Shown here: piece by piece, positions 1-64,000 of the stretch | Layout of the letters: every line of letters begins with the position of its first letter | Position numbering within the stretch: position 1 is the first letter of the stretch | Source: Nitrospira sp. | Lineage (GTDB): Bacteria > Nitrospirota > Nitrospiria > Nitrospirales > Nitrospiraceae | Length of the DNA stretch: 64,000 bases | Reading direction: 5' to 3' | Assembly: GCA_030692565.1 (NCBI GenBank) | Contig: JAUYAO010000052.1 | Coordinates: 1-64,000, forward strand | Translations under genes and position numbers: made by a program | Notes under the pieces: generated by a model | What the model saw: only the letters and a program-made list of their open reading frames with translations | What the model was told of the DNA's origin: nothing | Database searches by the model: none

Positions 1-1
1 G

Positions 2-142
2 GAAATGGTCATGCCGGGGGATAACGTGAGTGTGACGGGTGAATTGATCAGCCCGATCGCCATGGAGCAGGGGCTCCGCTTTGCGGTGCGCGAGGGCGGC
101 AAGACGGTCGGCTCCGGCGTGGTCACCGAGATTCTGGCGTAG
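2..142 (+). CDS. tuf: Elongation factor Tu, C-terminal end (partial)
   Basis: These are the last 46 codons of translation elongation factor Tu, the GTPase that delivers aminoacyl-tRNA to the ribosome; the window begins inside the gene. The frame starts [11 protein letters not shown] and ends VVTEILA, typical of the third beta-barrel domain. The stop is TAG at 140-142. Only 36 bases separate it from rpsJ, the common junction between str and S10 operons, so the ribosomal genes downstream are probably transcribed from a promoter outside the window. Confidence 0.95.
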
Positions 143-178
143 ATCAGTTTTTTTAGCCGATAGAATGGGGAGTTGAGC

Positions 179-490
179 GTGAAGGTTGATCAAAGAATCA
201 GGATCCGGTTACGCGGATTTGACTACCGTGTGCTCGATCAATCAGTGGCGGAAATCGTCGAGACGGTCAGGCGGAGCGGGGCGAAAGTTGTCGGTCCTAT
301 TCCTTTGCCGACCAAGATCGAGAAATTTACCGTGCAGCGATCGACACACGTTGACAAGAAGTCCCGCGAGCAGTTTGAGATGCGGACACATAAACGGCTT
401 CTCGATATCATGCAGCCTACTCCTGAGACGATGGATTCACTTATGAAGCTGAATCTTGCTGCTGGAGTGGACGTCGAAATCAAGTTGTGA
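179..490 (+). CDS. rpsJ: 30S ribosomal protein S10
   Basis: S10 sits in the head of the small subunit and, as NusE, also joins the transcription antitermination complex. The protein has 103 residues, the usual length, with the family pattern [16 protein letters not shown] near the start and RTHKRLLDI in the middle. I chose GTG at 179 because the GGGGAG ribosome-binding site at 167-172 lies six bases before it. A TTG at 173 directly abuts that site and is less likely. It is the first gene of the S10 block and ends 29 bases before rplC. Confidence 0.96.
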
Positions 491-519
491 CATCGGGTTT
501 GATTGAAGGGTTGAACGAG

Positions 520-1140
520 ATGACAAACGGGTTGCTTGGGAAGAAATTAGGGATGACGCAGGTGTTTGACGAGACCCGTCTGACGCCTGTCACGGTGATT
601 GAGGCGGGCCCATGCCGCGTCGTCACGATCAAGACCAAAGAACGCGATGGCTACGAGGCGGTTCAGCTCTCGTACGGAGAAGTGAAGGAGCGAAAGCTGT
701 CCAGGGCAGAGTTGGGGCACTTGAAAAAACAGCAAGCGCCAGCCAGCCGAGTGCTTCGTGAGTTTGAGAAGGTTGGAGATGTTACGGTCGGAGAATCCGT
801 CACGGTCGGCATGTTTAAGAAGGGTGACTGGGTTGATGTCGTGGGCATCTCGAAAGGTAAGGGGTTTCAGGGAGTTGTAAAGCGCCATAATTATGCCGGT
901 GGTCCTGAGTCTCATGGTTCGATGTTTCATCGTCATCCCGGTTCCATGGGTGCCAGTTCGTACCCATCACGCGTCTGGAAGGGAAAGACTCTTCCGGGAC
1001 ACATGGGGGCTGAGCGTGTCACGGTCCAAAGGCTGAAAGTTGTGGATTCAAGGCCTGAAGAAAATTTGCTTTTCGTTCGCGGTGCTATTCCCGGTGCGAC
1101 GAATGGTCTTATTGTCGTCAGAAAGTCGAAGAAGGGTTAG
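520..1140 (+). CDS. rplC: 50S ribosomal protein L3
   Basis: L3 binds 23S rRNA early in assembly and its long loop reaches toward the peptidyl transferase centre. The 206-residue protein has the typical opening [14 protein letters not shown] and the glycine- and histidine-rich loop around residues 115-145 ([16 protein letters not shown], then [13 protein letters not shown]). The frame is open from 487, but ATG 520 is preferred: GAAGGG at 505-510 precedes it by nine bases and the resulting N-terminus matches the family. It lies between rpsJ and rplD in standard order. Confidence 0.97.
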
Positions 1141-1143
1141 GAC

Positions 1144-1767
1144 ATGCCCACGGTCGATGTCGTAGATTTGCACAGTAAGAAAGTTGGGACGGTTGACTTG
1201 CCGCAGGCGGTGTTCGGGTGTGAGCCGCGCGCGTCTTTGGTTCACGAAGCTGTCGTCATGCAGCGGGCTTGTGAGCGCCAGGGGACGGCCTCAACGCTGC
1301 GTCGCGGAGAAGTCAGTGGTTCCGGCAAGAAGCCATGGAAGCAGAAGCACACGGGCCGGGCTCGGGCTGGTTCGGTTCGGTCGCCTGTGTGGCGTCATGG
1401 CGGGAGCGTGTTTGGACCGAAGCCCCGAAGCTACGCCTATACGATGCCGAAAAAGAAGTACCGGGCTGCGTTGCAAAGCGCATTGTCGGCTAAATTGATC
1501 GATGGAAAAGTCATTGTGGTTTCGGATTTCGCGCTTGAGCAGCCGAAGACAAAGTTGTTGGCGAAGGCGCTGGACCAATTTGGATTGGGAGAGACGGCTT
1601 TGTTGGTGGCGGCGGATACACAAGTCGCAATGCTCCAGGCGGCTCGTAATCTGTCTTCCGTTAAAGTGGTCAGCGCGGATCAGCTGAATGTCTATGACGT
1701 CGTTCGGGCTGGCGTGGTGGTGATTCATGAGCGAGAGCTTGCCCGTGTGACAGAGGTGTGGTCATGA
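1144..1767 (+). CDS. rplD: 50S ribosomal protein L4
   Basis: L4 binds 23S rRNA and, with L22, forms the narrow part of the peptide exit tunnel; in some bacteria it also represses the S10 operon. The 207-residue protein shows the family core: the tunnel loop with GTASTLRRGEVSGSGKKPWKQK, the RSPVWRHGGSVFGPKPR segment, and a Rossmann-like C-terminal half. It starts three bases after the rplC stop, using the purine-rich end of rplC as ribosome-binding site. Its stop overlaps the rplW start as ATGA. Confidence 0.97.
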   Translation: MPTVDVVDLHSKKVGTVDLPQAVFGCEPRASLVHEAVVMQRACERQGTASTLRRGEVSGSGKKPWKQKHTGRARAGSVRSPVWRHGGSVFGPKPRSYAYTMPKKKYRAALQSALSAKLIDGKVIVVSDFALEQPKTKLLAKALDQFGLGETALLVAADTQVAMLQAARNLSSVKVVSADQLNVYDVVRAGVVVIHERELARVTEVWS

Positions 1768-2057
1768 AGCTGGATATGCATGCAGTGCTGGTGCAGCCGT
1801 TACTGACGGAGAAGTTGACGTCGATTCGTGAGACGACGAATACGGTTGGATTTATCGTTCATCCCGATGCGAATCGGGTGCAGATTAAGCAGGCCGTGGA
1901 GACTTTGCTGAAGGTGAAAGTTGAGCGAGTCAATGTGATGAATGTGTTGGGGAAGGTCAAGCGCCTTGGCCGTTTCTCTGGCAAGCGATCTGATTGGAAG
2001 AAGGCATTCGTCACGTTGAAAAAAGGCGAAAAGCTTGAAATGTATGAGAGCGCTTAG
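1764..2057 (+). CDS. rplW: 50S ribosomal protein L23
   Basis: L23 surrounds the exit of the peptide tunnel and is a docking site for trigger factor and the signal recognition particle. The 97-residue protein has the family motif VLVQPLLTEKLTS near the start and the basic VKRLGRFSGKRSDWKKA loop. The start is ATG 1764, which overlaps the rplD stop (ATGA). A GTG at 1758 is in frame, but AGAGG at 1752-1756 is better placed for 1764. Confidence 0.96.
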   Translation: MKLDMHAVLVQPLLTEKLTSIRETTNTVGFIVHPDANRVQIKQAVETLLKVKVERVNVMNVLGKVKRLGRFSGKRSDWKKAFVTLKKGEKLEMYESA

Positions 2058-2081
2058 GGTTGAGGGAAGGTAGGACTTCGC

Positions 2082-2924
2082 ATGGGATTGAAAACATATA
2101 AGCCAACGTCTGCAGGGCGTCGCGGAATGACCGCCGTCACGACTGAAGACTTGACAAAGAAGAAGCCTGAAAAGTCTCTGACGGCTTTCCATCACCGGAG
2201 CGGTGGACGCAATACGGATGGCCGGACGACCGTGCGTTTCCGTGGGGGTGGACACAAGCGGCTCTATCGCAAGATCGATTTTAAGCGCGATAAGGTTGGG
2301 ATTCCTGCCAAGGTGGTCTCGATTGAGTACGATCCGAATCGATCTGCGCGTATCGCTTTGCTGGCCTATGTCGACGGTGAGAAGCGGTATATTCTCGCCC
2401 CAGTTGGCTTGGTTGTTGGCTTGACGGTGCAGTCTGGGGTCAACTCTGAGGTTCGCCCAGGGAATGCGCTTCCGCTCTCAAGTATGCCGTTGGGAACGAC
2501 CATCCATAATATCGAATTAAAGGTTGGTAAGGGCGGCCAGCTTATTCGGAGTGCTGGTGGATCTGCTCAGGTCATGGGGCGAGATGGGGACTATGTCCAG
2601 ATTCGTTTGAAGTCCGGCGAGATGCGCAAGGTCTTGTCGTCGTGCATGGCGACGGTTGGTCAGGTCGGGAACGTCGATCACGAAAACGTGAGCGTGGGTA
2701 AGGCCGGCCGGACTCGATGGAAGGGGAAGCGTCCCCACGTCCGTGGCGTCGTCATGAACCCGGTCGACCATCCACATGGTGGAGGAGAAGGTAAGTCTGG
2801 TCAGGGTAATCCTCATCCGGTCTCTCCCTGGGGGCAGCCGACCAAGGGTTACAAGACGAGACAGAACAAGAAGACGGACAAGTTCATTATCGCGAGACGT
2901 AAGTCAGGGGTACGCAATGGCTAG
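2082..2924 (+). CDS. rplB: 50S ribosomal protein L2
   Basis: L2 is needed for subunit association and peptidyl transferase activity. The 280-residue protein has the RNA-binding N-terminal domain ([14 protein letters not shown], then [16 protein letters not shown]) and the conserved [11 protein letters not shown] motif at about residues 227-237, which contains the histidine near the peptidyl transferase centre. Its length is normal. It starts 24 bases after rplW, and its last eight bases overlap the start of rpsS. Confidence 0.97.
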
Positions 2925-3204
2925 ATCAATCAGTAAGGGCGCTTTCGTCGATGATCATTTGCTGAAGAAAGTTGAGCATATGAATGAGACGAAAGATCGG
3001 AAGATTATTAAGACCTGGTCGCGTCGTTCGACCGTGATTCCCGACATGATTGGGCACACGCTCGCCGTGCACAATGGGAAGAAGTTTATCCCTGTCTTTG
3101 TGACGGAAAATATGGTGGGGCACAAACTCGGTGAGTTTGCTCCGACTCGGTTTTTCAAGGGCCACGGTCAGGCGAAGACTGAAAAGGCTGTTGCGCTCAA
3201 GTAG
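2917..3204 (+). CDS. rpsS: 30S ribosomal protein S19
   Basis: S19 lies in the head of the small subunit with S13 and contacts the A-site tRNA region. The 95-residue protein begins [16 protein letters not shown] and contains the family segment [16 protein letters not shown] and the ending [11 protein letters not shown]. The frame is open far upstream, but ATG 2917 gives the normal N-terminus and overlaps the rplB stop by eight bases, which suggests translational coupling. The rplV gene follows after a 50-base gap. Confidence 0.96.
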
Positions 3205-3254
3205 TCTGTCGGTCAGATTGGCGCCCGCTCAGCGATTGGGTAAAGGATAAGGAC

Positions 3255-3617
3255 ATGACTGAAGCACGTGCGATTCTCAGATTTGTTCGGGTGGCTCCTC
3301 GGAAGGCTCGGCCGGTCATTGACATGATTCGCGGTCAGCAGGTTCCTCAGGCGCTCGCCATGTTAAAGCTTACTCCCCGCCAGGCGGCTCGTGTCGTGGA
3401 GAAGATTCTCCGCTCAGCGGTGGCGAATGCCGAACAGAAGGAAATGGGCGATAGCGAATCGATGGTGATTTCGAAGGCCTTTGTCAACGGCGGTCCCACG
3501 CTAAAGCGTTTTCGGGCTCGTTCCCAAGGTCGCGCAAATTCCATTCATAAGCGCACGAGTCATATTACTGTGGTTGTCGCCGCGCCATCGGTCGGCGAGT
3601 CGAAGAAGTCAGCGTAA
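3255..3617 (+). CDS. rplV: 50S ribosomal protein L22
   Basis: L22 has a long beta-hairpin that lines the peptide exit tunnel opposite L4; changes there give macrolide resistance in other bacteria. The 120-residue protein shows [18 protein letters not shown] at the start and the hairpin region [30 protein letters not shown] just before ATG 3255 can serve as ribosome-binding site. It has a short C-terminal extension, which is common. The order rpsS-rplV-rpsC is standard. Confidence 0.96.
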
Positions 3618-3659
3618 CAACGATCACAATCTAGCTAGAGCAGACTGAGGCAAGATTTT

Positions 3660-4331
3660 ATGGGTCAGAAAACACATCCAATCGGGTACCGGCTAGGCTA
3701 CAACATCACCTGGAATTCTCGGTGGTATGCGGGGAAGGACTATGCCAAGCTTCTTCACCAGGATATCAAGATTCGAAAGGTCGTGAAGGCAAGACTCTTT
3801 CACGCCGGTGTTTCCAAGGTTGAGATTGAGCGTTCTGGCGACCAGACTCGTGTCATTATTCATACGGCTCGTCCTGGCATCATTATCGGGCGAAAGGGTG
3901 CCGAGGTCGATAAGCTGAAGGCGGATCTTGAGAAGCAGTACGGTGGACAGGTCTATATCACCGTGAAGGAAATTAAGAAGCCTGAACTCGATGCTCAGCT
4001 GGTCAGTGAGAATGTCGCCACCCAGCTTGAAAAGCGTGTAGCCTTCCGACGGGCCATGAAGCGCAGTGTGCAATCTGCTCTTCGGCTTGGGGCGCAAGGA
4101 ATTAAGATTATGGTGGCTGGGCGTCTTGGTGGGGCAGAAATCGCTCGCACTGAATGGTACCGCGAAGGTCGGGTGCCGCTTCATACGCTTCGCGCCAATA
4201 TCGATTATGGCTTCGCTGAAGCGCATACAACGATGGGACAGATCGGTGTGAAAACGTGGCTCTTCAAGGGAGAGTTGCTGCCAGCTCAACCGGTCAAGTC
4301 AGATTCATTCCTCGAACGGCGGCTCGGGTAA
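3660..4331 (+). CDS. rpsC: 30S ribosomal protein S3
   Basis: S3 lies at the mRNA entry channel and takes part in the ribosomal helicase activity. The 223-residue protein begins [15 protein letters not shown], has a type 2 KH domain with the [13 protein letters not shown] loop at about residues 75-90, and ends with the C-terminal domain containing [13 protein letters not shown]. Both domains are complete and the length is usual. AGGCAAG precedes ATG 3660. It is followed after 12 bases by rplP. Confidence 0.97.
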
Positions 4332-4343
4332 GGAGAACGCATT

Positions 4344-4757
4344 GTGTTAGCGCCAAAGAAAGTCAAGTTTAGAAAAATGCAGAAGGGCCGTATGCGTGGG
4401 AAGGCCTATCGCGGCGGTCAGATTACTCTGGGTGAATTTGGCCTCAAGGCACTCGAGCCTGGATGGGTGACCAGCCGGCAGATTGAAGCCGCACGTATTG
4501 CCATTACCCGCTTTGTCAAGCGCGGCGGGCAGGTGTGGACGAGAATTTTCCCGGATAAGCCGATTACCAAGAAGCCGGCGGAAACTCGCATGGGTAAAGG
4601 TAAAGGAAACCCTGAGTATTGGGTAGCCGTGGTGAAGCCTGGTCGCATTTTGTACGAAATGGATGGCGTTCCGTTGGATGTGGCGAAGGAAGCGTTTCGG
4701 CTCGCATCGCACAAGTTGCCGGTTGCCACCAAGTGTGTTGCCCGTGGTGAATTTTAA
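4344..4757 (+). CDS. rplP: 50S ribosomal protein L16
   Basis: L16 binds near the A-site and helps position aminoacyl-tRNA. The 137-residue protein has the family features [27 protein letters not shown] and the segment [19 protein letters not shown]. The start is GTG 4344, with AAGGAG ending nine bases upstream. L29 follows after a 33-base gap. Confidence 0.97.
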
Positions 4758-4790
4758 TTAGGTCTCATAGCGGTTCGAGGAGTAGGTGAC

Positions 4791-5000
4791 ATGGCGTTGG
4801 ATCTGAAAGAGTTGCGGCAGTTGACGGCCCCGGAGTTGGTCGAAAAAGAAAAGCAGTTGGTGCAGGAGTTGTTTAACTTGCGCTTTCAGCTTGGCACCGG
4901 AAGGCTGGAAAATCCGATGCAGATCAGGAAGACCAAGCGTGAGATCGCTCGAGTAAAGACCGTTTTGCAGGAAGTCTCTCAGGCTGAGACGAAAGGGTAA
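4791..5000 (+). CDS. rpmC: 50S ribosomal protein L29
   Basis: L29 is a small two-helix protein next to L23 at the tunnel exit. The 69-residue protein contains the core [20 protein letters not shown] and the second helix with [15 protein letters not shown]. The ATG at 4791 follows CGAGGAG at 4777-4783 at a normal distance. It sits in the usual L16-L29-S17 order, 12 bases before rpsQ. Confidence 0.96.
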
Positions 5001-5012
5001 GGGGTTCAGATT

Positions 5013-5276
5013 ATGTCTGATGCAGTCAAGAAGCGTGAGTGGGTCGGCCGTGTGTTGAGCAATAAGATGAACAAGACCGTGGTGGTCTCCGTTGAACGCT
5101 CAGTGACGCACCCGCTGTATCGCAAGGTCCTGCGGAGAATCTCGAAGTTTAAGGCGCATGACGAGCAGAATGTTTGTAAGATCGGCGACCGTGTGCGCAT
5201 GGTTGAGACGCGACCGATCAGCAAAGACAAGCATTGGCGAGTGGTTGAAGTGATTCAGAAGGGCCGAGCAGAATAG
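5013..5276 (+). CDS. rpsQ: 30S ribosomal protein S17
   Basis: S17 is an OB-fold primary binder of 16S rRNA in the body of the small subunit. The 87-residue protein has [18 protein letters not shown] at the start and the [18 protein letters not shown] signature. AAGGGG precedes ATG 5013. Its length is standard and it is followed after 42 bases by rplN. Confidence 0.96.
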
Positions 5277-5318
5277 TTTGATGTGGTTGTGACTCTAAGG
5301 TAAGGAAAGAGCGCTAGC

Positions 5319-5687
5319 ATGATTCAGAACTATAGCTATATGGATGTGGCGGATAACTCCGGTGCGAAGCAGGCGATGTGCTTTCATGTCTTCGGAGGGA
5401 CGCGTCGTCGGTATGCGTCCTTGGGTGACATCGTGGTCGTCGCGGTGAAGGAGGCTATCCCGCATGCCAGCGTCAAAAAAGGCGATGTCAGTCGTGCGGT
5501 GATTGTCCGGACCACCAAGGAAGTTCGACGTGAGGACGGTTCCTACATCAAGTTTGATCGCAATGCCTGTGTGTTGATCAACAAAGAAGGGGAACCGATC
5601 GGGACGCGCATTTTCGGTCCGGTCGCACGTGAATTGCGTTGGAAGAAATTTATGAAGATCATCTCCCTGGCACCTGAAGTGCTGTAG
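5319..5687 (+). CDS. rplN: 50S ribosomal protein L14
   Basis: L14 lies at the subunit interface and forms part of bridge B8. The 122-residue protein is the usual length and shows [21 protein letters not shown] at the start, with [19 protein letters not shown] and [20 protein letters not shown] in the middle and end. A GGAAAGAG stretch lies before ATG 5319. The rplX gene starts six bases after its stop. Confidence 0.97.
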
Positions 5688-5693
5688 GGACAC

Positions 5694-6038
5694 GTGGTGG
5701 GGGTTGTCGTGCAAGCACTTCGGAAAAGCAGAATTCGAAAAGGCGATACGGTGGTCGTGATCACGGGGCGTGAGCGCGGAAAGTCTGGGAAGGTCCTCTC
5801 TGTGGACTTGACGGCCGGTAAGGTGATTGTGGAGAAGCTGAATATCATCAAGCGCCATACTAAGCCGAGCCAAAAGGTCAAGCAGGGCGGAATCCTTGAG
5901 CGGGAAGCTCCGTTGGCGATCTCCAATGTCATGTATGTTTGTCCCGTGACGCAAAAGCCGACCCGTGTGGGGATTCGTAGGCTTGAGGATGGTCGACGGG
6001 CACGGTTCAGTAAGAAATCGAACGAGACTTTCGAGTAG
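5694..6038 (+). CDS. rplX: 50S ribosomal protein L24
   Basis: L24 starts large-subunit assembly on 23S rRNA and later lies near the tunnel exit. The KOW motif [20 protein letters not shown] is plain. The start is uncertain: GTG 5694 gives 114 residues, but GTG 5697 and GTG 5709 are in frame. The run of G at 5699-5703 would serve 5709, and AGGGA at 5686-5690 would serve 5694 or 5697. The conserved region begins only after the last of these, so a 109-residue form is possible. Confidence 0.95.
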
Positions 6039-6053
6039 TCTGAGGAGCACGGA

Positions 6054-6707
6054 ATGGCGAAGGTTGAAAAAGGTAAGGCAGGTAAACCCTCCGAGCGAAA
6101 GTCCTCAAAGAAGGACGCGGAGGCTGCGCCTAAGCAGTTAGACGAGAATAGTCATGAGTCGAGTTTTAAGCCGCGACTCCGTGATGCCTATCAGGAGAAG
6201 GTGATCCCGGCACTCATGAAAGAGTTTGGGTATAAGAATGTGATGCAGGTTCCCAAGCTTGAGCGCATCGTGCTCAACGTCGGAATGGGAGAAGCCATTC
6301 AGAACGTGAAGTTGCTTGAGAGCGCGGTCACCGAATTGGGTACGATTACGGGCCAGAAGCCCGTCGTTACCAGAGCGAAGAAGGCGATCGCCGGATTCAA
6401 GCTCAGGCAGGGACTCCCGATCGGCGCGAAGGTCACATTGCGAAGCCGTCGCATGTATGAATTTTTCGATCGGCTCGTCACTCTGGCATTGCCCCGTATT
6501 CGCGATTTCCGTGGTGTTTCGCCGAAGGCATTCGATGGTCGCGGCAACTATACCTTGGGGGTCAAAGAGCAGTTGATATTCCCGGAAATCAAGTATGACG
6601 AAGTGGCCTCCATTCATGGTATGGATATCACGATAGTCACGACAGCACAGACGAATGACGAAGGAAAGGCCTTGCTGAAACATCTCGGGATGCCGTTCCG
6701 GGCATAG
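6054..6707 (+). CDS. rplE: 50S ribosomal protein L5 with a lysine-rich N-terminal extension
   Basis: L5 binds 5S rRNA and contacts P-site tRNA and S13. The core starts near residue 40 with [18 protein letters not shown] and includes [14 protein letters not shown] and the C-terminal FPEIKYDEV region. At 217 residues it is about 38 longer than usual. The extra part is a charged, low-complexity N-terminus rich in Lys, Glu and Ser. ATG 6054 has GAGGAG at 6041-6046, so the long form is probably translated. No good internal start with a ribosome-binding site was seen. Confidence 0.95.
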
Positions 6708-6749
6708 AGGTTTCTGGCTTACGCACGTAACTGAGCAGAAGGAGTTCAT

Positions 6750-6935
6750 GTGTCACGTTTAGCGCTACGGAATAAAGCGGCAAAAAAGCCAAAGTTTTCG
6801 TGCCGGTCGTACAATCGGTGCCCGTTGTGTGGTAGGGTGCGTGGCTTTTTAACTCGCTTTCATATGTGCAGAATTTGTTTCCGCCTCTTGAGCCTCCGCG
6901 GGGATATCCCTGGCGTGCGCAAGTCTAGTTGGTAG
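6750..6935 (+). CDS. rpsN: 30S ribosomal protein S14, zinc-binding type
   Basis: This is the short, zinc-binding (C+) form of S14, 61 residues long, found in the head of the small subunit. The zinc ligands are the two CxxC pairs, CPLCGR and CRICFR, near residues 25-43. The start is GTG 6750, with AAGGAG at 6739-6744 five bases upstream. An overlapping ATG at 6748 is out of frame. L36 and S4 in this operon also carry metal-binding cysteines. Confidence 0.95.
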
Positions 6936-6981
6936 TAGCGGCAGCTCTGAGACATTAGGACTGGAAAGAAAAGGGAATAGC

Positions 6982-7377
6982 ATGTTGACTGATCCAATTA
7001 GTGATCTTCTTGTTCGACTCAGAAACGGTTCGCAGCGCCGTCACGATACAGTGTCTGTCCCAGCCTCCAAGCTCAAGCGGGCCATTCTTGAGCTGCTCAA
7101 GCAAGAGGGCTATGTCCATGACATTGCTGATGCCGTTCAGGATGGGCATCCGGTGTTTACGGTGCAGATGCGCTATGTCAACGAGGGGCAGCCAATGATC
7201 ACAGGCTTACAGCGGATCAGCAAGCCGGGTCGTCGCGTGTACGTTGGCAGCAAGGATATCGCCAAAGTCCGAAATGGAATCGGCATGGCGATCCTGTCGA
7301 CTTCTAAGGGAATCATGACCGACCAGGAATCGCGGAAGAATGGCCTGGGCGGTGAAGTATTGTGCTCAGTCTGGTAG
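6982..7377 (+). CDS. rpsH: 30S ribosomal protein S8
   Basis: S8 is a primary 16S rRNA binder and represses the spc operon in some bacteria. The 131-residue protein has the typical start LTDPISDLLVRLRNG and the C-terminal RNA-binding part with STSKGIMTDQESRKNGLGGEVL. GGAAAGAAAAGGGAATAGC lies before ATG 6982. Its stop is 25 bases before rplF. Confidence 0.97.
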   Translation: MLTDPISDLLVRLRNGSQRRHDTVSVPASKLKRAILELLKQEGYVHDIADAVQDGHPVFTVQMRYVNEGQPMITGLQRISKPGRRVYVGSKDIAKVRNGIGMAILSTSKGIMTDQESRKNGLGGEVLCSVW

Positions 7378-7402
7378 CAGCGTAAAGGACAAGGAAGAGA
7401 AC

Positions 7403-7939
7403 ATGTCGCGGATTGGGAAAATGCCGATTGCTATTCCTGCGGGAGTAGAAGTGAAAGTAGTGGGACTCAAGGTCTCGATCAAGGGTCCACTTGGGAAAAT
7501 GGATTGGCCGCTTGAGCAGGGGCTTGGCGCTGTGGTTGAGAATGGCCAGCTGCTCGTCAATCGCTTGAGTGAAGACCGTAATGTTCGGGCTCTCCATGGT
7601 TTGGCTCGTGCCGAATTGAGCAATATGGTTCTGGGAGTCTCAAAAGGTTATGAGCGCTCACTGGAGATCACAGGGGTCGGTTACAAGGTGGCGCTCCAGG
7701 GCCGGACGATGAGCTTCAATGTTGGCTATATCAATCCCGTACTCTTTCAAATTCCAGCCGGGATCGAAGTCAAAGTCGACAAGCAGACCCTCATCAATGT
7801 CAAAGGTTTCGATAAGCGATTGGTCGGTCAGGTAGCGGCAAACTTGCGTGCGATCAAGCCCCCCGATGTGTACAAGCAAAAGGGTGTCCGTTTTATGGGC
7901 GAGGTCTTGCGTAAGAAAGAAGGAAAGACGGGGAAATAG
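7403..7939 (+). CDS. rplF: 50S ribosomal protein L6
   Basis: L6 lies near the factor-binding site of the large subunit. It has two similar domains and 178 residues. The start [15 protein letters not shown] and the C-terminal signature [23 protein letters not shown] are both present. The frame is open from 7340, overlapping rpsH, but ATG 7403 after AAGGAAGAG gives the normal N-terminus. The rplR gene follows after eight bases. Confidence 0.97.
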
Positions 7940-7947
7940 GGGCGACG

Positions 7948-8313
7948 ATGAATACAGCAGAAAAATCAAGACAACTCGAGCAAAGAAGACAGCGCGTTCG
8001 CAAGCGTGTAATTGGGACCACCGAGCGTCCACGGCTCAATGTGTTTCGAAGCCGCTCGCATATCTATGCACAGGTGATCAACGATTTGAACGGCTCAACT
8101 TTGGTTGCCGCCTCGTCGCTTGATAAAGACCTGAGGAAGACGTTGAAGTCTACCGGCAGCATGGAGGCCGCAAAGGCGGTCGGAAAGCTGTTGGCTGATC
8201 GGGCGAAGGCGGCCAATGTGTTGACCGTTGTGTTTGATCGCGGTGGACGTATGTATCATGGTCGCATTAAAGCCCTCGCTGAAGCGTCGCGTGAGGGTGG
8301 ACTTCAGTTTTAG
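7948..8313 (+). CDS. rplR: 50S ribosomal protein L18
   Basis: L18 binds 5S rRNA together with L5. The 121-residue protein has the basic N-terminal tail, the [18 protein letters not shown] core and the ending [25 protein letters not shown]. The GGCGACG just before ATG 7948 is a weak ribosome-binding site, so coupling to rplF, whose stop is eight bases upstream, is likely. Confidence 0.97.
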
Positions 8314-8372
8314 AACGCTCACTCCTGTGAGTCCTGCCTGTTTCGGGCGGGAAGGAAGAAGAGAGGGATTGC

Positions 8373-8882
8373 GTGCGAGTTAATCCAGACGAATTGAACC
8401 TGAAGGACAAGGTCGTTTTCATCAACCGAGTGGCCAAGGTTGTGAAAGGCGGCAAGCGATTTAATTTCTGCGCTCTGGTAGTGGTCGGGGACGGCCATGG
8501 CTGGGTCGGTATTGGAAAAGGTAAGGCGGCAGAAGTGCCGGTGGCGATTTCCAAAGCTGTCGAACAGGCGAAGAAGAATCTCGTGCATGTCTCGCTTAAG
8601 GGAGGGACGATCCCTCATGATGTGCATGGGTTGTTTGGTGCGGAGCATGTCCTTTTGAAGCCAGCCGTCGACGGGACCGGTATTATTGCCGGTGGTGCTG
8701 TGCGAGCCGTCGTTGAAGCGGTTGGTGTGCACAATATCATTGCCAAGACGCTCGGCCGCGGCAATCCATTCAATACTGTGCGAGCCACGTTGGCGGGCCT
8801 CAGTCAGCTGCGTAATCCTGAGGAAGTGCTCAGGCTTCGACGAGCAGCTGCCGGGGAGCGACTTGAAAGGGCGAGTGCATAA
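8373..8882 (+). CDS. rpsE: 30S ribosomal protein S5
   Basis: S5 acts at the mRNA entry channel and in decoding accuracy. The 169-residue protein has the double-stranded RNA-binding fold with [18 protein letters not shown] and [12 protein letters not shown], and the C-terminal domain with [17 protein letters not shown]. The start is GTG 8373 after a purine-rich GGAAGAAGAGAGGG stretch. Its stop TAA overlaps the rpmD ATG by one base. Confidence 0.97.
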
Positions 8883-9100
8883 TGGCTACTGCAAGAACTG
8901 ACAAGGCGGCAAAGTCTACTGTCCCGGCCGTGCGGGTGACTCTGCGGCGGAGCCCGATTGGGACGCCCCAGACGCATCGGCTTGTGTTGCGGGGGCTTGG
9001 CCTGCGCCACATTCGACAAACAGCGGTTCATCCTGATACCCCACAGGTTCGTGGTTTGATTAAAAAGGTGGGTTATCTGCTTGAGGTGGGGAAACCATGA
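8882..9100 (+). CDS. rpmD: 50S ribosomal protein L30
   Basis: L30 is a small protein of the large subunit found in many but not all bacteria. The 72-residue protein has the core [17 protein letters not shown], then [16 protein letters not shown], and the ending [15 protein letters not shown]. It has about ten extra N-terminal residues compared with the shortest members. Its start overlaps the rpsE stop and its stop overlaps the rplO start (ATGA), so three genes are translationally linked. Confidence 0.95.
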
Positions 9101-9546
9101 ATTTGCACGATCTATCCCCGGCACGGGGTGCGAAGAAAAAGCGGAAGAGAATCGGCCGTGGGCCAGGATCTGGACATGGAAAGACCGCTACAAAGGGACA
9201 TAAGGGTATTAAGGCGCGTTCCGGCGGAGGCAAGAGACCTGGTTTTGAAGGCGGTCAGATGCCATTGGTCCGTCGTTTGCCGAAGTTTGGGTTTACGAAC
9301 CCATTTAGGACCGAATATAACGTTCTGAATCTCAAGAGCTTTGAAACCTGGACTGGTCCTTCAACTGTGACGCCGCAGGCGTTGGTTGATGCGGGGTTGG
9401 TCAAGCGCAAGCGCTTGCAGATTAAGATTTTGGGGAACGGAGAGCTGACCAAGCCGTTGGTCATTCAGGCGCATAAATTCAGCGAATCCGCCAAGGCCAA
9501 GATCCAAGCTGCCGGTGGTCGAGTCGAGGTTATCGGCGGTGCTTGA
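9097..9546 (+). CDS. rplO: 50S ribosomal protein L15
   Basis: L15 is a late assembly protein with a long, glycine-rich N-terminal tail that threads through 23S rRNA. The 149-residue protein shows [20 protein letters not shown], the [16 protein letters not shown] tail and [18 protein letters not shown]. The C-terminal domain contains [20 protein letters not shown]. It overlaps rpmD at its start and secY at its end. Confidence 0.97.
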
Positions 9547-10858
9547 GCGACTTTTTACCAGCTTCCAGAATATCTTTAAGATTCCTGAGCTGAGGACCCG
9601 TGTCCTGTTTACGCTTGGGATGCTCGTTGTCTATCGAGTGGGCGCTCACATTCCTACTCCTGGGATCAATGGCGACGCACTCTCTGATTTCTTGGCGAAG
9701 CAGGGTGGCGCGCTGCTCGGATTTCTGGACATCTTCTCAGGCGGCTCACTTTCCAGGCTGACGATTTTCGCATTGGGCATTATGCCCTACATCAGCGCCT
9801 CCATCATTCTTCAATTGCTCACCGTGGTGGTCCCGCATCTCTCCAAGCTTGCGAAAGAGGGAGAGCGTGGTCGCAAGAAAATTATCCAGTACACCCGCTT
9901 TGGCACGATCGTAATCGCGCTGATTCAGGGGTTTGGTATTGCGATCGGTCTTGAGCAAATGAATCAAGGCGCCTTCGTGTTGAACGGAGGATGGGCATTT
10001 CGTCTGATGACGGTCATTACGCTCACGGCCGGTACCGGTTTTCTCATGTGGCTCGGCGAGCAAATTACCGAGCGTGGGATCGGCAATGGAATTTCACTCA
10101 TCATTTTCTCGGGAATCGTAGCCCGTCTTCCAGCGGCGGTGGCTCAGACCTTCGATCTCTACAAGGTCGGGCAGCTCAATATTATCTTGTTGGTTGCCCT
10201 TGCTGTGTTGATGGTCTCTGTGGTGGCTGCGATTGTGTTTCTTGAGAGTGGCCGGCGCAAGATTCCTGTTCAGTATGCGAAGCGCGTCGTGGGGCGCCGT
10301 GTCTTTGGTGGGCAGAGCACGCATATTCCGTTGAAGATCAATACGGCTGGCGTCATCCCTCCGATCTTTGCCTCGTCGATTATCGCATTTCCGGCAACGA
10401 TTGCCGGCTTCTTCGAAACTCCTTGGGTGAAGGCGATTGGCTCACAGCTTGCGCCAGGATCCTTGCTCTATACGCTCATGTACGTCGGGCTCATCCTCTT
10501 CTTCTGTTTCTTTTACACAGCCGTGGTTCTAAATCCTGTTGATATGGCTGACAACATGAAGAAGTATGGGGGATTTGTGCCCGGCATTCGACCTGGGCAG
10601 AGGACGTCTGATTACATCTACAATGTACTGACGAAGATCACATTCGCGGGGGCTATCTATCTCGCCATTGTGTGCGTTATCCCTGAGTTTTTGATCTATA
10701 AGATGAACGTCCCGTTCTATTTTGGGGGTACGTCACTCTTGATCGTGATCGGAGTAGGGCTGGATACGGCCCAACAGATCGAGTCCCATATGCTGATGCG
10801 TAATTATGAGGGTTTTCTCGGCAAAGGGATGGCTCCATTGCGCGGCAGGAATGGGTAA
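9539..10858 (+). CDS. secY: Protein translocase subunit SecY
   Basis: SecY is the channel of the Sec translocon, with ten membrane helices. The 439-residue protein has [19 protein letters not shown] at the first helix, the plug region, and the family motif [14 protein letters not shown] near residue 180. The C-terminal cytosolic loop carries [11 protein letters not shown] chose GTG 9539: GAGG at 9526-9529 lies nine bases upstream and the gene overlaps rplO by eight bases. The frame is open further upstream, but that would extend it well into rplO. Confidence 0.96.
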
Positions 10859-10864
10859 TCGGCG

Positions 10865-11521
10865 ATGCGGCTGGTCTTTCTTGGGGCCCCTGGAGTAGGG
10901 AAGGGCACGCAGGCTGAAAAGGTTGCTGCCCAATATGGAATGGCCAAGATCTCGACCGGTGATTTGCTGCGAGAAGCTGTCAGGGCCCAGACTGCTCTTG
11001 GGAAAGATGCCAAGAGTTACATGGATCAGGGTAAGTTAGTCCCTGATTCTGTCGTCATCGGATTGGTGCGTGACAAGCTGAGCGATCCAAGCTGCGCCAA
11101 CGGTTTCGTGCTTGATGGTTTTCCACGGACTGTGCCGCAGGCTGAAGAATTAGGTCATGTTCTTTCACAGCGTAATATTCGTCTCGATCGAGTGATCAAC
11201 TTTCAAGTGTCACGTGAAGATGTCGTGCGTCGCCTCAGTGGTAGGCGGAGTTGCCCAAAATGCCAGGCCACTTTTCACATGGATTTTGCGCCCCCGAAGA
11301 AGAGTGATAGCTGTGATCGGTGTGGGGAAGCGCTCGTGCAACGCAGCGATGATAAGCGGGATGCGATTGAGACGCGGTTGCGGGTCTACGAAGAGCAAAC
11401 CTCGCCATTGATTGCGTACTACGATTCGAAGGGTCTCTTGACGCATCTTGATGGAGCCAGCGCGGTCGAGACGGTGTATCAGAATTTAACGAAAGTGCTG
11501 ACTCCGTTTAAGAAAGTATGA
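10865..11521 (+). CDS. adk: Adenylate kinase, zinc-binding lid type
   Basis: Adenylate kinase interconverts ATP and AMP with two ADP. The 218-residue long-form enzyme has the P-loop FLGAPGVGKGTQ at residues 4-15 and the DGFPRT motif near residue 85. Its LID domain has four cysteines, CPKC near residue 131 and CDRC near residue 150, which bind zinc. It starts six bases after secY and overlaps map as ATGA, the common secY-adk-map order. Confidence 0.97.
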   Translation: MRLVFLGAPGVGKGTQAEKVAAQYGMAKISTGDLLREAVRAQTALGKDAKSYMDQGKLVPDSVVIGLVRDKLSDPSCANGFVLDGFPRTVPQAEELGHVLSQRNIRLDRVINFQVSREDVVRRLSGRRSCPKCQATFHMDFAPPKKSDSCDRCGEALVQRSDDKRDAIETRLRVYEEQTSPLIAYYDSKGLLTHLDGASAVETVYQNLTKVLTPFKKV

Positions 11522-12282
11522 TCATTCTGAAGACGCCTGCGGAAATTAATGTGATGGCTCAGGCGTCGCGAGTAGTTGCTGAAGCGCTAGAAGTTGTCAG
11601 GAAGGCCGTGAGGCCTGGCGTGACCACGGAGGATCTTGACCGTATCGCAGAGCAAGCCATACGTGACCGTGGGGCTATCCCGGCATTCAAGGGATACCGC
11701 AGCTACCCGAAGACTCTCTGCGCTTCAGTCAATGAACAGGTTGTTCATGGAATTCCTTCAAAACGGAAACTGAAGGACGGCGATATCATCGGTCTAGACT
11801 TGGGGGCGGTTGTCGGCGGGTTTTATGGTGACTCTGCAGTCACTGTGGCGGTCGGCGAAACCAGTGAGTCTGTTGCTCGATTGATTCAGGTGACGCAAGA
11901 AGCTCTTGATCTTGGTATCCAAAAGGCTGTTGTCGGTAATCGGCTTACCGACATTTCTTATGCGGTACAGCGCCATGTTGAAGCCGCTGGATATTCAGTC
12001 GTAACGGAGTTCGTCGGCCATGGTATCGGCCGTCAACTTCATGAAGAACCTCAAGTGCCCAACTACGGGAAGGCTGGTCAGGGGCCGCGTCTACAGTACG
12101 GGATGGTTCTGGCGATCGAGCCGATGGTCAACATGGGTGGCAGTGCGGTGCGTGTGCTTGAGGATCGGTGGACGGCGGTGACGGCAGACGGTAGCCTTTC
12201 AGCCCACTTTGAGCATACAATAGCAATTCAGCCGGCGGGGCCGGCGCGGGTGCTCAGTCAGAGAGTGCTAGACGCCGCATAA
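11518..12282 (+). CDS. map: Methionine aminopeptidase, type I
   Basis: This enzyme removes the initiator methionine from new proteins, using two metal ions. The 254-residue protein has the pita-bread fold with the expected ligands: Asp in GLDLGA, Asp in YGDSAVT, His in [12 protein letters not shown], Glu in IEPMV, and Glu near the end in HFEHTI. The substrate-site His is in VVHGIPS. It overlaps adk by four bases and lies upstream of infA. Confidence 0.97.
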
Positions 12283-12311
12283 TTGTAGTACAGATAGAGG
12301 AATGGGAGTAC

Positions 12312-12530
12312 GTGGGAAAAGAAGACATTATCGAAATACAGGGAACGGTAGCAGAGACATTACCCAATGCCATGTTTCGTGTGAAACTTGATAATGGACA
12401 TATTCTACTAGCTCATATTTCTGGAAAAATGAGGATGCACTTTATCCGAATTCTTCCGGGCGACAAAGTCACGGTGGAGATGTCTCCATACGATTTGACG
12501 AGAGGCCGAATCACTTACCGTTTCAAGTAG
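12312..12530 (+). CDS. infA: Translation initiation factor IF-1
   Basis: IF-1 blocks the A-site during initiation. The 72-residue OB-fold protein has the family pattern [20 protein letters not shown], then [20 protein letters not shown] and the end [12 protein letters not shown]. The start is GTG 12312, preceded by a GAGGAATGGGAG stretch. It is typical of the map-infA-rpmJ order in this operon. Confidence 0.97.
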
Positions 12531-12548
12531 TAGGAGCGCTGACGCGTC

Positions 12549-12662
12549 ATGAAAGTAAAGTCATCAGTCAAGCCGATTTGTGCCAAGTGTATGGTCGTTC
12601 GTCGCCGGGGCGTCGTGCGAATTTTGTGTGAGAACCCCAGGCACAAGCAACGTCAGGGATAA
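12549..12662 (+). CDS. rpmJ: 50S ribosomal protein L36, zinc-binding type
   Basis: L36 is the smallest large-subunit protein. The 37 codons read [17 protein letters not shown] at the start and [13 protein letters not shown] at the end. The ligands Cys11, Cys14, Cys27 and His32 form the zinc ribbon of the C+ form. TAGGAGCG at 12530-12537 provides a ribosome-binding site. The gene lies 18 bases after infA and 53 before rpsM, its normal place. Confidence 0.95.
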
Positions 12663-12715
12663 CGCCGGGCAGAGTAGGTCTGTGCTCGTCTAGGGAATAG
12701 GAAAGAGGAGAGATC

Positions 12716-13096
12716 ATGGCACGCATCGCAGGCATCGATTTGCCAAGAGACAAGCGGACCGATATCGGCCTCACGTACATCTACGGGATTGGGCGAGCCG
12801 CCGCACGAGAAATTCTGCGGAAGGCCGGTGTGGAGGGGGCGATTCGGATCAAGGATCTGAGCGAAGACAAGATCGTCAAGCTCAGAGAAATTATTGATCG
12901 CGATCACCGCGTCGAGGGGGACCTTCGGAAGGAGACGTCCCTGAACATCAAGCGATTGATCGACACCGGGACCTATCGAGGTCTGCGCCATCGAAAAGGG
13001 TTGCCGGTGCGTGGCCAGCGCACGAAGACCAATGCCAGAACGCGGAAGGGCCGACGTGCTGGTGTGACAAGCAAACCGAAACCGACAGCCAGATGA
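12716..13096 (+). CDS. rpsM: 30S ribosomal protein S13
   Basis: S13 is in the small-subunit head and forms bridges to L5. The 126-residue protein starts [21 protein letters not shown], has the helix-hairpin-helix part [12 protein letters not shown], and ends with the basic tail [18 protein letters not shown], then [16 protein letters not shown] precedes ATG 12716. It begins the alpha-operon block. Confidence 0.97.
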
Positions 13097-13135
13097 TCGA
13101 GCGCATCGCTCGTGCTCTGAAGTGAAGGAGTGTCT

Positions 13136-13519
13136 ATGAGTGTGAAGAAGGGCAAGAAGAAGGAACGCCGGATTGTTCAGGCCGGTGTGGCGCATGTCCA
13201 GGCATCCTTCAATAATACGATTGTCACGATTACTGACATGGGCGGCAATACGGTCGTCTGGGCCAGCTCTGGCAATCAGGGGTTTAAGGGCTCTCGTAAG
13301 AGTACCCCGTTCGCGGCACAGCGTGCCGGCGAAGCGGCCGCCCGTAAAGCCATGGAGAGTGGCATGCGTCAAATTGATGTGTATGTGAACGGGCCTGGGG
13401 CTGGTCGTGAATCAGCCATTCGCTCGCTCCAGGCCGCTGGCCTGCGCATCAATCTGATTCGCGATGTCACGCCGATTCCCCATAACGGCTGCCGTCCACC
13501 GAAGCGGAGACGGGTGTAG
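13136..13519 (+). CDS. rpsK: 30S ribosomal protein S11
   Basis: S11 lies on the platform near the mRNA exit and E-site. The 127-residue protein has the core [17 protein letters not shown], then [19 protein letters not shown] and the C-terminal [18 protein letters not shown] use ATG 13136 because GAAGGAG at 13124-13130 lies five bases before it. A GTG at 13130 is in frame but sits inside that site. Confidence 0.97.
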
Positions 13520-13597
13520 CCGCGGGGAGTATCAAGGTTCGAGTCTGCAGCAATGTTGGCGCCAGAATTCAGGCGTCCTGTAACCGGAGGTAATGCA

Positions 13598-14224
13598 GTG
13601 GCTAAGTATCGGGGTCCAGTTTGCCGTCTCTGTCGACGCGAAGGCGAGAAGCTCTTTTTGAAGGGCACTCGGTGCATGACCGAAAAGTGTGCCATTGAGC
13701 GACGGAGTTATCCTCCAGGTCAACATGGGCAGGGGCGCCCCAGGAATTCTGACTATAGCCTGCAATTGCGCGAGAAACAAAAATTGCGGAGAATCTACGG
13801 ATTGCAAGAGTGCCAATTCCGCGGTCTGTTTGAAAAAGCGGAGCGGCAATCTGGCGTCACCGGCGATGCTCTGTTGCGACTGTTGGAATGCCGGTTGGAC
13901 AATGTGGCCTACCGTCTCGGGTTTGGCGCGTCTCGCAAGCAGGCCCGCCAGATTGTGAGTCACGGTCACCTGACCATGAACGGCAAGAAAATCAATGTTG
14001 CCGGAGCTACGGTCAAGACAGGGGATGTGATTCAGGTGCGTGAACGAAGCCGAAATTTGCTCTCCATCCAAACGTCACTGGAAGGTGTCGATGGGCGCGG
14101 AATTCCGGATTGGTTGGAGCTTGATAAGGGCACGCTCAAGGGAGTCGTTCGTGCCTTGCCGACAAAGGAACAGATCACGCTGCCAGTCAACGAGCAGATG
14201 GTCGTCGAATTGTATTCTCGATAG
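13598..14224 (+). CDS. rpsD: 30S ribosomal protein S4, cysteine-containing type
   Basis: S4 is a primary assembly protein of the small-subunit body. The 208-residue protein begins [19 protein letters not shown]. Four cysteines near the N-terminus (CRLC, then TRC and EKC) mark the metal-binding C+ form. The S4 RNA-binding domain has [19 protein letters not shown] near residues 95-115. GTG 13598 is chosen because GGAGG at 13586-13590 lies seven bases upstream. The longer open frame from 13553 is unlikely. Confidence 0.96.
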
Positions 14225-14310
14225 CACATTGGGCCGGTAGGGAGCCGTCTACGTTTCTGCATCCTCCCTATTCGGTATGCTGGTCACTCGATGGTTGTGA
14301 AGGGGGAGTC

Positions 14311-15312
14311 ATGATTAAAGCGATGAAAGACTTTCAGATCCCGATGCGGGTTGAAGTCGATAAGGATGCGAATTCCCCAGTGTTCGGTCGATTCACCACC
14401 GAGGCGTTTGAGCGGGGATTCGGTACCACGATTGGAAATTCACTTCGCCGTGTATTGTTGTCGTCGTTGACCGGAGCCGCCGTGACGACGGTGAAGATTG
14501 AAGGCGTCCTGCACGAGTTTTCAACGATACCCGGTGTCACGGAAGACGTGACTTCCATTATCTTGAACATCAAGAGCCTGCGCTTGGCTCTTCATACCGA
14601 TAAGCCGAAGACGATTCGTTTGAGGAAGAAGGGACCAGGCGAAGCCAAGGGGTCCGATATTATCCACGATGCCGATGTGACCATTCTCACGCCGGATCTT
14701 CATATTGCGACGCTGGATAAAGATGCCACGTTGGATATTGAAATGACGGTGAAGCATGGTCGTGGATATGTTCCGGCCGAGCGCAATAAGGAAGAAGGAT
14801 TGCCGATCGGTGTCATCGCGATCGATTCCGTGTTCTCGCCCATTAAGCGTGTGAACTTCCATGTGGAAAACGCGCGCGTTGGTCGCATGACCGACTATGA
14901 CAAGCTGACGATGGAGATCTGGACAGATGCGACCATCAGTCCACGTGATGCCTTGTCGACGGCGGCGAATATTTTGCGCGATCACCTCGATATCTTCATC
15001 AACCCGGAAGAGCGCGGCGAAGGTAAGCGCGAGGCGGGATATGACGAGTCGGAGCTTGAAGAGAATAAGAATCTCTCGCGGAGCGTGAATGAACTCGAGC
15101 TCTCCGTTCGGGCGGCGAATTGCTTGAAGAATGCCAACATCAAGACCATTCGTGATCTGGTTCAGAAGACGGAAAACGAAATGCTCAAGACGAAGAATTT
15201 CGGCAAGAAGTCGTTGAATGAGATCAAGGAAATATTGTTGGAGATGGGCCTCACGCTGGGAGGACGGGTTGAAGCCGGATCCTCCAGCAACGGGAGTTCG
15301 CAGTCAGAGTAA
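14311..15312 (+). CDS. rpoA: DNA-directed RNA polymerase subunit alpha
   Basis: The alpha subunit dimer is the scaffold for RNA polymerase assembly, and its C-terminal domain contacts DNA and activators. The 333-residue protein has the N-terminal domain with [21 protein letters not shown]. The alpha-CTD at about residues 255-315 has [20 protein letters not shown] and [24 protein letters not shown] precedes ATG 14311. It lies between rpsD and rplQ as expected. Confidence 0.97.
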
Positions 15313-15333
15313 TTTTCAGCGAAGGGGAATGCC

Positions 15334-15765
15334 GTGCGACACAGAAAAAAAGGCCGTCAACTTGGTCGGCAGACGAAGCATCGATGGGCCCTGTTCCGGA
15401 GCCTCGTGACCTCGCTCTTGGAGCATGAGCGTATTGAGACGACCGAGGCGAAGGCAAAAGAGATTCGCGGGTTTACCGATCGGATGATTACGCTGGGGAA
15501 GGAAGGAACCTTGCCGGCTCGTCGCCGGGCCCTCGCGTTTATCCGGAGCAAAGATGTGGTTTCAAAACTGTTCAGCGATGTTGCGGGACGATTCAAGGAT
15601 CGGCAGGGTGGGTACACCCGTATGGTGAAGACTCGCCGCCGCATCGGCGACGGGGCGGAAATGGTGGCGATCGAGTTGGTGACGATGGTGGAGAAGGCCT
15701 CATCCAAGGCGGCCGCCCTTCCAGCGACGACAACTCCCGCCGTTTCTCCGGAAGCCTCTGCCTAG
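15334..15765 (+). CDS. rplQ: 50S ribosomal protein L17
   Basis: L17 lies close to the tunnel exit of the large subunit. The 143-residue protein begins [20 protein letters not shown] and has [18 protein letters not shown] and [20 protein letters not shown] roughly 25-residue Ala/Pro/Thr-rich C-terminal tail goes beyond the shortest members. The start is GTG 15334 after AAGGGG. It is the last gene of the long ribosomal run and is followed by a strong terminator. Confidence 0.96.
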
Positions 15766-15792
15766 CGCTACCTGCAGTTGTGTGTTGAGTAG

Positions 15793-15838
15793 AAAGAGCT
15801 CCTCACGTGTCATACGTGGGGAGCTCTTTCTCTTTTTT
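15793..15838 (+). terminator. Intrinsic terminator of the ribosomal protein operon
   Basis: A 16-bp stem (15793-15808 with 15814-15829, one G-T pair) with the five-base loop GTCAT is followed by CTCTTTTTT. It lies 28 bases after the rplQ stop and ends the run of plus-strand ribosomal genes. Confidence 0.92.
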
Positions 15839-15852
15839 GTCAACAGCGGGCG

Positions 15853-15881
15853 TTTACTTGCTTGATCCTCAGTGCTACTAT
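15853..15881 (+). promoter_or_regulatory. Possible sigma-70 promoter for the lpt-rpoN genes
   Basis: TTTACT (15853-15858) and TACTAT (15876-15881) are separated by 17 bases, and each matches four of six consensus positions. The site lies just after the ribosomal operon terminator and 45 bases before lptC, where a new promoter is needed. It is an inference from sequence only. Confidence 0.4.
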
Positions 15882-15925
15882 CGTGCCAGAGTTTTGCCTA
15901 GTCTATCTGGTAGCCGGTGTGATGC

Positions 15926-16498
15926 ATGTGGGATGTAGTAGCCAGACGAAGCCTCCTTACTGTAAGTGGAGCACTGGCAGCATTCCTGATTTATCTGCTG
16001 TTTGTGAACGCAGACTCCGCTCCCACAAATCAGCCTGTTGCGCCAGGTGCCATTGAAAGCGCAGATGCGAAAATCTCTGATTTTACCTTCACACAGACCA
16101 AGGGAGATGTGGTGCAGTGGCGGGTGCAGGCCAAGCAGGCGCGCCTATTCGAGTTGGAAAAGCGCGCAGTCCTGAGCGACGTTGAAGTGACGCTCTATGG
16201 ACAAGCCGGGAAAGAGGTGACCGTTCTGGGGGACGAAGGCGCGCTCGATACGGCCACGAAAAACTTCGTCTTGGCGAATCGAACGGAACCGCTGATCATC
16301 GCGACGGGAAGCGGATATACGATCTATACCAATCACCTGGCATGGACCGATGCCACAAAGATCATTCAGACCGGTGATCCCGTCCGCATTGTCGGCAATG
16401 GATTGGAAATTACCGGCAAAGGATTACTGGGACGGACAGAGTCTGAAGAGTTTGAGGTACTTGATGATGTTCATGTGGATCTCGTTTCTGGTTCTTAG
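15926..16498 (+). CDS. lptC: LPS export system protein LptC
   Basis: LptC is an inner-membrane-anchored bridge protein that accepts LPS from LptBFG and hands it to LptA. The 190-residue protein has one N-terminal membrane helix (about residues 9-27) and then a beta-rich periplasmic domain with KISDFTFTQTKGDVVQWRVQ and ARLFELEKRAVLSDVEVTLY, the usual LptC/DUF1239 pattern. The start at ATG 15926 has only a weak ribosome-binding site. Its end overlaps lptA by 35 bases, and lptA-lptB follow, which supports the call. Confidence 0.88.
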   Translation: MWDVVARRSLLTVSGALAAFLIYLLFVNADSAPTNQPVAPGAIESADAKISDFTFTQTKGDVVQWRVQAKQARLFELEKRAVLSDVEVTLYGQAGKEVTVLGDEGALDTATKNFVLANRTEPLIIATGSGYTIYTNHLAWTDATKIIQTGDPVRIVGNGLEITGKGLLGRTESEEFEVLDDVHVDLVSGS

Positions 16499-17069
16499 TC
16501 TCTTGGCCCCGGTCATAGCCGAATCTGTGACACCTGTGGGTGCGGCTGTCCCTGCTGGGTCAGCTCCCGCTCAGGCTCCGACAACTATTACCGCAAAAAA
16601 AATGACGGTGCGTAATCAGGATAGTCAGGCCGTCTTTGAAGGGTCGGTTATTCTGACGCAAGGGACGTTGATGGTCTATTCGGACAAGATGGTGGTGTCG
16701 TTCTCCCCTCAGTCTGCGGATGCCAAGAAAGGGGAGCCTGGAGAAATCAAGAAGAGTGATCCCTCTTCTACAGCCAAACCAATAGGCAAGGGTGCCGATG
16801 TGATGCCAGGGGCTTCAGGTCGGTCCGTCAAGCAGATTGAGGCGACTGGCCATGTGCGCATCGAAAAAGAGACCGGAAATGCGACCTCCAATAAGGCGGT
16901 GTTCGACAATAGTCGACGGGTTGTGACCTTGACCGGGGATCCGGTGGCTTGGGAGAAGGGGACGCGAGTCAGCGGTGAGAAGATCGTGATTTACCTGGAT
17001 GAAGATCGAAGTGTCGTTGAAGGGGGTTCGCATCTCCTCATCGACGGCGAACGTGGCGGAATGAAATGA
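16464..17069 (+). CDS. lptA: LPS transport periplasmic protein LptA (OstA-like)
   Basis: LptA forms the periplasmic bridge that carries LPS to the outer membrane. Residues 1-20 form a signal peptide (MMFMWISFLVLSLLAPVIAES). The mature part has OstA-type beta repeats: TITAKKMTVRNQDSQAVFEG, and later NKAVFDNSRRVVTLTGDP and EKIVIYLDEDRSVVEG. A Pro/Lys/Ser-rich insert lies at about residues 78-115. ATG 16464 has GAGG at 16454-16457 six bases upstream and gives a signal peptide. It overlaps lptC and shares ATGA with lptB. Confidence 0.88.
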   Translation: MMFMWISFLVLSLLAPVIAESVTPVGAAVPAGSAPAQAPTTITAKKMTVRNQDSQAVFEGSVILTQGTLMVYSDKMVVSFSPQSADAKKGEPGEIKKSDPSSTAKPIGKGADVMPGASGRSVKQIEATGHVRIEKETGNATSNKAVFDNSRRVVTLTGDPVAWEKGTRVSGEKIVIYLDEDRSVVEGGSHLLIDGERGGMK

Positions 17070-17848
17070 CGCAGGGAACCGAATCGGAATTGCTGGGGAC
17101 GTCGGACTTCGTGACCGGTCCGCACACATCGTGCTTGCGGGCTCGAGGGTTGGAGAAGAGTTTTCGCGGGCGAAAAGTCGTCAAGGGCGTGGCAATCGAA
17201 GTGCGTGCTGGCGAAGTGGTCGGGCTGCTTGGTCCGAACGGCGCGGGAAAGACCACGATCTTCGATATGGTGGTGGGTCTCTGCCAGCCGGACGAGGGGG
17301 AGATAACGTTTAACGGCGAGTCCATCACGGATTTGCCGATGTATCAACGGGCCAGGCGGGGGATCGGGTATCTCCCGCAAGAGTCGTCGGTCTTTCGTCG
17401 CCTTTCCGTAGAGAAGAATGTCTTGGCGATTTTGGAAATCCTAGGCTATCCTCGTGGTGAGCGGATGGCACGGGTTGATGAGTTGCTCAAGGACCTTGAT
17501 CTCCTCCACATTCGTGGCAGTATGGCGTATGCGCTGTCAGGAGGAGAGCGTCGTCGATTGGAAATCACCAGGGCCTTAGCGACAAGCCCCTCCTTCATGC
17601 TCCTGGATGAACCGTTCGCCGGGATTGATCCGATCGCGGTGGCCGACATTCAGCAGATTATTCTTCGACTGAAAGACAAGGGCATTGGGATTCTCATCAC
17701 CGATCATAATGTTCAAGAGACGTTATCCATTACCGATCGTGCCTATATTATTAATGAAGGATTGATCCTGGAATCCGGTTCTCCGGAGGCCATTGTCAAG
17801 AGTGAAACCGCTCGGGCTGTGTATCTTGGAGAGCGATTCAAGCTGTAG
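17066..17848 (+). CDS. lptB: LPS export ABC transporter ATPase LptB
   Basis: LptB is the cytoplasmic ATPase that powers LPS extraction by LptFG. The 260-residue protein has the Walker A motif GPNGAGKTT near residue 55, the signature LSGGERRRLEI near 157, Walker B FMLLDEPFAGIDP near 180, and the switch His in ITDHNVQ. A 20-residue N-terminal extension precedes the usual start. It overlaps lptA by four bases and is 18 bases before rpoN. LptF and LptG are not in the window. Confidence 0.95.
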   Translation: MTQGTESELLGTSDFVTGPHTSCLRARGLEKSFRGRKVVKGVAIEVRAGEVVGLLGPNGAGKTTIFDMVVGLCQPDEGEITFNGESITDLPMYQRARRGIGYLPQESSVFRRLSVEKNVLAILEILGYPRGERMARVDELLKDLDLLHIRGSMAYALSGGERRRLEITRALATSPSFMLLDEPFAGIDPIAVADIQQIILRLKDKGIGILITDHNVQETLSITDRAYIINEGLILESGSPEAIVKSETARAVYLGERFKL

Positions 17849-17866
17849 AGGGTTGAATATCCAGTT

Positions 17867-19375
17867 ATGAAACTTCGTCTCGATTTGAGGCTTAGCCAGA
17901 AGCTAATCATGACGCCGCAGTTGCAGCAGGCGATTAAGCTGTTGCAGCTGTCTCGTCTTGAATTGCAGCAAAGTCTGACCCAGCATCTGCTCGAAAATCC
18001 TCTTCTTGATGAAGTGCAGGCTGAAGTTGAGGAAGCTGAAGCGGCGGCGGCAGAAGGAAAAACGGAAGACCCCTCTGCAACGGCCACACAAGATAACGCG
18101 GAGGAGGCGGGAACTCCTGAGGAGCGAGGCTCGCCAGAAGAGTTTTCAGCCTCTGGATGGGAAGAGTACTTTGGCTCGGATCGTCGAGCCGGGGACTCGG
18201 AATATCCCTCCTCGTCTCAGGATGAGTTTCCCTCTTACGAGCAAACGGTGGCCAAAGCCACATCACTGGAAGAGCATTTGCTTTGGCAGCTCTCGCTCTC
18301 GGGTCTTTCAGAACGAGAGAAAGCCATTGGACGCCTGCTCATCGGAAATTTGGATGACGATGGCTATTTGAGAATAACTCTGGCCGAAGTTGTCAGCGGG
18401 AGCGAATTTGCGGAGGCGGAGGCCGAGTCGGTCCTCAAGGACATTCAGACCTTTGATCCAACCGGCGTCGGGGCACGTGATCTGCCGGAGTGTCTACTGC
18501 TTCAACTTGGCCATCTGGGCAAGAATCCGATGGGGTCGCTCGGTGCAAGGCCTGGTGCGCTCAAGGGAGCCGTCGTTGAAGGTATTATTCTGCATCATCT
18601 CAAGGACCTTGAAAAGAAACAGTATGCCAAGATTGCCAAAGCCTTGAATGTCACCGTTGAGGAAGTCTTCGAGGCGACGAAGCTGATCGGGGATCTGGAG
18701 CCGAAACCTGGTCGTCCGTTCACGAACACGCAGAATTACGTGATTGTGCCCGACGTCTTCGTCGTCAAGAACGAAGGGGAGTGGGTGGTCTTACTGAACG
18801 ACGACGGATTGCCGCGTATGCGGATCAGTCCGTATTACAAGCAACTCATGACGGCTGGTGATGGCGGGACGGCTGAAACTAAGTCTTACCTCGATGAAAA
18901 GCTCAGAGCCGCCCAGTGGGTGATTCGGAGTATCGATCAACGGAATAAAACGATCGTCAAGGTCGTGACGAGTATTGTGAAGTTTCAGGAGCAGTTTTTT
19001 GAGCAAGGGATTGAACATCTGAAGCCCTTGGTCCTCAAGCAGGTGGCGGAAGACATCGGAATGCATGAATCGACGATTAGTCGAGTCACCGCCAACAAGT
19101 ATATGTACTGCCCGCAAGGGATGCTCGAATTAAAGTTCTTCTTCAACGCAGGACTTCAACGCGCTGATCAGCCCTCTGACATGATGTCGTCGGTGTCGGT
19201 CCGCGAAATGATTCGGAAAATGATTGCCGAGGAGGATGTGCAGCGCCCGCTGAAGGATGAGGAGATTGCGGCGCGTTTGAAACTCCAGCAGGTCCTGATC
19301 GCGCGTCGTACGGTGGCGAAGTATCGCGCCGAGGATAACATCCCTTCTGCAAGCCAGCGAAAACGCCATTTTTAG
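17867..19375 (+). CDS. rpoN: RNA polymerase sigma-54 factor
   Basis: Sigma-54 directs RNA polymerase to -24/-12 promoters that need an enhancer-binding ATPase. The 502-residue protein has the glutamine-rich region I (SQKLIMTPQLQQAIKLLQLS), an acidic region II at about residues 55-125, the core-binding domain, and the C-terminal RpoN box ARRTVAKYRAE near the end. It is full length. The lptB-rpoN-hpf order is widespread. No convincing -24/-12 promoter was seen upstream of the nitrogen genes in this window. Confidence 0.97.
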   Translation: MKLRLDLRLSQKLIMTPQLQQAIKLLQLSRLELQQSLTQHLLENPLLDEVQAEVEEAEAAAAEGKTEDPSATATQDNAEEAGTPEERGSPEEFSASGWEEYFGSDRRAGDSEYPSSSQDEFPSYEQTVAKATSLEEHLLWQLSLSGLSEREKAIGRLLIGNLDDDGYLRITLAEVVSGSEFAEAEAESVLKDIQTFDPTGVGARDLPECLLLQLGHLGKNPMGSLGARPGALKGAVVEGIILHHLKDLEKKQYAKIAKALNVTVEEVFEATKLIGDLEPKPGRPFTNTQNYVIVPDVFVVKNEGEWVVLLNDDGLPRMRISPYYKQLMTAGDGGTAETKSYLDEKLRAAQWVIRSIDQRNKTIVKVVTSIVKFQEQFFEQGIEHLKPLVLKQVAEDIGMHESTISRVTANKYMYCPQGMLELKFFFNAGLQRADQPSDMMSSVSVREMIRKMIAEEDVQRPLKDEEIAARLKLQQVLIARRTVAKYRAEDNIPSASQRKRHF

Positions 19376-19429
19376 TCTGCGCCCGCTGGGCATGGCGCAG
19401 AAATCGGTTCACGTAAGGAGACACTTCGC

Positions 19430-19993
19430 ATGAAGCTACGAATCACTGGCCGCCACATGGATGTGACGCCCGCACTTCGTCGGTATCTTGAGACACGATT
19501 CGATCGGCTGGATCGGTACGAATTGAAAGTCGGGATTGTTCAAGTGGTCTTGAGTGTTGAGAAGCTGCAGCATAAGGCAGAAGCTGTCTGTGTGGTCCAC
19601 GGGAAACGTGTGCAAGCGAAAACTTCGACGCGAGAAATGTACGCGACGATTGATGCCTTGGTGGACCGTATCGATGGCCAGCTCAGAAAGCTGAAGGAGC
19701 GATTGGTCAGTCATAAGCCTGCAAAGGCTACCCGAGTCCGGTCGGTGCGCGCGCTGGCGGCCGAGTGGCAAGCGGAGCCAGCCTTCAAGGTGGAGCGTCG
19801 GGCTGTGCCGGTCCTGTCCCTCGCGGAGGCACATGATCGGTTCGGTGATCACAGTGAGGCCTTTCTGTTGTTTGCACATATTGAGACCGGGAATCTCCAT
19901 GTGCTTCAACGGAGCACCGGCGGGCGGGTATTGGTCTTTGAGCCTTTTGCTGAAGGTCGTCGAGGACATTCCTTCCCAGAGACAAGGGAATGA
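19430..19993 (+). CDS. hpf: Ribosome hibernation promoting factor, long form
   Basis: This factor binds resting ribosomes and blocks translation. The 187-residue protein has the N-terminal S30AE/YfiA domain (MKLRITGRHMDVTPALRRYL, KTSTREMYATIDALVDRIDGQ at about residues 62-82). It also has a C-terminal segment, FLLFAHIETGNLHVLQRSTGG, like the dimerisation domain of long HPF, which lets one protein make 100S particles. AAGGAG precedes ATG 19430. It follows rpoN. The ptsN gene that often comes next is absent. Confidence 0.9.
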   Translation: MKLRITGRHMDVTPALRRYLETRFDRLDRYELKVGIVQVVLSVEKLQHKAEAVCVVHGKRVQAKTSTREMYATIDALVDRIDGQLRKLKERLVSHKPAKATRVRSVRALAAEWQAEPAFKVERRAVPVLSLAEAHDRFGDHSEAFLLFAHIETGNLHVLQRSTGGRVLVFEPFAEGRRGHSFPETRE

Positions 19994-20115
19994 GTGTCTG
20001 GCTTGAGGTGGGCAGGATCTAGTTCAAAATTCGGCGAAAGGCCGTCTGGTTTTATTGCCTCGGTGACTGTGAGTTTCTCTTCCATGGTCAAGCTAGTTGT
20101 CCCCAATTAAGTCGT

Positions 20116-20982
20116 ATGGCGCAGCTTAATCTCGTCATTGTCAGTGGCCTCTCCGGATCCGGTAAGTCGCACGCGCTGAAGGCGTTCGAGGATGCCGGCT
20201 ATTTTTGTATCGATAACCTCCCGCCTGCGTTAATCCCGACGTTTGTAGAGTTGTGCAATCAGCAAGGGGGGGAGATATCGAACGTCGCGCTGGGCGTCGA
20301 TGTTCGTGAGCGAGTCTTCTTTGCTGATTTGGTCGGGACGCTTGAGCGGGTGAGAGCCCTCGGGTACGCGATTCGGCTGCTCTTTTTGGAAGCCCGAGAT
20401 GAAGTGCTTGTCAGGCGATTTTCCGAGTCGCGTCGCCCGCATCCGCTCCTGCCACATTTGCCGGTCCTAGAAGGGGTTCGGTTTGAGAAAGAACGGGTTG
20501 CTGAGTTGCGTCGCCATGCTGATCGGATTATCGATACGTCTGATCTGACCGTGCACGAACTCCGGGACGTATTGACGAAGGAGTTTTCCCGAGGTCCTGC
20601 CACTCGGCGCTTGACGGTAACCTTGCTGACGTTTGGATACAAATTTGGCGTTCCCTACGATATTGATTTGCTGTTTGACGTTCGGTTTTTGAAGAATCCG
20701 TTTTTTGTTCCCGACCTCAAGCCCCTTCCAGGGGATGATCCCCGTGTTCGTGCATTTGTGTTGTCCGATCCAGACGCCATTGACCTCCTGGTGCAGCTGG
20801 AGAGCATGCTGAAGTTCTTGATCCCTCTCTATGAGCGTGAACAGCGCAGCTATCTCACCATTGCGATTGGGTGCACCGGCGGGCGTCATCGATCGGTCGC
20901 GATTGCAGGTCGGCTCCGGGAGAGCCTTGGTGCAATCGGTCATGAAGTGATCCTCAAGCATCGAGATCTGCAGAAGTCCTAA
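20116..20982 (+). CDS. rapZ: RapZ-family nucleotide-binding protein (YvcJ/RNase adapter)
   Basis: RapZ-family proteins bind nucleotides; in E. coli the protein steers RNase E to the small RNA GlmZ, while the role in other phyla is less clear. The 288-residue protein has the P-loop VSGLSGSGKSHALKAFED at the start, DNLPPALIPTF near residue 36, and the C-terminal signature IGCTGGRHRSVAIAGRL. The start at ATG 20116 lacks a strong ribosome-binding site. A 122-base gap with no clear element separates it from hpf. Confidence 0.92.
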   Translation: MAQLNLVIVSGLSGSGKSHALKAFEDAGYFCIDNLPPALIPTFVELCNQQGGEISNVALGVDVRERVFFADLVGTLERVRALGYAIRLLFLEARDEVLVRRFSESRRPHPLLPHLPVLEGVRFEKERVAELRRHADRIIDTSDLTVHELRDVLTKEFSRGPATRRLTVTLLTFGYKFGVPYDIDLLFDVRFLKNPFFVPDLKPLPGDDPRVRAFVLSDPDAIDLLVQLESMLKFLIPLYEREQRSYLTIAIGCTGGRHRSVAIAGRLRESLGAIGHEVILKHRDLQKS

Positions 20983-21038
20983 GGAGGATTCTCAGGCGCT
21001 GCAGTCCACGCTGCTTCCTGTCAGTTCGGTTGTGTTGC

Positions 21039-21066
21039 TTGACAGGTCGAGCATATTGACTATACT
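21039..21066 (+). promoter_or_regulatory. Strong sigma-70 promoter for the merR-like/pil genes
   Basis: TTGACA (21039-21044) and TATACT (21061-21066) are 16 bases apart, six and five of six consensus matches. Transcription would start near 21073, about 38 bases before the small HTH gene. Confidence 0.75.
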
Positions 21067-21110
21067 TACCCTGTACCTGCAGAACCTAGCTTCCCTCAAG
21101 CACATTTCAC

Positions 21111-21323
21111 GTGAAGAAACGAAACGCGATTCGCAAGATATCAGGGTATAAGACGAATCAGGTGTGTGACTTGTTCGATATATCGAAAGCCACGTTGTTT
21201 CGATGGGAGCGCGAAGGGTTGATTTCTGGCCCTCCTCGAGACTGGCGAAACTGGCGGCTATATACGCAGGAGAATGTGGCGGAAATTCTGAAAATGATTC
21301 GCGCTCGAAAGTTTGTCCTGTAG
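21111..21323 (+). CDS. Small MerR-type HTH protein
   Basis: This 70-residue protein is essentially a single MerR-type winged helix-turn-helix: TNQVCDLFDISKATLFRWEREGLI fits the recognition helices, and NWRLYTQENVAEILKMIRAR fits the wing and third helix. There is no effector or dimerisation domain, so it may act as a small DNA-binding or excisionase-like protein. The start is GTG 21111. It has its own strong promoter and lies 17 bases before pilM, so it may regulate the pilus genes; this is inference from position. Confidence 0.75.
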   Translation: MKKRNAIRKISGYKTNQVCDLFDISKATLFRWEREGLISGPPRDWRNWRLYTQENVAEILKMIRARKFVL

Positions 21324-21340
21324 AGTAGCGGGTGAGGGAT

Positions 21341-22447
21341 ATGCTAAGCACATTTAAAAACATGTTTGAGACCGACATTGTCTCGTTACTGACTCCCAAG
21401 CGTCAGCTGGTTGGGCTCGACATTGGGTCGAGCGCAATTAAGTTGGTGCAGTTGAGGGAAAGTAAGGGCCGGTACTATCTCCAGAAGTTCGGCATGAAGC
21501 CGTTGGAGCCGGAAGTGATCGTAGATGGAACGGTCATGGACGAAGGGCGAGTGGTCTCGGCAATTCGTGAGTTGTTCGAAGAATCGAATGTCAAGAACAA
21601 GCAGGTCGCGGTGTCCATATCAGGTCACGCCGTCATTGTGAAAAAAATCAGCTTGCCTCCGATGCCCGATGAGGAACTGGAAGGGCAAGTGAAATTAGCG
21701 GCGGAACAATATATTCCGTTCGATATCAATGAAGTGAATATCGATTTCCATGTGCTTCCGGCTGATGCCTCAGGCGAGGGGTCCGGGGAGATGTCGGTTA
21801 TTCTCGTGGCGGCAAAGAAGGACAAGATTAATGAGTTGACCGAGTTGGTCAAGGGTGCCGGATTGATGCCAATGGTCATGGACGTTGATGCCTTTGCCAT
21901 CGAAAATATGCACGCGATTAACTATCCCCTGGCGCAAGATGAAACGACGGCTCTGGTGAATCTGGGAGCCAGTGTGATGAACGTCAACATTATCCGCGGT
22001 GGCGTCTCCTTGTTTACCCGGGATATCCCGTTGGGCGGCAATCGCTACACGGAAGCGATTCAGAGGGAAATGGGCCTGTCCTACGAGGAAGCTGAAGAGA
22101 CCAAAAAAGGCGAGCGAAGCGGGAAGGCCGCCTCGGGTTCTATTGACAGTGTGATTGATAGCGTCAATGGAGAAGTGGCCTCAGAAATTGCCAGAACGGT
22201 TGATTACTTCAAGACCTCTGCCTCAAATGTGGGGCTGGATCGTGTTTTAGTGTGTGGCGGGGTCGCACGCGTCAGCGGGCTCGTGCAGCAATTAAGCGAT
22301 CGCATGCAAACGCCGGTTGAAGTTGCCAATCCGTTTAGTGAAATTGATACATCGGGAAGTGACTTCGATCAGGATGCCCTGGCTGAAATGGCGCCGCTGG
22401 CTTCTGTTGCGGTAGGACTGGCCTTGAGATCAGTGGGGGACCGATGA
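21341..22447 (+). CDS. pilM: Type IV pilus assembly protein PilM
   Basis: PilM is an actin-like cytoplasmic ATPase that binds the N-terminus of PilN and links the pilus motor to the periplasmic alignment complex. The 368-residue protein has the phosphate-binding loop VGLDIGSSAIKLVQL near residue 22, the central segment VAVSISGHAVIVKKI, and the second nucleotide loop LVCGGVARVSGL near residue 300. ATG 21341 is used; a GTG at 21332 is also in frame and GAGGG lies between them, so the start is not certain. It overlaps pilN by four bases. Confidence 0.94.
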   Translation: MLSTFKNMFETDIVSLLTPKRQLVGLDIGSSAIKLVQLRESKGRYYLQKFGMKPLEPEVIVDGTVMDEGRVVSAIRELFEESNVKNKQVAVSISGHAVIVKKISLPPMPDEELEGQVKLAAEQYIPFDINEVNIDFHVLPADASGEGSGEMSVILVAAKKDKINELTELVKGAGLMPMVMDVDAFAIENMHAINYPLAQDETTALVNLGASVMNVNIIRGGVSLFTRDIPLGGNRYTEAIQREMGLSYEEAEETKKGERSGKAASGSIDSVIDSVNGEVASEIARTVDYFKTSASNVGLDRVLVCGGVARVSGLVQQLSDRMQTPVEVANPFSEIDTSGSDFDQDALAEMAPLASVAVGLALRSVGDR

Positions 22448-22995
22448 TTCGTATCAATCTACTTCCTGGCCCTAAAGGGCGCACGGCCAAGCCTCAGTAT
22501 GATGTTCGGGCGCAGGCCTTACTGGGTGTTGGCGTGCTCTTGGTCACGATCGCAGGTTGTTGGTGGTACTCTTCTTCTCTTGATGAGGCCATTGAGGCTC
22601 GGCAGGAAGAGAAGCTAGCTAAAGAGAAGCAAGTTGTTCAGCTCAAAGAACAGGTGAAGCAGGTACAGGACTTTGAGCAGAAGAAGAAGTTGCTAGAGGA
22701 TAAGAATCGGGTGATTGATCAGCTTGAGTCGGCGCGGGTCGGGCCGGTCAAAGTCTTGGATTTTGTGAGCCAAAGCATTGAGCCTTTGAAAGTCTGGCTC
22801 ACCAATTTGAAGCTATCTGCTGAAAGTGTAGAAGTAGAAGGGAAGGCCTTGACGAATGATGATGTTGTCGAGTTCGTCAACAATCTGCGCCGGACTGATT
22901 TTTTCGCAAATATCAATCTCCAAGAAAGTAAGGCCGCAGTAGAGAATAAGATCAATATCTACCAGTTTAAACTGGCATTTCGCCTGAAAGGTTGA
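22444..22995 (+). CDS. pilN: Type IV pilus assembly protein PilN
   Basis: PilN is an inner-membrane protein of the alignment complex. The 183-residue protein starts with IRINLLPGPKGR, the cytoplasmic motif that binds PilM, followed by one membrane helix at about residues 26-42. Next comes a charged coiled coil (EEKLAKEKQVVQLKEQVK) and a small ferredoxin-like periplasmic domain. It overlaps pilM by four bases and ends two bases before the pilO start. Confidence 0.92.
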   Translation: MIRINLLPGPKGRTAKPQYDVRAQALLGVGVLLVTIAGCWWYSSSLDEAIEARQEEKLAKEKQVVQLKEQVKQVQDFEQKKKLLEDKNRVIDQLESARVGPVKVLDFVSQSIEPLKVWLTNLKLSAESVEVEGKALTNDDVVEFVNNLRRTDFFANINLQESKAAVENKINIYQFKLAFRLKG

Positions 22996-22997
22996 GC

Positions 22998-23639
22998 ATG
23001 GCGTTGCCTTCTATCAATCTAGAGACGCTGCGCAGTATCCCTGCTCCGCAGAAGCTGGCCCTGCTGGGTTTGCTTGTGGGGGTGCTGATGGCGGGGTTCT
23101 ACTTCTATATTGCAGAACCAAAAGCCGCGGCGATTGACATGCTTCAAGCGGACAACGCACGGTTGGACGGAGAAATTCAGACCCTCACGATCAAGGCGAA
23201 GCACCTCGACGAACTGCTCGCTGCCAATAAACAGCTTGAGATCGAACTGGCAAAAAAGAAGGAACGACTTCCTCCGGAAGAAGAAGCGGTCATGCTGTTG
23301 AAGCAAGTGTCCGATCTTGGTGTCCGCCTGGGGCTCGATATTAGGTTGTGGCGGCCGGGAGCTCAGGCAGAAGATGCGTCGAAACTGTTTGTGAAGATGC
23401 CTGTCGCCGTCGAAGCTACCGGGGCCTACCATACAACGGCACTGTTTTTTGATCGTATTAATCGGCTGCCGAGAATTATTACAGTCTCAGGTCTCAAGAT
23501 GGGGGCGCCAAAGATGGAGCAGGGACGAATCGTGTCCCAGGCGCAATTTGATCTTGTGGCATATGCGGCTCCTCCGGAGAAGCAGGCTGCCGCGATTCCG
23601 GTGCCAAATGTTGGGAAGCCAGCTCCGGTTGGCAAATAG
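22998..23639 (+). CDS. pilO: Type IV pilus assembly protein PilO
   Basis: PilO pairs with PilN in the inner-membrane alignment complex. The 213-residue protein has a short cytoplasmic N-terminus, one membrane helix (LALLGLLVGVLMAGFYFYI, about residues 20-38), a coiled coil (TIKAKHLDELLAANKQLEIE) and a ferredoxin-like domain. ATG 22998 with GAAAGG at 22985-22990 is preferred over the in-frame TTG 22992. It sits in the standard pilMNOPQ order. Confidence 0.9.
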   Translation: MALPSINLETLRSIPAPQKLALLGLLVGVLMAGFYFYIAEPKAAAIDMLQADNARLDGEIQTLTIKAKHLDELLAANKQLEIELAKKKERLPPEEEAVMLLKQVSDLGVRLGLDIRLWRPGAQAEDASKLFVKMPVAVEATGAYHTTALFFDRINRLPRIITVSGLKMGAPKMEQGRIVSQAQFDLVAYAAPPEKQAAAIPVPNVGKPAPVGK

Positions 23640-23653
23640 GGGATTGAGGAGCT

Positions 23654-24283
23654 ATGCAACTGTCTAGTGTGGAGCGGATAGCGCGTGTGCCAAGAATTCC
23701 AGCGGGCACCATCTTCCTTGCTGGCGTATTGCTGTTCGTCGCAGGCGCGGAAGTTGGCGCCGGGACTTTGACCCCATCGAATCAAATCAGCCCGCTACGG
23801 CAGGATTCGATTAAGCTGCCTCCCGCTCCTGAAATCCAACGGCAAACCATCGCTCCGACCTTGATGGCCAATCCTTCGGTTGAAGGTGAGGCCTCGCTCT
23901 CATCTCCGTCCACTCTTCCTGATACTGGGAGCGGATTTGGATATGATCCATCAGGCCGTCGAGATCCGTTTGCGCCGGTCGTGCAGCAACTCCAACCAGG
24001 AAAGATGGATGTCAGCCTTCCTCCGCTCCAACGAGTCAATTTGACGGAGCTGAATTTAATCGCCATTGTGTGGGGCGCATACGGGTACACGGCGATGGTC
24101 CAGACTCCTGAGGGGTATGGGTATGCCGTCAGACGGGGGACACGCCTCGGGCAGAACAATGGCGTTGTGAGTGCTATTACGGAGCGAGGAATCATCGTGC
24201 AAGAGCGGTTTACCGATGTCTATGGGAAAAAACAGGAGCGAGAATACGTAAAGCTTCTTCACCCGAAAGAGGGCGCAGAATGA
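23654..24283 (+). CDS. pilP: Type IV pilus assembly protein PilP
   Basis: PilP connects the PilNO complex to the secretin PilQ. The 209-residue protein has an N-terminal hydrophobic segment (about residues 18-35), a disordered Pro/Ser-rich linker, the conserved GRRDPFAPVVQ motif near residue 100, and a C-terminal beta domain with LNLIAIVWGAYGYTAMVQTPEG. Many PilP proteins are lipoproteins. Here no cysteine follows the hydrophobic segment, so it is probably held by the uncleaved helix or released by signal peptidase. It overlaps pilQ by four bases. Confidence 0.87.
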   Translation: MQLSSVERIARVPRIPAGTIFLAGVLLFVAGAEVGAGTLTPSNQISPLRQDSIKLPPAPEIQRQTIAPTLMANPSVEGEASLSSPSTLPDTGSGFGYDPSGRRDPFAPVVQQLQPGKMDVSLPPLQRVNLTELNLIAIVWGAYGYTAMVQTPEGYGYAVRRGTRLGQNNGVVSAITERGIIVQERFTDVYGKKQEREYVKLLHPKEGAE

Positions 24284-26280
24284 AAACATTAGCGGCAGTG
24301 GCAGGTACTTCGTTTCGCCGGGCATGGTGGCTGGGGATGGTGGGTGCCCTGTTGAGCGCTCAGACTGTTCAAGCTGAGCCATTGCTTACTCAGGCGGTTG
24401 GCCTTGAGCAGAGGGCGCATGACCAGGCAACCATTGCGTCCGATGCGATCGATGCTCCAGCCCAAATGGTCACTAAGATTGAAGTCCGTCCGGAAGGGGA
24501 CGAGGTTACCGTCCTTGTGAAGGGCGATGGGAAATTGTTCTCGTCCGCTCGATTATTGGACGAGAATCGGCTGGTTGTTGATCTCATCTCTGTGTCGTCG
24601 GCGCTCAAATCTCCCCTGGTCTCGGGGCAGCATCAGCTTCTTAGAAAAGTCAGAGTTGGATATCATGCTGATAAGGTTCGTCTTGTTCTCGAGCTTCTTG
24701 GTCGTCCCTCATTTTCGGTCACTCCTGTTGGACATGACATTCTGGTCTCGTTAAAGCCGAGAGCGGTGGCGGCGAATGTTGTTCCGGTGAACGTGCCATC
24801 GTCTCCTGAAGGAAACATCCCCGATCCTGTAGGAATAGGCGGGAGCGAGTTTGCAGATTCTGGACAGGCGGTGCCGAGGGAGACCCGCGCAAAGAAGGGG
24901 CAGGTTATGGGGCCTGCGCAAGGGAAGTTCAAGGTCCGAACCATTCAAATGGCCACGGAGAGCTCAGCTCCGGAGAGCGATTCAAGAGGAGATGATCTTG
25001 TTGCCGGTCAGACACGCTTTGCTGGACGCCGGATCTCGTTAGATTTTCAGCAGGCCGATATCACCAATATCCTTCGTCTCATCGCTGAGGTCAGTGGGTT
25101 TAATATCGTGGTGGGCGAGGGGGTTAAGGCCAAGGTGACGATGAAGCTTGTCAGCGTGCCATGGGATCAAGCCCTGGATATGCTGCTCAAGATGAATGGG
25201 TTGGGCATGATTCGTCAGGGAACAATCGTGTGGGTTGATACGCTGACGAACATTGCCAAGCAGCAGGATGAAGAGGCCCGCGCGAAGGAAGCGAAGACCA
25301 AAGCTGAAGAACTGGTAGATCGCGTGTTCTACATCAGGAACATTCAAGCACAGGAACTGCAAACAGCATTGCGGCAGTATTTAAGCCCTCGTGGAGTCAT
25401 GAATATCAGTGCTGGAAGCAATGCGTTGATCGTCCGGGATACCGAGACCAAGCTTGCGGTGATGAAGCAATTAGTGGATGGGTTGGATCTTCAAGTGCCA
25501 CAGGTTCAGATTGAAGCGCGCATTGTTCAGGCCGATACGGTCTATGCACGCGGTATGGGCATTCAATGGGGCATTCAGAACGGTGATTTTGGGCCCAACT
25601 CATTTAACTTTCTTGGAAATGCAACTGGCGCATTTGCTCCTACTGGAGGGACTGGCGCAACCACAATTCCAAGAGACTTTATCGTCAATCTCCCTGCGCA
25701 GGTTGGTGGACTTCCGGCGGTTCCGGCGATCGGATATCAGTTTGGTAAGCTGGCACCCGGCTTTGCCTTGGATTTACGGCTGTCTGCTGGAGAGTTGCTG
25801 GGGTTAAGCAAAGTGATTGCGGCTCCGAAAATTACGACGCTGGATAAGCGTGAAGCGAAGATTTCACAGGGTGAATCAATTCCGTTCCAAACCACGTCGC
25901 TCCAGGGAACGCAGACGACATTTGTGGATGCGAATCTTGAGCTGAATGTGACTCCGCAAATTACGTCGCGCGATCCGAAGGAAGTCGGAAAGCAGATCCT
26001 TATGAAGGTTCGCGCTACTCGCAATGCGGTCGGTGCGCGAAGCAATCCTGCGGGTCCGAGTATCGATCGTCGTGAAGCGACGACTCAGGTTATTGTTCGC
26101 GATGGCGAGACGATGGTGATCGGCGGTGTGTTTGTGGATACCCAGAATAATAACGTGCAGGGAGTTCCGTACCTGTCACGAATTCCTGTCCTGGGATGGC
26201 TCTTTAAGAATAAATCGGAGAGCGTGTCGAAGCAGGAATTGTTGATTTTCATGACGCCGACGATCATTCGTACGACATAG
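24280..26280 (+). CDS. pilQ: Type IV pilus secretin PilQ
   Basis: PilQ forms the outer-membrane pore for the pilus. The 666-residue protein has a signal peptide ending near TVQAEP (residue 33), one peptidoglycan-binding AMIN domain at about residues 65-155, and a low-complexity linker. An STN/N0 domain follows near 248-300 (RISLDFQQADITNILRLIAE), then an N1 domain near 345-410. The secretin domain (about 430-664) ends with VIGGVFVDTQNNNVQGVPYL and IPVLGWLFK. It closes the pilMNOPQ operon and is followed by a terminator. Confidence 0.95.
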   Translation: MKTLAAVAGTSFRRAWWLGMVGALLSAQTVQAEPLLTQAVGLEQRAHDQATIASDAIDAPAQMVTKIEVRPEGDEVTVLVKGDGKLFSSARLLDENRLVVDLISVSSALKSPLVSGQHQLLRKVRVGYHADKVRLVLELLGRPSFSVTPVGHDILVSLKPRAVAANVVPVNVPSSPEGNIPDPVGIGGSEFADSGQAVPRETRAKKGQVMGPAQGKFKVRTIQMATESSAPESDSRGDDLVAGQTRFAGRRISLDFQQADITNILRLIAEVSGFNIVVGEGVKAKVTMKLVSVPWDQALDMLLKMNGLGMIRQGTIVWVDTLTNIAKQQDEEARAKEAKTKAEELVDRVFYIRNIQAQELQTALRQYLSPRGVMNISAGSNALIVRDTETKLAVMKQLVDGLDLQVPQVQIEARIVQADTVYARGMGIQWGIQNGDFGPNSFNFLGNATGAFAPTGGTGATTIPRDFIVNLPAQVGGLPAVPAIGYQFGKLAPGFALDLRLSAGELLGLSKVIAAPKITTLDKREAKISQGESIPFQTTSLQGTQTTFVDANLELNVTPQITSRDPKEVGKQILMKVRATRNAVGARSNPAGPSIDRREATTQVIVRDGETMVIGGVFVDTQNNNVQGVPYLSRIPVLGWLFKNKSESVSKQELLIFMTPTIIRTT

Positions 26281-26301
26281 TCAAACAGCAGAACGGCGTT
26301 G

Positions 26302-26351
26302 GATCGGCCCGTACTTGTTGCAGGTGGCAATGAGTACGGGCCGATCATTTT
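26302..26351 (+). terminator. Intrinsic terminator after pilQ
   Basis: A perfect 14-bp stem (26302-26315 with 26333-26346) with a 17-base loop is followed by ATTTTT. It lies 21 bases after the pilQ stop. The remaining 200 bases before aroB show no clear promoter. Confidence 0.85.
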
Positions 26352-26555
26352 TGGAGGAGTCGGCTCCGCAGTGCAGTGGCTGGGGAGATGGCCGCGCGAC
26401 CGGTGAGGCGATCACCTTTTAGTTCGTCCGAACCTATGCTACGATCCGCGCGGTTTTTCATGCAAGCAACATGAGCTAGTGGCGAATAGCCAGTAGTGTG
26501 CAGATCCTGAAGCCTCGTTTCATAGACTGAGGCGATTTCTGGAGAGTGTTGAAAA

Positions 26556-27671
26556 ATGGGCAGAGCAGAACAACGAGTGTCGGTGTCGCTAAAAGCGCGA
26601 AGCTACGACATTGTCATCAAGCCGGGCTTGATCGACGAGCTTGCCATGCGTCTTCAGTCCATTGCCACAACCGAACGTGTCGGCATTGTGACGGATCGGC
26701 ATGTTGCCAGGCACTATCTTGGCGCCGTGCTGGAGCAATGTGAGCAGGCCGGGCTCCACCCGGTCCCAATCGTATTGCCGCCAGGGGAAAAAAATAAGAC
26801 GCTCGCGACTGTTGGGAAGATTCTGGATGTGCTGGCGAAGGAGCGCTTTGAGCGAAAGTCGTTGTTGATGGCGGTTGGGGGAGGGGTTGTAGGGGATGTG
26901 ACGGGATTTGCTGCAGCGATTTACCAGCGAGGGATTCCGTTCGTCCAGGTTCCGACCACATTGGTCGCGCAGGTCGATTCGAGCGTCGGAGGAAAGACCG
27001 GAGTCGATCATCGGTTGGGAAAGAATCTCATCGGAGCATTTCACCAGCCCAAGGCCGTCTGGATTGATACCGCGCTTTTGCGTACGCTTCCGAAGCGGGA
27101 GTGGATTGCAGGTCTGGCCGAAGTGATCAAATACGGTATCATTGCCGACAAGAGGTTTTTTGCGTATCTCGAACGAACAATGGCGGCTATTCTGCAACTT
27201 GAGCCTCAGGCTGTCATGCAGATTGTGAAACGTTCCTGTGAGATCAAGGCCCAGGTGGTGGCAGAGGATGAGCAGGAGTCGGATCGTCGAAGGATTTTGA
27301 ATTACGGACATACGATCGGACATGCCCTAGAGGCCTTAGGCGGCTATCAGTCGTTGATTCATGGGGAGGCTGTTGGCATTGGGCTTGTGCTTGAGGCGGA
27401 TTTAGCCAGGCACCAGGGGTATTGCGACTCTAAGACGGTTGAGCGAATCAGGTCGGTCGTCCGTTCTGCCGGTTTGTCTGATCGTCTGACAAGTCCTTCT
27501 ATGGGGAAGGTGTGGGCGGCGATGCAGCACGACAAGAAGGTCTCGCAGGGGAAAGTGGTGGGTGTGTGGCCGTCCGCGATCGGACGAGTTCGGATTGCGC
27601 CGCTTGAGCGAGCCACGTTTGCTGAGTGGTTTCACACTGTTCCTGCAGGGGCCAGAGGGCGATCAAAGTGA
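26556..27671 (+). CDS. aroB: 3-dehydroquinate synthase
   Basis: AroB converts DAHP to 3-dehydroquinate, the second step of the shikimate pathway, with NAD and a divalent metal. The 371-residue protein has GGGVVGDVTGFAAAIYQRG near residue 110, VPTTLVAQVDSSVGGKTGVD near 136, and the metal-binding NYGHTIGHALE near 250 and HGEAVGIG. Its length is usual. Its place after pilMNOPQ is common in several phyla, but here a terminator separates the two. Confidence 0.96.
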   Translation: MGRAEQRVSVSLKARSYDIVIKPGLIDELAMRLQSIATTERVGIVTDRHVARHYLGAVLEQCEQAGLHPVPIVLPPGEKNKTLATVGKILDVLAKERFERKSLLMAVGGGVVGDVTGFAAAIYQRGIPFVQVPTTLVAQVDSSVGGKTGVDHRLGKNLIGAFHQPKAVWIDTALLRTLPKREWIAGLAEVIKYGIIADKRFFAYLERTMAAILQLEPQAVMQIVKRSCEIKAQVVAEDEQESDRRRILNYGHTIGHALEALGGYQSLIHGEAVGIGLVLEADLARHQGYCDSKTVERIRSVVRSAGLSDRLTSPSMGKVWAAMQHDKKVSQGKVVGVWPSAIGRVRIAPLERATFAEWFHTVPAGARGRSK

Positions 27672-27720
27672 ATAGGGAAACACGTGCAATGAGGGACATC
27701 CTCGCTCGGGATCTATAAAA

Positions 27721-28983
27721 ATGGCATCAAAAAAGCTTTCATCCGCGCAATTAGAGCAAGCGTTGCGAGAAAAGACTCGCGAGGTGGATGTGCTGCACCG
27801 GATTAGCGAGTCGATCAGTAACACGCTCGATCTTGAGGCCGTGCTCCGGCATATTGTCGATGTTGTGGTCGAGGTAACGAAAGCGGACGCCTGTCTTCTG
27901 TATCTGCTGTCTGACGGCCGGGATGAATTGATTCTTCGGGCCTCGAAAAATCCTCATCCTCGCCTGATCGGGCGCATTACGATCGGTCTGGGCGAAGGCA
28001 TCACCGGCTGGGTGGCCCGTGAGCGGACGCGTGTGGTCGTTCCCAATAATGCCAGTGAGGATCCTCGGTTCAAGTTTTTCAATAACCTTCCCGAGGATCG
28101 GTATCAGGCTTTTGTCTCCGTGCCGATTCTCGCCAAGAAAGAGGTGAGCGGCGTCATCAATGTGCAGCATAAGCGCTCTCGTCGCTATCGAGAAGATGAA
28201 CTCGCGCTCCTCACCACTATTGCCAATCAGGTCGGAGGCGCAATTGAGAATGCCCGCCTCTATGATCAGATGCGCCGGAAGGCGCTGCAGTTGGAAACGT
28301 TGTCGCAAGTCTCAGAGACGGTTGCGTCCAACCGGATAACGGACGATGTTCTTCAGCTGATTGTGACCATGACCGCGCAGATGTTGGGCTCGAAAATCTG
28401 TTCGATCATGCTGCTGGACGAAGCCAGCGGAGAGCTGCGGATTGCTGCCACGCAAAGCTTGAGCGAATCGTATCGGCGAAAACCCAATCTCAAGGTCGGA
28501 CAAAGCATCAGCGGTCGAGCTGTCCAGGAGCGACGATCAATCATCGTTCCGGATGTGACGAAAGAGCGGGACTATATGTATTCTGACTTAGCGGCGAAGG
28601 AGGGGTTTTGTTCGCTGCTGTCTGTGCCGATGATGATGCGGGAGAAGTGTGTGGGCGTAATCAATAGTTACACGTCGGTTCCCCATACTTTTACGTCGGA
28701 AGAAGTGCGGCTCATGCAGGCGATCGCCAATCAGGCGGCAATTTCCATCGAGCATACGACGTTGTTGGAAAAATCGTTCGAGATGCAAGAGGCCCTGGCC
28801 GTCCGGAAGTTGTTAGATCGTGCGAAGGGGTATCTCATGCGATCCAAGAGGCTGTCGGAGGAGGAATCCTTCAAGCTCATTCAACGGCAAAGTATGGACT
28901 TGCGGAAATCCATGAGAGAGATTGCTGAAGCAATCCTGCTTGCCGGGGATATCGACGAGCGCGCCGAGAAACGAAAGGTCTGA
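27721..28983 (+). CDS. GAF-GAF-ANTAR transcription antiterminator
   Basis: This 420-residue protein has two GAF sensor domains and a C-terminal ANTAR RNA-binding domain. A short coiled coil (residues 1-35) leads into GAF1 at about 22-175. GAF2 spans about 195-350, and ANTAR about 358-412 with LLDRAKGYLMRSKRLSEEE, SFKLIQRQSMDLRKSMRE and IAEAIL, the three-helix bundle of the family. ANTAR proteins such as NasR, EutV and AmiR bind paired six-base-loop hairpins in leaders and prevent termination. There is no receiver or NIT domain, so the signal is probably a small ligand bound by a GAF domain. Five matching hairpin pairs follow within 13 kb, which points to it as their regulator. Confidence 0.9.
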   Translation: MASKKLSSAQLEQALREKTREVDVLHRISESISNTLDLEAVLRHIVDVVVEVTKADACLLYLLSDGRDELILRASKNPHPRLIGRITIGLGEGITGWVARERTRVVVPNNASEDPRFKFFNNLPEDRYQAFVSVPILAKKEVSGVINVQHKRSRRYREDELALLTTIANQVGGAIENARLYDQMRRKALQLETLSQVSETVASNRITDDVLQLIVTMTAQMLGSKICSIMLLDEASGELRIAATQSLSESYRRKPNLKVGQSISGRAVQERRSIIVPDVTKERDYMYSDLAAKEGFCSLLSVPMMMREKCVGVINSYTSVPHTFTSEEVRLMQAIANQAAISIEHTTLLEKSFEMQEALAVRKLLDRAKGYLMRSKRLSEEESFKLIQRQSMDLRKSMREIAEAILLAGDIDERAEKRKV

Positions 28984-29032
28984 CCAGGTTCGGAGTTATC
29001 GAATCCGGTCTGGTGCAGCGGATTCAGGTAAC

Positions 29033-29081
29033 GGACGGTTGAGATGTTGATCGATGGTCCGTCCTTCCGTAGCTTTCTATT
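29033..29081 (+). terminator. Weak terminator candidate after the ANTAR gene
   Basis: GGACGG (29033-29038) can pair with CCGTCC (29059-29064), followed by TTCCGTAGCTTTCTATTTT. The stem is short and the loop long, so this is only a candidate for the convergent junction between the ANTAR gene and the lipoprotein gene. Nothing else was seen in the 200 bases between the two genes. Confidence 0.3.
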
Positions 29082-29183
29082 TTGCGACTGTCCCACTACA
29101 TAGACTCTTGATCATCCACATCTCACGTTCCGATCGGGTTGAGGTTGTTGGAATTGTGCCAGCCTGAGTTTGTGGAGGAGTGG

Positions 29184-30050
29184 CTAGGGTGAGGCTTTCG
29201 GTTTTGACTTGGGCTTGGGTTTGGTATCCTGTTCCGCTAGCTGCTTCTTGAGCGCCTCCAACTCTGCACGCAAGCCTTCCAGCTCCTGTGCCTGTTTATC
29301 CACGACGGCCCTGATGGCCGGAGCGGACTCGGCTGTCTGCGGGACGGAACCACTTGCCGGCACGGGAAGGGCTATGGCCGGGGTAGGGGAAGTCGGGGTG
29401 AGCGGTACGGCTGACGGGAGTTTTGCCAGCAGTCCATACGCGAGTGCGACTCTAGGCCGATCCGGCTCGATTTCCATCCAGGTTTGCGGCGTGGCCGAGG
29501 GGACTTGGAAGTCGCGAGGCTCGAACGAGAGGGCGTAAATCGAGAGTTGTTCGTCACGCCGATCCGCCAGTGAATGATAATGGCTGATGGCAAGATGCAA
29601 CACCGGGCCGTCGATGTAGAGTGTTCCATCGGTCACATCGTTGCCGCCCCCGACCTGAAACTTGACTCGGTGGTCCGGTTGCGCCCGTTTGAGCGCTGTA
29701 GCAACGGCCGGGGCTAGAAAAGCGACCTGCTGTGGTGAGAAGACCCGGGTGGGTTTCACTTCCCCATAGGTGCTGTGATCGTCCGATGGGTAAATGCCGA
29801 TGGAGAGTCCGGCAAACGTCTTGGCTAATGTATCGAGGGGCAGGTCGATCGGGTGACTGGCTTTGAATGCTTTGAGGGGGCCGCTGTAGCGCATGGTCGT
29901 GCCCCGATTGGAGAGCTGCTGGAGGTAGACCGCGCCGTCTGCGCTGTCGGTTACCAGTGTCTGATCGGAAAAGGCTCCGCACCCGGCCAAAAGCAGAGAT
30001 CCAACTAGTATGCTGCAGCTCAGTGCGGGTCTGGTTGAATGCCGGATCAT
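29184..30050 (-). CDS. Predicted lipoprotein of unknown function
   Basis: The 288-residue protein starts with a lipoprotein signal, with LLLAGC at residues 19-24, so it is probably anchored in the outer membrane. The middle (about 40-210) has no family I recognise; it includes GIYPSDDHSTYGEVKPTRVF and DGTLYIDGPVLHLAISHYH. A Pro/Thr-rich stretch follows, then a coiled coil with QELEGLRAELEALKKQLAEQ and a lysine/proline tail. The frame is open to 30221, but ATG 30050 gives the signal peptide. It is divergent from the nadE leader. Confidence 0.75.
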   Translation of the reverse strand: MIRHSTRPALSCSILVGSLLLAGCGAFSDQTLVTDSADGAVYLQQLSNRGTTMRYSGPLKAFKASHPIDLPLDTLAKTFAGLSIGIYPSDDHSTYGEVKPTRVFSPQQVAFLAPAVATALKRAQPDHRVKFQVGGGNDVTDGTLYIDGPVLHLAISHYHSLADRRDEQLSIYALSFEPRDFQVPSATPQTWMEIEPDRPRVALAYGLLAKLPSAVPLTPTSPTPAIALPVPASGSVPQTAESAPAIRAVVDKQAQELEGLRAELEALKKQLAEQDTKPKPKSKPKASP

Positions 30051-30130
30051 GAGACGCAGTCTAACATAGGTTCTTGAGCGAATCTTCAGGTCTTCAGGCA
30101 ACCTCTCCGTTAGAAATGCGGTTTCCTCCA

Positions 30131-30160
30131 TTGACAGGAATGCGGCGGCATTGCTATAAA
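30131..30160 (+). promoter_or_regulatory. Sigma-70 promoter of the nadE leader
   Basis: TTGACA (30131-30136) and TATAAA (30155-30160) are 18 bases apart, with six and five of six consensus matches. Transcription would begin near 30167, just before the first hexaloop hairpin at 30175, and leave a leader of about 255 bases before nadE. Confidence 0.75.
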
Positions 30161-30174
30161 CCAATCTATTATTT

Positions 30175-30280
30175 CGGAGACAATGGAGTCTCCGGTTGCT
30201 TTGATCGCATTGGTCGGACAATGACGTCCTCCGGCGTTTTCACCCGGTTACGGGAAGAAAAGCCTGAGGGCGTTTTTTTT
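30175..30280 (+). promoter_or_regulatory. ANTAR-type antiterminator element and terminator upstream of nadE
   Basis: The first hairpin has a 7-bp stem, CGGAGAC (30175-30181) with GTCTCCG (30188-30194), and the loop AATGGA. After a 21-base linker the second hairpin has GGAC (30216-30219) with GTCC (30226-30229) and the loop AATGAC. Both loops have A at position 1 and G at position 4, as known ANTAR targets do. Bases 30224-30235, in the loop and 3' arm of the second hairpin, also pair with 30262-30273. That stem has one mismatch and a further inner helix and is followed by eight T: an intrinsic terminator that excludes the second hairpin. The nadE start lies 142 bases downstream. Confidence 0.8.
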
Positions 30281-30422
30281 GTTGTGAATGCTGAACACAG
30301 CCGCCGGCTTCGTTCTCACTAGTTCGGAACCTCGACGTACCGGACTGGTATGCCTCGGTGCTTCACGTCGCTGCGGCCTTGCGGGCGACTGTTTTGAGCA
30401 TTCTCTTGGAAACGGGTAGTTC

Positions 30423-32189
30423 ATGCGCATTCTTCGAATCGCCATGGCCCAGATGAACCCCACGGTCGGCGATATTGCCGGGAATACCCGTGCGATCAAG
30501 CGCTGGATCAAGGAGGCCCGGAAGGCTAAGGCGGATGTGGTGGCTTTCCCGGAACTGGCGGTGACGGGGTATCCACCGGAAGATTTGCTGCTCAAGCCAC
30601 GGTTCGTGGCGGACAATCTGCGGGCGCTGGATGAGCTTGCGAAGGAATGTAAGGGCGTGCTCGCGGTGGTCGGCCATGTCGGCCAGGGACAGGCGGGCAA
30701 CGGGAAGTCCCGGCAATCGGTGGTCGCGGCGGGGCAGCATGAATTGACCAACTCGGCGGCACTCATCGGCGAGCGGGGCGTGCTGTGCCGATACAGCAAG
30801 TGGATCCTTCCGAACTATGGAGTCTTCGACGAGAGCCGCTATTTTCACCCCGGCCGAACCTTGCCGGTGATCGCACTTCGCGGGGTCACTGTCGGGCTCA
30901 ATGTCTGTGAAGACATCTGGTTTCCGGACGGCCCGACACGTCTGCAAGCCGCTGCCGGCACCGATGTCATCATCAACATCAACGCGTCTCCCTTTCAGAT
31001 CGGGAAGAGCCGGATTCGCGAGCAGATGCTGGCGACGCGCGCCCGGGAGAACGGCGTGATCGTGACCTACACCAATACCGTGGGCGGGCAGGACGAGCTG
31101 GTGTTTGACGGCAACAGCCTGGTGCTCGATCAGACCGGCGCAGTCATCGCGCGGGCCAAAGCCTTCCAGGAAGATTTTCTCCTGGCTGATTTGAATGCCG
31201 ATGCCGTGCTGCGGCACCGAATGGCGCAGCGGCGGACGAAGGCGCTGACTGCCAAGCTGGCGGGCGCCGTCGAGCGGATGACTGTGAAGCTCCCCGCCGC
31301 TCCGAAGCGTGCGCGCGTCCTTCCGGGGCTCGAGCCTTTGCGGGAGGAATTGGACGAGGTGTATGCCGCGCTGGTGCTCGGGGTGCGGGACTATGTCCGG
31401 AAAAACGGATTCAAGAAAGTCGTCATCGGATTGAGCGGGGGAATCGACTCGGCAATCACCGCCGTGATCGCGGTCGATGCGCTGGGCGCGGACAACGTGC
31501 TCGGCCTGTTCATGCCCTCGCCCTATACGTCGCAGGACAGCGGTGACGATGTGGCGGAGTTGGCCCGGCGGCTGCACATCGCCTATGACACGATTGCGAT
31601 TACCCCGACGTTCGACGCCTATCGGCAGTCGCTTGCCTCGTCGTTTGAGGGACGGCCGGTCGATACGACCGAGGAGAATCTTCAAGCGCGCATCCGGGGC
31701 AATCTGCTCATGGCCTTTTCGAATAAGTTCGGCCATCTCGTGCTGACCACCGGCAATAAGAGTGAAATGAGCGTGGGCTACGCGACCCTCTACGGGGATA
31801 TGGCCGGCGGGTTTGCCGTGATCAAGGACGTGCCGAAGACCATGGTCTATGACCTCTCGCATTTGCGCAATGCGGTCGGGAAGACCCCTGTGATTCCCAA
31901 ACGTGTCCTCGACCGTCCGCCGACGGCGGAATTGCGCCCGAACCAGAAAGACGAAGACAGTCTGCCGCCCTATCCGGTACTGGATCCGATCCTCAAGGCC
32001 TATGTGGAAGAGGACCGGTCGCTGGAAGAAATCGTGGCGATGGGATTCGACCGGGCCGTGGCGGCCAAGGTTATCGGTCTAGTGGATCGCAGCGAATACA
32101 AACGGCGTCAGGCGCCGATCGGGATCAAGATTTCACACCGGGCATTCGGGAAGGATCGGCGTATGCCGATCACCAACGGGTATCGATAA
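30423..32189 (+). CDS. nadE: Glutamine-dependent NAD+ synthetase
   Basis: NadE makes NAD+ from deamido-NAD+, ATP and ammonia released from glutamine. The 588-residue protein joins a nitrilase-type glutaminase domain to a synthetase domain. The glutaminase part has the Glu of FPELAVTGYPP near residue 43, a Lys near 125 (KWILPNYGVFDE) and the catalytic Cys of NVCEDIWFP near 161. The synthetase part has the ATP-binding loop IGLSGGIDSAITAV near 335. GAAACGGGTAG precedes the ATG only weakly. Its leader carries an ANTAR-type attenuator, so supply of this glutamine-using enzyme seems tied to nitrogen status. Confidence 0.95.
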   Translation: MRILRIAMAQMNPTVGDIAGNTRAIKRWIKEARKAKADVVAFPELAVTGYPPEDLLLKPRFVADNLRALDELAKECKGVLAVVGHVGQGQAGNGKSRQSVVAAGQHELTNSAALIGERGVLCRYSKWILPNYGVFDESRYFHPGRTLPVIALRGVTVGLNVCEDIWFPDGPTRLQAAAGTDVIININASPFQIGKSRIREQMLATRARENGVIVTYTNTVGGQDELVFDGNSLVLDQTGAVIARAKAFQEDFLLADLNADAVLRHRMAQRRTKALTAKLAGAVERMTVKLPAAPKRARVLPGLEPLREELDEVYAALVLGVRDYVRKNGFKKVVIGLSGGIDSAITAVIAVDALGADNVLGLFMPSPYTSQDSGDDVAELARRLHIAYDTIAITPTFDAYRQSLASSFEGRPVDTTEENLQARIRGNLLMAFSNKFGHLVLTTGNKSEMSVGYATLYGDMAGGFAVIKDVPKTMVYDLSHLRNAVGKTPVIPKRVLDRPPTAELRPNQKDEDSLPPYPVLDPILKAYVEEDRSLEEIVAMGFDRAVAAKVIGLVDRSEYKRRQAPIGIKISHRAFGKDRRMPITNGYR

Positions 32190-32240
32190 CCGTGTGTGTT
32201 GCGGGGAGCCTTCGCGGGGCTCCTTCGCCTGTGCCGCATC

Positions 32241-32356
32241 GACCGACGAAGTGGTTGGTCATTTTCACTGGCAATGGCGCCAGAGTTCGTCATTTTGTCG
32301 CTCTCGCTTTGGGAGCGATAAGGAGGCAGGTCTTTTATTCATTTGGAGGCGCCATG
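32241..32356 (+). promoter_or_regulatory. ANTAR-type hairpin pair whose alternative fold covers a start codon
   Basis: The first hairpin pairs GACCGAC (32241-32247) with GTTGGTC (32254-32260), one G-T pair, around the loop GAAGTG. Seven bases later CTGGC (32268-32272) pairs with GCCAG (32279-32283) around the loop AATGGC. As in the other elements, loop and 3' arm of the second hairpin have an alternative partner: 32274-32281 is complementary over 8 bp to 32348-32355. This segment includes two bases of the ATG at 32354 and part of the ribosome-binding site. No T-run follows, so control here may be at translation start. The 16 bases 32268-32283 are identical to 40878-40893 in the nirA leader. 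Confidence 0.65.
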
Positions 32357-33268
32357 CAAAAGGTAGGGTATCGAGGTGTGCGTGGGTGGGTCGTTGGAAC
32401 TCTGTTGGGGATCAGTGGGCTTGTCCTTTCTCCAGGAGTGTCTCAGGCCGGTATGACGGATGATTTGATGGATACCACGAAGCATCCGGTGTCAGTGACG
32501 ATGGCCATGCAGGCCGACAGTTTCTTCGGTTTCAATCCGGCGATCTATGGGACTTATGGTCTGACCGACAATGTGGCGCTGGCATTCAGTGTGACCTATT
32601 GGACGGCCATTTCTGGAATCGGCGTCCACAATAACAACCCGTGGCTGGAAACGGACATGGGTTTGAACCTGACTTTTCTGGACAAGCGTCTTTCTATTAC
32701 ACCCATGATCGGATTTGTTCATGGACAGTTGTTGTCCTCCCGCGGGGGATTCTTTTCGAACGGCGATGGCGCCACAAACGAACGGACGACGGCATTCGAG
32801 GGTATCGTGCCGAGTCTGACCATGAATTATGTCGACGATCGTTTTGAGGGCGAGTTTTACATGGGGTATTACAAAGCCATTCGGGAAGAGGGCGGGAAAG
32901 CCGGACAGCCTGGCGCGTCAAATTGTACCCAGGTCGGCTCAAATGATCCCAATTGCTTGCTGACTGCGGCACGCGGAGTGGGGGGGCGCGGTTCGTGGGA
33001 CTTCTTGCATTATTGGGCGAACGTGGGCTATCGGGCGAACAGCATGTTCTCACTGGGCGTACACTATGAACAGCTGCTCTCAACACGCGCATCCGCGACA
33101 GGCTTAGGAGGAGGATCGCTGCCCGGCTATCAGCAGGATTACTATCGCTGGATTGGACCGTATGTGGAAATGAAGCTGGCGGGCGGGATGGCTTTCCGGT
33201 TTACCGCGGGAAAAGACATGGGGAACAACGAAGATTTCTACAAGCTGAAGTTTACCAAGACGTTCTAG
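32354..33268 (+). CDS. Predicted outer-membrane beta-barrel protein
   Basis: The 304-residue protein has a signal peptide ending near GVSQAG (residue 33). The mature chain is rich in alternating aromatic and polar residues and ends in Phe, as outer-membrane barrels do. Strand-like repeats include AFSVTYWTAISGIG, RLSITPMIGFVHGQL, FEGEFYMGYYKA and MAFRFTAGKDMG. I do not recognise a named family. The frame is open to 32192, but ATG 32354 after TTTGGAGG gives the signal peptide. It lies 96 bases before amtB and has an ANTAR-type leader, so a role in nitrogen uptake across the outer membrane is a reasonable guess. Confidence 0.75.
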   Translation: MQKVGYRGVRGWVVGTLLGISGLVLSPGVSQAGMTDDLMDTTKHPVSVTMAMQADSFFGFNPAIYGTYGLTDNVALAFSVTYWTAISGIGVHNNNPWLETDMGLNLTFLDKRLSITPMIGFVHGQLLSSRGGFFSNGDGATNERTTAFEGIVPSLTMNYVDDRFEGEFYMGYYKAIREEGGKAGQPGASNCTQVGSNDPNCLLTAARGVGGRGSWDFLHYWANVGYRANSMFSLGVHYEQLLSTRASATGLGGGSLPGYQQDYYRWIGPYVEMKLAGGMAFRFTAGKDMGNNEDFYKLKFTKTF

Positions 33269-33364
33269 TGTCTGAAGGCTGGGGAGCGGGAGTGGGGTGA
33301 GGGGGCAGATCCTTCTCGTCTCACTCCCTGGGTTTGTGACAATCCGATGCGAAGGAGGCAGATC

Positions 33365-37720
<4,356 letters not shown>

Positions 37721-37773
37721 CCGTCGAAAAGGTCTCACGCAGGTTGTTGTGAGGAGCCTGAAAGGAGGAGGGG

Positions 37774-39183
37774 ATGAACGTCCGTGAGGTGTTAGAGTTT
37801 GCGAAGAAGAACAAGGTCCAGGTGGTGGACTTGAAGTTCGTCGATTTGATCGGAACCTGGCAGCATTTTACGATTCCGCTCGGGGAGTTGACGGAAGACC
37901 TCTTCAAGGACGGGTCCGGTCTGGACGGCTCATCGATCCGTGGATGGAGGGCCATCAACAACAGCGACATGCTGGTGGTGCCCGATCCTTCGACGGCGAC
38001 TATGGATCCGTTTTGCGCCGTGCCGACGCTGAGCTTGATCGGCAACGTCGTCGATCCGATCACCCGCGAGACCTACAATCGCGATCCCCGCTTCATCGCC
38101 CAGAAGGCGGAGAAGTATCTCCAGAGCACCAAGATCGGCGACACCTCCTACTGGGGCCCGGAAGCCGAATTCTTTATCTTCGATCAGGCCCGCTACGATC
38201 AGACGAATCACAGCGGCTACTACTTCATCGATTCCGAAGAGGGTGTCTGGAACATGGGCCAGGAGGGTGTCAACCTGGGCGGAAAGATCCGTTCCAAGGA
38301 AGGCTACTTTCCGGTGGCGCCGACCGACACGCAGCAGGATATCCGGACCGAAATGGTACTGGAGATGGAGAAGGCCGGCATTTCCATCGAGAAGCATCAC
38401 CATGAAGTGGCCACGGCCGGTCAGGCGGAAATCGACATCCGGTTCGACTCGCTGGTCCGGACGGCCGACAAAATGATGATGTACAAGTACATCGTCAAGA
38501 ACGTCGCGCGCCGTCACGGCAAGACTGCGACCTTCATGCCGAAGCCGATTTTCGGCGATAACGGATCGGGCATGCATACGCACCAGAGCATCTGGAAAGA
38601 CGGCAAGCCCCTCTTCGCGGGCAAGGAATATGCGGGCGTGTCCCAGATGTGTCTCCATTACATCGGCGGCATTCTCAAGCATGCGCCGGCCCTGGCGGCG
38701 ATTACCAACCCGACGACCAACTCCTATAAGCGGTTGACGCCGGGATTCGAAGCGCCGGTGCTGCTGGCCTATTCCAGCCGGAACCGGTCGGCGGGTATCC
38801 GCATTCCGATGTATTCGCCGAGCCCCAAAGCGAAGCGGATCGAAGTGCGCTTCCCGGATCCCGGTGCCAACCCGTATCTCGCGTTCGCAGCCATGTTGAT
38901 GGCGGGATTGGACGGCATCGAGAACAAGATCAATCCGGGCGAACCGGCAGAGAAGGATCTCTACGATCTCGAAGCGAAGGAAGCCGCCAAGATCAAGACC
39001 ATGCCGGGCAGCCTCGACGAGGCGCTGAACAACCTCGAAAAGGATCACCAATTCCTGCTCAAGGGCGGGGTCTTTACGGAGGATTTGATCGAGGCCTGGA
39101 TCGGGTACAAGCGTACGAAGGAAGTCGATACGATGCGGTTGCGGCCGCATCCGTACGAGTTCTTCTTGTACTACGACATCTAG
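37774..39183 (+). CDS. glnA: Glutamine synthetase, type I
   Basis: GlnA makes glutamine from glutamate, ammonium and ATP. The 469-residue protein has [12 protein letters not shown] near residue 49, the ATP-binding [18 protein letters not shown] region near 255-270, [17 protein letters not shown] near 310 and [10 protein letters not shown]. Tyr397 lies in [11 protein letters not shown], the adenylylation site of the regulated GSI-beta type, which fits the GlnE-like genes at 59-63 kb. AAAGGAGGAGGGG precedes ATG 37774. The glnD-glnA gap of 53 bases shows no terminator. Confidence 0.97.
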
Positions 39184-39213
39184 GACGTGGCCGGGCCTAT
39201 TCGAAAGTATGGG

Positions 39214-39243
39214 TTGACGGTGGACTGCAAGCCGTGTTAGAAA
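39214..39243 (+). promoter_or_regulatory. Possible sigma-70 promoter for the nitrite channel leader
   Basis: TTGACG (39214-39219) and TAGAAA (39238-39243) are 18 bases apart, with five and four of six matches. Transcription would start near 39250, about eight bases before the first hexaloop hairpin, the same arrangement as in the nadE leader. Confidence 0.5.
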
Positions 39244-39257
39244 TCATTGTATGAGCT

Positions 39258-39348
39258 GATCGTGGCAAAGGCGCCCCGGTCGAGGCTCTCGACATAAGGC
39301 AACGGACAAAGGCGTCCGTCATTCTGAAAGGGATGGCGGGCGCCTTTT
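39258..39348 (+). promoter_or_regulatory. First ANTAR-type attenuator of the nitrite channel gene
   Basis: Hairpin one pairs 39258-39266 with 39273-39281 (eight pairs, one T-C mismatch) around the loop AAAGGC. After 20 bases hairpin two pairs ACGGAC (39302-39307) with GTCCGT (39314-39319) around the same loop, AAAGGC. Loop plus 3' arm of hairpin two also pair with 39331-39347 in a 17-bp stem (three G-T pairs, six-base loop), followed by TTTTGATTTTC. The terminator and hairpin two exclude each other, the arrangement known from ANTAR-controlled leaders. Confidence 0.85.
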
Positions 39349-39395
39349 GATTTTCTGAGCCAGTGAGGCTTCTTCGTCGAAGCCTTGCGCGTAGA

Positions 39396-39475
39396 GGCAG
39401 GTCGTGGCAGACCTGTCGTGAGATGGACAAAGGCGTCCTTTTCCCCTGAGGGAGAAGGACGCCTTTTGTGTTTCT
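39396..39475 (+). promoter_or_regulatory. Second, tandem ANTAR-type attenuator of the nitrite channel gene
   Basis: Hairpin one pairs 39396-39403 with 39410-39417 (8 bp, one G-T) around the loop GTGGCA. Seven bases later GGAC (39425-39428) pairs with GTCC (39435-39438) around the loop AAAGGC. Bases 39429-39445 also pair with 39450-39466 in a 17-bp stem with loop CTGA, followed by TTTTGTGTTTC. It lies about 50 bases after the first terminator and 44 before the gene. A further 7-bp hairpin with loop TTCGTC (39366-39385) lies between the two units. Confidence 0.82.
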
Positions 39476-39510
39476 GGACAATCATCGGACGACCTAACCT
39501 GGAGGGGACT

Positions 39511-40341
39511 ATGCATCACGCGGATCATGAACGGATCGCAGGGGTGGCAAAGAAGAAGGTGGGGTTTCTTGATACATCATTGGGTGGGTACCTTGTGTTG
39601 TCGGCCATGGCCGGCATCTATCTGGGATTCGGCATTGCCCTGATCTTCAGTCTGGGCGCGCCGCTCGCGGCGGCTGGATCGCCGGTGGTCAAGCTGGTGA
39701 TGGGCGCCTCGTTCGGTATCGCCCTGACGCTGGTGATTTTCGCCGGGTCGGAACTGTTCACCGGCAACAATATGATTGGAGCGATCGGCGGGCTCTCGCG
39801 CAGCGTGACGTGGGGCCAAGTTTTCCAGCTCAACTTCTGGTCCTGGTTCGGGAACCTGATCGGATCGTTGGCGCTGGCCTGGCTCGTGGTGGAGTCCGGC
39901 GTCTTTGCCAAGGGGCCGACGGCCGACATGATTCAAAAAGTGGCCGGGGTGAAGATGTCCTTGGGGCCGTGGGAGTTGTTCGTGCGCGGCATCTTGTGCA
40001 ACTGGCTCATCTGTCTGGCGGTCTGGACGGCGGGGCGGACGACCAATGACGCGGCGAAGATCATGCTGATTTTCTGGTGTCTGTTTGCCTTCATTGGGAT
40101 CGGGTTTGAACACAGCATCGCCAATCAATCGTTCCTGGGTATGGCGCTCTTCATGCCGCACGAGGCCGCCGTGAGCTGGGCGGGGTTTTGGTACAACCAA
40201 CTCTTTGTGGTGCTGGGCAATATTGTCGGCGGTGGGATGTTCGTCGGCGGACTCTATTGGCTCGTGAGTCCCTATCGTGTCGAAGCAGCGGAATCAGTCA
40301 CCGTCCCGGTACCGGCCGTGTCGGTGCCGGCAGGATCGTAG
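39511..40341 (+). CDS. nirC: Formate/nitrite transporter family channel
   Basis: This FNT-family pentameric channel probably carries nitrite or formate across the inner membrane. The 276-residue protein has six membrane helices, with GSELFTGNNMIGAIGGLSR at the second-to-third helix loop region and FEHSIANQSFLGMALFMPHEAA around the fifth. I chose ATG 39511 after GGAGGGG (39501-39507); the open frame upstream lies in the attenuator. Nitrite is favoured as substrate by nirA downstream, but formate cannot be excluded. The leader has two tandem ANTAR-type attenuators. Confidence 0.9.
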   Translation: MHHADHERIAGVAKKKVGFLDTSLGGYLVLSAMAGIYLGFGIALIFSLGAPLAAAGSPVVKLVMGASFGIALTLVIFAGSELFTGNNMIGAIGGLSRSVTWGQVFQLNFWSWFGNLIGSLALAWLVVESGVFAKGPTADMIQKVAGVKMSLGPWELFVRGILCNWLICLAVWTAGRTTNDAAKIMLIFWCLFAFIGIGFEHSIANQSFLGMALFMPHEAAVSWAGFWYNQLFVVLGNIVGGGMFVGGLYWLVSPYRVEAAESVTVPVPAVSVPAGS

Positions 40342-40383
40342 CGAGAGGAACCGTTCACCTATCCATACTCTTACAAGGAGACG

Positions 40384-40830
40384 ATGACGATGTCGAAAGA
40401 TGAAATTCGGAAGGCCATCAAGGAGAAGCGGGTCGCCAAGAAAGTGACCATTGCCGAAGTCGCAAAAGTGGTCGGGAAGAACCCCACATTTGTCGCCGCC
40501 GCGTTGAATGGTAATCATAAGTTGACGGCCGATGAAGCCAAGAAGGTCGGCGACTTGATCGGGCTGGATGCCGAGCTGACGGCGGCACTCAGCAAATTTC
40601 CCGTCCGGGCTGATTTCCCGAATGCGACGGACCCATTCAAGTACCGGCTGTTGGAAATCATCGGGGTCTATGGAGATTCATTGCGCGAGCAGGCCAATGA
40701 AATGTTCGGCGACGGCATTATGAGCGCGATCGATTACACGATGGAAATGGAAAAGGTGACGGGAAGCCAGGGTGAGGCCCGCTGCAAGATTACCCTGAAC
40801 GGCAAGTGGCTCGAGTATAAGACGTTCTAG
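40384..40830 (+). CDS. cynS: Cyanate hydratase
   Basis: CynS converts cyanate and bicarbonate to ammonium and CO2. The 148-residue protein has the N-terminal helical domain (KVTIAEVAKVVGKNPTFVAAAL) and the C-terminal catalytic domain. The catalytic Arg and Glu lie in FKYRLLEIIGVYGDS and the Ser in GDGIMSAIDYTME. Its length is standard. ATG 40384 and ATG 40390 are both possible: AAGGAG ends at 40380, so the second gives better spacing. It lies 42 bases after the nitrite channel gene, so both are probably co-transcribed. Confidence 0.95.
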   Translation: MTMSKDEIRKAIKEKRVAKKVTIAEVAKVVGKNPTFVAAALNGNHKLTADEAKKVGDLIGLDAELTAALSKFPVRADFPNATDPFKYRLLEIIGVYGDSLREQANEMFGDGIMSAIDYTMEMEKVTGSQGEARCKITLNGKWLEYKTF

Positions 40831-40847
40831 CAGGATCGAGGAACGCT

Positions 40848-40943
40848 GGCGCCGACGATGTTGTCGGCGCCGTTCGGCTGGCAATGGCGCCAGCTTCCGG
40901 GGCTCTTGAGCGGGGCCTGCCGGAGGCTGGCGCCATTGTGTTT
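40848..40943 (+). promoter_or_regulatory. ANTAR-type attenuator between cynS and nirA
   Basis: Hairpin one is a perfect 9-bp stem (40848-40856 with 40863-40871) with loop GATGTT. Five bases later GCTGGC (40877-40882) pairs with GCCAGC (40889-40894) around the loop AATGGC. Loop plus 3' arm, 40883-40900, also pair with 40920-40937 in an 18-bp stem (one G-T pair) followed by GTGTTTC. The T-run is weaker than in the nadE and nitrite channel elements. It would control read-through from cynS into the small ORF and nirA. Confidence 0.78.
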
Positions 40944-40965
40944 CAAGGGGGGAAAGGAGGCGACG

Positions 40966-41187
40966 ATGGACATGGAACGAGCCGGTGATCGGGAACACAT
41001 GGGATTGGAGAAGACCCTCGGAGACCTGCTGCGCGCCCGCCGAGCGGTGACGCTCGACGATATCGCCGGCGTGCTGGGGGGAGACTGTCTTGCGCAGATC
41101 TTTCTCACCGTCGATCGGTGGAGCCGGGCGGGAATCGTACGATTAGTACGGGATGTCACCGGATATCGGGTAGAGTTAATCAACTAG
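40966..41187 (+). CDS. Small protein, possible winged-helix fold, before nirA
   Basis: The 73-residue protein starts after a very good GGAAAGGAGG site. The part TLDDIAGVLGGDCLAQIFLTVDRW, then GIVRLVRDVTGYRVELIN, resembles a small winged-helix domain with two helices and a beta wing. I do not recognise a named family. It lies between the attenuator and nirA, 17 bases before nirA, so it is probably made with the reductase. It may be an accessory or regulatory protein, but this is inference. Confidence 0.65.
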   Translation: MDMERAGDREHMGLEKTLGDLLRARRAVTLDDIAGVLGGDCLAQIFLTVDRWSRAGIVRLVRDVTGYRVELIN

Positions 41188-41204
41188 ACCGTGAGGAGGA
41201 CGGG

Positions 41205-42767
41205 ATGAACAAGATCGAGGCGATCAAGGCTGAGCGTGACGGATTGGCGGTGCGGGAGATGATTGCCCACTATGCGACGACCGGGTGGGAATCGATTCCT
41301 GAGGCCGATGTCCAGCGGCTCAAGTGGTATGGCCTCTTTCTGCGCAATCCTACGCCGGGATTGTTCATGGTACGGGTGCGGATTCCCGGCGGGCATACGT
41401 CGTCGTATCAACTGCGGGCGCTGGCCGAGATTGCTTCGACCTATGGCAACGGAGTTTTGGATCTGACCACCAGGCAACAAGTCCAACTTCGGAGCATCAA
41501 GATCGAAGATGTGCCGGCGGTCTTTGCCTGGATGGACGGGGTCGGACTGACCTCCATGCAAACCGGCATGGACAATGTCCGGAACGTCATGACCTGCGCC
41601 ATCGCCGGCCTCAACCCGGATGAGGTCGTTGAGACCACGGCGCTGGTGCGGGCGATCAACGAAGCGATTCTCGGCAATCCGGCCTACTCCAATCTGCCGC
41701 GCAAGCTGAATGTGGCGGTGACCGGCTGCCCGCATAACTGCGTGCATATGGAGACGCAAGATCTGGCGCTTGTGCCGGCGCACTATGATTTGGGGCATGA
41801 CCGGTGCGCGGGATTCAACGTGCTCGTGGGGGGCAAGCTGGGATCGGGCGGGTATCGAATCGCCACGCCCCTGGATGTGTTCGTCAATCCGGCCGAGGCG
41901 TTGGATGTGTGCCGCGCGATTCTGGAAATCTATCGTGACCATGGGCCGCGGGAGAGTCGCACGCAAGCCCGTCTCGCGTTCTTGATCGACGATTGGGGCG
42001 AGGTCCGATTTCGCGCCGAAGTTGAAGCCCGTCTAGGCAAACGGCTCGCGTCGGCCGGAATAGATGCCCGGAAAACGGGAGAACAAGACCATGTCGGGAT
42101 CTTCCGTCAACGGCAACAGGGAATGAACTACGCCGGGCTCAAAGTACTCGTCGGGCGGGTGAAAGCGGCGGATCTCGTGAAGATCCTGAATTTGTCGGAG
42201 AAGTATGGGAACGGGGAAATCCGCATTACTCCCAGTCAAGCGCTGATCATTCCCAATATCAGCGATCGGACCGTCGGGGATCTGGCGGACGAACCGCTCT
42301 TAAAGCAATTCGCCTATAACCCGTCGGCCCTCTATAAAGGCCTGGTCAGCTGCGTCGGCAGCGACTACTGCAATCTGGCGGTGATTGAAAGCAAGGGGCG
42401 GGCGGTCGCGGTGGCCAAGGCGCTTGAGGGGCGGCTGGGCAACTCGCTCAAGCCGATCACCATGCATTGGTCCGGCTGCCCCGCGAGTTGCGGCAATCAC
42501 CTGGTTGCCGATGTGGGGTTGTTGGGGAAAAAGGCCAAAGTCGACGGGAAGGTCGTCGAGGCGGTGGATATTTACGTCGGCGGCCGGTCGGGGCCCGACC
42601 CGAAGCTGGCAGTCAAGATTATGGAAGACGTGCCCTGCGACAAACTTCCGGCAGTGCTCGAAGGCCTGCTGCCCTACCACACACGGGAGAAGATGCACCG
42701 CGTCCGCGGCGGCGGAGCCAGGAAAGTGCTGGTGGGAAAGGAAACAAATATTTCGCCTGCGGCGTAG
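41205..42767 (+). CDS. nirA: Siroheme nitrite reductase (NirA/sulfite reductase family)
   Basis: This family reduces nitrite to ammonium, or sulfite to sulfide, with siroheme and a 4Fe-4S cluster, taking electrons from ferredoxin. The 520-residue protein has two ferrite-like half domains (FMVRVRIPGGHTSSYQLRAL near residue 50, NYAGLKVLVGRVKAADLV near 307) and the anion-site region NVAVTGCPHNC. The cluster/siroheme cysteines are in SCVGSDYC near 381 and SGCPASCGNH near 423. GAGGAGGACGGG precedes ATG 41205. The neighbours favour nitrite as substrate. Confidence 0.92.
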   Translation: MNKIEAIKAERDGLAVREMIAHYATTGWESIPEADVQRLKWYGLFLRNPTPGLFMVRVRIPGGHTSSYQLRALAEIASTYGNGVLDLTTRQQVQLRSIKIEDVPAVFAWMDGVGLTSMQTGMDNVRNVMTCAIAGLNPDEVVETTALVRAINEAILGNPAYSNLPRKLNVAVTGCPHNCVHMETQDLALVPAHYDLGHDRCAGFNVLVGGKLGSGGYRIATPLDVFVNPAEALDVCRAILEIYRDHGPRESRTQARLAFLIDDWGEVRFRAEVEARLGKRLASAGIDARKTGEQDHVGIFRQRQQGMNYAGLKVLVGRVKAADLVKILNLSEKYGNGEIRITPSQALIIPNISDRTVGDLADEPLLKQFAYNPSALYKGLVSCVGSDYCNLAVIESKGRAVAVAKALEGRLGNSLKPITMHWSGCPASCGNHLVADVGLLGKKAKVDGKVVEAVDIYVGGRSGPDPKLAVKIMEDVPCDKLPAVLEGLLPYHTREKMHRVRGGGARKVLVGKETNISPAA

Positions 42768-42833
42768 GGAACGGAGGCTTGAGGCTGCGCTGCGCATGGG
42801 ATATCCTCGTGCGTACAACGCAGGAGGGATCAC

Positions 42834-43607
42834 ATGGCAAAACGAGTTCGCACGGGGCTCACACGCAGCGATATTCTCGACCGGTATATTGCACGCGTCA
42901 AACAGATGTTGGTCAAGTTCCAGCCGTTTCTCTCGCGCAAGCGGGGGAACGCGTCTTTGGAAGATTTCGACGAGGCCGCCGAGGATCTGATCGGGCAGGT
43001 TTTCGGCGCCGCTTCGGAAGAAGCCGAAGCCTACTTCTATGCGAAGAGCGGGGAGTCGATCATGCTCCCGGAAGAAGCCCAGGAGAGCGGCATGCACGAT
43101 GTGGAACGGGAAACGCTTCAGCAGCGCCGCCAAGTGCTCGCCAGTTGCCTGGCCGATCTGGAGTTGCGCCGCCGGGTGCAGGCCACGCGGGAAAGCAGCC
43201 GTAACGGGAAGAAGCGATTGCGCGCCACGGTGGAGGCCTATATGTCGCACGATGTGCGGAGTATCCATCGCGCGGCGACGGTGAAGGAGGCCGGGAAGCT
43301 GCTGCTGAAGCATAAAGTAGGCTCATTGATGGTGGATGACGGGTCTCGCTATATCGGGATCATCACAGACGGCGATCTTAGCCGGAAAGTCGTCGCGAAA
43401 GGACTGGATCCGAATACGACCACCGTGTCGGCCTGCATGAGCAAGTCGTTCGTCACGATCGAGGAAGATGAGCCTCTGTCTGAGGCGATGGCCTTGATGA
43501 AGAAGCAGGGGATCCGGCATTTGCCGGTGACGGCCGACGGCAGCGTCATCGGTGTGCTATCCGTGTCGGATCTGGTCCGCGCGTTTAGCGATCAGGAAAC
43601 AGCGTAG
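42834..43607 (+). CDS. CBS-domain protein with helical N-terminal region
   Basis: The 257-residue protein has an N-terminal, mostly helical region (residues 1-125, rich in Glu and Arg) with no family I recognise. A pair of CBS domains at about 135-252 follows, with VEAYMSHDVRSIHRAATVKEA, LMVDDGSRYIGIITDGDLSR, and then SEAMALMKKQGIRHLPV and IGVLSVSDLVRAF. CBS pairs bind adenosine nucleotides, so it may sense energy state. GCAGGAGGG precedes ATG 42834. It is probably the last gene of the nitrite channel-cynS-nirA unit and is followed by a terminator. Confidence 0.85.
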   Translation: MAKRVRTGLTRSDILDRYIARVKQMLVKFQPFLSRKRGNASLEDFDEAAEDLIGQVFGAASEEAEAYFYAKSGESIMLPEEAQESGMHDVERETLQQRRQVLASCLADLELRRRVQATRESSRNGKKRLRATVEAYMSHDVRSIHRAATVKEAGKLLLKHKVGSLMVDDGSRYIGIITDGDLSRKVVAKGLDPNTTTVSACMSKSFVTIEEDEPLSEAMALMKKQGIRHLPVTADGSVIGVLSVSDLVRAFSDQETA

Positions 43608-43614
43608 TCAGGAT

Positions 43615-43659
43615 TCCTGGCGCTCGAGCGAGAGCGCCAGGAGCCGTTTCTTTCTCTCC
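43615..43659 (+). terminator. Intrinsic terminator after the CBS-domain gene
   Basis: An 11-bp perfect stem (43615-43625 with 43632-43642) with loop GAGCGA is followed by GCCGTTTCTTTCTCTCC. It ends the plus-strand nitrogen block. Although the loop has six bases, position 4 is C and there is no partner hairpin, so it is not one of the ANTAR-type elements. Confidence 0.75.
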
Positions 43660-43732
43660 TGCCCCTAGCGATAACCGGCCAGGTTACCGTCTTCCCGCAC
43701 GACGCGATGGCGCGAGAAGAGATTCTCATCGA

Positions 43733-44365
43733 TCAAGCGGGTTTGAAAGTGAATCGGCAGACATGGCCGCCACGGACGATACATTCGTTATGTTCGACCG
43801 GGCGCCCGACGAAGGTCGAAAGCAGGGCTAGATCAAAATGGCAGACCTCGGGGAAGCGCGTGGCCAGGTGATGAAAGACGCAATTGGACGCCTCGATCAT
43901 CGGTAGTTGCCGGCCGGTTGCGGCCGTCGATGCCGCTTCATAGCCGAGTTCGTGCATGGCCGTTGCCAGGCGGGTAATCCGTTCTGAGGCGGATCCCGGC
44001 AGGGGGTGCGCGTGCTGGAGTTGCGTGCCGACCTGCGCTCCGAGTTTTTCAAACCGCGCGATGAGCGCGGCCTCTCCCTTTTCAGCCTTCAGTGAATCCA
44101 ACAGCAACTCAGAAAACCAGGAGTACTTGCGGGGGAAGCCTTCATGGCCTTCCGCGCTGAGCATGTACAACTGCTCCGGTCTGCCGCCGGTCGCTTGGAC
44201 CGACCCTTTCGTGACGAGGCCTTCTGCGACGAGCGAGGTGAGGTGCTGGCGAACGGCATTGCGCGACACGCGGAGTCCGCGCGCGAGCTCATCGATCGTG
44301 CGACCGGTTTTCTTTTCCAGGAGCAAGCGTAGGAGCTGGTCTCGCCGGGAACCTTGTGCGCGCAT
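43733..44365 (-). CDS. HTH regulator with a four-cysteine cluster motif (SufR-like)
   Basis: The 210-residue protein has an N-terminal winged helix (TIDELARGLRVSRNAVRQHL at about residues 23-42, then the wing GGRPEQLYML). The C-terminal domain has Cys162, Cys175, Cys195 and Cys203, in NCVFHHLATRFPEVC and CIVRGGHVC. SufR and related repressors use such cysteines to bind an iron-sulfur cluster. The frame is open to 44413, but ATG 44365 with AGGAGG eight bases upstream is preferred. It diverges from a lipoprotein gene across an AT-rich region. Its targets are unknown. Confidence 0.82.
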   Translation of the reverse strand: MRAQGSRRDQLLRLLLEKKTGRTIDELARGLRVSRNAVRQHLTSLVAEGLVTKGSVQATGGRPEQLYMLSAEGHEGFPRKYSWFSELLLDSLKAEKGEAALIARFEKLGAQVGTQLQHAHPLPGSASERITRLATAMHELGYEAASTAATGRQLPMIEASNCVFHHLATRFPEVCHFDLALLSTFVGRPVEHNECIVRGGHVCRFTFKPA

Positions 44366-44512
44366 CGTGCAAACCTCCTGGCGAAGTATACAGAAAGTCA
44401 GTCGAATTGGCATTGAGATACTTATATAATATATATATTGACAAACTGTCTTTTGGTCCGTTAGTCTCGGGTCCGGTCATGCATTCAGGGGTTTCCAGCC
44501 AGGAGGTTTCGT
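44366..44512. promoter_or_regulatory. AT-rich divergent control region
   Basis: This spacer lies between the SufR-like gene (minus) and the lipoprotein gene (plus). It holds an AT-only run of about 18 bases (44422-44439) with the near-palindrome TATATAATATATAT, followed by TTGACA at 44438-44443. TTGACA would be a -35 box, but no good -10 box is found 16-18 bases later. An operator for the divergent regulator is likely here; its exact position is a guess. Confidence 0.4.
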
Positions 44513-45145
44513 ATGGTTCGCTCGTTTCGTTCCTTGTCAGTCCTCGGACTCATCCTCATGTCGGTCGCCTGCACGACGCCTCAGACTCCCGCAGTCACTG
44601 CGACACCAGCTAAGGTTGCCGATACCAAGGCGGCGTTGCGCGATCTCTGGCTCGGCCATATCCTCGGTATCCGCAACGTAGCCGTCGCCACGATCGACAA
44701 GAATACCGCGGCCCGCGAGAGTGCCGAAAAGGCCGTGGTGGCGAATGCCCAGCAGATCGCCCAATCTATTGAGCCGTTTTATGGGCAGCCGGCGTCGGAC
44801 AAGCTGTTCACCCTGTTAGCTGGACATTACGGCGCCATTCGTGAAGATCTGGACGGGACTGTAGCGGGCAATGCCGCGCAGCAGGAGGCGGCGATCAAGA
44901 CGCTCACGGCCAATGCTGGTGAGATCTCCACATTCTTGAGCGGTGCCAATCCGTATCTGCCGAAAGATGCCGTGATGGGCTTCCTGACAGCCCATGCGGC
45001 GCATCACATTCAGCAGTTTCAGCAGTTGAAAGCCGGCGAGTATGCCCAGGAAGGTGAGACCTGGACCGGCATGAAGAAGCATATCTACGTCGTGGCCGAC
45101 GCGTTGACCGGTGCCTTGGCCCAGCAGTTTCCCGCAAAGTTCTAG
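44513..45145 (+). CDS. Predicted lipoprotein with helical repeat of unknown function
   Basis: The 210-residue protein has a lipoprotein-type signal (residues 1-20, cysteine in LMSVACTT). The mature part looks like a helical bundle with two similar halves, each with conserved His and aromatic residues: LRDLWLGHILGIRN with IEPFYGQPASDKLFTLLAGH, and FLSGANPYLPKDAVMGFL with AHAAHHIQQF. I know proteins of this pattern in many bacteria but no established function. AGGAGG precedes ATG 44513. The divergent SufR-like gene suggests control by an iron-sulfur or redox signal. Confidence 0.75.
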   Translation: MVRSFRSLSVLGLILMSVACTTPQTPAVTATPAKVADTKAALRDLWLGHILGIRNVAVATIDKNTAARESAEKAVVANAQQIAQSIEPFYGQPASDKLFTLLAGHYGAIREDLDGTVAGNAAQQEAAIKTLTANAGEISTFLSGANPYLPKDAVMGFLTAHAAHHIQQFQQLKAGEYAQEGETWTGMKKHIYVVADALTGALAQQFPAKF

Positions 45146-45157
45146 CGGAGGCCGGTA

Positions 45158-45196
45158 GGGGACAGGCCTTTTCTCCCTGTGAGAGGGCCTGTCTCT
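45158..45196. terminator. Bidirectional terminator between convergent genes
   Basis: GACAGGCC (45161-45168) pairs with GGCCTGTC (45186-45193), and some outer G-T and G-C pairs extend the stem. CTCTCTC follows on the plus side and CCCCTACC on the minus side. It lies between the lipoprotein gene and the membrane protein gene, which point toward each other. Confidence 0.55.
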
Positions 45197-45197
45197 C

Positions 45198-46256
45198 TCA
45201 TCCGTTCGTCGCCCTGCCTGCCTTGTCCTCTTTGCCCAGATTCCAGATCGTTTCTGCTTTGTTGCCGATGTACCAGAAGCTCAGCGCCAGGATGGCGAAG
45301 AAGACGGCTTTGTGCAGATTGTTCCAGAACAGTTCGAAGAAGCGCGTGTACAGGTTGATGCCGAGAAACGTCAGTCCGAACCCCTTCGTAATGTCGTTGT
45401 CATGTCGGAGACCGTGATAGATGGCCCAGCCGGATGCCGCGCCGAACAGGATCGACCAATGGAACAGTTCGATCTGTTTCACCCGCTCCCAGGCATGCAT
45501 ATCTCCATAGTTCCCGAAGATTGACATGATCCAGAGCGCGATGAAGAGGTAGAGCAGTCCCATCAGCAGCGTGCTACGGAAGAAGCGTTGTCCGATCGAG
45601 TGCGTTTCCAGCGAGAGCGCGAAGGCGGTCAGCAGTCCTCCGAAGAGGACGAAGCGCAGCGGATAATTCATCCCGAGATAATACGCGCCCCAGCCCGACC
45701 TGTAGCCGGTTTCAGTGCCCATCCAGCTGCCCAGCGACGCCAGGGCGAATACCCAGATCAAATTTGCTTCCAGCGCGATGCCGAGCGCCGCATAGACCAG
45801 AAACGATAACAACAGCATGAGAGAGAAGTGCCCGCTGCCTGTGTCGAGTGCAATCCCCATCTGAGAAATCGCTCCGGCGGTGGCAAGCACCCCGAGGAAG
45901 AAAATTGCTTCGTTGCGATAGACCTTGTCCGGCGCCTGTTTGCGTCTGGCAAGTCCCCATCGATAGAGCGCGGCCGCGGCAGTGGCGAGCAGGACGCATC
46001 GGGCGATCGGGGGCGTGTCGAACAGCCGTTCAAGGAGATCCATCAGCCAGCGATCGGAGAGCGCCGCACTCACCGATGAGACGATCGAGAACAGAGCGAT
46101 CCAGAAGGAATACTTCGCCAGCTTCCGCCAATCGAAATATTGCACCTCGATCGTGGCGGCCAGGGCCGCGGCCTGCGCTTCCTGAATCACCCCGTCCTGC
46201 TTCCATTGTTCGATGGCATCACGGACCACGACGGCCTGTTTGCGCGGGAGTTTCAT
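45198..46256 (-). CDS. Multi-spanning membrane protein (DUF2157-like)
   Basis: The 352-residue protein has a soluble N-terminal segment (residues 1-50, with VVRDAIEQWKQDGVIQEAQA) and about nine or ten membrane helices, for example FWIALFSIVSSVSAALS, EAIFFLGVLATAGAISQMG and RFVLFGGLLTAFALSLET. The N-terminal segment followed by helices resembles DUF2157-type proteins, whose function is unknown. The start is ATG 46256, with only a weak ribosome-binding site. It converges on the lipoprotein gene. Confidence 0.75.
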   Translation of the reverse strand: MKLPRKQAVVVRDAIEQWKQDGVIQEAQAAALAATIEVQYFDWRKLAKYSFWIALFSIVSSVSAALSDRWLMDLLERLFDTPPIARCVLLATAAAALYRWGLARRKQAPDKVYRNEAIFFLGVLATAGAISQMGIALDTGSGHFSLMLLLSFLVYAALGIALEANLIWVFALASLGSWMGTETGYRSGWGAYYLGMNYPLRFVLFGGLLTAFALSLETHSIGQRFFRSTLLMGLLYLFIALWIMSIFGNYGDMHAWERVKQIELFHWSILFGAASGWAIYHGLRHDNDITKGFGLTFLGINLYTRFFELFWNNLHKAVFFAILALSFWYIGNKAETIWNLGKEDKAGRATNG

Positions 46257-46416
46257 GACGTCCTCATGCGAGTGTGGTGCAGTGGGTTCGTTCGAACTGA
46301 ATTATAAGGCGGAACAGGACCGGAGGCTATTTAGAAGGAGAATGTGGCGAGGGTTCTCAAGTCTTCTGGGAGCGTGCCGATAGAAGAGGAGAGAGCCAAA
46401 ACCGCGAGGGAGTGCC

Positions 46417-46824
46417 ATGCCTATTTCAGACGTCGTTGCCAGTTATGGTCGCTGCTGCGTGCATCCTGCATTCTTCGACCGGTTCTATGAAATATTCCTC
46501 GCCAGCGATCCGGCGATCCGCCCGATGTTCGCCAGGACGAACTTTGCCAAGCAGAAGGCCTTGCTGCGTGAAGGGGTGTCGATGCTCCTGATGCATCTGG
46601 AGGGGAAGCCGGTAGGGACGGCCTGTTTGGATCGTCTCGCCGAGTCGCACAGCCCCAGACGAATGAATGTGACCGCGCGGCTCTATGAGTTGTGGATCAC
46701 GAGCCTGGTCAAGACGGTCAAGGAATTCGACTCTGAGTGCACCCCTGAAGTCGAAGCCGAATGGCGAAGGGCCCTGCACGCCGGCGTGCATTACCTCATG
46801 ATGCAAGGGGCGAAAGCCGCCTAG
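46417..46824 (+). CDS. Globin-family protein
   Basis: The 135-residue protein looks like a single-domain bacterial globin: FFDRFYEIFLASDPAIRPMF for helices A-C, KQKALLREGVSMLLMHLEG for E, and LAESHSPRRMNVTARLYELW around the proximal His of helix F and helix G. Such globins bind oxygen or nitric oxide. The start is ATG 46417. It diverges from the membrane protein gene across 160 bases in which I see no clear element. A heme-free regulatory globin cannot be ruled out. Confidence 0.7.
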   Translation: MPISDVVASYGRCCVHPAFFDRFYEIFLASDPAIRPMFARTNFAKQKALLREGVSMLLMHLEGKPVGTACLDRLAESHSPRRMNVTARLYELWITSLVKTVKEFDSECTPEVEAEWRRALHAGVHYLMMQGAKAA

Positions 46825-46840
46825 GTTTGCAGGGCCAAGA

Positions 46841-47263
46841 TCAGTGGGCGCGGCAGGCGATCTTGATGAGGGCAGCGGTCGGCGAGCCTGCCATGACCGG
46901 CGTCAATTGGTCGCTATCTCCGCTGGACCGCACCACGCTGCCGGTTCCCATCTGGCCGGAATACCAGGTCGTCTTGAGCGGCTGGCTCTTCTGATTCTGG
47001 CAGTCATATCCGCGATCGGTTTTCTTGGAAAGGGCAGGGGCCCCACCGCCTTCCGTTCGCGCGACCTTGTAGTCGAAGAGATCTGACATCGTCACTATTT
47101 CATCTGCCTGCTTAATGCTGGCGTGATCGGCAAAATAAACATAGCCGTCCGTCTCGCCGGCCTTTGCCCAATCCGCCGCCGACTTCGACCCTGATTCATC
47201 GCTCCGATTACAAGCGGCCAGAATCCCACAGCACAACAGAAGGGCGCAGAATCGTGTCAGCAT
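46841..47263 (-). CDS. Small lipoprotein, surface-adhesin-E-like
   Basis: The 140-residue protein has a lipoprotein signal with LLLCCGILAAC at residues 8-18. The mature part has YVYFADHASIKQADEIVTMS, LFDYKVAR and a Cys in GYDCQNQKS, which resembles the surface-adhesin protein E family of small beta-rich lipoproteins. ATG 47263 with GGGAG upstream is preferred over the longer open frame. The function is unknown. Confidence 0.65.
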   Translation of the reverse strand: MLTRFCALLLCCGILAACNRSDESGSKSAADWAKAGETDGYVYFADHASIKQADEIVTMSDLFDYKVARTEGGGAPALSKKTDRGYDCQNQKSQPLKTTWYSGQMGTGSVVRSSGDSDQLTPVMAGSPTAALIKIACRAH

Positions 47264-47461
47264 GGTCACTCCCTGGGCAGACAGAATCATCTATTGCGAC
47301 TATAGCACGGAGCGTGTTGTTGCGACGGACCAATTGGGAGAGTTGCCAGGATGTACCTCATCCGGTGGGCGACCATCTTCATGAGCCACAGAAAGACTTG
47401 GAGAAAGGTGTCGCTGGGGTGTGGTCTCTTGGCCATGCGGAAGTGCTACAGCGGGTGCAGT

Positions 47462-48118
47462 TTATCTGAATGCGGGATAATCCGTGATGACTCCATCCGC
47501 TCCCCACTCTGCCAGCTGCGCGTGATCTGCCGCCGTGACCGCGTCATACACAAAATTTCGAAAACCAAGTTGCCTCGCCTGGGAGAGGCCCTCGGGGGTC
47601 GCTCGGTCGAAGCACCAGACAAGCGTGTCAACATTGTTAGGGGCAGGGATCCATGATGGCCGGGAGTCGAACGGGAGGGGAGCGTGAGCAAGAATGATCG
47701 CGCAGCGCAGATCCGGGGCACTAAGGCTGCCGATCAGGCCATGCCAAAACGAACTGATTAAAATATTGGCCGAGTGAAGATACGGGGTGATGGCGGCCAT
47801 AGCCGGAGCTGCGACGTTCGGGTGTTTGAGTTCGAAATTCCAAAGAAATCGCCGAGGCGACTTCCCGAGCAGCAGCAACGTTTCAGCCAACGTGGGAACA
47901 ACGTATCCAACCAGTCTGCTTAACTCTTTCCTGGGCAGGTCTTCTACAAGCCGCCCATCCGGAGAGAGCCGGTCGTGAAACATGACAGGTATCCCGTCTC
48001 CCGACAGTTGAACATCGGTTTCGAGACCGTCGACTCCTAACTCGACGGCTGCCTCAAAGGCATCGAGTGTATTTTCAGGAGCGAGTGTGTGATAGCCCCG
48101 GTGGCACAAGCACAGCAT
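47462..48118 (-). CDS. Glycerophosphodiester phosphodiesterase family protein
   Basis: These enzymes split glycerophosphodiesters into glycerol 3-phosphate and an alcohol. The 218-residue protein has the family motif CHRGYHTLAPENTLDAFEAA at the start, metal ligands in GLETDVQLSGDGIPVMFHD, the Glu and Lys of WNFELKHPN, and the ending GADGVITDYPAF. There is no signal peptide, so it is probably cytoplasmic. It is monocistronic, and 171 bases upstream of the next gene pair hold nothing recognisable. Confidence 0.9.
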   Translation of the reverse strand: MLCLCHRGYHTLAPENTLDAFEAAVELGVDGLETDVQLSGDGIPVMFHDRLSPDGRLVEDLPRKELSRLVGYVVPTLAETLLLLGKSPRRFLWNFELKHPNVAAPAMAAITPYLHSANILISSFWHGLIGSLSAPDLRCAIILAHAPLPFDSRPSWIPAPNNVDTLVWCFDRATPEGLSQARQLGFRNFVYDAVTAADHAQLAEWGADGVITDYPAFR

Positions 48119-48185
48119 AATGTCTCCGCGTTCCCCCTTCTCAAGGCGAGCCGAATAGGCGCCGTATTCGGCTCAATGATAGGTA

Positions 48186-49259
48186 TCAGCGCGCAGCCAT
48201 GGCAGGATAGTCGCTGTAGCCGTCTGGCCCGCCTCCATATAGCCGATCGTAGTTGACTGCATTTAGCGGAGACTGTTTACCGAAACGTTCGACCAGGTCC
48301 GGATTGGCGATGTACGGACGCCCGTACACAATCGCATCGGCCGCTCCGCGTGCCACCGTCAATTCCCCGCTCTCGCGTGTGTAGCTTCCGTTGCTCATCA
48401 GTGCACCCTGGAAATGCCGGCGGGCGACCGCCAGAATGGCCTGCTCATCAGGCAGCGCGTGGTCCTCGTGCCGGATTTCCAGGAACGATATCCTTCGCCG
48501 GCTCAACTCCTGCGCCACATAGGTCGCCAGGGCTTCGGGCCGGCTGTCGACCATGTCATTGAACGGGACCAGGGGGGAGATCCGTACGGCGACTCGTCCG
48601 GCGCCCCAGACGTTGATGGCCGCATCGGTCACCTCCAGCAGCAATCGAGCGCGGTTGGGGATAGAGCCTCCATAGGTATCCGTGCGTATGTTGACGCCGT
48701 CGCGCAGAAAGTTGTCGATCAAATAGCCGTGGGCGCCGTGGATTTGTACGCCGTCAAAGCCGGCCTGTTTGGCGTTCTGGGAAGCGAGTCGGAACATCTC
48801 AACGTATCGAGGGATTTCGTCGGTGCGGAGCGCGCGAGGGATTTCGTAGGGCTTATCACCCTGAGGGGTATGGGTCATCTCATTGCGGATCGCCTTGGCG
48901 CTGCTGGAAACCGGCTGCTCGCCCTCGTTCAACAATGAGTGCGCGGCGCGGCCGGGATGCCAGATCTGCATGAAGATGCGGCCGCCCTTGGCATGCACGG
49001 CGTCGGTCACCCGTTTCCATCCGGCCACGTGCGCGGGGCTGTAGATGCCGCCTTCACCGATGAAGGCGCAGGCATGGGCATCGACCATGGTGCATTCCGT
49101 CATGATGAGTCCGCTGGAGGCCCGTTGGGAGTAATAGTCCACCATCATGTCGTTGGGAATATGTGTCGTCCCGGCTCTTGCCCTGGTGAGAGGGGACATG
49201 ACGATGCGGTTGGGCAAGAAAATATCCCCCGCCTGCAACGGCATAAACAACGTGGTCAT
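48186..49259 (-). CDS. Old yellow enzyme family alkene reductase
   Basis: OYE-family flavoenzymes reduce activated C=C bonds of unsaturated carbonyls and nitro compounds with NAD(P)H. The 357-residue protein has a TIM barrel with IVMSPLTRARA near residue 19, the substrate-binding pair in GVQIHGAHGYLIDNFL near 175, and the FMN phosphate site around DAIVYGRPYIANPDLV near 314. Its length is usual for NemA-type members. It ends 12 bases after the TPMT gene on the same strand, so the two probably form an operon. Confidence 0.92.
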   Translation of the reverse strand: MTTLFMPLQAGDIFLPNRIVMSPLTRARAGTTHIPNDMMVDYYSQRASSGLIMTECTMVDAHACAFIGEGGIYSPAHVAGWKRVTDAVHAKGGRIFMQIWHPGRAAHSLLNEGEQPVSSSAKAIRNEMTHTPQGDKPYEIPRALRTDEIPRYVEMFRLASQNAKQAGFDGVQIHGAHGYLIDNFLRDGVNIRTDTYGGSIPNRARLLLEVTDAAINVWGAGRVAVRISPLVPFNDMVDSRPEALATYVAQELSRRRISFLEIRHEDHALPDEQAILAVARRHFQGALMSNGSYTRESGELTVARGAADAIVYGRPYIANPDLVERFGKQSPLNAVNYDRLYGGGPDGYSDYPAMAAR

Positions 49260-49271
49260 TGCGATCTGCTC

Positions 49272-49907
49272 CTACTTGGTTAACCGCCAGATATGTTCCG
49301 TTGCCGGGCATTTGCCCTTGAGTCCGCCGGGGACTTCAAGACGGGCCAACAGCTTGAGGGTATAGTCGCCGCTGTAATGGCGACGGAGCTCGTCCGATGT
49401 GACGGAAAACGGAGGCCCTGCCACGACTGTTTGGTCGTACTCATAGCCGATGACGAGTTGAGGGGCCACCCCGGTGATGGCCTTGAGATGCGTCGTGTAC
49501 CGGGGCCGCATGGTCTCCGGCAGCGCGACCAGCGCGGCCCTGTCATAGACCGCGTCGACGGGGCCGAGGATCTCGCGAGACAGGTCGAAGATATCGTCCA
49601 CGAAGATGTCGATCTTCTCTCCGTGAAAGAGCCTGAGCTTGCCGATGTCCGAGATGCTCGGTTGCATGCCAAGCTCTGCAAAGAGTTGGGTCACGGCTAA
49701 CTCGCTGAGTTCCGCCCCGGCGACCGCATAGCCGCGAGAGAGCAGCCAGCCGAGATCGAGCGACTTCCCGCAGAGCGGCACAAAGACACGCCCGCCCGGA
49801 GGCACGTTCAGGGACGGAAAGTGGGCGGTCAGCAGAGGATTGATAGCGCTCTCGTGCCATCCGGTCTGATTTGTTTGCCATCGGTTATGCCAAAAACTTG
49901 CTTCCAT
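49272..49907 (-). CDS. tpm: Thiopurine S-methyltransferase family protein
   Basis: TPMT-family proteins move a methyl group from S-adenosylmethionine to sulfur, selenium or tellurium compounds. The 211-residue protein has FWHNRWQTNQTGWHE at the start, the SAM-binding GGRVFVPLCGKSLDLGWLLS near residue 37, VAGAELSELAV, and AVYDRAALVALPETMRPRY near 120. Its length is usual. It lies 12 bases upstream of the old yellow enzyme gene, both perhaps handling toxic electrophiles or metalloids. Confidence 0.9.
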   Translation of the reverse strand: MEASFWHNRWQTNQTGWHESAINPLLTAHFPSLNVPPGGRVFVPLCGKSLDLGWLLSRGYAVAGAELSELAVTQLFAELGMQPSISDIGKLRLFHGEKIDIFVDDIFDLSREILGPVDAVYDRAALVALPETMRPRYTTHLKAITGVAPQLVIGYEYDQTVVAGPPFSVTSDELRRHYSGDYTLKLLARLEVPGGLKGKCPATEHIWRLTK

Positions 49908-50024
49908 ACGAATTCCTCAGTGGATGCGAGGTCAGGTTAGTTCCAGAGCCCATCCTAAAGGGCAGAGACAGAGAGAGGCAAGGCAAAGGGGAGAGTGAAA
50001 GCCAGGGGTATGGGCTGAGGCGCT

Positions 50025-50108
50025 GAGGCAGGTTCTCGAATGTCAGGAGGCCCGGTGGGTGGTGAGTCCATCGCATTGAGTAATCAGAAAGACTCCCAAC
50101 CCCTTCGT
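50025..50108. repeat. Intergenic repeat A, copy 1
   Basis: This stretch is similar to 52535-52614 and 54945-55030. Shared blocks include GAGGC-GG-T-TCGA, GTC-GGAGGCC and GGTGAGT-CAT, then GAG-AATCAG-AAGACTCCC. By eye, about three quarters of positions agree. It lies between tpm and the amine oxidase gene. It has no coding capacity, and its role is unknown. Confidence 0.6.
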
Positions 50109-50130
50109 TTCCCCTCAAGCCTGCACCCAA

Positions 50131-51237
50131 CTATTTCCTGCGACTGTGTAGTTCCGTTACAGCCTGTTCGGCTGCGGCAATGGCTCCGGCCAGGTAGCCG
50201 GGCGCCGTGGCGCTAGTTTCGCTGCCGGCAAGAAAGATCCGGCCTTTCCAGATACCAGTCACCCAGGGCGTTTGCGTGGGTTCGGGATGCGCGCTCGGTG
50301 ATCGGTCGTCTGCCGTCGCCGTGAAAGGATCTGCGGCCCAGTCTTTGATGAGCGTGGCGCGGGGACGGCCGGCTTCCGGTCCAAAGAGTCGAGTGAGCTG
50401 TTCAATGCACGCATGCGTCAGAGCGTCTTCTCCCATAGCGGCTCGCTGATCCGCGCCTACCCCAATAAATCCAAAAAGGGCCGGCATGCCCGAGGCAGTG
50501 GTGGCATCATGGATTTCGACAAGCGGGCCTACCTGGCTTTGCGCCGTTCCAGACAGACCGGCTTCGCGCCAAAAGGGCTGTTGGTAGAGCGCGAACAGCT
50601 TCGCGTGCGGCGCCATCCATGTCGCCGTGTCGCGCCAATGAGTGACTGTGGCTGATTCGATGTCCGGCGTGAACGAGACCGATGACGCGAGCAGGCGAGG
50701 GGGAAGTGCGAAGATCACTTGCTCCGCTGCGACTTCCTGTTCGGCCCCGTCGGGGGTAACAATCGTTAAGAGGACAGAGGAGCTTGCGAGCGTGGTCTTG
50801 GTCACCCGCATGCCGAGCCGTAAGGCTTCTTGGGGGAGCCTATCGGAAAGGGCTGCAATCAATGCCCCGGTGCCGCCGGCAACACGCATTGATCGAGGCT
50901 CTTGTGGCATTCCCCGATAGCGTCTCGGCTCCTCACGAGACGTCCTTTCAACGACTACATCGCCATCGCTCTGTTGGGGAAAGGTCGCAAGATCCAACTC
51001 TTTAACGAGAGCCGCCATGCCTCGCTGCATCTCCGGCCAGAACCATGAAGGGCCGAGGTCGAAACCATCGTTCGAAGAGTGACCCATTTCGTTGGCGGAG
51101 AGAATGCGACCGCCAAGCCGATCACGGGCCTCGAACAGGTGGAAGCCGATGTCAAGCGCATGAACCAGCCGTGCGGCATATAAGCCCGCCAGCCCGCCTC
51201 CGACAATGGCAACCGACGTTCGGATCTCGTGCTTCAT
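50131..51237 (-). CDS. FAD-dependent amine oxidase family protein
   Basis: The 368-residue protein is a flavin amine oxidase. The Rossmann motif VAIVGGGLAGLYAARLVHA lies at residues 9-27, FEARDRLGGRI follows near 36, and the C-terminal FAD-binding segment is GRIFLAGSETSATAPGYLAG near 333. Substrates could be amines or, in related enzymes, carotenoids or protoporphyrinogen. ATG 51237 puts the dinucleotide motif at the normal distance; the frame is open to 51285. It is monocistronic and flanked by repeats. Confidence 0.85.
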   Translation of the reverse strand: MKHEIRTSVAIVGGGLAGLYAARLVHALDIGFHLFEARDRLGGRILSANEMGHSSNDGFDLGPSWFWPEMQRGMAALVKELDLATFPQQSDGDVVVERTSREEPRRYRGMPQEPRSMRVAGGTGALIAALSDRLPQEALRLGMRVTKTTLASSSVLLTIVTPDGAEQEVAAEQVIFALPPRLLASSVSFTPDIESATVTHWRDTATWMAPHAKLFALYQQPFWREAGLSGTAQSQVGPLVEIHDATTASGMPALFGFIGVGADQRAAMGEDALTHACIEQLTRLFGPEAGRPRATLIKDWAADPFTATADDRSPSAHPEPTQTPWVTGIWKGRIFLAGSETSATAPGYLAGAIAAAEQAVTELHSRRK

Positions 51238-51285
51238 CAGCTTCTCTTCATCCCTGCGGGCAGATTCGGACATCTGGAAGGGCAC

Positions 51286-51639
51286 TCACTAGCGGTATCA
51301 GATTCGTGACACCCTCTTTGTTGTAGAGAAGGCGAGGTGGGCTCAAGCTACGTTTCTGGGGCGTGAGTGTCAATGGCGAAGGCGATGAAGTGCGGGAGTT
51401 GCTAGGGGCAAGATAGGTTCTGATGAACGGATAGCATCCTGTAAGGATGAGGGCGGCCAGGGGGGATTTAACGAAAGCAGACTGCCACACTTTCTTTGTC
51501 TGACCCATGTATACGCTGTGACCGTTGGCCCTCGGAAAGCGGGGTGCTTTCTCAGGGGGGAAGGCGTAATCTTCGGCGGCCAAATCATTCGCAGCAAGAG
51601 TGCTCCTGGAGTTCTATTTCGAAGCGCGAGGTATAACGG
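51286..51639. other. Gene-free stretch with intergenic repeat B, copy 1
   Basis: No gene is supported in these 354 bases between the divergent amine oxidase and membrane protein genes. Bases 51339-51459 form repeat B copy 1, similar to 54717-54836: shared blocks are GGGCTCA-GCT-CGTTTCT, ATGGCGAAGG-GATGAA-TGCG, and GCATCC-G-AAGGATG. No promoter was recognised. Confidence 0.55.
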
Positions 51640-52467
51640 ATGAACAGCGACACGAATCCACGCATCAGCAGCGTGCTGCTCGGAGTGACCTGGCTTGAGG
51701 TGGTGATACTGGTGTGGGCAGGCCTCGGCCTCCTGTTGTATCCGCCCGTCATGGCGCCGTTCTGGCCGTGGCAGCTTGCACCATTTAACCTGCGCTATCT
51801 GGGAGGGCTGTACACGGCAGCGCTCGTCGCCGCCTTCCTGCAGGCCAGGTCCGGCCGCTGGTCACCGGCGCGTGTCGTGACGCCGATGATCTTCATCTTC
51901 ACCCTGGTGGTGACGGCCTTTTCATTCGTACATCTGGATCGCTTCGATCTGCACCGCCCCGAAGCGTGGATATGGTTCATCCTTTACATCAGCGTGTGCG
52001 TCAATGCCGGCGTCCATCTGCGGTGCTACCGCACGTGGCCACGGCCTCAACCAGGCGCTCCCCCTCGCGGCGCGCTGAGAGTCGCGCTATGGACGATGAT
52101 CGTCACGCTCGGCGTCTATGGCCTGTCACTACTGGTTGCGCCGGAGGCCGCCTCGTGGTTCTGGCCGTGGAAGTTGGATGCCTTCCACGCCCATCTCTAC
52201 AGCGTGACGTTCCTGACCCCGGCGTTGGGGGCCTGGTTGTTGCTGGACGGAACGACGCGAAATGAGCAACACACGCTTGGGTTGACGGTGGCCGCGTGGG
52301 GACTGTTACCGATCGTTGGGCTGCTCTGGGTAGACGCAACGGTGAAGCGCGTCCACTGGGAGCTCACCGGTACCTGGCTATGGCTGGCGTTGTTCGCGGG
52401 TATGGCCGGGGTCGGCTGGTGGTTGGTAGCGAGCGCTCGCCAGGCAGTGTGGGAAAAGAAAGGCTGA
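51640..52467 (+). CDS. Membrane protein with internal duplication
   Basis: The 275-residue protein has about eight membrane helices in two similar halves. FWPWQLAPFNLRYLGGLYTA (near residue 47) in the first half matches FWPWKLDAFHAHLYSVTFLT (near residue 178) in the second, each after a helix with LLLYPPVMAP or LLVAPEAAS. I do not recognise a family with a known role. The ATG at 51640 lies after GAGGTATAACGG. It is a single gene on the plus strand among minus-strand genes. Confidence 0.75.
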   Translation: MNSDTNPRISSVLLGVTWLEVVILVWAGLGLLLYPPVMAPFWPWQLAPFNLRYLGGLYTAALVAAFLQARSGRWSPARVVTPMIFIFTLVVTAFSFVHLDRFDLHRPEAWIWFILYISVCVNAGVHLRCYRTWPRPQPGAPPRGALRVALWTMIVTLGVYGLSLLVAPEAASWFWPWKLDAFHAHLYSVTFLTPALGAWLLLDGTTRNEQHTLGLTVAAWGLLPIVGLLWVDATVKRVHWELTGTWLWLALFAGMAGVGWWLVASARQAVWEKKG

Positions 52468-52765
52468 TGGAAGGGGCTAGTGGTCGCGGTGCAGTGTGAG
52501 GGGGTGAATGTCAGGCGTGCGAGTTGAGGTGCAAGAGGACGGCTGTCAGTGCCAGGAGGCCAGATTGGGGGTGAGTTCATCACGCTGAGCAATCAGAAAA
52601 GCCTCCCGACCCATGTTTTCGACGATCAATCTTCGCTTCCCATCTCAGTGGTCCCTCGACGGGTCTCCGCTCCTCCGGCGACGTCCGCTCTGAGCCTCAG
52701 CCCCATGCAGAGGTGCAGGTCAAGCAACGACCCCATCTTTGGCCTGTGCGTCATGTGGTGACCAA
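52468..52765. repeat. Intergenic region with repeat A, copy 2
   Basis: This spacer between two convergent genes holds repeat A copy 2 at about 52505-52614. It shares GTGAATGTCAGGCGTG-GAG with copy 3 (54914 on), and the GGAGGCC-GGTGAGT-CAGAAA part with both other copies. The remaining 150 bases show nothing recognisable. Confidence 0.55.
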
Positions 52766-54607
52766 TTAGATTCTAAACCGCCGGCTCATCCATTCCGGCA
52801 GAAGAAACGTCAGCAGTTCTCCTACGAAATAGGTGCCATAATACACGTAGCCGATCAACAGCACGGGAACCATTTCCCAGACTCTCAGCCCGAGATCGAC
52901 ACGCCTCGTCCAGGTGTTCAGTGTGGTACGCGCCAAGTTGAGGGTCAGCCGCAGCAGAGTTCCAAAGGCACTACTCTCTAATGTCCGCCCCTGATCGTGG
53001 GCGAGTAAGATGGCATCCCGGCCGTGGGTCAGTGCACGTACGAAGAAGTGCGCGCCTCCGTTCGGCGGTGGATGTGCCGTTCGAGCCAAAGGATTATGGA
53101 CCACAATCAGATTCGCTTCCGACATCCGTTCGCGCCAGCGCACACAGGCGCCGCGATTAGTGCCGGGAATAGGCCTGAACGGAAGCCGGGAGAAGATCTC
53201 CCGTCGTACCGCGAAATTGTTCGCGAAGATGCCCTTGGCCGGTTCAAGCCTCGTCTGCACCGTACGGGCGGGAAAAAACCAGAAGGCCCCGAACGCCTTG
53301 CCTAGAAGCGTCGAAGGTTCGATGTACGAACTGCCTGCCACCGCGGCGATTGAAGGATTCGAAAACGGCTCGACGAGGTGACGCAACCACCCTTGCTCGA
53401 CGTGCGTGTCGCTGTCGGAGAACACAACAATGTCTCCCGTTGCAGCTTCGGCTCCCGCATTCTTCAATGCATAGTAATCGCCCGTGTTAGCGGCCAGCAG
53501 GCGGGCATTTCCTTGGGGAAACGATTCCCGCACCAACGATTCCAATGGTCCGGGATCGACTTCGTCCGGGCTGTAGACCACAAGCACCTCGACCCGTCTG
53601 GCTCCCCTGTATGCGCGGACTTCTCGATCAAGACGCTGTAAGGCGCCTGCCCCTCTTTCATCGCCGGCCAGCACCACGTTCTCCCATTCGACGACGATGG
53701 ACAGGCTAGTCGGCACGCTTTCCACCTGCAGTGGACGGGGGGGCTCGCCGACGCGTTGAGGGACACCGGGATCCATTCGAGGGAGCAGTGAACCGGCTTT
53801 GTAGGCGGCCAAACCAAAAAGCAAGCCGAAGCCAAGCCGCATCGTCTTCCAGGGGCTGTAGTGATTCTTGTGTGCGCAAGCCAGGATGATCCGGACATGA
53901 TCGTCATGGGCTAGGGGCTGTGCAGGGATGACCTGACGGTACATCTGCAAACTCGATCCGTACATGGCCATCTTGCGAAAGTAGTCCAAACTCGTCCGCA
54001 CTTCCAAGTGGCGATCAAGCATGTCCTCGCAATAGCGAACGCACCCGTAGGGCTCACTGTCAACGACTCGGCGAACGAAGACGACATCCGCGCCTCGCTG
54101 CAAGCCGACGAATGGCCCGTACTGTTTCCATACTCGGCGTCGGACGGCCATATTGCCGGTGTAAGCGTATTGTTGGCGTGAACTCCCGAGCCGACAGACA
54201 TACGAAGCCTTCTCATTTTCATAATCTGCGAGCAAACTGATCAATCCTGCATCGATGGGCGGTCTCGAGCGTCCCAATACCACCGCGGCATCGCTCGCAG
54301 CAAAGGAGTCAGAGATTGCGCGCAACCATCCTTTGCCAACCTCTCGATCTGCATCGGTAAAGGCAAGGATATCCCCCTTGGCCTCCAACGCCGCGCGGTT
54401 GCGGGCTGCATACGAACCTCGCTGAGGTTCATGGAGGAGACGCACCCCGGGATACCGTTTGATGACTGCAGCTGAGTCATCCGTGGATCCGTTGTCAACC
54501 AGGAAGATCTCGTATTCGCTGGATGGAAAATCTTGCGATTGGAGCGCCTCAATCATTCGAGGCAGCGACCATGCGGCATTGAACACCGGGACGATTACAC
54601 TAATCAT
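52766..54607 (-). CDS. Glycosyltransferase with two tandem GT2 domains
   Basis: The 613-residue protein joins two family 2 (GT-A fold) domains. Domain 1 has SVIVPVFNAAWSLPRMIEAL at residues 3-22, VDNGSTDDS and DILAFTDADRE near 80. Domain 2, from about 300, has a degenerate start (PTSLSIVVEWENVVLAGDER) but keeps GDIVVFSDSDTHVEQGWLRH near 400. Two possible membrane helices lie near 270-285 and 575-600. Such proteins make surface polysaccharide or lipid-linked sugars. Whether both domains are active is unclear. Confidence 0.85.
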   Translation of the reverse strand: MISVIVPVFNAAWSLPRMIEALQSQDFPSSEYEIFLVDNGSTDDSAAVIKRYPGVRLLHEPQRGSYAARNRAALEAKGDILAFTDADREVGKGWLRAISDSFAASDAAVVLGRSRPPIDAGLISLLADYENEKASYVCRLGSSRQQYAYTGNMAVRRRVWKQYGPFVGLQRGADVVFVRRVVDSEPYGCVRYCEDMLDRHLEVRTSLDYFRKMAMYGSSLQMYRQVIPAQPLAHDDHVRIILACAHKNHYSPWKTMRLGFGLLFGLAAYKAGSLLPRMDPGVPQRVGEPPRPLQVESVPTSLSIVVEWENVVLAGDERGAGALQRLDREVRAYRGARRVEVLVVYSPDEVDPGPLESLVRESFPQGNARLLAANTGDYYALKNAGAEAATGDIVVFSDSDTHVEQGWLRHLVEPFSNPSIAAVAGSSYIEPSTLLGKAFGAFWFFPARTVQTRLEPAKGIFANNFAVRREIFSRLPFRPIPGTNRGACVRWRERMSEANLIVVHNPLARTAHPPPNGGAHFFVRALTHGRDAILLAHDQGRTLESSAFGTLLRLTLNLARTTLNTWTRRVDLGLRVWEMVPVLLIGYVYYGTYFVGELLTFLLPEWMSRRFRI

Positions 54608-55166
54608 GGCCGCTCAAGGAGGTAGATGTTTCAGGCTGAGAGTTGATAGGAGGTCAGTGTGCGGACTCGTGCGAAGTCTTGTCAATGGGTGCGTGAAATG
54701 GAGGGGAGCCGCAAATGGGCTCAGGCTGCGTTTCTAGGGGATGAGCGTCGATGGCGAAGGTGATGAAATGCGTGACCGATGAGACCTGTGTTGGGTCTGA
54801 CGAAAGGATTGCATCCAGCAGGAAGGATGTCGGCCATTGAAGAAGCGAGCAAGCCAGACCGCCGCCGCTTTGGGTTATAGGCCAGTGGCCGCTGTGCCAC
54901 GTGAGGAGGGAAGATGAATGTCAGGCGTGTGAGCTGGAGCACAAGAGGCAGGCTGTCGAGTGTCTGGAGGCCGGGTTGGTGGTGAGTTGTTCATAACGCT
55001 GAGCAATCAGGAAAGACTCCCGATCCGTTTCTCGTAACAGGGGATGTTCATCGAGGTCGAGTGGCTTACATAAGTCAATACTCATGCCTGACCCTGAATT
55101 CGGTGACCCATCGGATTGCCAGTTGCTGACATCTCTTCCTTTGCCCCTTTGATTTGACCGCTGCCT
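54608..55166. repeat. Gene-free stretch with repeats B copy 2 and A copy 3
   Basis: No gene is supported in these 559 bases. Repeat B copy 2 lies at 54717-54836 and repeat A copy 3 at about 54914-55030, in the same orientation and close together. Copies of A and B elsewhere lie apart in other intergenic regions. This may be the most complete version of a longer repeat unit. Nothing else was recognised. Confidence 0.55.
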
Positions 55167-55611
55167 CTATTGAGACCAGTCAATCTCCGGAAATTCAGGC
55201 TTAAGATCTTTGATCTCTCGATAGAGCCTGATGAGTTCTGTTTTAACCAAATCCTTTTCCGGAGCTTCGACAAGCCGATAGGATTCGAGGAATTTAACGA
55301 GTTCGTGAACGAACCCTCCGTTCTTCCAGATATCCACCAGTATGCTTACGGTTCGAACTAGTTTGGCCGGGAACTGAGCGAAACAACGAAGGAGTTCACC
55401 TGTTATGTGAATCCAGGAACGACGCAGCGACTCGTTATCACTTTCACCGAGCTCTTTGAGCCGTTCTATCATTTTTTCGAACAGTTCACATGCGTCATGA
55501 GGGGAAAGTTCCGCTAATTCATCCAATAACAAATCAAACATGGAGGCCAGGTTCTGGTCATAAGGTTGTTCCCAAAACAGGAGCAAGTACTCTTTCACTT
55601 CATCCGGTGTC
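55167..55611 (-). pseudogene. 3' part of a gene split by the insertion sequence
   Basis: This minus-strand frame encodes about 148 native residues, from TPDEVKEYLLLFWEQPYDQN to PEFPEIDWSQ, mostly helical and acidic, with no family I recognise. It runs on into the insertion sequence up to an ATG at 55661, but those first 16 codons are IS sequence. Joining it to the fragment at 57419-57594, with the IS and one 2-bp repeat (CG) removed, restores one frame: GNQIA runs into TPDEV. The native start is not visible. Confidence 0.6.
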
Positions 55612-55686
55612 GTAAGCTCCCCGTAAATTGAGACAGTCAAACGGAGAACGTTCTGGCACAATCATCACCCTAGCCAGGAGGTTCCC

Positions 55687-55953
55687 ATGCGCCAGTCGAA
55701 GTTCACCGAAAGCCAAATTATCAGCATCCTGAAGGAGGCCGATGCCGGGCGCCCGGTCAATGAGATCTGGCGGACGTATGGCATCAGTTCCGCGACCTAC
55801 TATAAGTGGAAAGCCAAATACGGCGGGCTGGAGGCCTCCGACGTGAAGCGGTTGAAGGAACTGGAGCACGAGAACGGCCGCCTCAAACGGATGTATGCGG
55901 ATCTGTCGCTGGAGAATACGGCACTGAAAGATGTCATCACAAAAAAGCTCTAA
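55687..55953 (+). CDS. IS3-family transposase OrfA of the outer element
   Basis: The 88-residue protein has the helix-turn-helix typical of IS3 OrfA (SKFTESQIISILKEADAGRP, then IWRTYGISSATYYKWKAKYG) and a leucine-zipper-like end, LKELEHENGRLKRMYADLSL. AGGAGG precedes ATG 55687. Its stop touches the left end of the inner IS, so the matching orfB frame is broken right after this gene. Confidence 0.88.
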   Translation: MRQSKFTESQIISILKEADAGRPVNEIWRTYGISSATYYKWKAKYGGLEASDVKRLKELEHENGRLKRMYADLSLENTALKDVITKKL

Positions 55954-56040
55954 GAAGTGGCCCCGGAAATTTGAACAAGCCGTTAGGTGGAGAATCTGCT
56001 ACCGTTGCTGCCCTGGCAGGGCGAAGAAATGGAGCAGACG

Positions 56041-56346
56041 ATGGCAAAACGAACGAGACGGACGCACTCAGCCGTGTTGAAAGCCAAAGTGGCGTTGGCC
56101 GCGATGGGCGGCGACAAGACGTTGGCCGAACTGGCCCAGCGGTTTGAGGTGCATCCCAACCAGATGACGGAGTGGAAGCGGCAACTCAGCGAGCGAGCGG
56201 CTGAGATCTTTGGCGGAGGCGCCGCGTCGACGGCCCCGCCGGTTGATCTGAAGGCTGTGCATGCCAAGATTGGGCAGCTCACGCTGGAGAATGATTTTTT
56301 AGAAGGGGCGCTCATCAAGGTGGGTTTGCTGAGCGCAAAGCGATGA
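56041..56346 (+). CDS. IS3-family transposase OrfA of the inner element
   Basis: The 101-residue protein is an IS3 OrfA: the helix-turn-helix is VLKAKVALAAMGGDKTLAEL with LAQRFEVHPNQMTEWKRQL, and the C-terminal zipper is HAKIGQLTLENDFLEGAL. The frame is open from 55987. ATG 56041 has GGAG six bases upstream, and ATG 56029 is an alternative. Its stop overlaps the orfB ATG (ATGA), so coupling rather than the usual frameshift may link the two. Confidence 0.88.
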   Translation: MAKRTRRTHSAVLKAKVALAAMGGDKTLAELAQRFEVHPNQMTEWKRQLSERAAEIFGGGAASTAPPVDLKAVHAKIGQLTLENDFLEGALIKVGLLSAKR

Positions 56347-57173
56347 TAGACGCCACGCATGCATTGCCGATCAGTCGTCAGGCCCAGCTGGCTGGGATTA
56401 GCCGGGGGAGCGTCTACTATGTGCCCAAGTCTGTGAGCGCGGACGATCTGGTATTGATGCGTCGCCTTGACGAGTTGCACCTGGAGCACCCGTTCATGGG
56501 CGCGCGTCTGCTGCGCGACCAACTGAATCGGGAGGGGGGCGACGTGGGCCGGAAACATGTGGGCACGTTGATGAAGCGCATGGGCATAGCGGCGCGCTAC
56601 CGGAAGCCAGGCACCAGCACGAAACACCCCGGCCATGACGTGTATCCCTACCTGTTGCGGGGGCTCCCCATCAACCGCGCCAACCAGGTGTGGGCGCTCG
56701 ACACGACGTATATCCCCATGACCAAAGGGTTTGTGGACCTGACCGCCGTCATGGATTGGGCCAGCCGCAAGGTCTTAGCTTCAAGAGTCGCGATCACGTT
56801 GGAGGCCTGTCATGCGGTCGATGTGCTGCACGAGGCGTTCACGCGCCATGGCACACCAGAGATTGTGAATACCGATCAAGGTAGCCAGTTTACGGCACAG
56901 ACATTCGTGCAGGCGGTCAAGGATCGGGGCTGTCACTTCAGCATGGACGGGCGCGGAGCCTGGAGAGACAATGTATTCGTCGAGCGCCTGTGGAAATCGG
57001 TGAAATACGAGCGGGTGTATGTACATGCTTACGACTCCGTCACGGAAGCCAGGCAGTCGATCATGCAATACTTGGATTGGTACAATCGAGCGAGACCCCA
57101 TTCGAGCCTGGACCGGCACACACCGGATGAGGCCTATGCCGTGATGCTGCCGACGGGTAAACTGGCAGCGTGA
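56343..57173 (+). CDS. IS3-family transposase OrfB of the inner element
   Basis: The 276-residue protein has the N-terminal HTH_21-type region (LDELHLEHPFMGARLLRDQL) and the integrase core. The DDE residues are Asp in WALDTTYIPM near residue 118, Asp in NTDQGSQFTA near 178, and Glu in NVFVERLWKSVKYE near 214. The ending YNRARPHSSLDRHTPDEAY is typical. It appears complete, so the inner element may still be active. Confidence 0.92.
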   Translation: MIDATHALPISRQAQLAGISRGSVYYVPKSVSADDLVLMRRLDELHLEHPFMGARLLRDQLNREGGDVGRKHVGTLMKRMGIAARYRKPGTSTKHPGHDVYPYLLRGLPINRANQVWALDTTYIPMTKGFVDLTAVMDWASRKVLASRVAITLEACHAVDVLHEAFTRHGTPEIVNTDQGSQFTAQTFVQAVKDRGCHFSMDGRGAWRDNVFVERLWKSVKYERVYVHAYDSVTEARQSIMQYLDWYNRARPHSSLDRHTPDEAYAVMLPTGKLAA

Positions 57174-57241
57174 GAGTCAGCAGAGACTCCACTTAAGAAA
57201 CTCTGGCTACTGTTCAAACGAATGGGGCCACTTCTGTGTTG

Positions 57242-57406
57242 AGTGCCTATGTGTTTGAGTCGTTGGAGCAGGTGCGCGAGATCAGTGCGGACTGGTTGCA
57301 GAGTTACAACGAAGAGCGGCCCCATGACGCGTTGGCAGGCCTGCCGCCCGCCACGTATCGGGCTCAACTTGAAGTCAGAAGTTCTCCTGTGAAACTGTCT
57401 CCTTGA
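57242..57406 (+). pseudogene. Remnant of the outer element's OrfB transposase
   Basis: The frame encodes the last 54 residues of an IS3-type OrfB, including VFESLEQVREISADWLQSYN and EERPHDALAGLPPATYRAQL. It has no start and follows the inner IS right end directly. It differs clearly from the inner OrfB, which ends YNRARPHSSLDRHTPDEAY, so it belongs to the outer element. Confidence 0.82.
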
Positions 57407-57418
57407 CAGGGGAGCTTA

Positions 57419-57594
57419 CGCGATCTGGTTGCCCGAACTAGATGTTAACTGGTAGTCAAAGTTCTCATTGGTCGTTGAGTCGACAACTACATCTCGCCCC
57501 GAGATTGCAAACGTAACTCCCCTCTCTCGGCTCAAGAAGTCTCTGAACCGCCCAATCGCTTCTTCTTCCCACTGATCTTTGGCCGTATATTGCC
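57419..57594 (-). pseudogene. 5' part of the gene split by the insertion sequence
   Basis: Read on the minus strand from 57594, the frame gives about 58 codons: QYTAKDQWEEEAIGRFRDFL, SRERGVTFAISGRDVVVDST, TNENFDYQLTSSSGNQIA. A stop TAA lies just before (57595-57597) and no start codon is seen, so the 5' end is also lost, near the displaced glnE tail. It joins in frame with the fragment at 55167-55611. The two give about 206 residues of an unknown protein. Confidence 0.55.
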
Positions 57595-57647
57595 TTTAAA
57601 GAGGGATGATAATGGGACAAGCTACTTTCTAAGAACGAAAGCTTTTC

Positions 57648-57830
57648 TCATAACGTCCCAAATGTCCTCTCAAAGAATTCCTTCGTCTGCTTCATATGCT
57701 GCTCAATATCTGTTTGCAAATATCTCGCTCCTGCTTGCCCGTCGTCTGTCGTGTAGCCGACGCGGCGGGCTAGGAAGATGAGTTCTTCTGAGTCGGGCGG
57801 GGGGAGCACCAAGTCCTTCGTGTTGCACGC
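57648..57830 (-). pseudogene. Displaced second copy of the glnE-like 3' end
   Basis: On the minus strand this codes for about 58 residues, TKDLVLPPPDSEELIFLARR, VGYTTDDGQAGARYLQTDIE, QHMKQTKEFFERTFGTL and stop. They closely match the last 58 residues of the gene at 59066-61327, which end ERTFGRL. Most DNA differences keep the residue, so this tail diverged as part of a working gene. It has no start and runs out near 57830, next to the fic stop. The two tails flank fic as direct repeats. Confidence 0.8.
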
Positions 57831-57846
57831 GCCATGTATTGCCTCA

Positions 57847-58968
57847 TCAGTGTTCGCTCGACTCTTTGAGCATGCTTAGCCAGTACCGTGTGTGTTTCAG
57901 TTCGCCGGTTTTGTGGAACACGCCCTTCTCCACAAGATCTTGCATGTCTCTGGTGGCGGTGGCTCTGGAGGTGTTGGTGATCTTCAGGTAGTTCTCCGCG
58001 CTCAGACCGCCTGTAAACCCTTCCAGCCCTTCTCGAAACATGCGTGCGAGCACTTTCTCTTGTCGGGGATTGAGTTGGCCTCGTAGGCGGTCGTACAGCT
58101 TGGTCTTCTCAATGAGAAAGTCGATGAATCGCTGCGTGTAGCGTTGTGCCTCCAATACTGTCTGGGCGAAATAGACCAGCCAGTCGGTGATCTTCAGATG
58201 CTTGTTATTGGCTTCGAGGGCCTTGTAGTACGCTGAGCGGTTCTTGCAGATCGTGTGCGAGAGGGCGATCAATGTCGGCTGGCCGAGACATTGGGATAAC
58301 GACTTTTCCGACAGGGCCCGTCCAATCCGCCCGTTGCCGTCTTCGAATGGATGGACTGAGACAAAGTGGAGGTGCGCAATCCCGGCCCGTGTCAGAGCGG
58401 GGAGAGGCTGTGATCCGCTTGGCGACGTGTGGTTGAACCAGGCGAAGAACTGATTCATCTCCGCTTTCATGGTTTTCGCCAGAGGTGCTTCAAAATGGAC
58501 TTTTGGTTTTCCGATGGGGCCCGAGACGACCTGCATGGGGTCCGCACCTGTTCTGTAGGCGCCGATGCATCTCAGATCCTTCCGACCCTGTGCCAGCATC
58601 CCGTGCCAGGTGAACAATTGTTTCTCGGATAAGGGGCTGTCGTAGTGCCGATACAGATCGGTCATCATGGCCGCAATGCCTTGCTCGGCAGCGGGAATTT
58701 TGCGGTTGTCCGTTTCGAGCCCGAAGTTTCGACGCAGCGACGACTGGACGGAATCCCGATTGAGCATCGCTCCTTCGATTTCCGATGTCGTCACTGCTTC
58801 CGTGCTGATGAGATCGATCATCAGACGGGTTTTGTTCTCTCCCGTCAGATGCTTGACGGCACCATGTACGATGCCCGCTTCATGCAGAAATCGAGTTTCG
58901 TGAGGAGCCAATGCCTCCCTCTCGTAGGTGAAGGCTGGCCATCCGTCTTGTTGCCAATTCCAAGTCAT
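57847..58968 (-). CDS. Fic-domain protein with N-terminal inhibitory helix
   Basis: Fic enzymes usually attach AMP to a target protein. The 373-residue protein has the full motif HPFEDGNGRIGR near residue 206. The inhibitory helix motif TTSEIEG near 60 (S/T-x-x-x-E-G) marks a class II enzyme that blocks itself. A winged-helix domain lies at the C-terminus (ATATRDMQDLVEKGVFHKTG). The start is ATG 58968; short inverted TGAGTTA and TAACTCA blocks lie upstream at 59010-59040. It lies between two copies of the glnE-like tail, so it was probably acquired. Confidence 0.92.
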   Translation of the reverse strand: MTWNWQQDGWPAFTYEREALAPHETRFLHEAGIVHGAVKHLTGENKTRLMIDLISTEAVTTSEIEGAMLNRDSVQSSLRRNFGLETDNRKIPAAEQGIAAMMTDLYRHYDSPLSEKQLFTWHGMLAQGRKDLRCIGAYRTGADPMQVVSGPIGKPKVHFEAPLAKTMKAEMNQFFAWFNHTSPSGSQPLPALTRAGIAHLHFVSVHPFEDGNGRIGRALSEKSLSQCLGQPTLIALSHTICKNRSAYYKALEANNKHLKITDWLVYFAQTVLEAQRYTQRFIDFLIEKTKLYDRLRGQLNPRQEKVLARMFREGLEGFTGGLSAENYLKITNTSRATATRDMQDLVEKGVFHKTGELKHTRYWLSMLKESSEH

Positions 58969-59065
58969 GAGCGATACCAGTGTTTGTATGGCTCATAATA
59001 TACCACTCTGATGAGTTATAAAAGGACTTCCTGTAACTCATGGGGCGACGGGGCTCTTGATGGGG

Positions 59066-61327
59066 CTATAGACGTCCGAATGTCCGTTCGAAAAACTCTT
59101 TGGTCAGCTTCATATGCTGCTCAATGTCCGTTTGCAAATGTCTGGCTCCCGCTTGCCAGTCGTCGGTGGTGTAGCCGACGCGGCGGGCTAGGAAGATGAA
59201 TTCTTCCGAGTCTGCCGGGGGGAGCACCAAGTCCTTCGCATTGCCGCGGACCATGCGGAGGCCGTCGATGAGCATGCGGATGAAGAGATAGGCTTTGCGC
59301 AATTGCTCGCCGTCCTGCCTGGTGACTAACCCACATTCCACCAATCCCGCTAAGGCCTGCATCGTGTTGGGCGTCCGCAAGATCCGCTGCTCATGCCCGT
59401 GCATCACTTGCAGATATTGCACGGCGTATTCGATATCGACGAGGCCGCCGGCGCTGTGTTTCACGTTCACCGTGCCCGGCTCGACGAGCTGCTTCAATTG
59501 CGCCCGGCGCAGATCCAGCGCCGTGGGGAGATCCCAGGGCTCGCCGCCGTAGACGTAGTGATCCCGGTGGGCTTCGACCTGTTTGCCGAGGGCGGTGTCG
59601 CCGGCGACGGTGCGGAGCTTGATCATAGACTGGCGTTCAAACGGCGCGGCTAAGCCGGTCGGGCTGTAGTAGCTGATGATTTCTTCGAGCGGGTTGGTCA
59701 GGGAGCCTTTGCCGCCGTGGGGGCGCAGGCGGATGTCGAGGTGGAAGATGCCTTCCACTTTGGCCTCGATCCACTGCAAGAGTTCCTGCGCGAGCCGTTC
59801 GAAGTATTCGCTGTTTTCGATGCCCTGCTTGCCGCTGGTGCGTCCGGTTCCGCCGTAGACGAAGAGGACTTCGATGTCGGAGGCGTAGCCCAGTTCGCGG
59901 CCGCCGAATTTCCCCTGGCCCAGGATGGTAAAGGGGCAGGGTTTCTTGTTCGCCAGTTTCGGCGCGCCGTACTGTTTCTCCAGCTTGGCCTGGCAATCGC
60001 GCAGGCTGCGGCTCACGATGACTTCGGCCAGTTCGGTCAGGGCCAGGGAGAAATCAGCCAGGCCGGAGGATTCGACCATGTGTTTCATGTCGATCCGAAA
60101 CAGCTCCTGATCCTTGAACCGGTTCAAGGCTTCTTTGCGGGCCTCGTCGGTCTTGGCCTTGTCCACGAGCTTGTCGAGTTCCTTCCGCAGCGCGGCTTGC
60201 GGCTTGATGAGCGGGGCGTCGCGGTAATGTTGCAGCAGCGGCAGGAGATTGCCGTGCTGGCGGCGGAGGAAGTCTTCCCACAAAAAGTCGCTGGTGCCGA
60301 GCAGCCGGGCGAGGAGGGGGAAGGTCTTCTTATCGCCTAGGAAGGCGAGGGCCTGCTGCTGGGCCTTGCCCTTGGTGTCTTGCACGGTGAGGTCGAGGAA
60401 TTGATCGAAGGCTTCAAGGGCTTTGGCCGGGTCCGGCGCCCAGGTGAGGGCGTGGGTGAATTGCTTGATGAGAACGGCGGTCAGGCGCAAGTGTTGTTGA
60501 TCGGCCGGGTCGGTCAGCTTCTGCCCGTGGCGATTGCGAACGTAAAAACGATCGTGCAGCTTGCCGTCTTCGATCGCGAACTGCGCTTTGTCGATATAGA
60601 TGTTGCGCATGGCGAGCGCGTTGGCGAAGGCATACAGAAACGCGGGCGTGTCGTCCGATTGAATGTCCATCACCGTGTCGGTGGGGGACTGGCTGTTATC
60701 GAACGTAATGTGGACGGTGTGGAGCAGACCGGCGAACGTACTGCGCCGCTTGCCGAGCTGCTCGACCAGCTGGCGATTCACGACCTGGCGCGCTTCGTCG
60801 AATTCGCCGGCATCGAGTCGCTTCAGGAGGGCGGTCAGTTCGCCGATGAGGCGCTGGTGATCTTCCGGCCCGAAGGGAATGCCGCGTCCCGGTTCGACGC
60901 GAAAGACATCCACGATCTTTTTCCGGCTCAAGCCCGGCCGTCCTTTGGGGCGGATGCGCGGGCCGCCCGCATAACTGCTGCGGGTCGTGGCTGGGGCCGC
61001 GCTCTCGGCAAAGGTGTAGATCTGGCCTTCTTCGATGTTCAGCCCGAAGGCGGAGAGCAGGCCGCAGATGTTGGCAAAGGCGGAAAAGTAATCGTAGGCC
61101 ACGAGCGTCAGATCGAAATGCTGATCCGTCCGCTCTGCAATGGTGACTTCGCAGGGATGATCGGGGGTCAGTTGCGCGGCGAGGCGAACGTGCCCGGCGA
61201 TGATGGCCGGTTCGAATCGGCGGAAGTATTCCCGATCCATGCGGCTCAGAAAATCCTGAAGGATATCAGGCTCGACGTCGGAGCAGAGGGCACTCACCGC
61301 TTGTTTGAGCTGTTCATCGAGGGGCAT
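59066..61327 (-). CDS. glnE: ACT-domain GlnE-like nucleotidyltransferase
   Basis: The 753-residue protein has two ACT-like segments (about residues 78-120 and 215-280, the latter with TVMDIQSDDTPAFLYAFANA), a helical region, and one GlnE-type nucleotidyltransferase domain with the C-terminal helical part. The domain motif is LGQGKFGGRELGYASDIEVLF near 460. Family members normally have Asp-x-Asp here, but this protein has Asp-x-Glu. DIRLRPHGGKG and GGLVDIEYAVQYL are kept. Normal GlnE has two such domains and about 950 residues. The 3' end has a displaced copy beyond fic. Activity is uncertain; a glutamine-sensing regulatory half is possible. Confidence 0.8.
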   Translation of the reverse strand: MPLDEQLKQAVSALCSDVEPDILQDFLSRMDREYFRRFEPAIIAGHVRLAAQLTPDHPCEVTIAERTDQHFDLTLVAYDYFSAFANICGLLSAFGLNIEEGQIYTFAESAAPATTRSSYAGGPRIRPKGRPGLSRKKIVDVFRVEPGRGIPFGPEDHQRLIGELTALLKRLDAGEFDEARQVVNRQLVEQLGKRRSTFAGLLHTVHITFDNSQSPTDTVMDIQSDDTPAFLYAFANALAMRNIYIDKAQFAIEDGKLHDRFYVRNRHGQKLTDPADQQHLRLTAVLIKQFTHALTWAPDPAKALEAFDQFLDLTVQDTKGKAQQQALAFLGDKKTFPLLARLLGTSDFLWEDFLRRQHGNLLPLLQHYRDAPLIKPQAALRKELDKLVDKAKTDEARKEALNRFKDQELFRIDMKHMVESSGLADFSLALTELAEVIVSRSLRDCQAKLEKQYGAPKLANKKPCPFTILGQGKFGGRELGYASDIEVLFVYGGTGRTSGKQGIENSEYFERLAQELLQWIEAKVEGIFHLDIRLRPHGGKGSLTNPLEEIISYYSPTGLAAPFERQSMIKLRTVAGDTALGKQVEAHRDHYVYGGEPWDLPTALDLRRAQLKQLVEPGTVNVKHSAGGLVDIEYAVQYLQVMHGHEQRILRTPNTMQALAGLVECGLVTRQDGEQLRKAYLFIRMLIDGLRMVRGNAKDLVLPPADSEEFIFLARRVGYTTDDWQAGARHLQTDIEQHMKLTKEFFERTFGRL

Positions 61328-61545
61328 GGCAATCGAATCCTCATTAGCTGTCAGTTGCCGCAGTATACCGGAACGCTTTCATTGTGTGGAGATGCTTGGG
61401 TCAGTATAATGCCGCCCCATGAATGTCAGGATGTTGAAAATGCCGCTCTTTCCACCCGCCCTGCCCCGGCGCGCCGAGACGCGCCCGTCACCGAGCGTCG
61501 TTCTCGCTTCGTTCGGAACAGTCGCAGTGCCTGTAGGGGATTTAC
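61328..61545. other. Divergent spacer between the two GlnE-like genes
   Basis: These 218 bases separate two divergent genes and must hold both promoters. I could not identify a convincing -35/-10 pair or a sigma-54 site on either strand. TAGGGGA at 61534-61540 is the ribosome-binding site of the plus-strand gene. Confidence 0.4.
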
Positions 61546-63297
61546 TTGGGTACTAATAAGAAGCCACATCGACGGTTGTCTCCAGGGACGACCCCTCCCA
61601 AGTCTGATCGAGGAGACGTTCTGTCAATTTCCGGTAAGCCCGATCCTCGTCCGGTGCTGCTGGCGACGGAGCGGGATTCCAAGCAAATCGAGGCGATTCT
61701 GTCCGCCTATCACCTGCACGATATCGAGCAGGCCGACCGGAATCTTCAGGCGATGGCGGGCGAGCCCCACCATCGGCGTCAGCTGGCCGAGATCCTTCCG
61801 ATCCTGCTGGATTCCATTTCGAGAACCGCCGACCCTGACCAAGCGTTGAACCATTGGGAACGGTTGTTCGGCGAAGTCACCCGCTCCTCCTTTCTCGACT
61901 ATCTGCGCAGTTCGCCGCGCATGCTCGATCTGCTTTGCACGATCTTCGGTAACAGCGATGCGCTGGCGTTTACCGTCATTCGCGACCCCATGCTGGTCTA
62001 TTGGCTGTCGGAAGAGGCGGTGTTGTCGAAGCCGCCTGCCCGGAAGGAGCTGGAAGCGGCGCTGCATAAGAGCCTGGCGCATCTGACGGTGAAGGAGATG
62101 AAGCTGGAGGCGCTGCGCCGGTTCCGCCGGCGGGAGATGCTGCGCATCGGCGTGCGCGATCTGTTGCGGCTGTCGCCCGTGCCGGAGACGACGGCCTTGC
62201 TCTCGGATCTGGCGAGTCTGTTGATCCATGCGGCCTACGAGATCGTCGATGCCGACCTGCGGCGGCAGTACGGCGTGCCGATGCACAGGACGAAGCAGGG
62301 GCGGTGGGTGGAGACGGGGTTTGCCGTGATGGGCATGGGAAAGCTCGGCGGCCATGAGCTGAACTACAGCTCGGATGTCGATTTGATCTATGTCTACGCG
62401 TCCCATGACGGGGAGACGAAGGCGCCGCGCGGCAAGCAGGCGGTGAAACCCGGCGCCGTCGGCATCTCCAGTGAGGAATATTTCGAGATCCTCTCGCGCG
62501 AACTGACGAAGGCCCTGGTCGAGCAAACGCGTGAAGGCTACGTCTTTCGCGTGGACCTGCGCCTGCGGGCCGAAGGATCGGTGGGACAATTGGCCCGGTC
62601 GCTCGACGACTACAAGAAGTATTACTCTACCAGGGGCGTGGTGTGGGAACGGCTGGCGCTGCTGAAGGCCTGGCCGGTGGCCGGCTCTATGGACGTCGGG
62701 CTGGCGTTTTTGAAGATGGTGAAGCCGTTTATTTTTGGATTGCCTAAAGAGAAGATCGATCTCCCCGGCGCGTTGGCCATTGTGCAGGATGTGCGGGGCG
62801 TGAAGGATATGATCGATGTGAAAATGGTCGATCGCGGCCACGAACGGCGCAACGTGAAGCTCGGCATCGGCGGTATCAGGGAGATCGAGTTTTTTGTGCA
62901 GACGGTGCAGGTGATCGCGGGGAAGAAAGTGACGGGGTTGTTGGACCGGAGCACGCTCGGCGCGCTGAACCGGTTCGTCCGTTACAAGCTCATCTCGCCC
63001 CGGGAGCGGGATGACCTGGCCGCCGCCTATGTCTTTCTCCGCGATGTGGAGCACAAACTGCAAATGGTCCAGGATTTCCAGACTCATGCGTTGCCCGATT
63101 CAGCGGAGGAGCTGGAACGCTGCGCCATCCGCGGGGGCTATGACACGGACGACCGGGTCAAAGGCGTCGCTCAATTCAATGCCGACCACCAACGCCACAC
63201 GGGACTCGTCAATCAATTCTTCCGCGCTTTCTACTACGACTCCAAGACCTCGCCCGTCCTCAAGGCAACGATGCGACTGGTCACAGCCTCCCGATAG
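61546..63297 (+). CDS. Single-domain GlnE-like adenylyltransferase
   Basis: The 583-residue protein matches one half of glutamine synthetase adenylyltransferase/adenylyl-removing enzyme. The nucleotidyltransferase motif GMGKLGGHELNYSSDVDLIY near residue 263 keeps the Asp-x-Asp pair. RVDLRLRAEGSVGQLARSL near 340 and GIGGIREIEFFVQTVQ near 442 follow, with a C-terminal helical domain. TTG 61546 after TAGGGGA (61534-61540) is the likely start. With the divergent gene it may make up a split GlnE acting on Tyr397 of GlnA. It converges on groL. Confidence 0.85.
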   Translation: MGTNKKPHRRLSPGTTPPKSDRGDVLSISGKPDPRPVLLATERDSKQIEAILSAYHLHDIEQADRNLQAMAGEPHHRRQLAEILPILLDSISRTADPDQALNHWERLFGEVTRSSFLDYLRSSPRMLDLLCTIFGNSDALAFTVIRDPMLVYWLSEEAVLSKPPARKELEAALHKSLAHLTVKEMKLEALRRFRRREMLRIGVRDLLRLSPVPETTALLSDLASLLIHAAYEIVDADLRRQYGVPMHRTKQGRWVETGFAVMGMGKLGGHELNYSSDVDLIYVYASHDGETKAPRGKQAVKPGAVGISSEEYFEILSRELTKALVEQTREGYVFRVDLRLRAEGSVGQLARSLDDYKKYYSTRGVVWERLALLKAWPVAGSMDVGLAFLKMVKPFIFGLPKEKIDLPGALAIVQDVRGVKDMIDVKMVDRGHERRNVKLGIGGIREIEFFVQTVQVIAGKKVTGLLDRSTLGALNRFVRYKLISPRERDDLAAAYVFLRDVEHKLQMVQDFQTHALPDSAEELERCAIRGGYDTDDRVKGVAQFNADHQRHTGLVNQFFRAFYYDSKTSPVLKATMRLVTASR

Positions 63298-63315
63298 TTC
63301 CTGCGCTGAAAACAC

Positions 63316-63352
63316 GAAGGCCCCGGCGGGATCACCGCCGGGGCCTTCTGTT
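63316..63352. terminator. Bidirectional terminator between the GlnE-like gene and groL
   Basis: A perfect 14-bp GC-rich stem (63316-63329 with 63335-63348) with loop GATCA lies between two convergent genes. TGTTGC follows on the plus side. The minus side reads GTGTTTTC, a better T-run, so it probably serves groL mainly. Confidence 0.75.
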
Positions 63353-63381
63353 GCTGCACGCGGGGCGTGATCAGCTAAATC

Positions 63382-64000
63382 TTAGTACATCCCTTCCATG
63401 CCGTGGTTGTGGCCGCCGTGGCCACCGCCTGCAGCTTCCTTCTTCTCTTCGGGGATGTCGGTGATCATGACTTCGGTGGTGAGCATCAAGCCCGCCACGG
63501 AGGCCGCGTTCTGCAATGCGCAGCGCGACACCTTGGTCGGGTCGATGATGCCGGCCTTGATCATGTCCACATACTCTTCCGTTGCCGCGTTGTACCCGGC
63601 GCTGGGGTTCTTGTCGTTGCGCACTTTCTCGACAACGACGGAGCCTTCCATTCCGGCGTTCACCACGATTTGACGAATCGGCTCTTCGAGGGCGCGGCGG
63701 ATGATGTTCACACCCACCTGCTGCTCGGGGATCAACTTGAGCGAACCCAGCGCGTCGATGCAACGGAGATAGGCTGTTCCACCGCCGGGCACGATGCCTT
63801 CTTCGACGGCTGCCTTGGTCGCGTGGAGGGCGTCCTCGACGCGGGCTTTCTTTTCCTTCATTTCGGTCTCGGTCGCGGCGCCGACGTTGATGACGGCCAC
63901 GCCGCCGACGATCTTGGCAAGGCGCTCCTGGAGCTTCTCGCGATCGTAGTCGGAGGTCGTCTCTTCGATCTGGGCCTTGATCTGCTTCACGCGGCCTTCG
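63382..64000 (-). CDS. groL: Chaperonin GroEL, C-terminal part (partial)
   Basis: GroEL is the ATP-driven folding chamber. The gene runs beyond the right edge of the window; the visible 205 codons cover the end of the apical domain and the intermediate and equatorial domains. Motifs include [40 protein letters not shown] and [20 protein letters not shown]. The C-terminal tail is [15 protein letters not shown], with histidines mixed into the usual Gly-Gly-Met repeat. Confidence 0.96.

Follow-up and report, generated by a model that had tools for sequence, protein, structure and literature searches.

Two putative ANTAR-dependent antitermination units in series in the nirC-cynS leader of Nitrospira

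Results

Two attenuators lie in series between glnA and nirC

The nirC-cynS leader of this Nitrospira sp. very probably consists of two ANTAR-dependent transcription antitermination units in series, opened by a GAF-GAF-ANTAR protein whose gene lies ~10 kb upstream of the tandem (Table 1). We infer the binding, the direction of control and the signal. The ANTAR reading is based on AANGRC loops, a C:G closing pair and the location of the second hairpin (P2, the antiterminator) inside a terminator arm, all of which match the published element (PMC3369931, PMC7496416).

The window, by which we mean the whole stretch of 64,000 nucleotides that was analysed (contig JAUYAO010000052.1, positions 1 to 64,000), contains a run of nitrogen genes in the order glutamine synthetase (glnA, 37774-39183, with the stop codon at 39183), leader, nirC, cynS, a small gene and nirA. 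An ammonium transporter gene and a PII gene are both located upstream of the glnA-leader-nirC stretch. Within the leader we found two attenuators in series at 39260-39355 and 39364-39475, as proposed in the initial annotation, which had also correctly given AAAGGC as the second loop of both units. Their terminators are the two strongest terminator-like sites in the surrounding 19 kb. When the window was scanned with a descriptor for an AANGRN hexaloop with a stem that overlaps a strong hairpin, five sites were found on the plus strand and one on the minus strand; ten shuffles gave 0-1 sites each, both strands counted. The putative promoter ahead of unit 1 has counterparts in relatives, in that TTGAC(G/C) with a -10-like hexamer (16-18 nt spacing, at least 8 of 12 matches) was present in 29 of 29 leaders checked. 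Because this promoter-like site precedes the first hairpin (P1) of unit 1 at a near-constant distance in all 29, unit 1 probably starts the leader.

Table 1. Features of the window discussed in the text, with hairpin loops in parentheses
Feature	Position	Strand	Remarks
GAF-GAF-ANTAR protein, 420 aa, proposed antiterminator	27721..28983	+	two GAF domains; PF03861 E 4.9e-18
ANTAR unit before NAD synthetase-like gene nadE (30423), predicted	30174..30285	+	P1 TCGGAGAC(AATGGA)GTCTCCGG, P2 GGAC(AATGAC)GTCC, terminator
ANTAR-like hairpin pair before porin-like gene (DUF6733)	32241..32356	+	folds; only 15.2 bits with R1
Putative sigma-70 promoter TTGACG-18-TAGAAA	39214..39243	+	leader start expected ~39250
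Unit 1 P1 hairpin GGC(AAAGGC)GCC	39260..39279	+	hexaloop 39267-39272; one U-C stem mismatch
Unit 1 spacer hairpin between P1 and P2	39279..39293	+	
Unit 1 P2 (antiterminator) ACGGAC(AAAGGC)GTCCGT	39302..39319	+	loop 39308-39313; paired in 32/32 leaders
Unit 1 intrinsic terminator and U-rich tail	39308..39355	+	stem 39308-39347
Unit 2 far hairpin TGAGGCTTC(TTCGTC)GAAGCCTTG	39364..39387	+	candidate P1 by position
Unit 2 near hairpin GGCAGGTC(GTGGCA)GACCTGTC	39396..39417	+	alternative P1, or spacer hairpin
Unit 2 P2 hairpin GGAC(AAAGGC)GTCC	39425..39438	+	loop 39429-39434; GGAC/GTCC paired in 32/32 leaders
Unit 2 intrinsic terminator and U-rich tail	39429..39475	+	stem 39429-39466; compensatory pairs across 32 leaders
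nirC, formate/nitrite transporter family	39511..40341	+	PF01226 E 4.6e-66; cynS next downstream
cynS, cyanate lyase	40384..40830	+	PF02560 E 4e-29; 3' of nirC
ANTAR-like unit before nirA operon	40848..40945	+	P1 (GATGTT), P2 CTGGC(AATGGC)GCCAG, terminator; 32.0 bits with R1
nirA, nitrite/sulfite reductase-family gene	41205-42767		

Unit 1 is a predicted ANTAR target

By sequence criteria, unit 1 qualifies as a predicted ANTAR target. Both of its hexaloops carry A1 and G4, P2 overlaps the 5' arm of the terminator, and the P1-P2 linker of 22 nt (39280-39301), which contains a small spacer hairpin, lies inside the 2-25 nt range applied to ANTAR RNAs of actinobacteria (PMC8164766). Other genera do not evidently retain the spacer as a hairpin. 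P1 is paired across leaders, with changes on both sides; it occurs as a perfect 10-bp version in the closest relative (G056), and its loop has A1 and G4 in 28 of 28. The terminator comprises 18 pairs including G-U (-30.2 kcal/mol, z -5.2) followed by TTGATTTT, and these pairs are nearly all conserved among leaders. Position 3 of the P2 loop, the freest in the loop, covaries with its terminator partner (A-U 19, C-G 5, U-G 3). A further alternative fold had been suggested, in which P1 of unit 1 pairs with its own terminator; the 10-nt complementarity is present in this leader, but it is perfect only here, in 1 of 32 tandem leaders, and we rejected it as a conserved fold.

We built a covariance model, R1, from 32 diverse units (alignment A2). 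In these units 118 cells had changed on both sides compared to 45 in shuffles, with a covariation score of 0.542 compared to 0.250; since the units were partly chosen by descriptor, these counts lean to structure. R1 matched the window at 39257-39360 (83.6 bits) and 30172-30290 (62.1 bits), both of which are in the alignment, as well as at 39394-39479 (46.0 bits) and 40847-40950 (32.0 bits), neither of which is. Outside the window, a search of the same genome with R1 yielded weak matches only, the best of which (19.7 bits) is an ordinary-looking terminator. The nirA unit was absent from the output of this genome search and was found by the window search.

The RNA occurs together with a single ANTAR protein

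The GAF-GAF-ANTAR protein is the sole ANTAR protein of the genome (a single genome match), so both units have one gene in the genome that could encode their cognate regulator. Its ANTAR domain aligns to those of EutV, NasR and AmiR. Among the residues through which EutV contacts RNA, R142, K143, K149, E160, M172 and R175 are identical here, and the changes are K147 to R, Y164 to F, N173 to D, R168 to Q and R177 to S. The identities speak for the ANTAR reading, and the changes at Y164, N173, R168 and R177 count against it.

Across 118 genomes of the family, the RNA was found in 97 and an ANTAR protein in 91, with 90 genomes carrying both, 20 neither, 1 ANTAR only and 7 RNA only (Fisher 8.5e-16, a value not corrected for kinship or phylogeny). 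Five of the seven RNA-only genomes are drafts less than 90% complete; G087 and G114 are not. In G087, which has no ANTAR match, a unit that scores well follows urease accessory-like genes (L165 ~2570-2700, minus strand); no gene is evident downstream of it, and it may be left over from a regulon since lost. In the genus of the genome studied here (27 genomes), nirC and an ANTAR gene are confined to the same 5 genomes, and 12 of 12 further Nitrospirales genomes carrying nirC have one ANTAR gene each.

The tandem is conserved after glnA

We collected nirC leaders by protein homology alone and found NirC homologues in 44 of the 118 family genomes. Tandem P2 units were present upstream of nirC in 32 of these 44, spanning four genera, with a P2-P2 distance of 106-121 nt. 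As these leaders were reached via the protein and selected only for the presence of two P2 motifs, they offer a fairly unbiased test of P1 and the terminators; both terminators are conserved in nearly all 32. The conservation, the covariation and the promoter-like site support the proposal in the initial annotation of tandem attenuators before nirC. Their probable ANTAR identity, the putative regulator in the window and the likely local regulon had been missed.

Some relatives carry the tandem before an nrtABC-like-cynS operon, still after glnA, and nirC there has a single unit of its own. Given this arrangement in one genome (G047, L166 2700-7600), the tandem is tied to its place behind glnA and not to nirC. 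The further Nitrospirales genomes with nirC (n=12) mostly have a single unit before the gene, and no unit was found in 39 nirC leaders checked outside Nitrospirales. In three genomes of one genus (g9; L007, L012 and L015), unit 2 is followed, ahead of nirC, by ~165 nt of similar, repeat-like sequence, to which a stretch in L094 seems related; this may be a small mobile element.

Unit 2 is a putative variant gate

In unit 2, the P2 hairpin shows about the same conservation as its counterpart in unit 1 and overlaps the terminator stem, as in ANTAR targets. The terminator has 17 or more pairs (-31.4 kcal/mol, z -6.3) followed by TTGTGTTT; the 17-bp stems initially assigned to both terminators agree with this one and not with the 18 pairs of terminator 1.

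Two hairpins compete as the first hairpin of unit 2, and their linkers to P2 measure 37 nt (far) and 7 nt (near); the linker of the far hairpin exceeds the 2-25 nt of actinobacterial ANTAR RNAs. We compared this hairpin among leaders by position, not by automatic alignment. A hexaloop hairpin was present 45-56 nt 5' of P2 in 31 of 32 leaders, and its loop, that of the far hairpin, has G4 in 30 of 31 and G (24), U (4) or A (3) at position 1. The near hairpin, which R1 took as P1 in the window, has loop sizes of 4-8 in relatives. In the window, the first loop has G4 in both candidates and lacks A1 in both (UUCGUC far, GUGGCA near). As neither candidate has A1, we class unit 2, on its sequence, as a variant and not as a canonical ANTAR-target member.

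In the EutV system, changes of A1 weakened the action of the protein (PMC3369931), and lengthening the linker by 20 nt abolished it (PMC8934654). The prevalent G at position 1, the longer linker and the spacer hairpin of unit 2, set beside the weakened action of EutV on altered A1 and the constant A1 in P1 of unit 1, would fit an alternative in which only unit 1 is ANTAR-controlled and unit 2 serves as a leaky safety terminator or as a gate with another threshold. We consider this unlikely, since P2 is about as conserved in unit 2 as in unit 1, G4 is retained in the first loop although a plain terminator would not need it, and nirC could not be expressed behind a strong, fully constitutive terminator. 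Two ANTAR-dependent gates in series remain our preferred reading of the leader.

Further units in the window outline a likely compact regulon

The unit before nadE is an alignment member and was also found by the descriptor. It follows the ANTAR gene by 1.2 kb, and many relatives have a unit at a similar distance from their ANTAR gene. The leader of the porin-like gene contains a hairpin pair whose alternative arm, GGCGCCAT, runs into the start codon, adjacent to the ribosome-binding site. This P1/P2 pair is kept by ~20 relatives; outside the genus of the genome studied here, the loop of its first hairpin is of the canonical A1 type, mostly AACGAC. The arrangement suggests a translational ANTAR switch. 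A second copy of the porin-like gene (L200, C3:14508-15260 of the same genome) has no hairpin-pair leader.

These additional units also bear on whether the tandem could simply consist of ordinary glnA terminators whose loops resemble ANTAR targets incidentally, with no regulation. Between the glnA stop codon and unit 1 there is no other terminator-like site, and for this reason both units probably also stop read-through from glnA. As a full explanation, we regard ordinary termination as highly improbable: a promoter-like site lies between glnA and unit 1 in every leader checked, a plain terminator needs neither an invariant A1/G4 P1 nor a conserved P2 in its arm, and like units precede nadE, nirA and other genes and occur together with the ANTAR gene. 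Marginally less credible still is a riboswitch or translation-coupled attenuator responding to a metabolite or a leader peptide with no regulator protein involved; alternative terminator and antiterminator folds would be typical of these classes, but an Rfam search of the whole window returned no family at its cut-off (gathering score), the invariant positions are the ANTAR loops and the P2/terminator with no further aptamer-like core, and the presence of the RNA tracks the ANTAR gene.

Discussion

A model of two gates in series

Our preferred reading, two ANTAR-dependent units in series, would operate as follows. P2 and the terminator are mutually exclusive folds in each unit, and P2 alone is worth -8.8 kcal/mol in unit 1 and -5.2 kcal/mol in unit 2 compared to ~-30 for the terminators, so the terminators should win without help. 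By default, each nascent unit would fold into its terminator and RNA polymerase would stop near 39350 or 39470 (~100 or 220 nt). The active GAF-GAF-ANTAR protein would bind the hexaloops of P1 and P2 and stabilise P2, which would then occupy the 5' arm of the terminator and block terminator pairing, such that polymerase could pass both gates and transcribe nirC-cynS. The same protein may open the single nadE and nirA units and make the start site on the porin mRNA accessible.

Nitrogen limitation, possibly in the form of low glutamine, is the signal expected by analogy: the first GAF domain resembles those of EI-Ntr (PtsP is among its closest structures, E 8.8e-24), and the targets serve nitrite and cyanate use. 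The GAF domain of EI-Ntr binds glutamine (PMC4848567). Expression of nirA in Nitrospira tepida without ammonium (PMC12342949) is consistent with nitrogen limitation as the inducer.

It had been suggested that two gates in series would sharpen the response. For a single gate, NasR read-through is 52% on and 5% off (PMC7496416). With these values, two independent gates compute to 27% and 0.25%, which corresponds to an induction of 108 fold instead of 10; the effective Hill number rises only from 1.0 to 1.13 and the 10-90% input range narrows from 81 to 48 fold. Under this calculation any sharpening is weak, and series gating should mainly bring less leakage and wider induction, not a sharper threshold.

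A more specific picture, which we put forward tentatively and with some doubt, is that of a non-identical, protein-driven two-gate leader, in which a canonical unit is followed by a variant one, its first hexaloop mostly with G in place of A at position 1 and 45-56 nt away from P2. A single GAF-GAF-ANTAR protein would then set two thresholds per transcript, and the leader would belong to a compact nitrogen regulon of Nitrospirales in which transcriptional and translational ANTAR switches are used together.

Relation to known systems

Among Nitrospira are leading nitrite oxidizers as well as the comammox bacteria. With a regulator, its RNA sites and a likely regulon named together, how these organisms control their assimilation of nitrite and cyanate becomes directly testable. 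The conserved tandem provides a natural test of two protein-controlled gates in series, and its second gate could show how much departure from the A1 and linker rules ANTAR recognition tolerates.

Nitrogen genes controlled through ANTAR antitermination are already known, as are tandem gates from riboswitches (PMC9481103). Within the literature searched, the following appear to be new: such antitermination in Nitrospirales under a GAF-GAF sensor, the conservation of the tandem, the variant form of its second unit and the compactness of the regulon around the regulator gene. A literature search combining ANTAR and Nitrospira returned only papers that, judged from title and abstract, look unrelated, and did not find ANTAR control in Nitrospira. 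A recent comparative study describes the nitrogen-assimilation gene cluster of Nitrospira and does not mention antitermination (PMC12342949).

One of the closest known systems is NasR with the nasF leader of Klebsiella oxytoca, where two hexaloop hairpins with A1/G4 and a C:G closing pair, the second inside an intrinsic terminator, place nitrogen assimilation genes under a one-component regulator (PMC7496416). Unlike NasR, the protein described here has a GAF-GAF sensor instead of NIT, the units come two in series, the targets are nirC-cynS, nirA and nadE, and the first loop of the second unit lacks A1. The eut leaders of Enterococcus faecalis likewise combine a dual hexaloop motif overlapping terminators with one regulator, EutV, for several units (PMC3369931, PMC8934654). 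EutV, in contrast, is a two-component response regulator with a strict linker length, and its four units precede different eut genes; we found none described as two per leader. A similar layout is seen in pseudo-cooperative tandem riboswitches, for example those for TPP, in which two like gates with their own terminators share one leader and are decided sequentially (PMC9481103). In those, the RNA itself binds a metabolite, whereas in the nirC-cynS leader the expected ligand is a protein.
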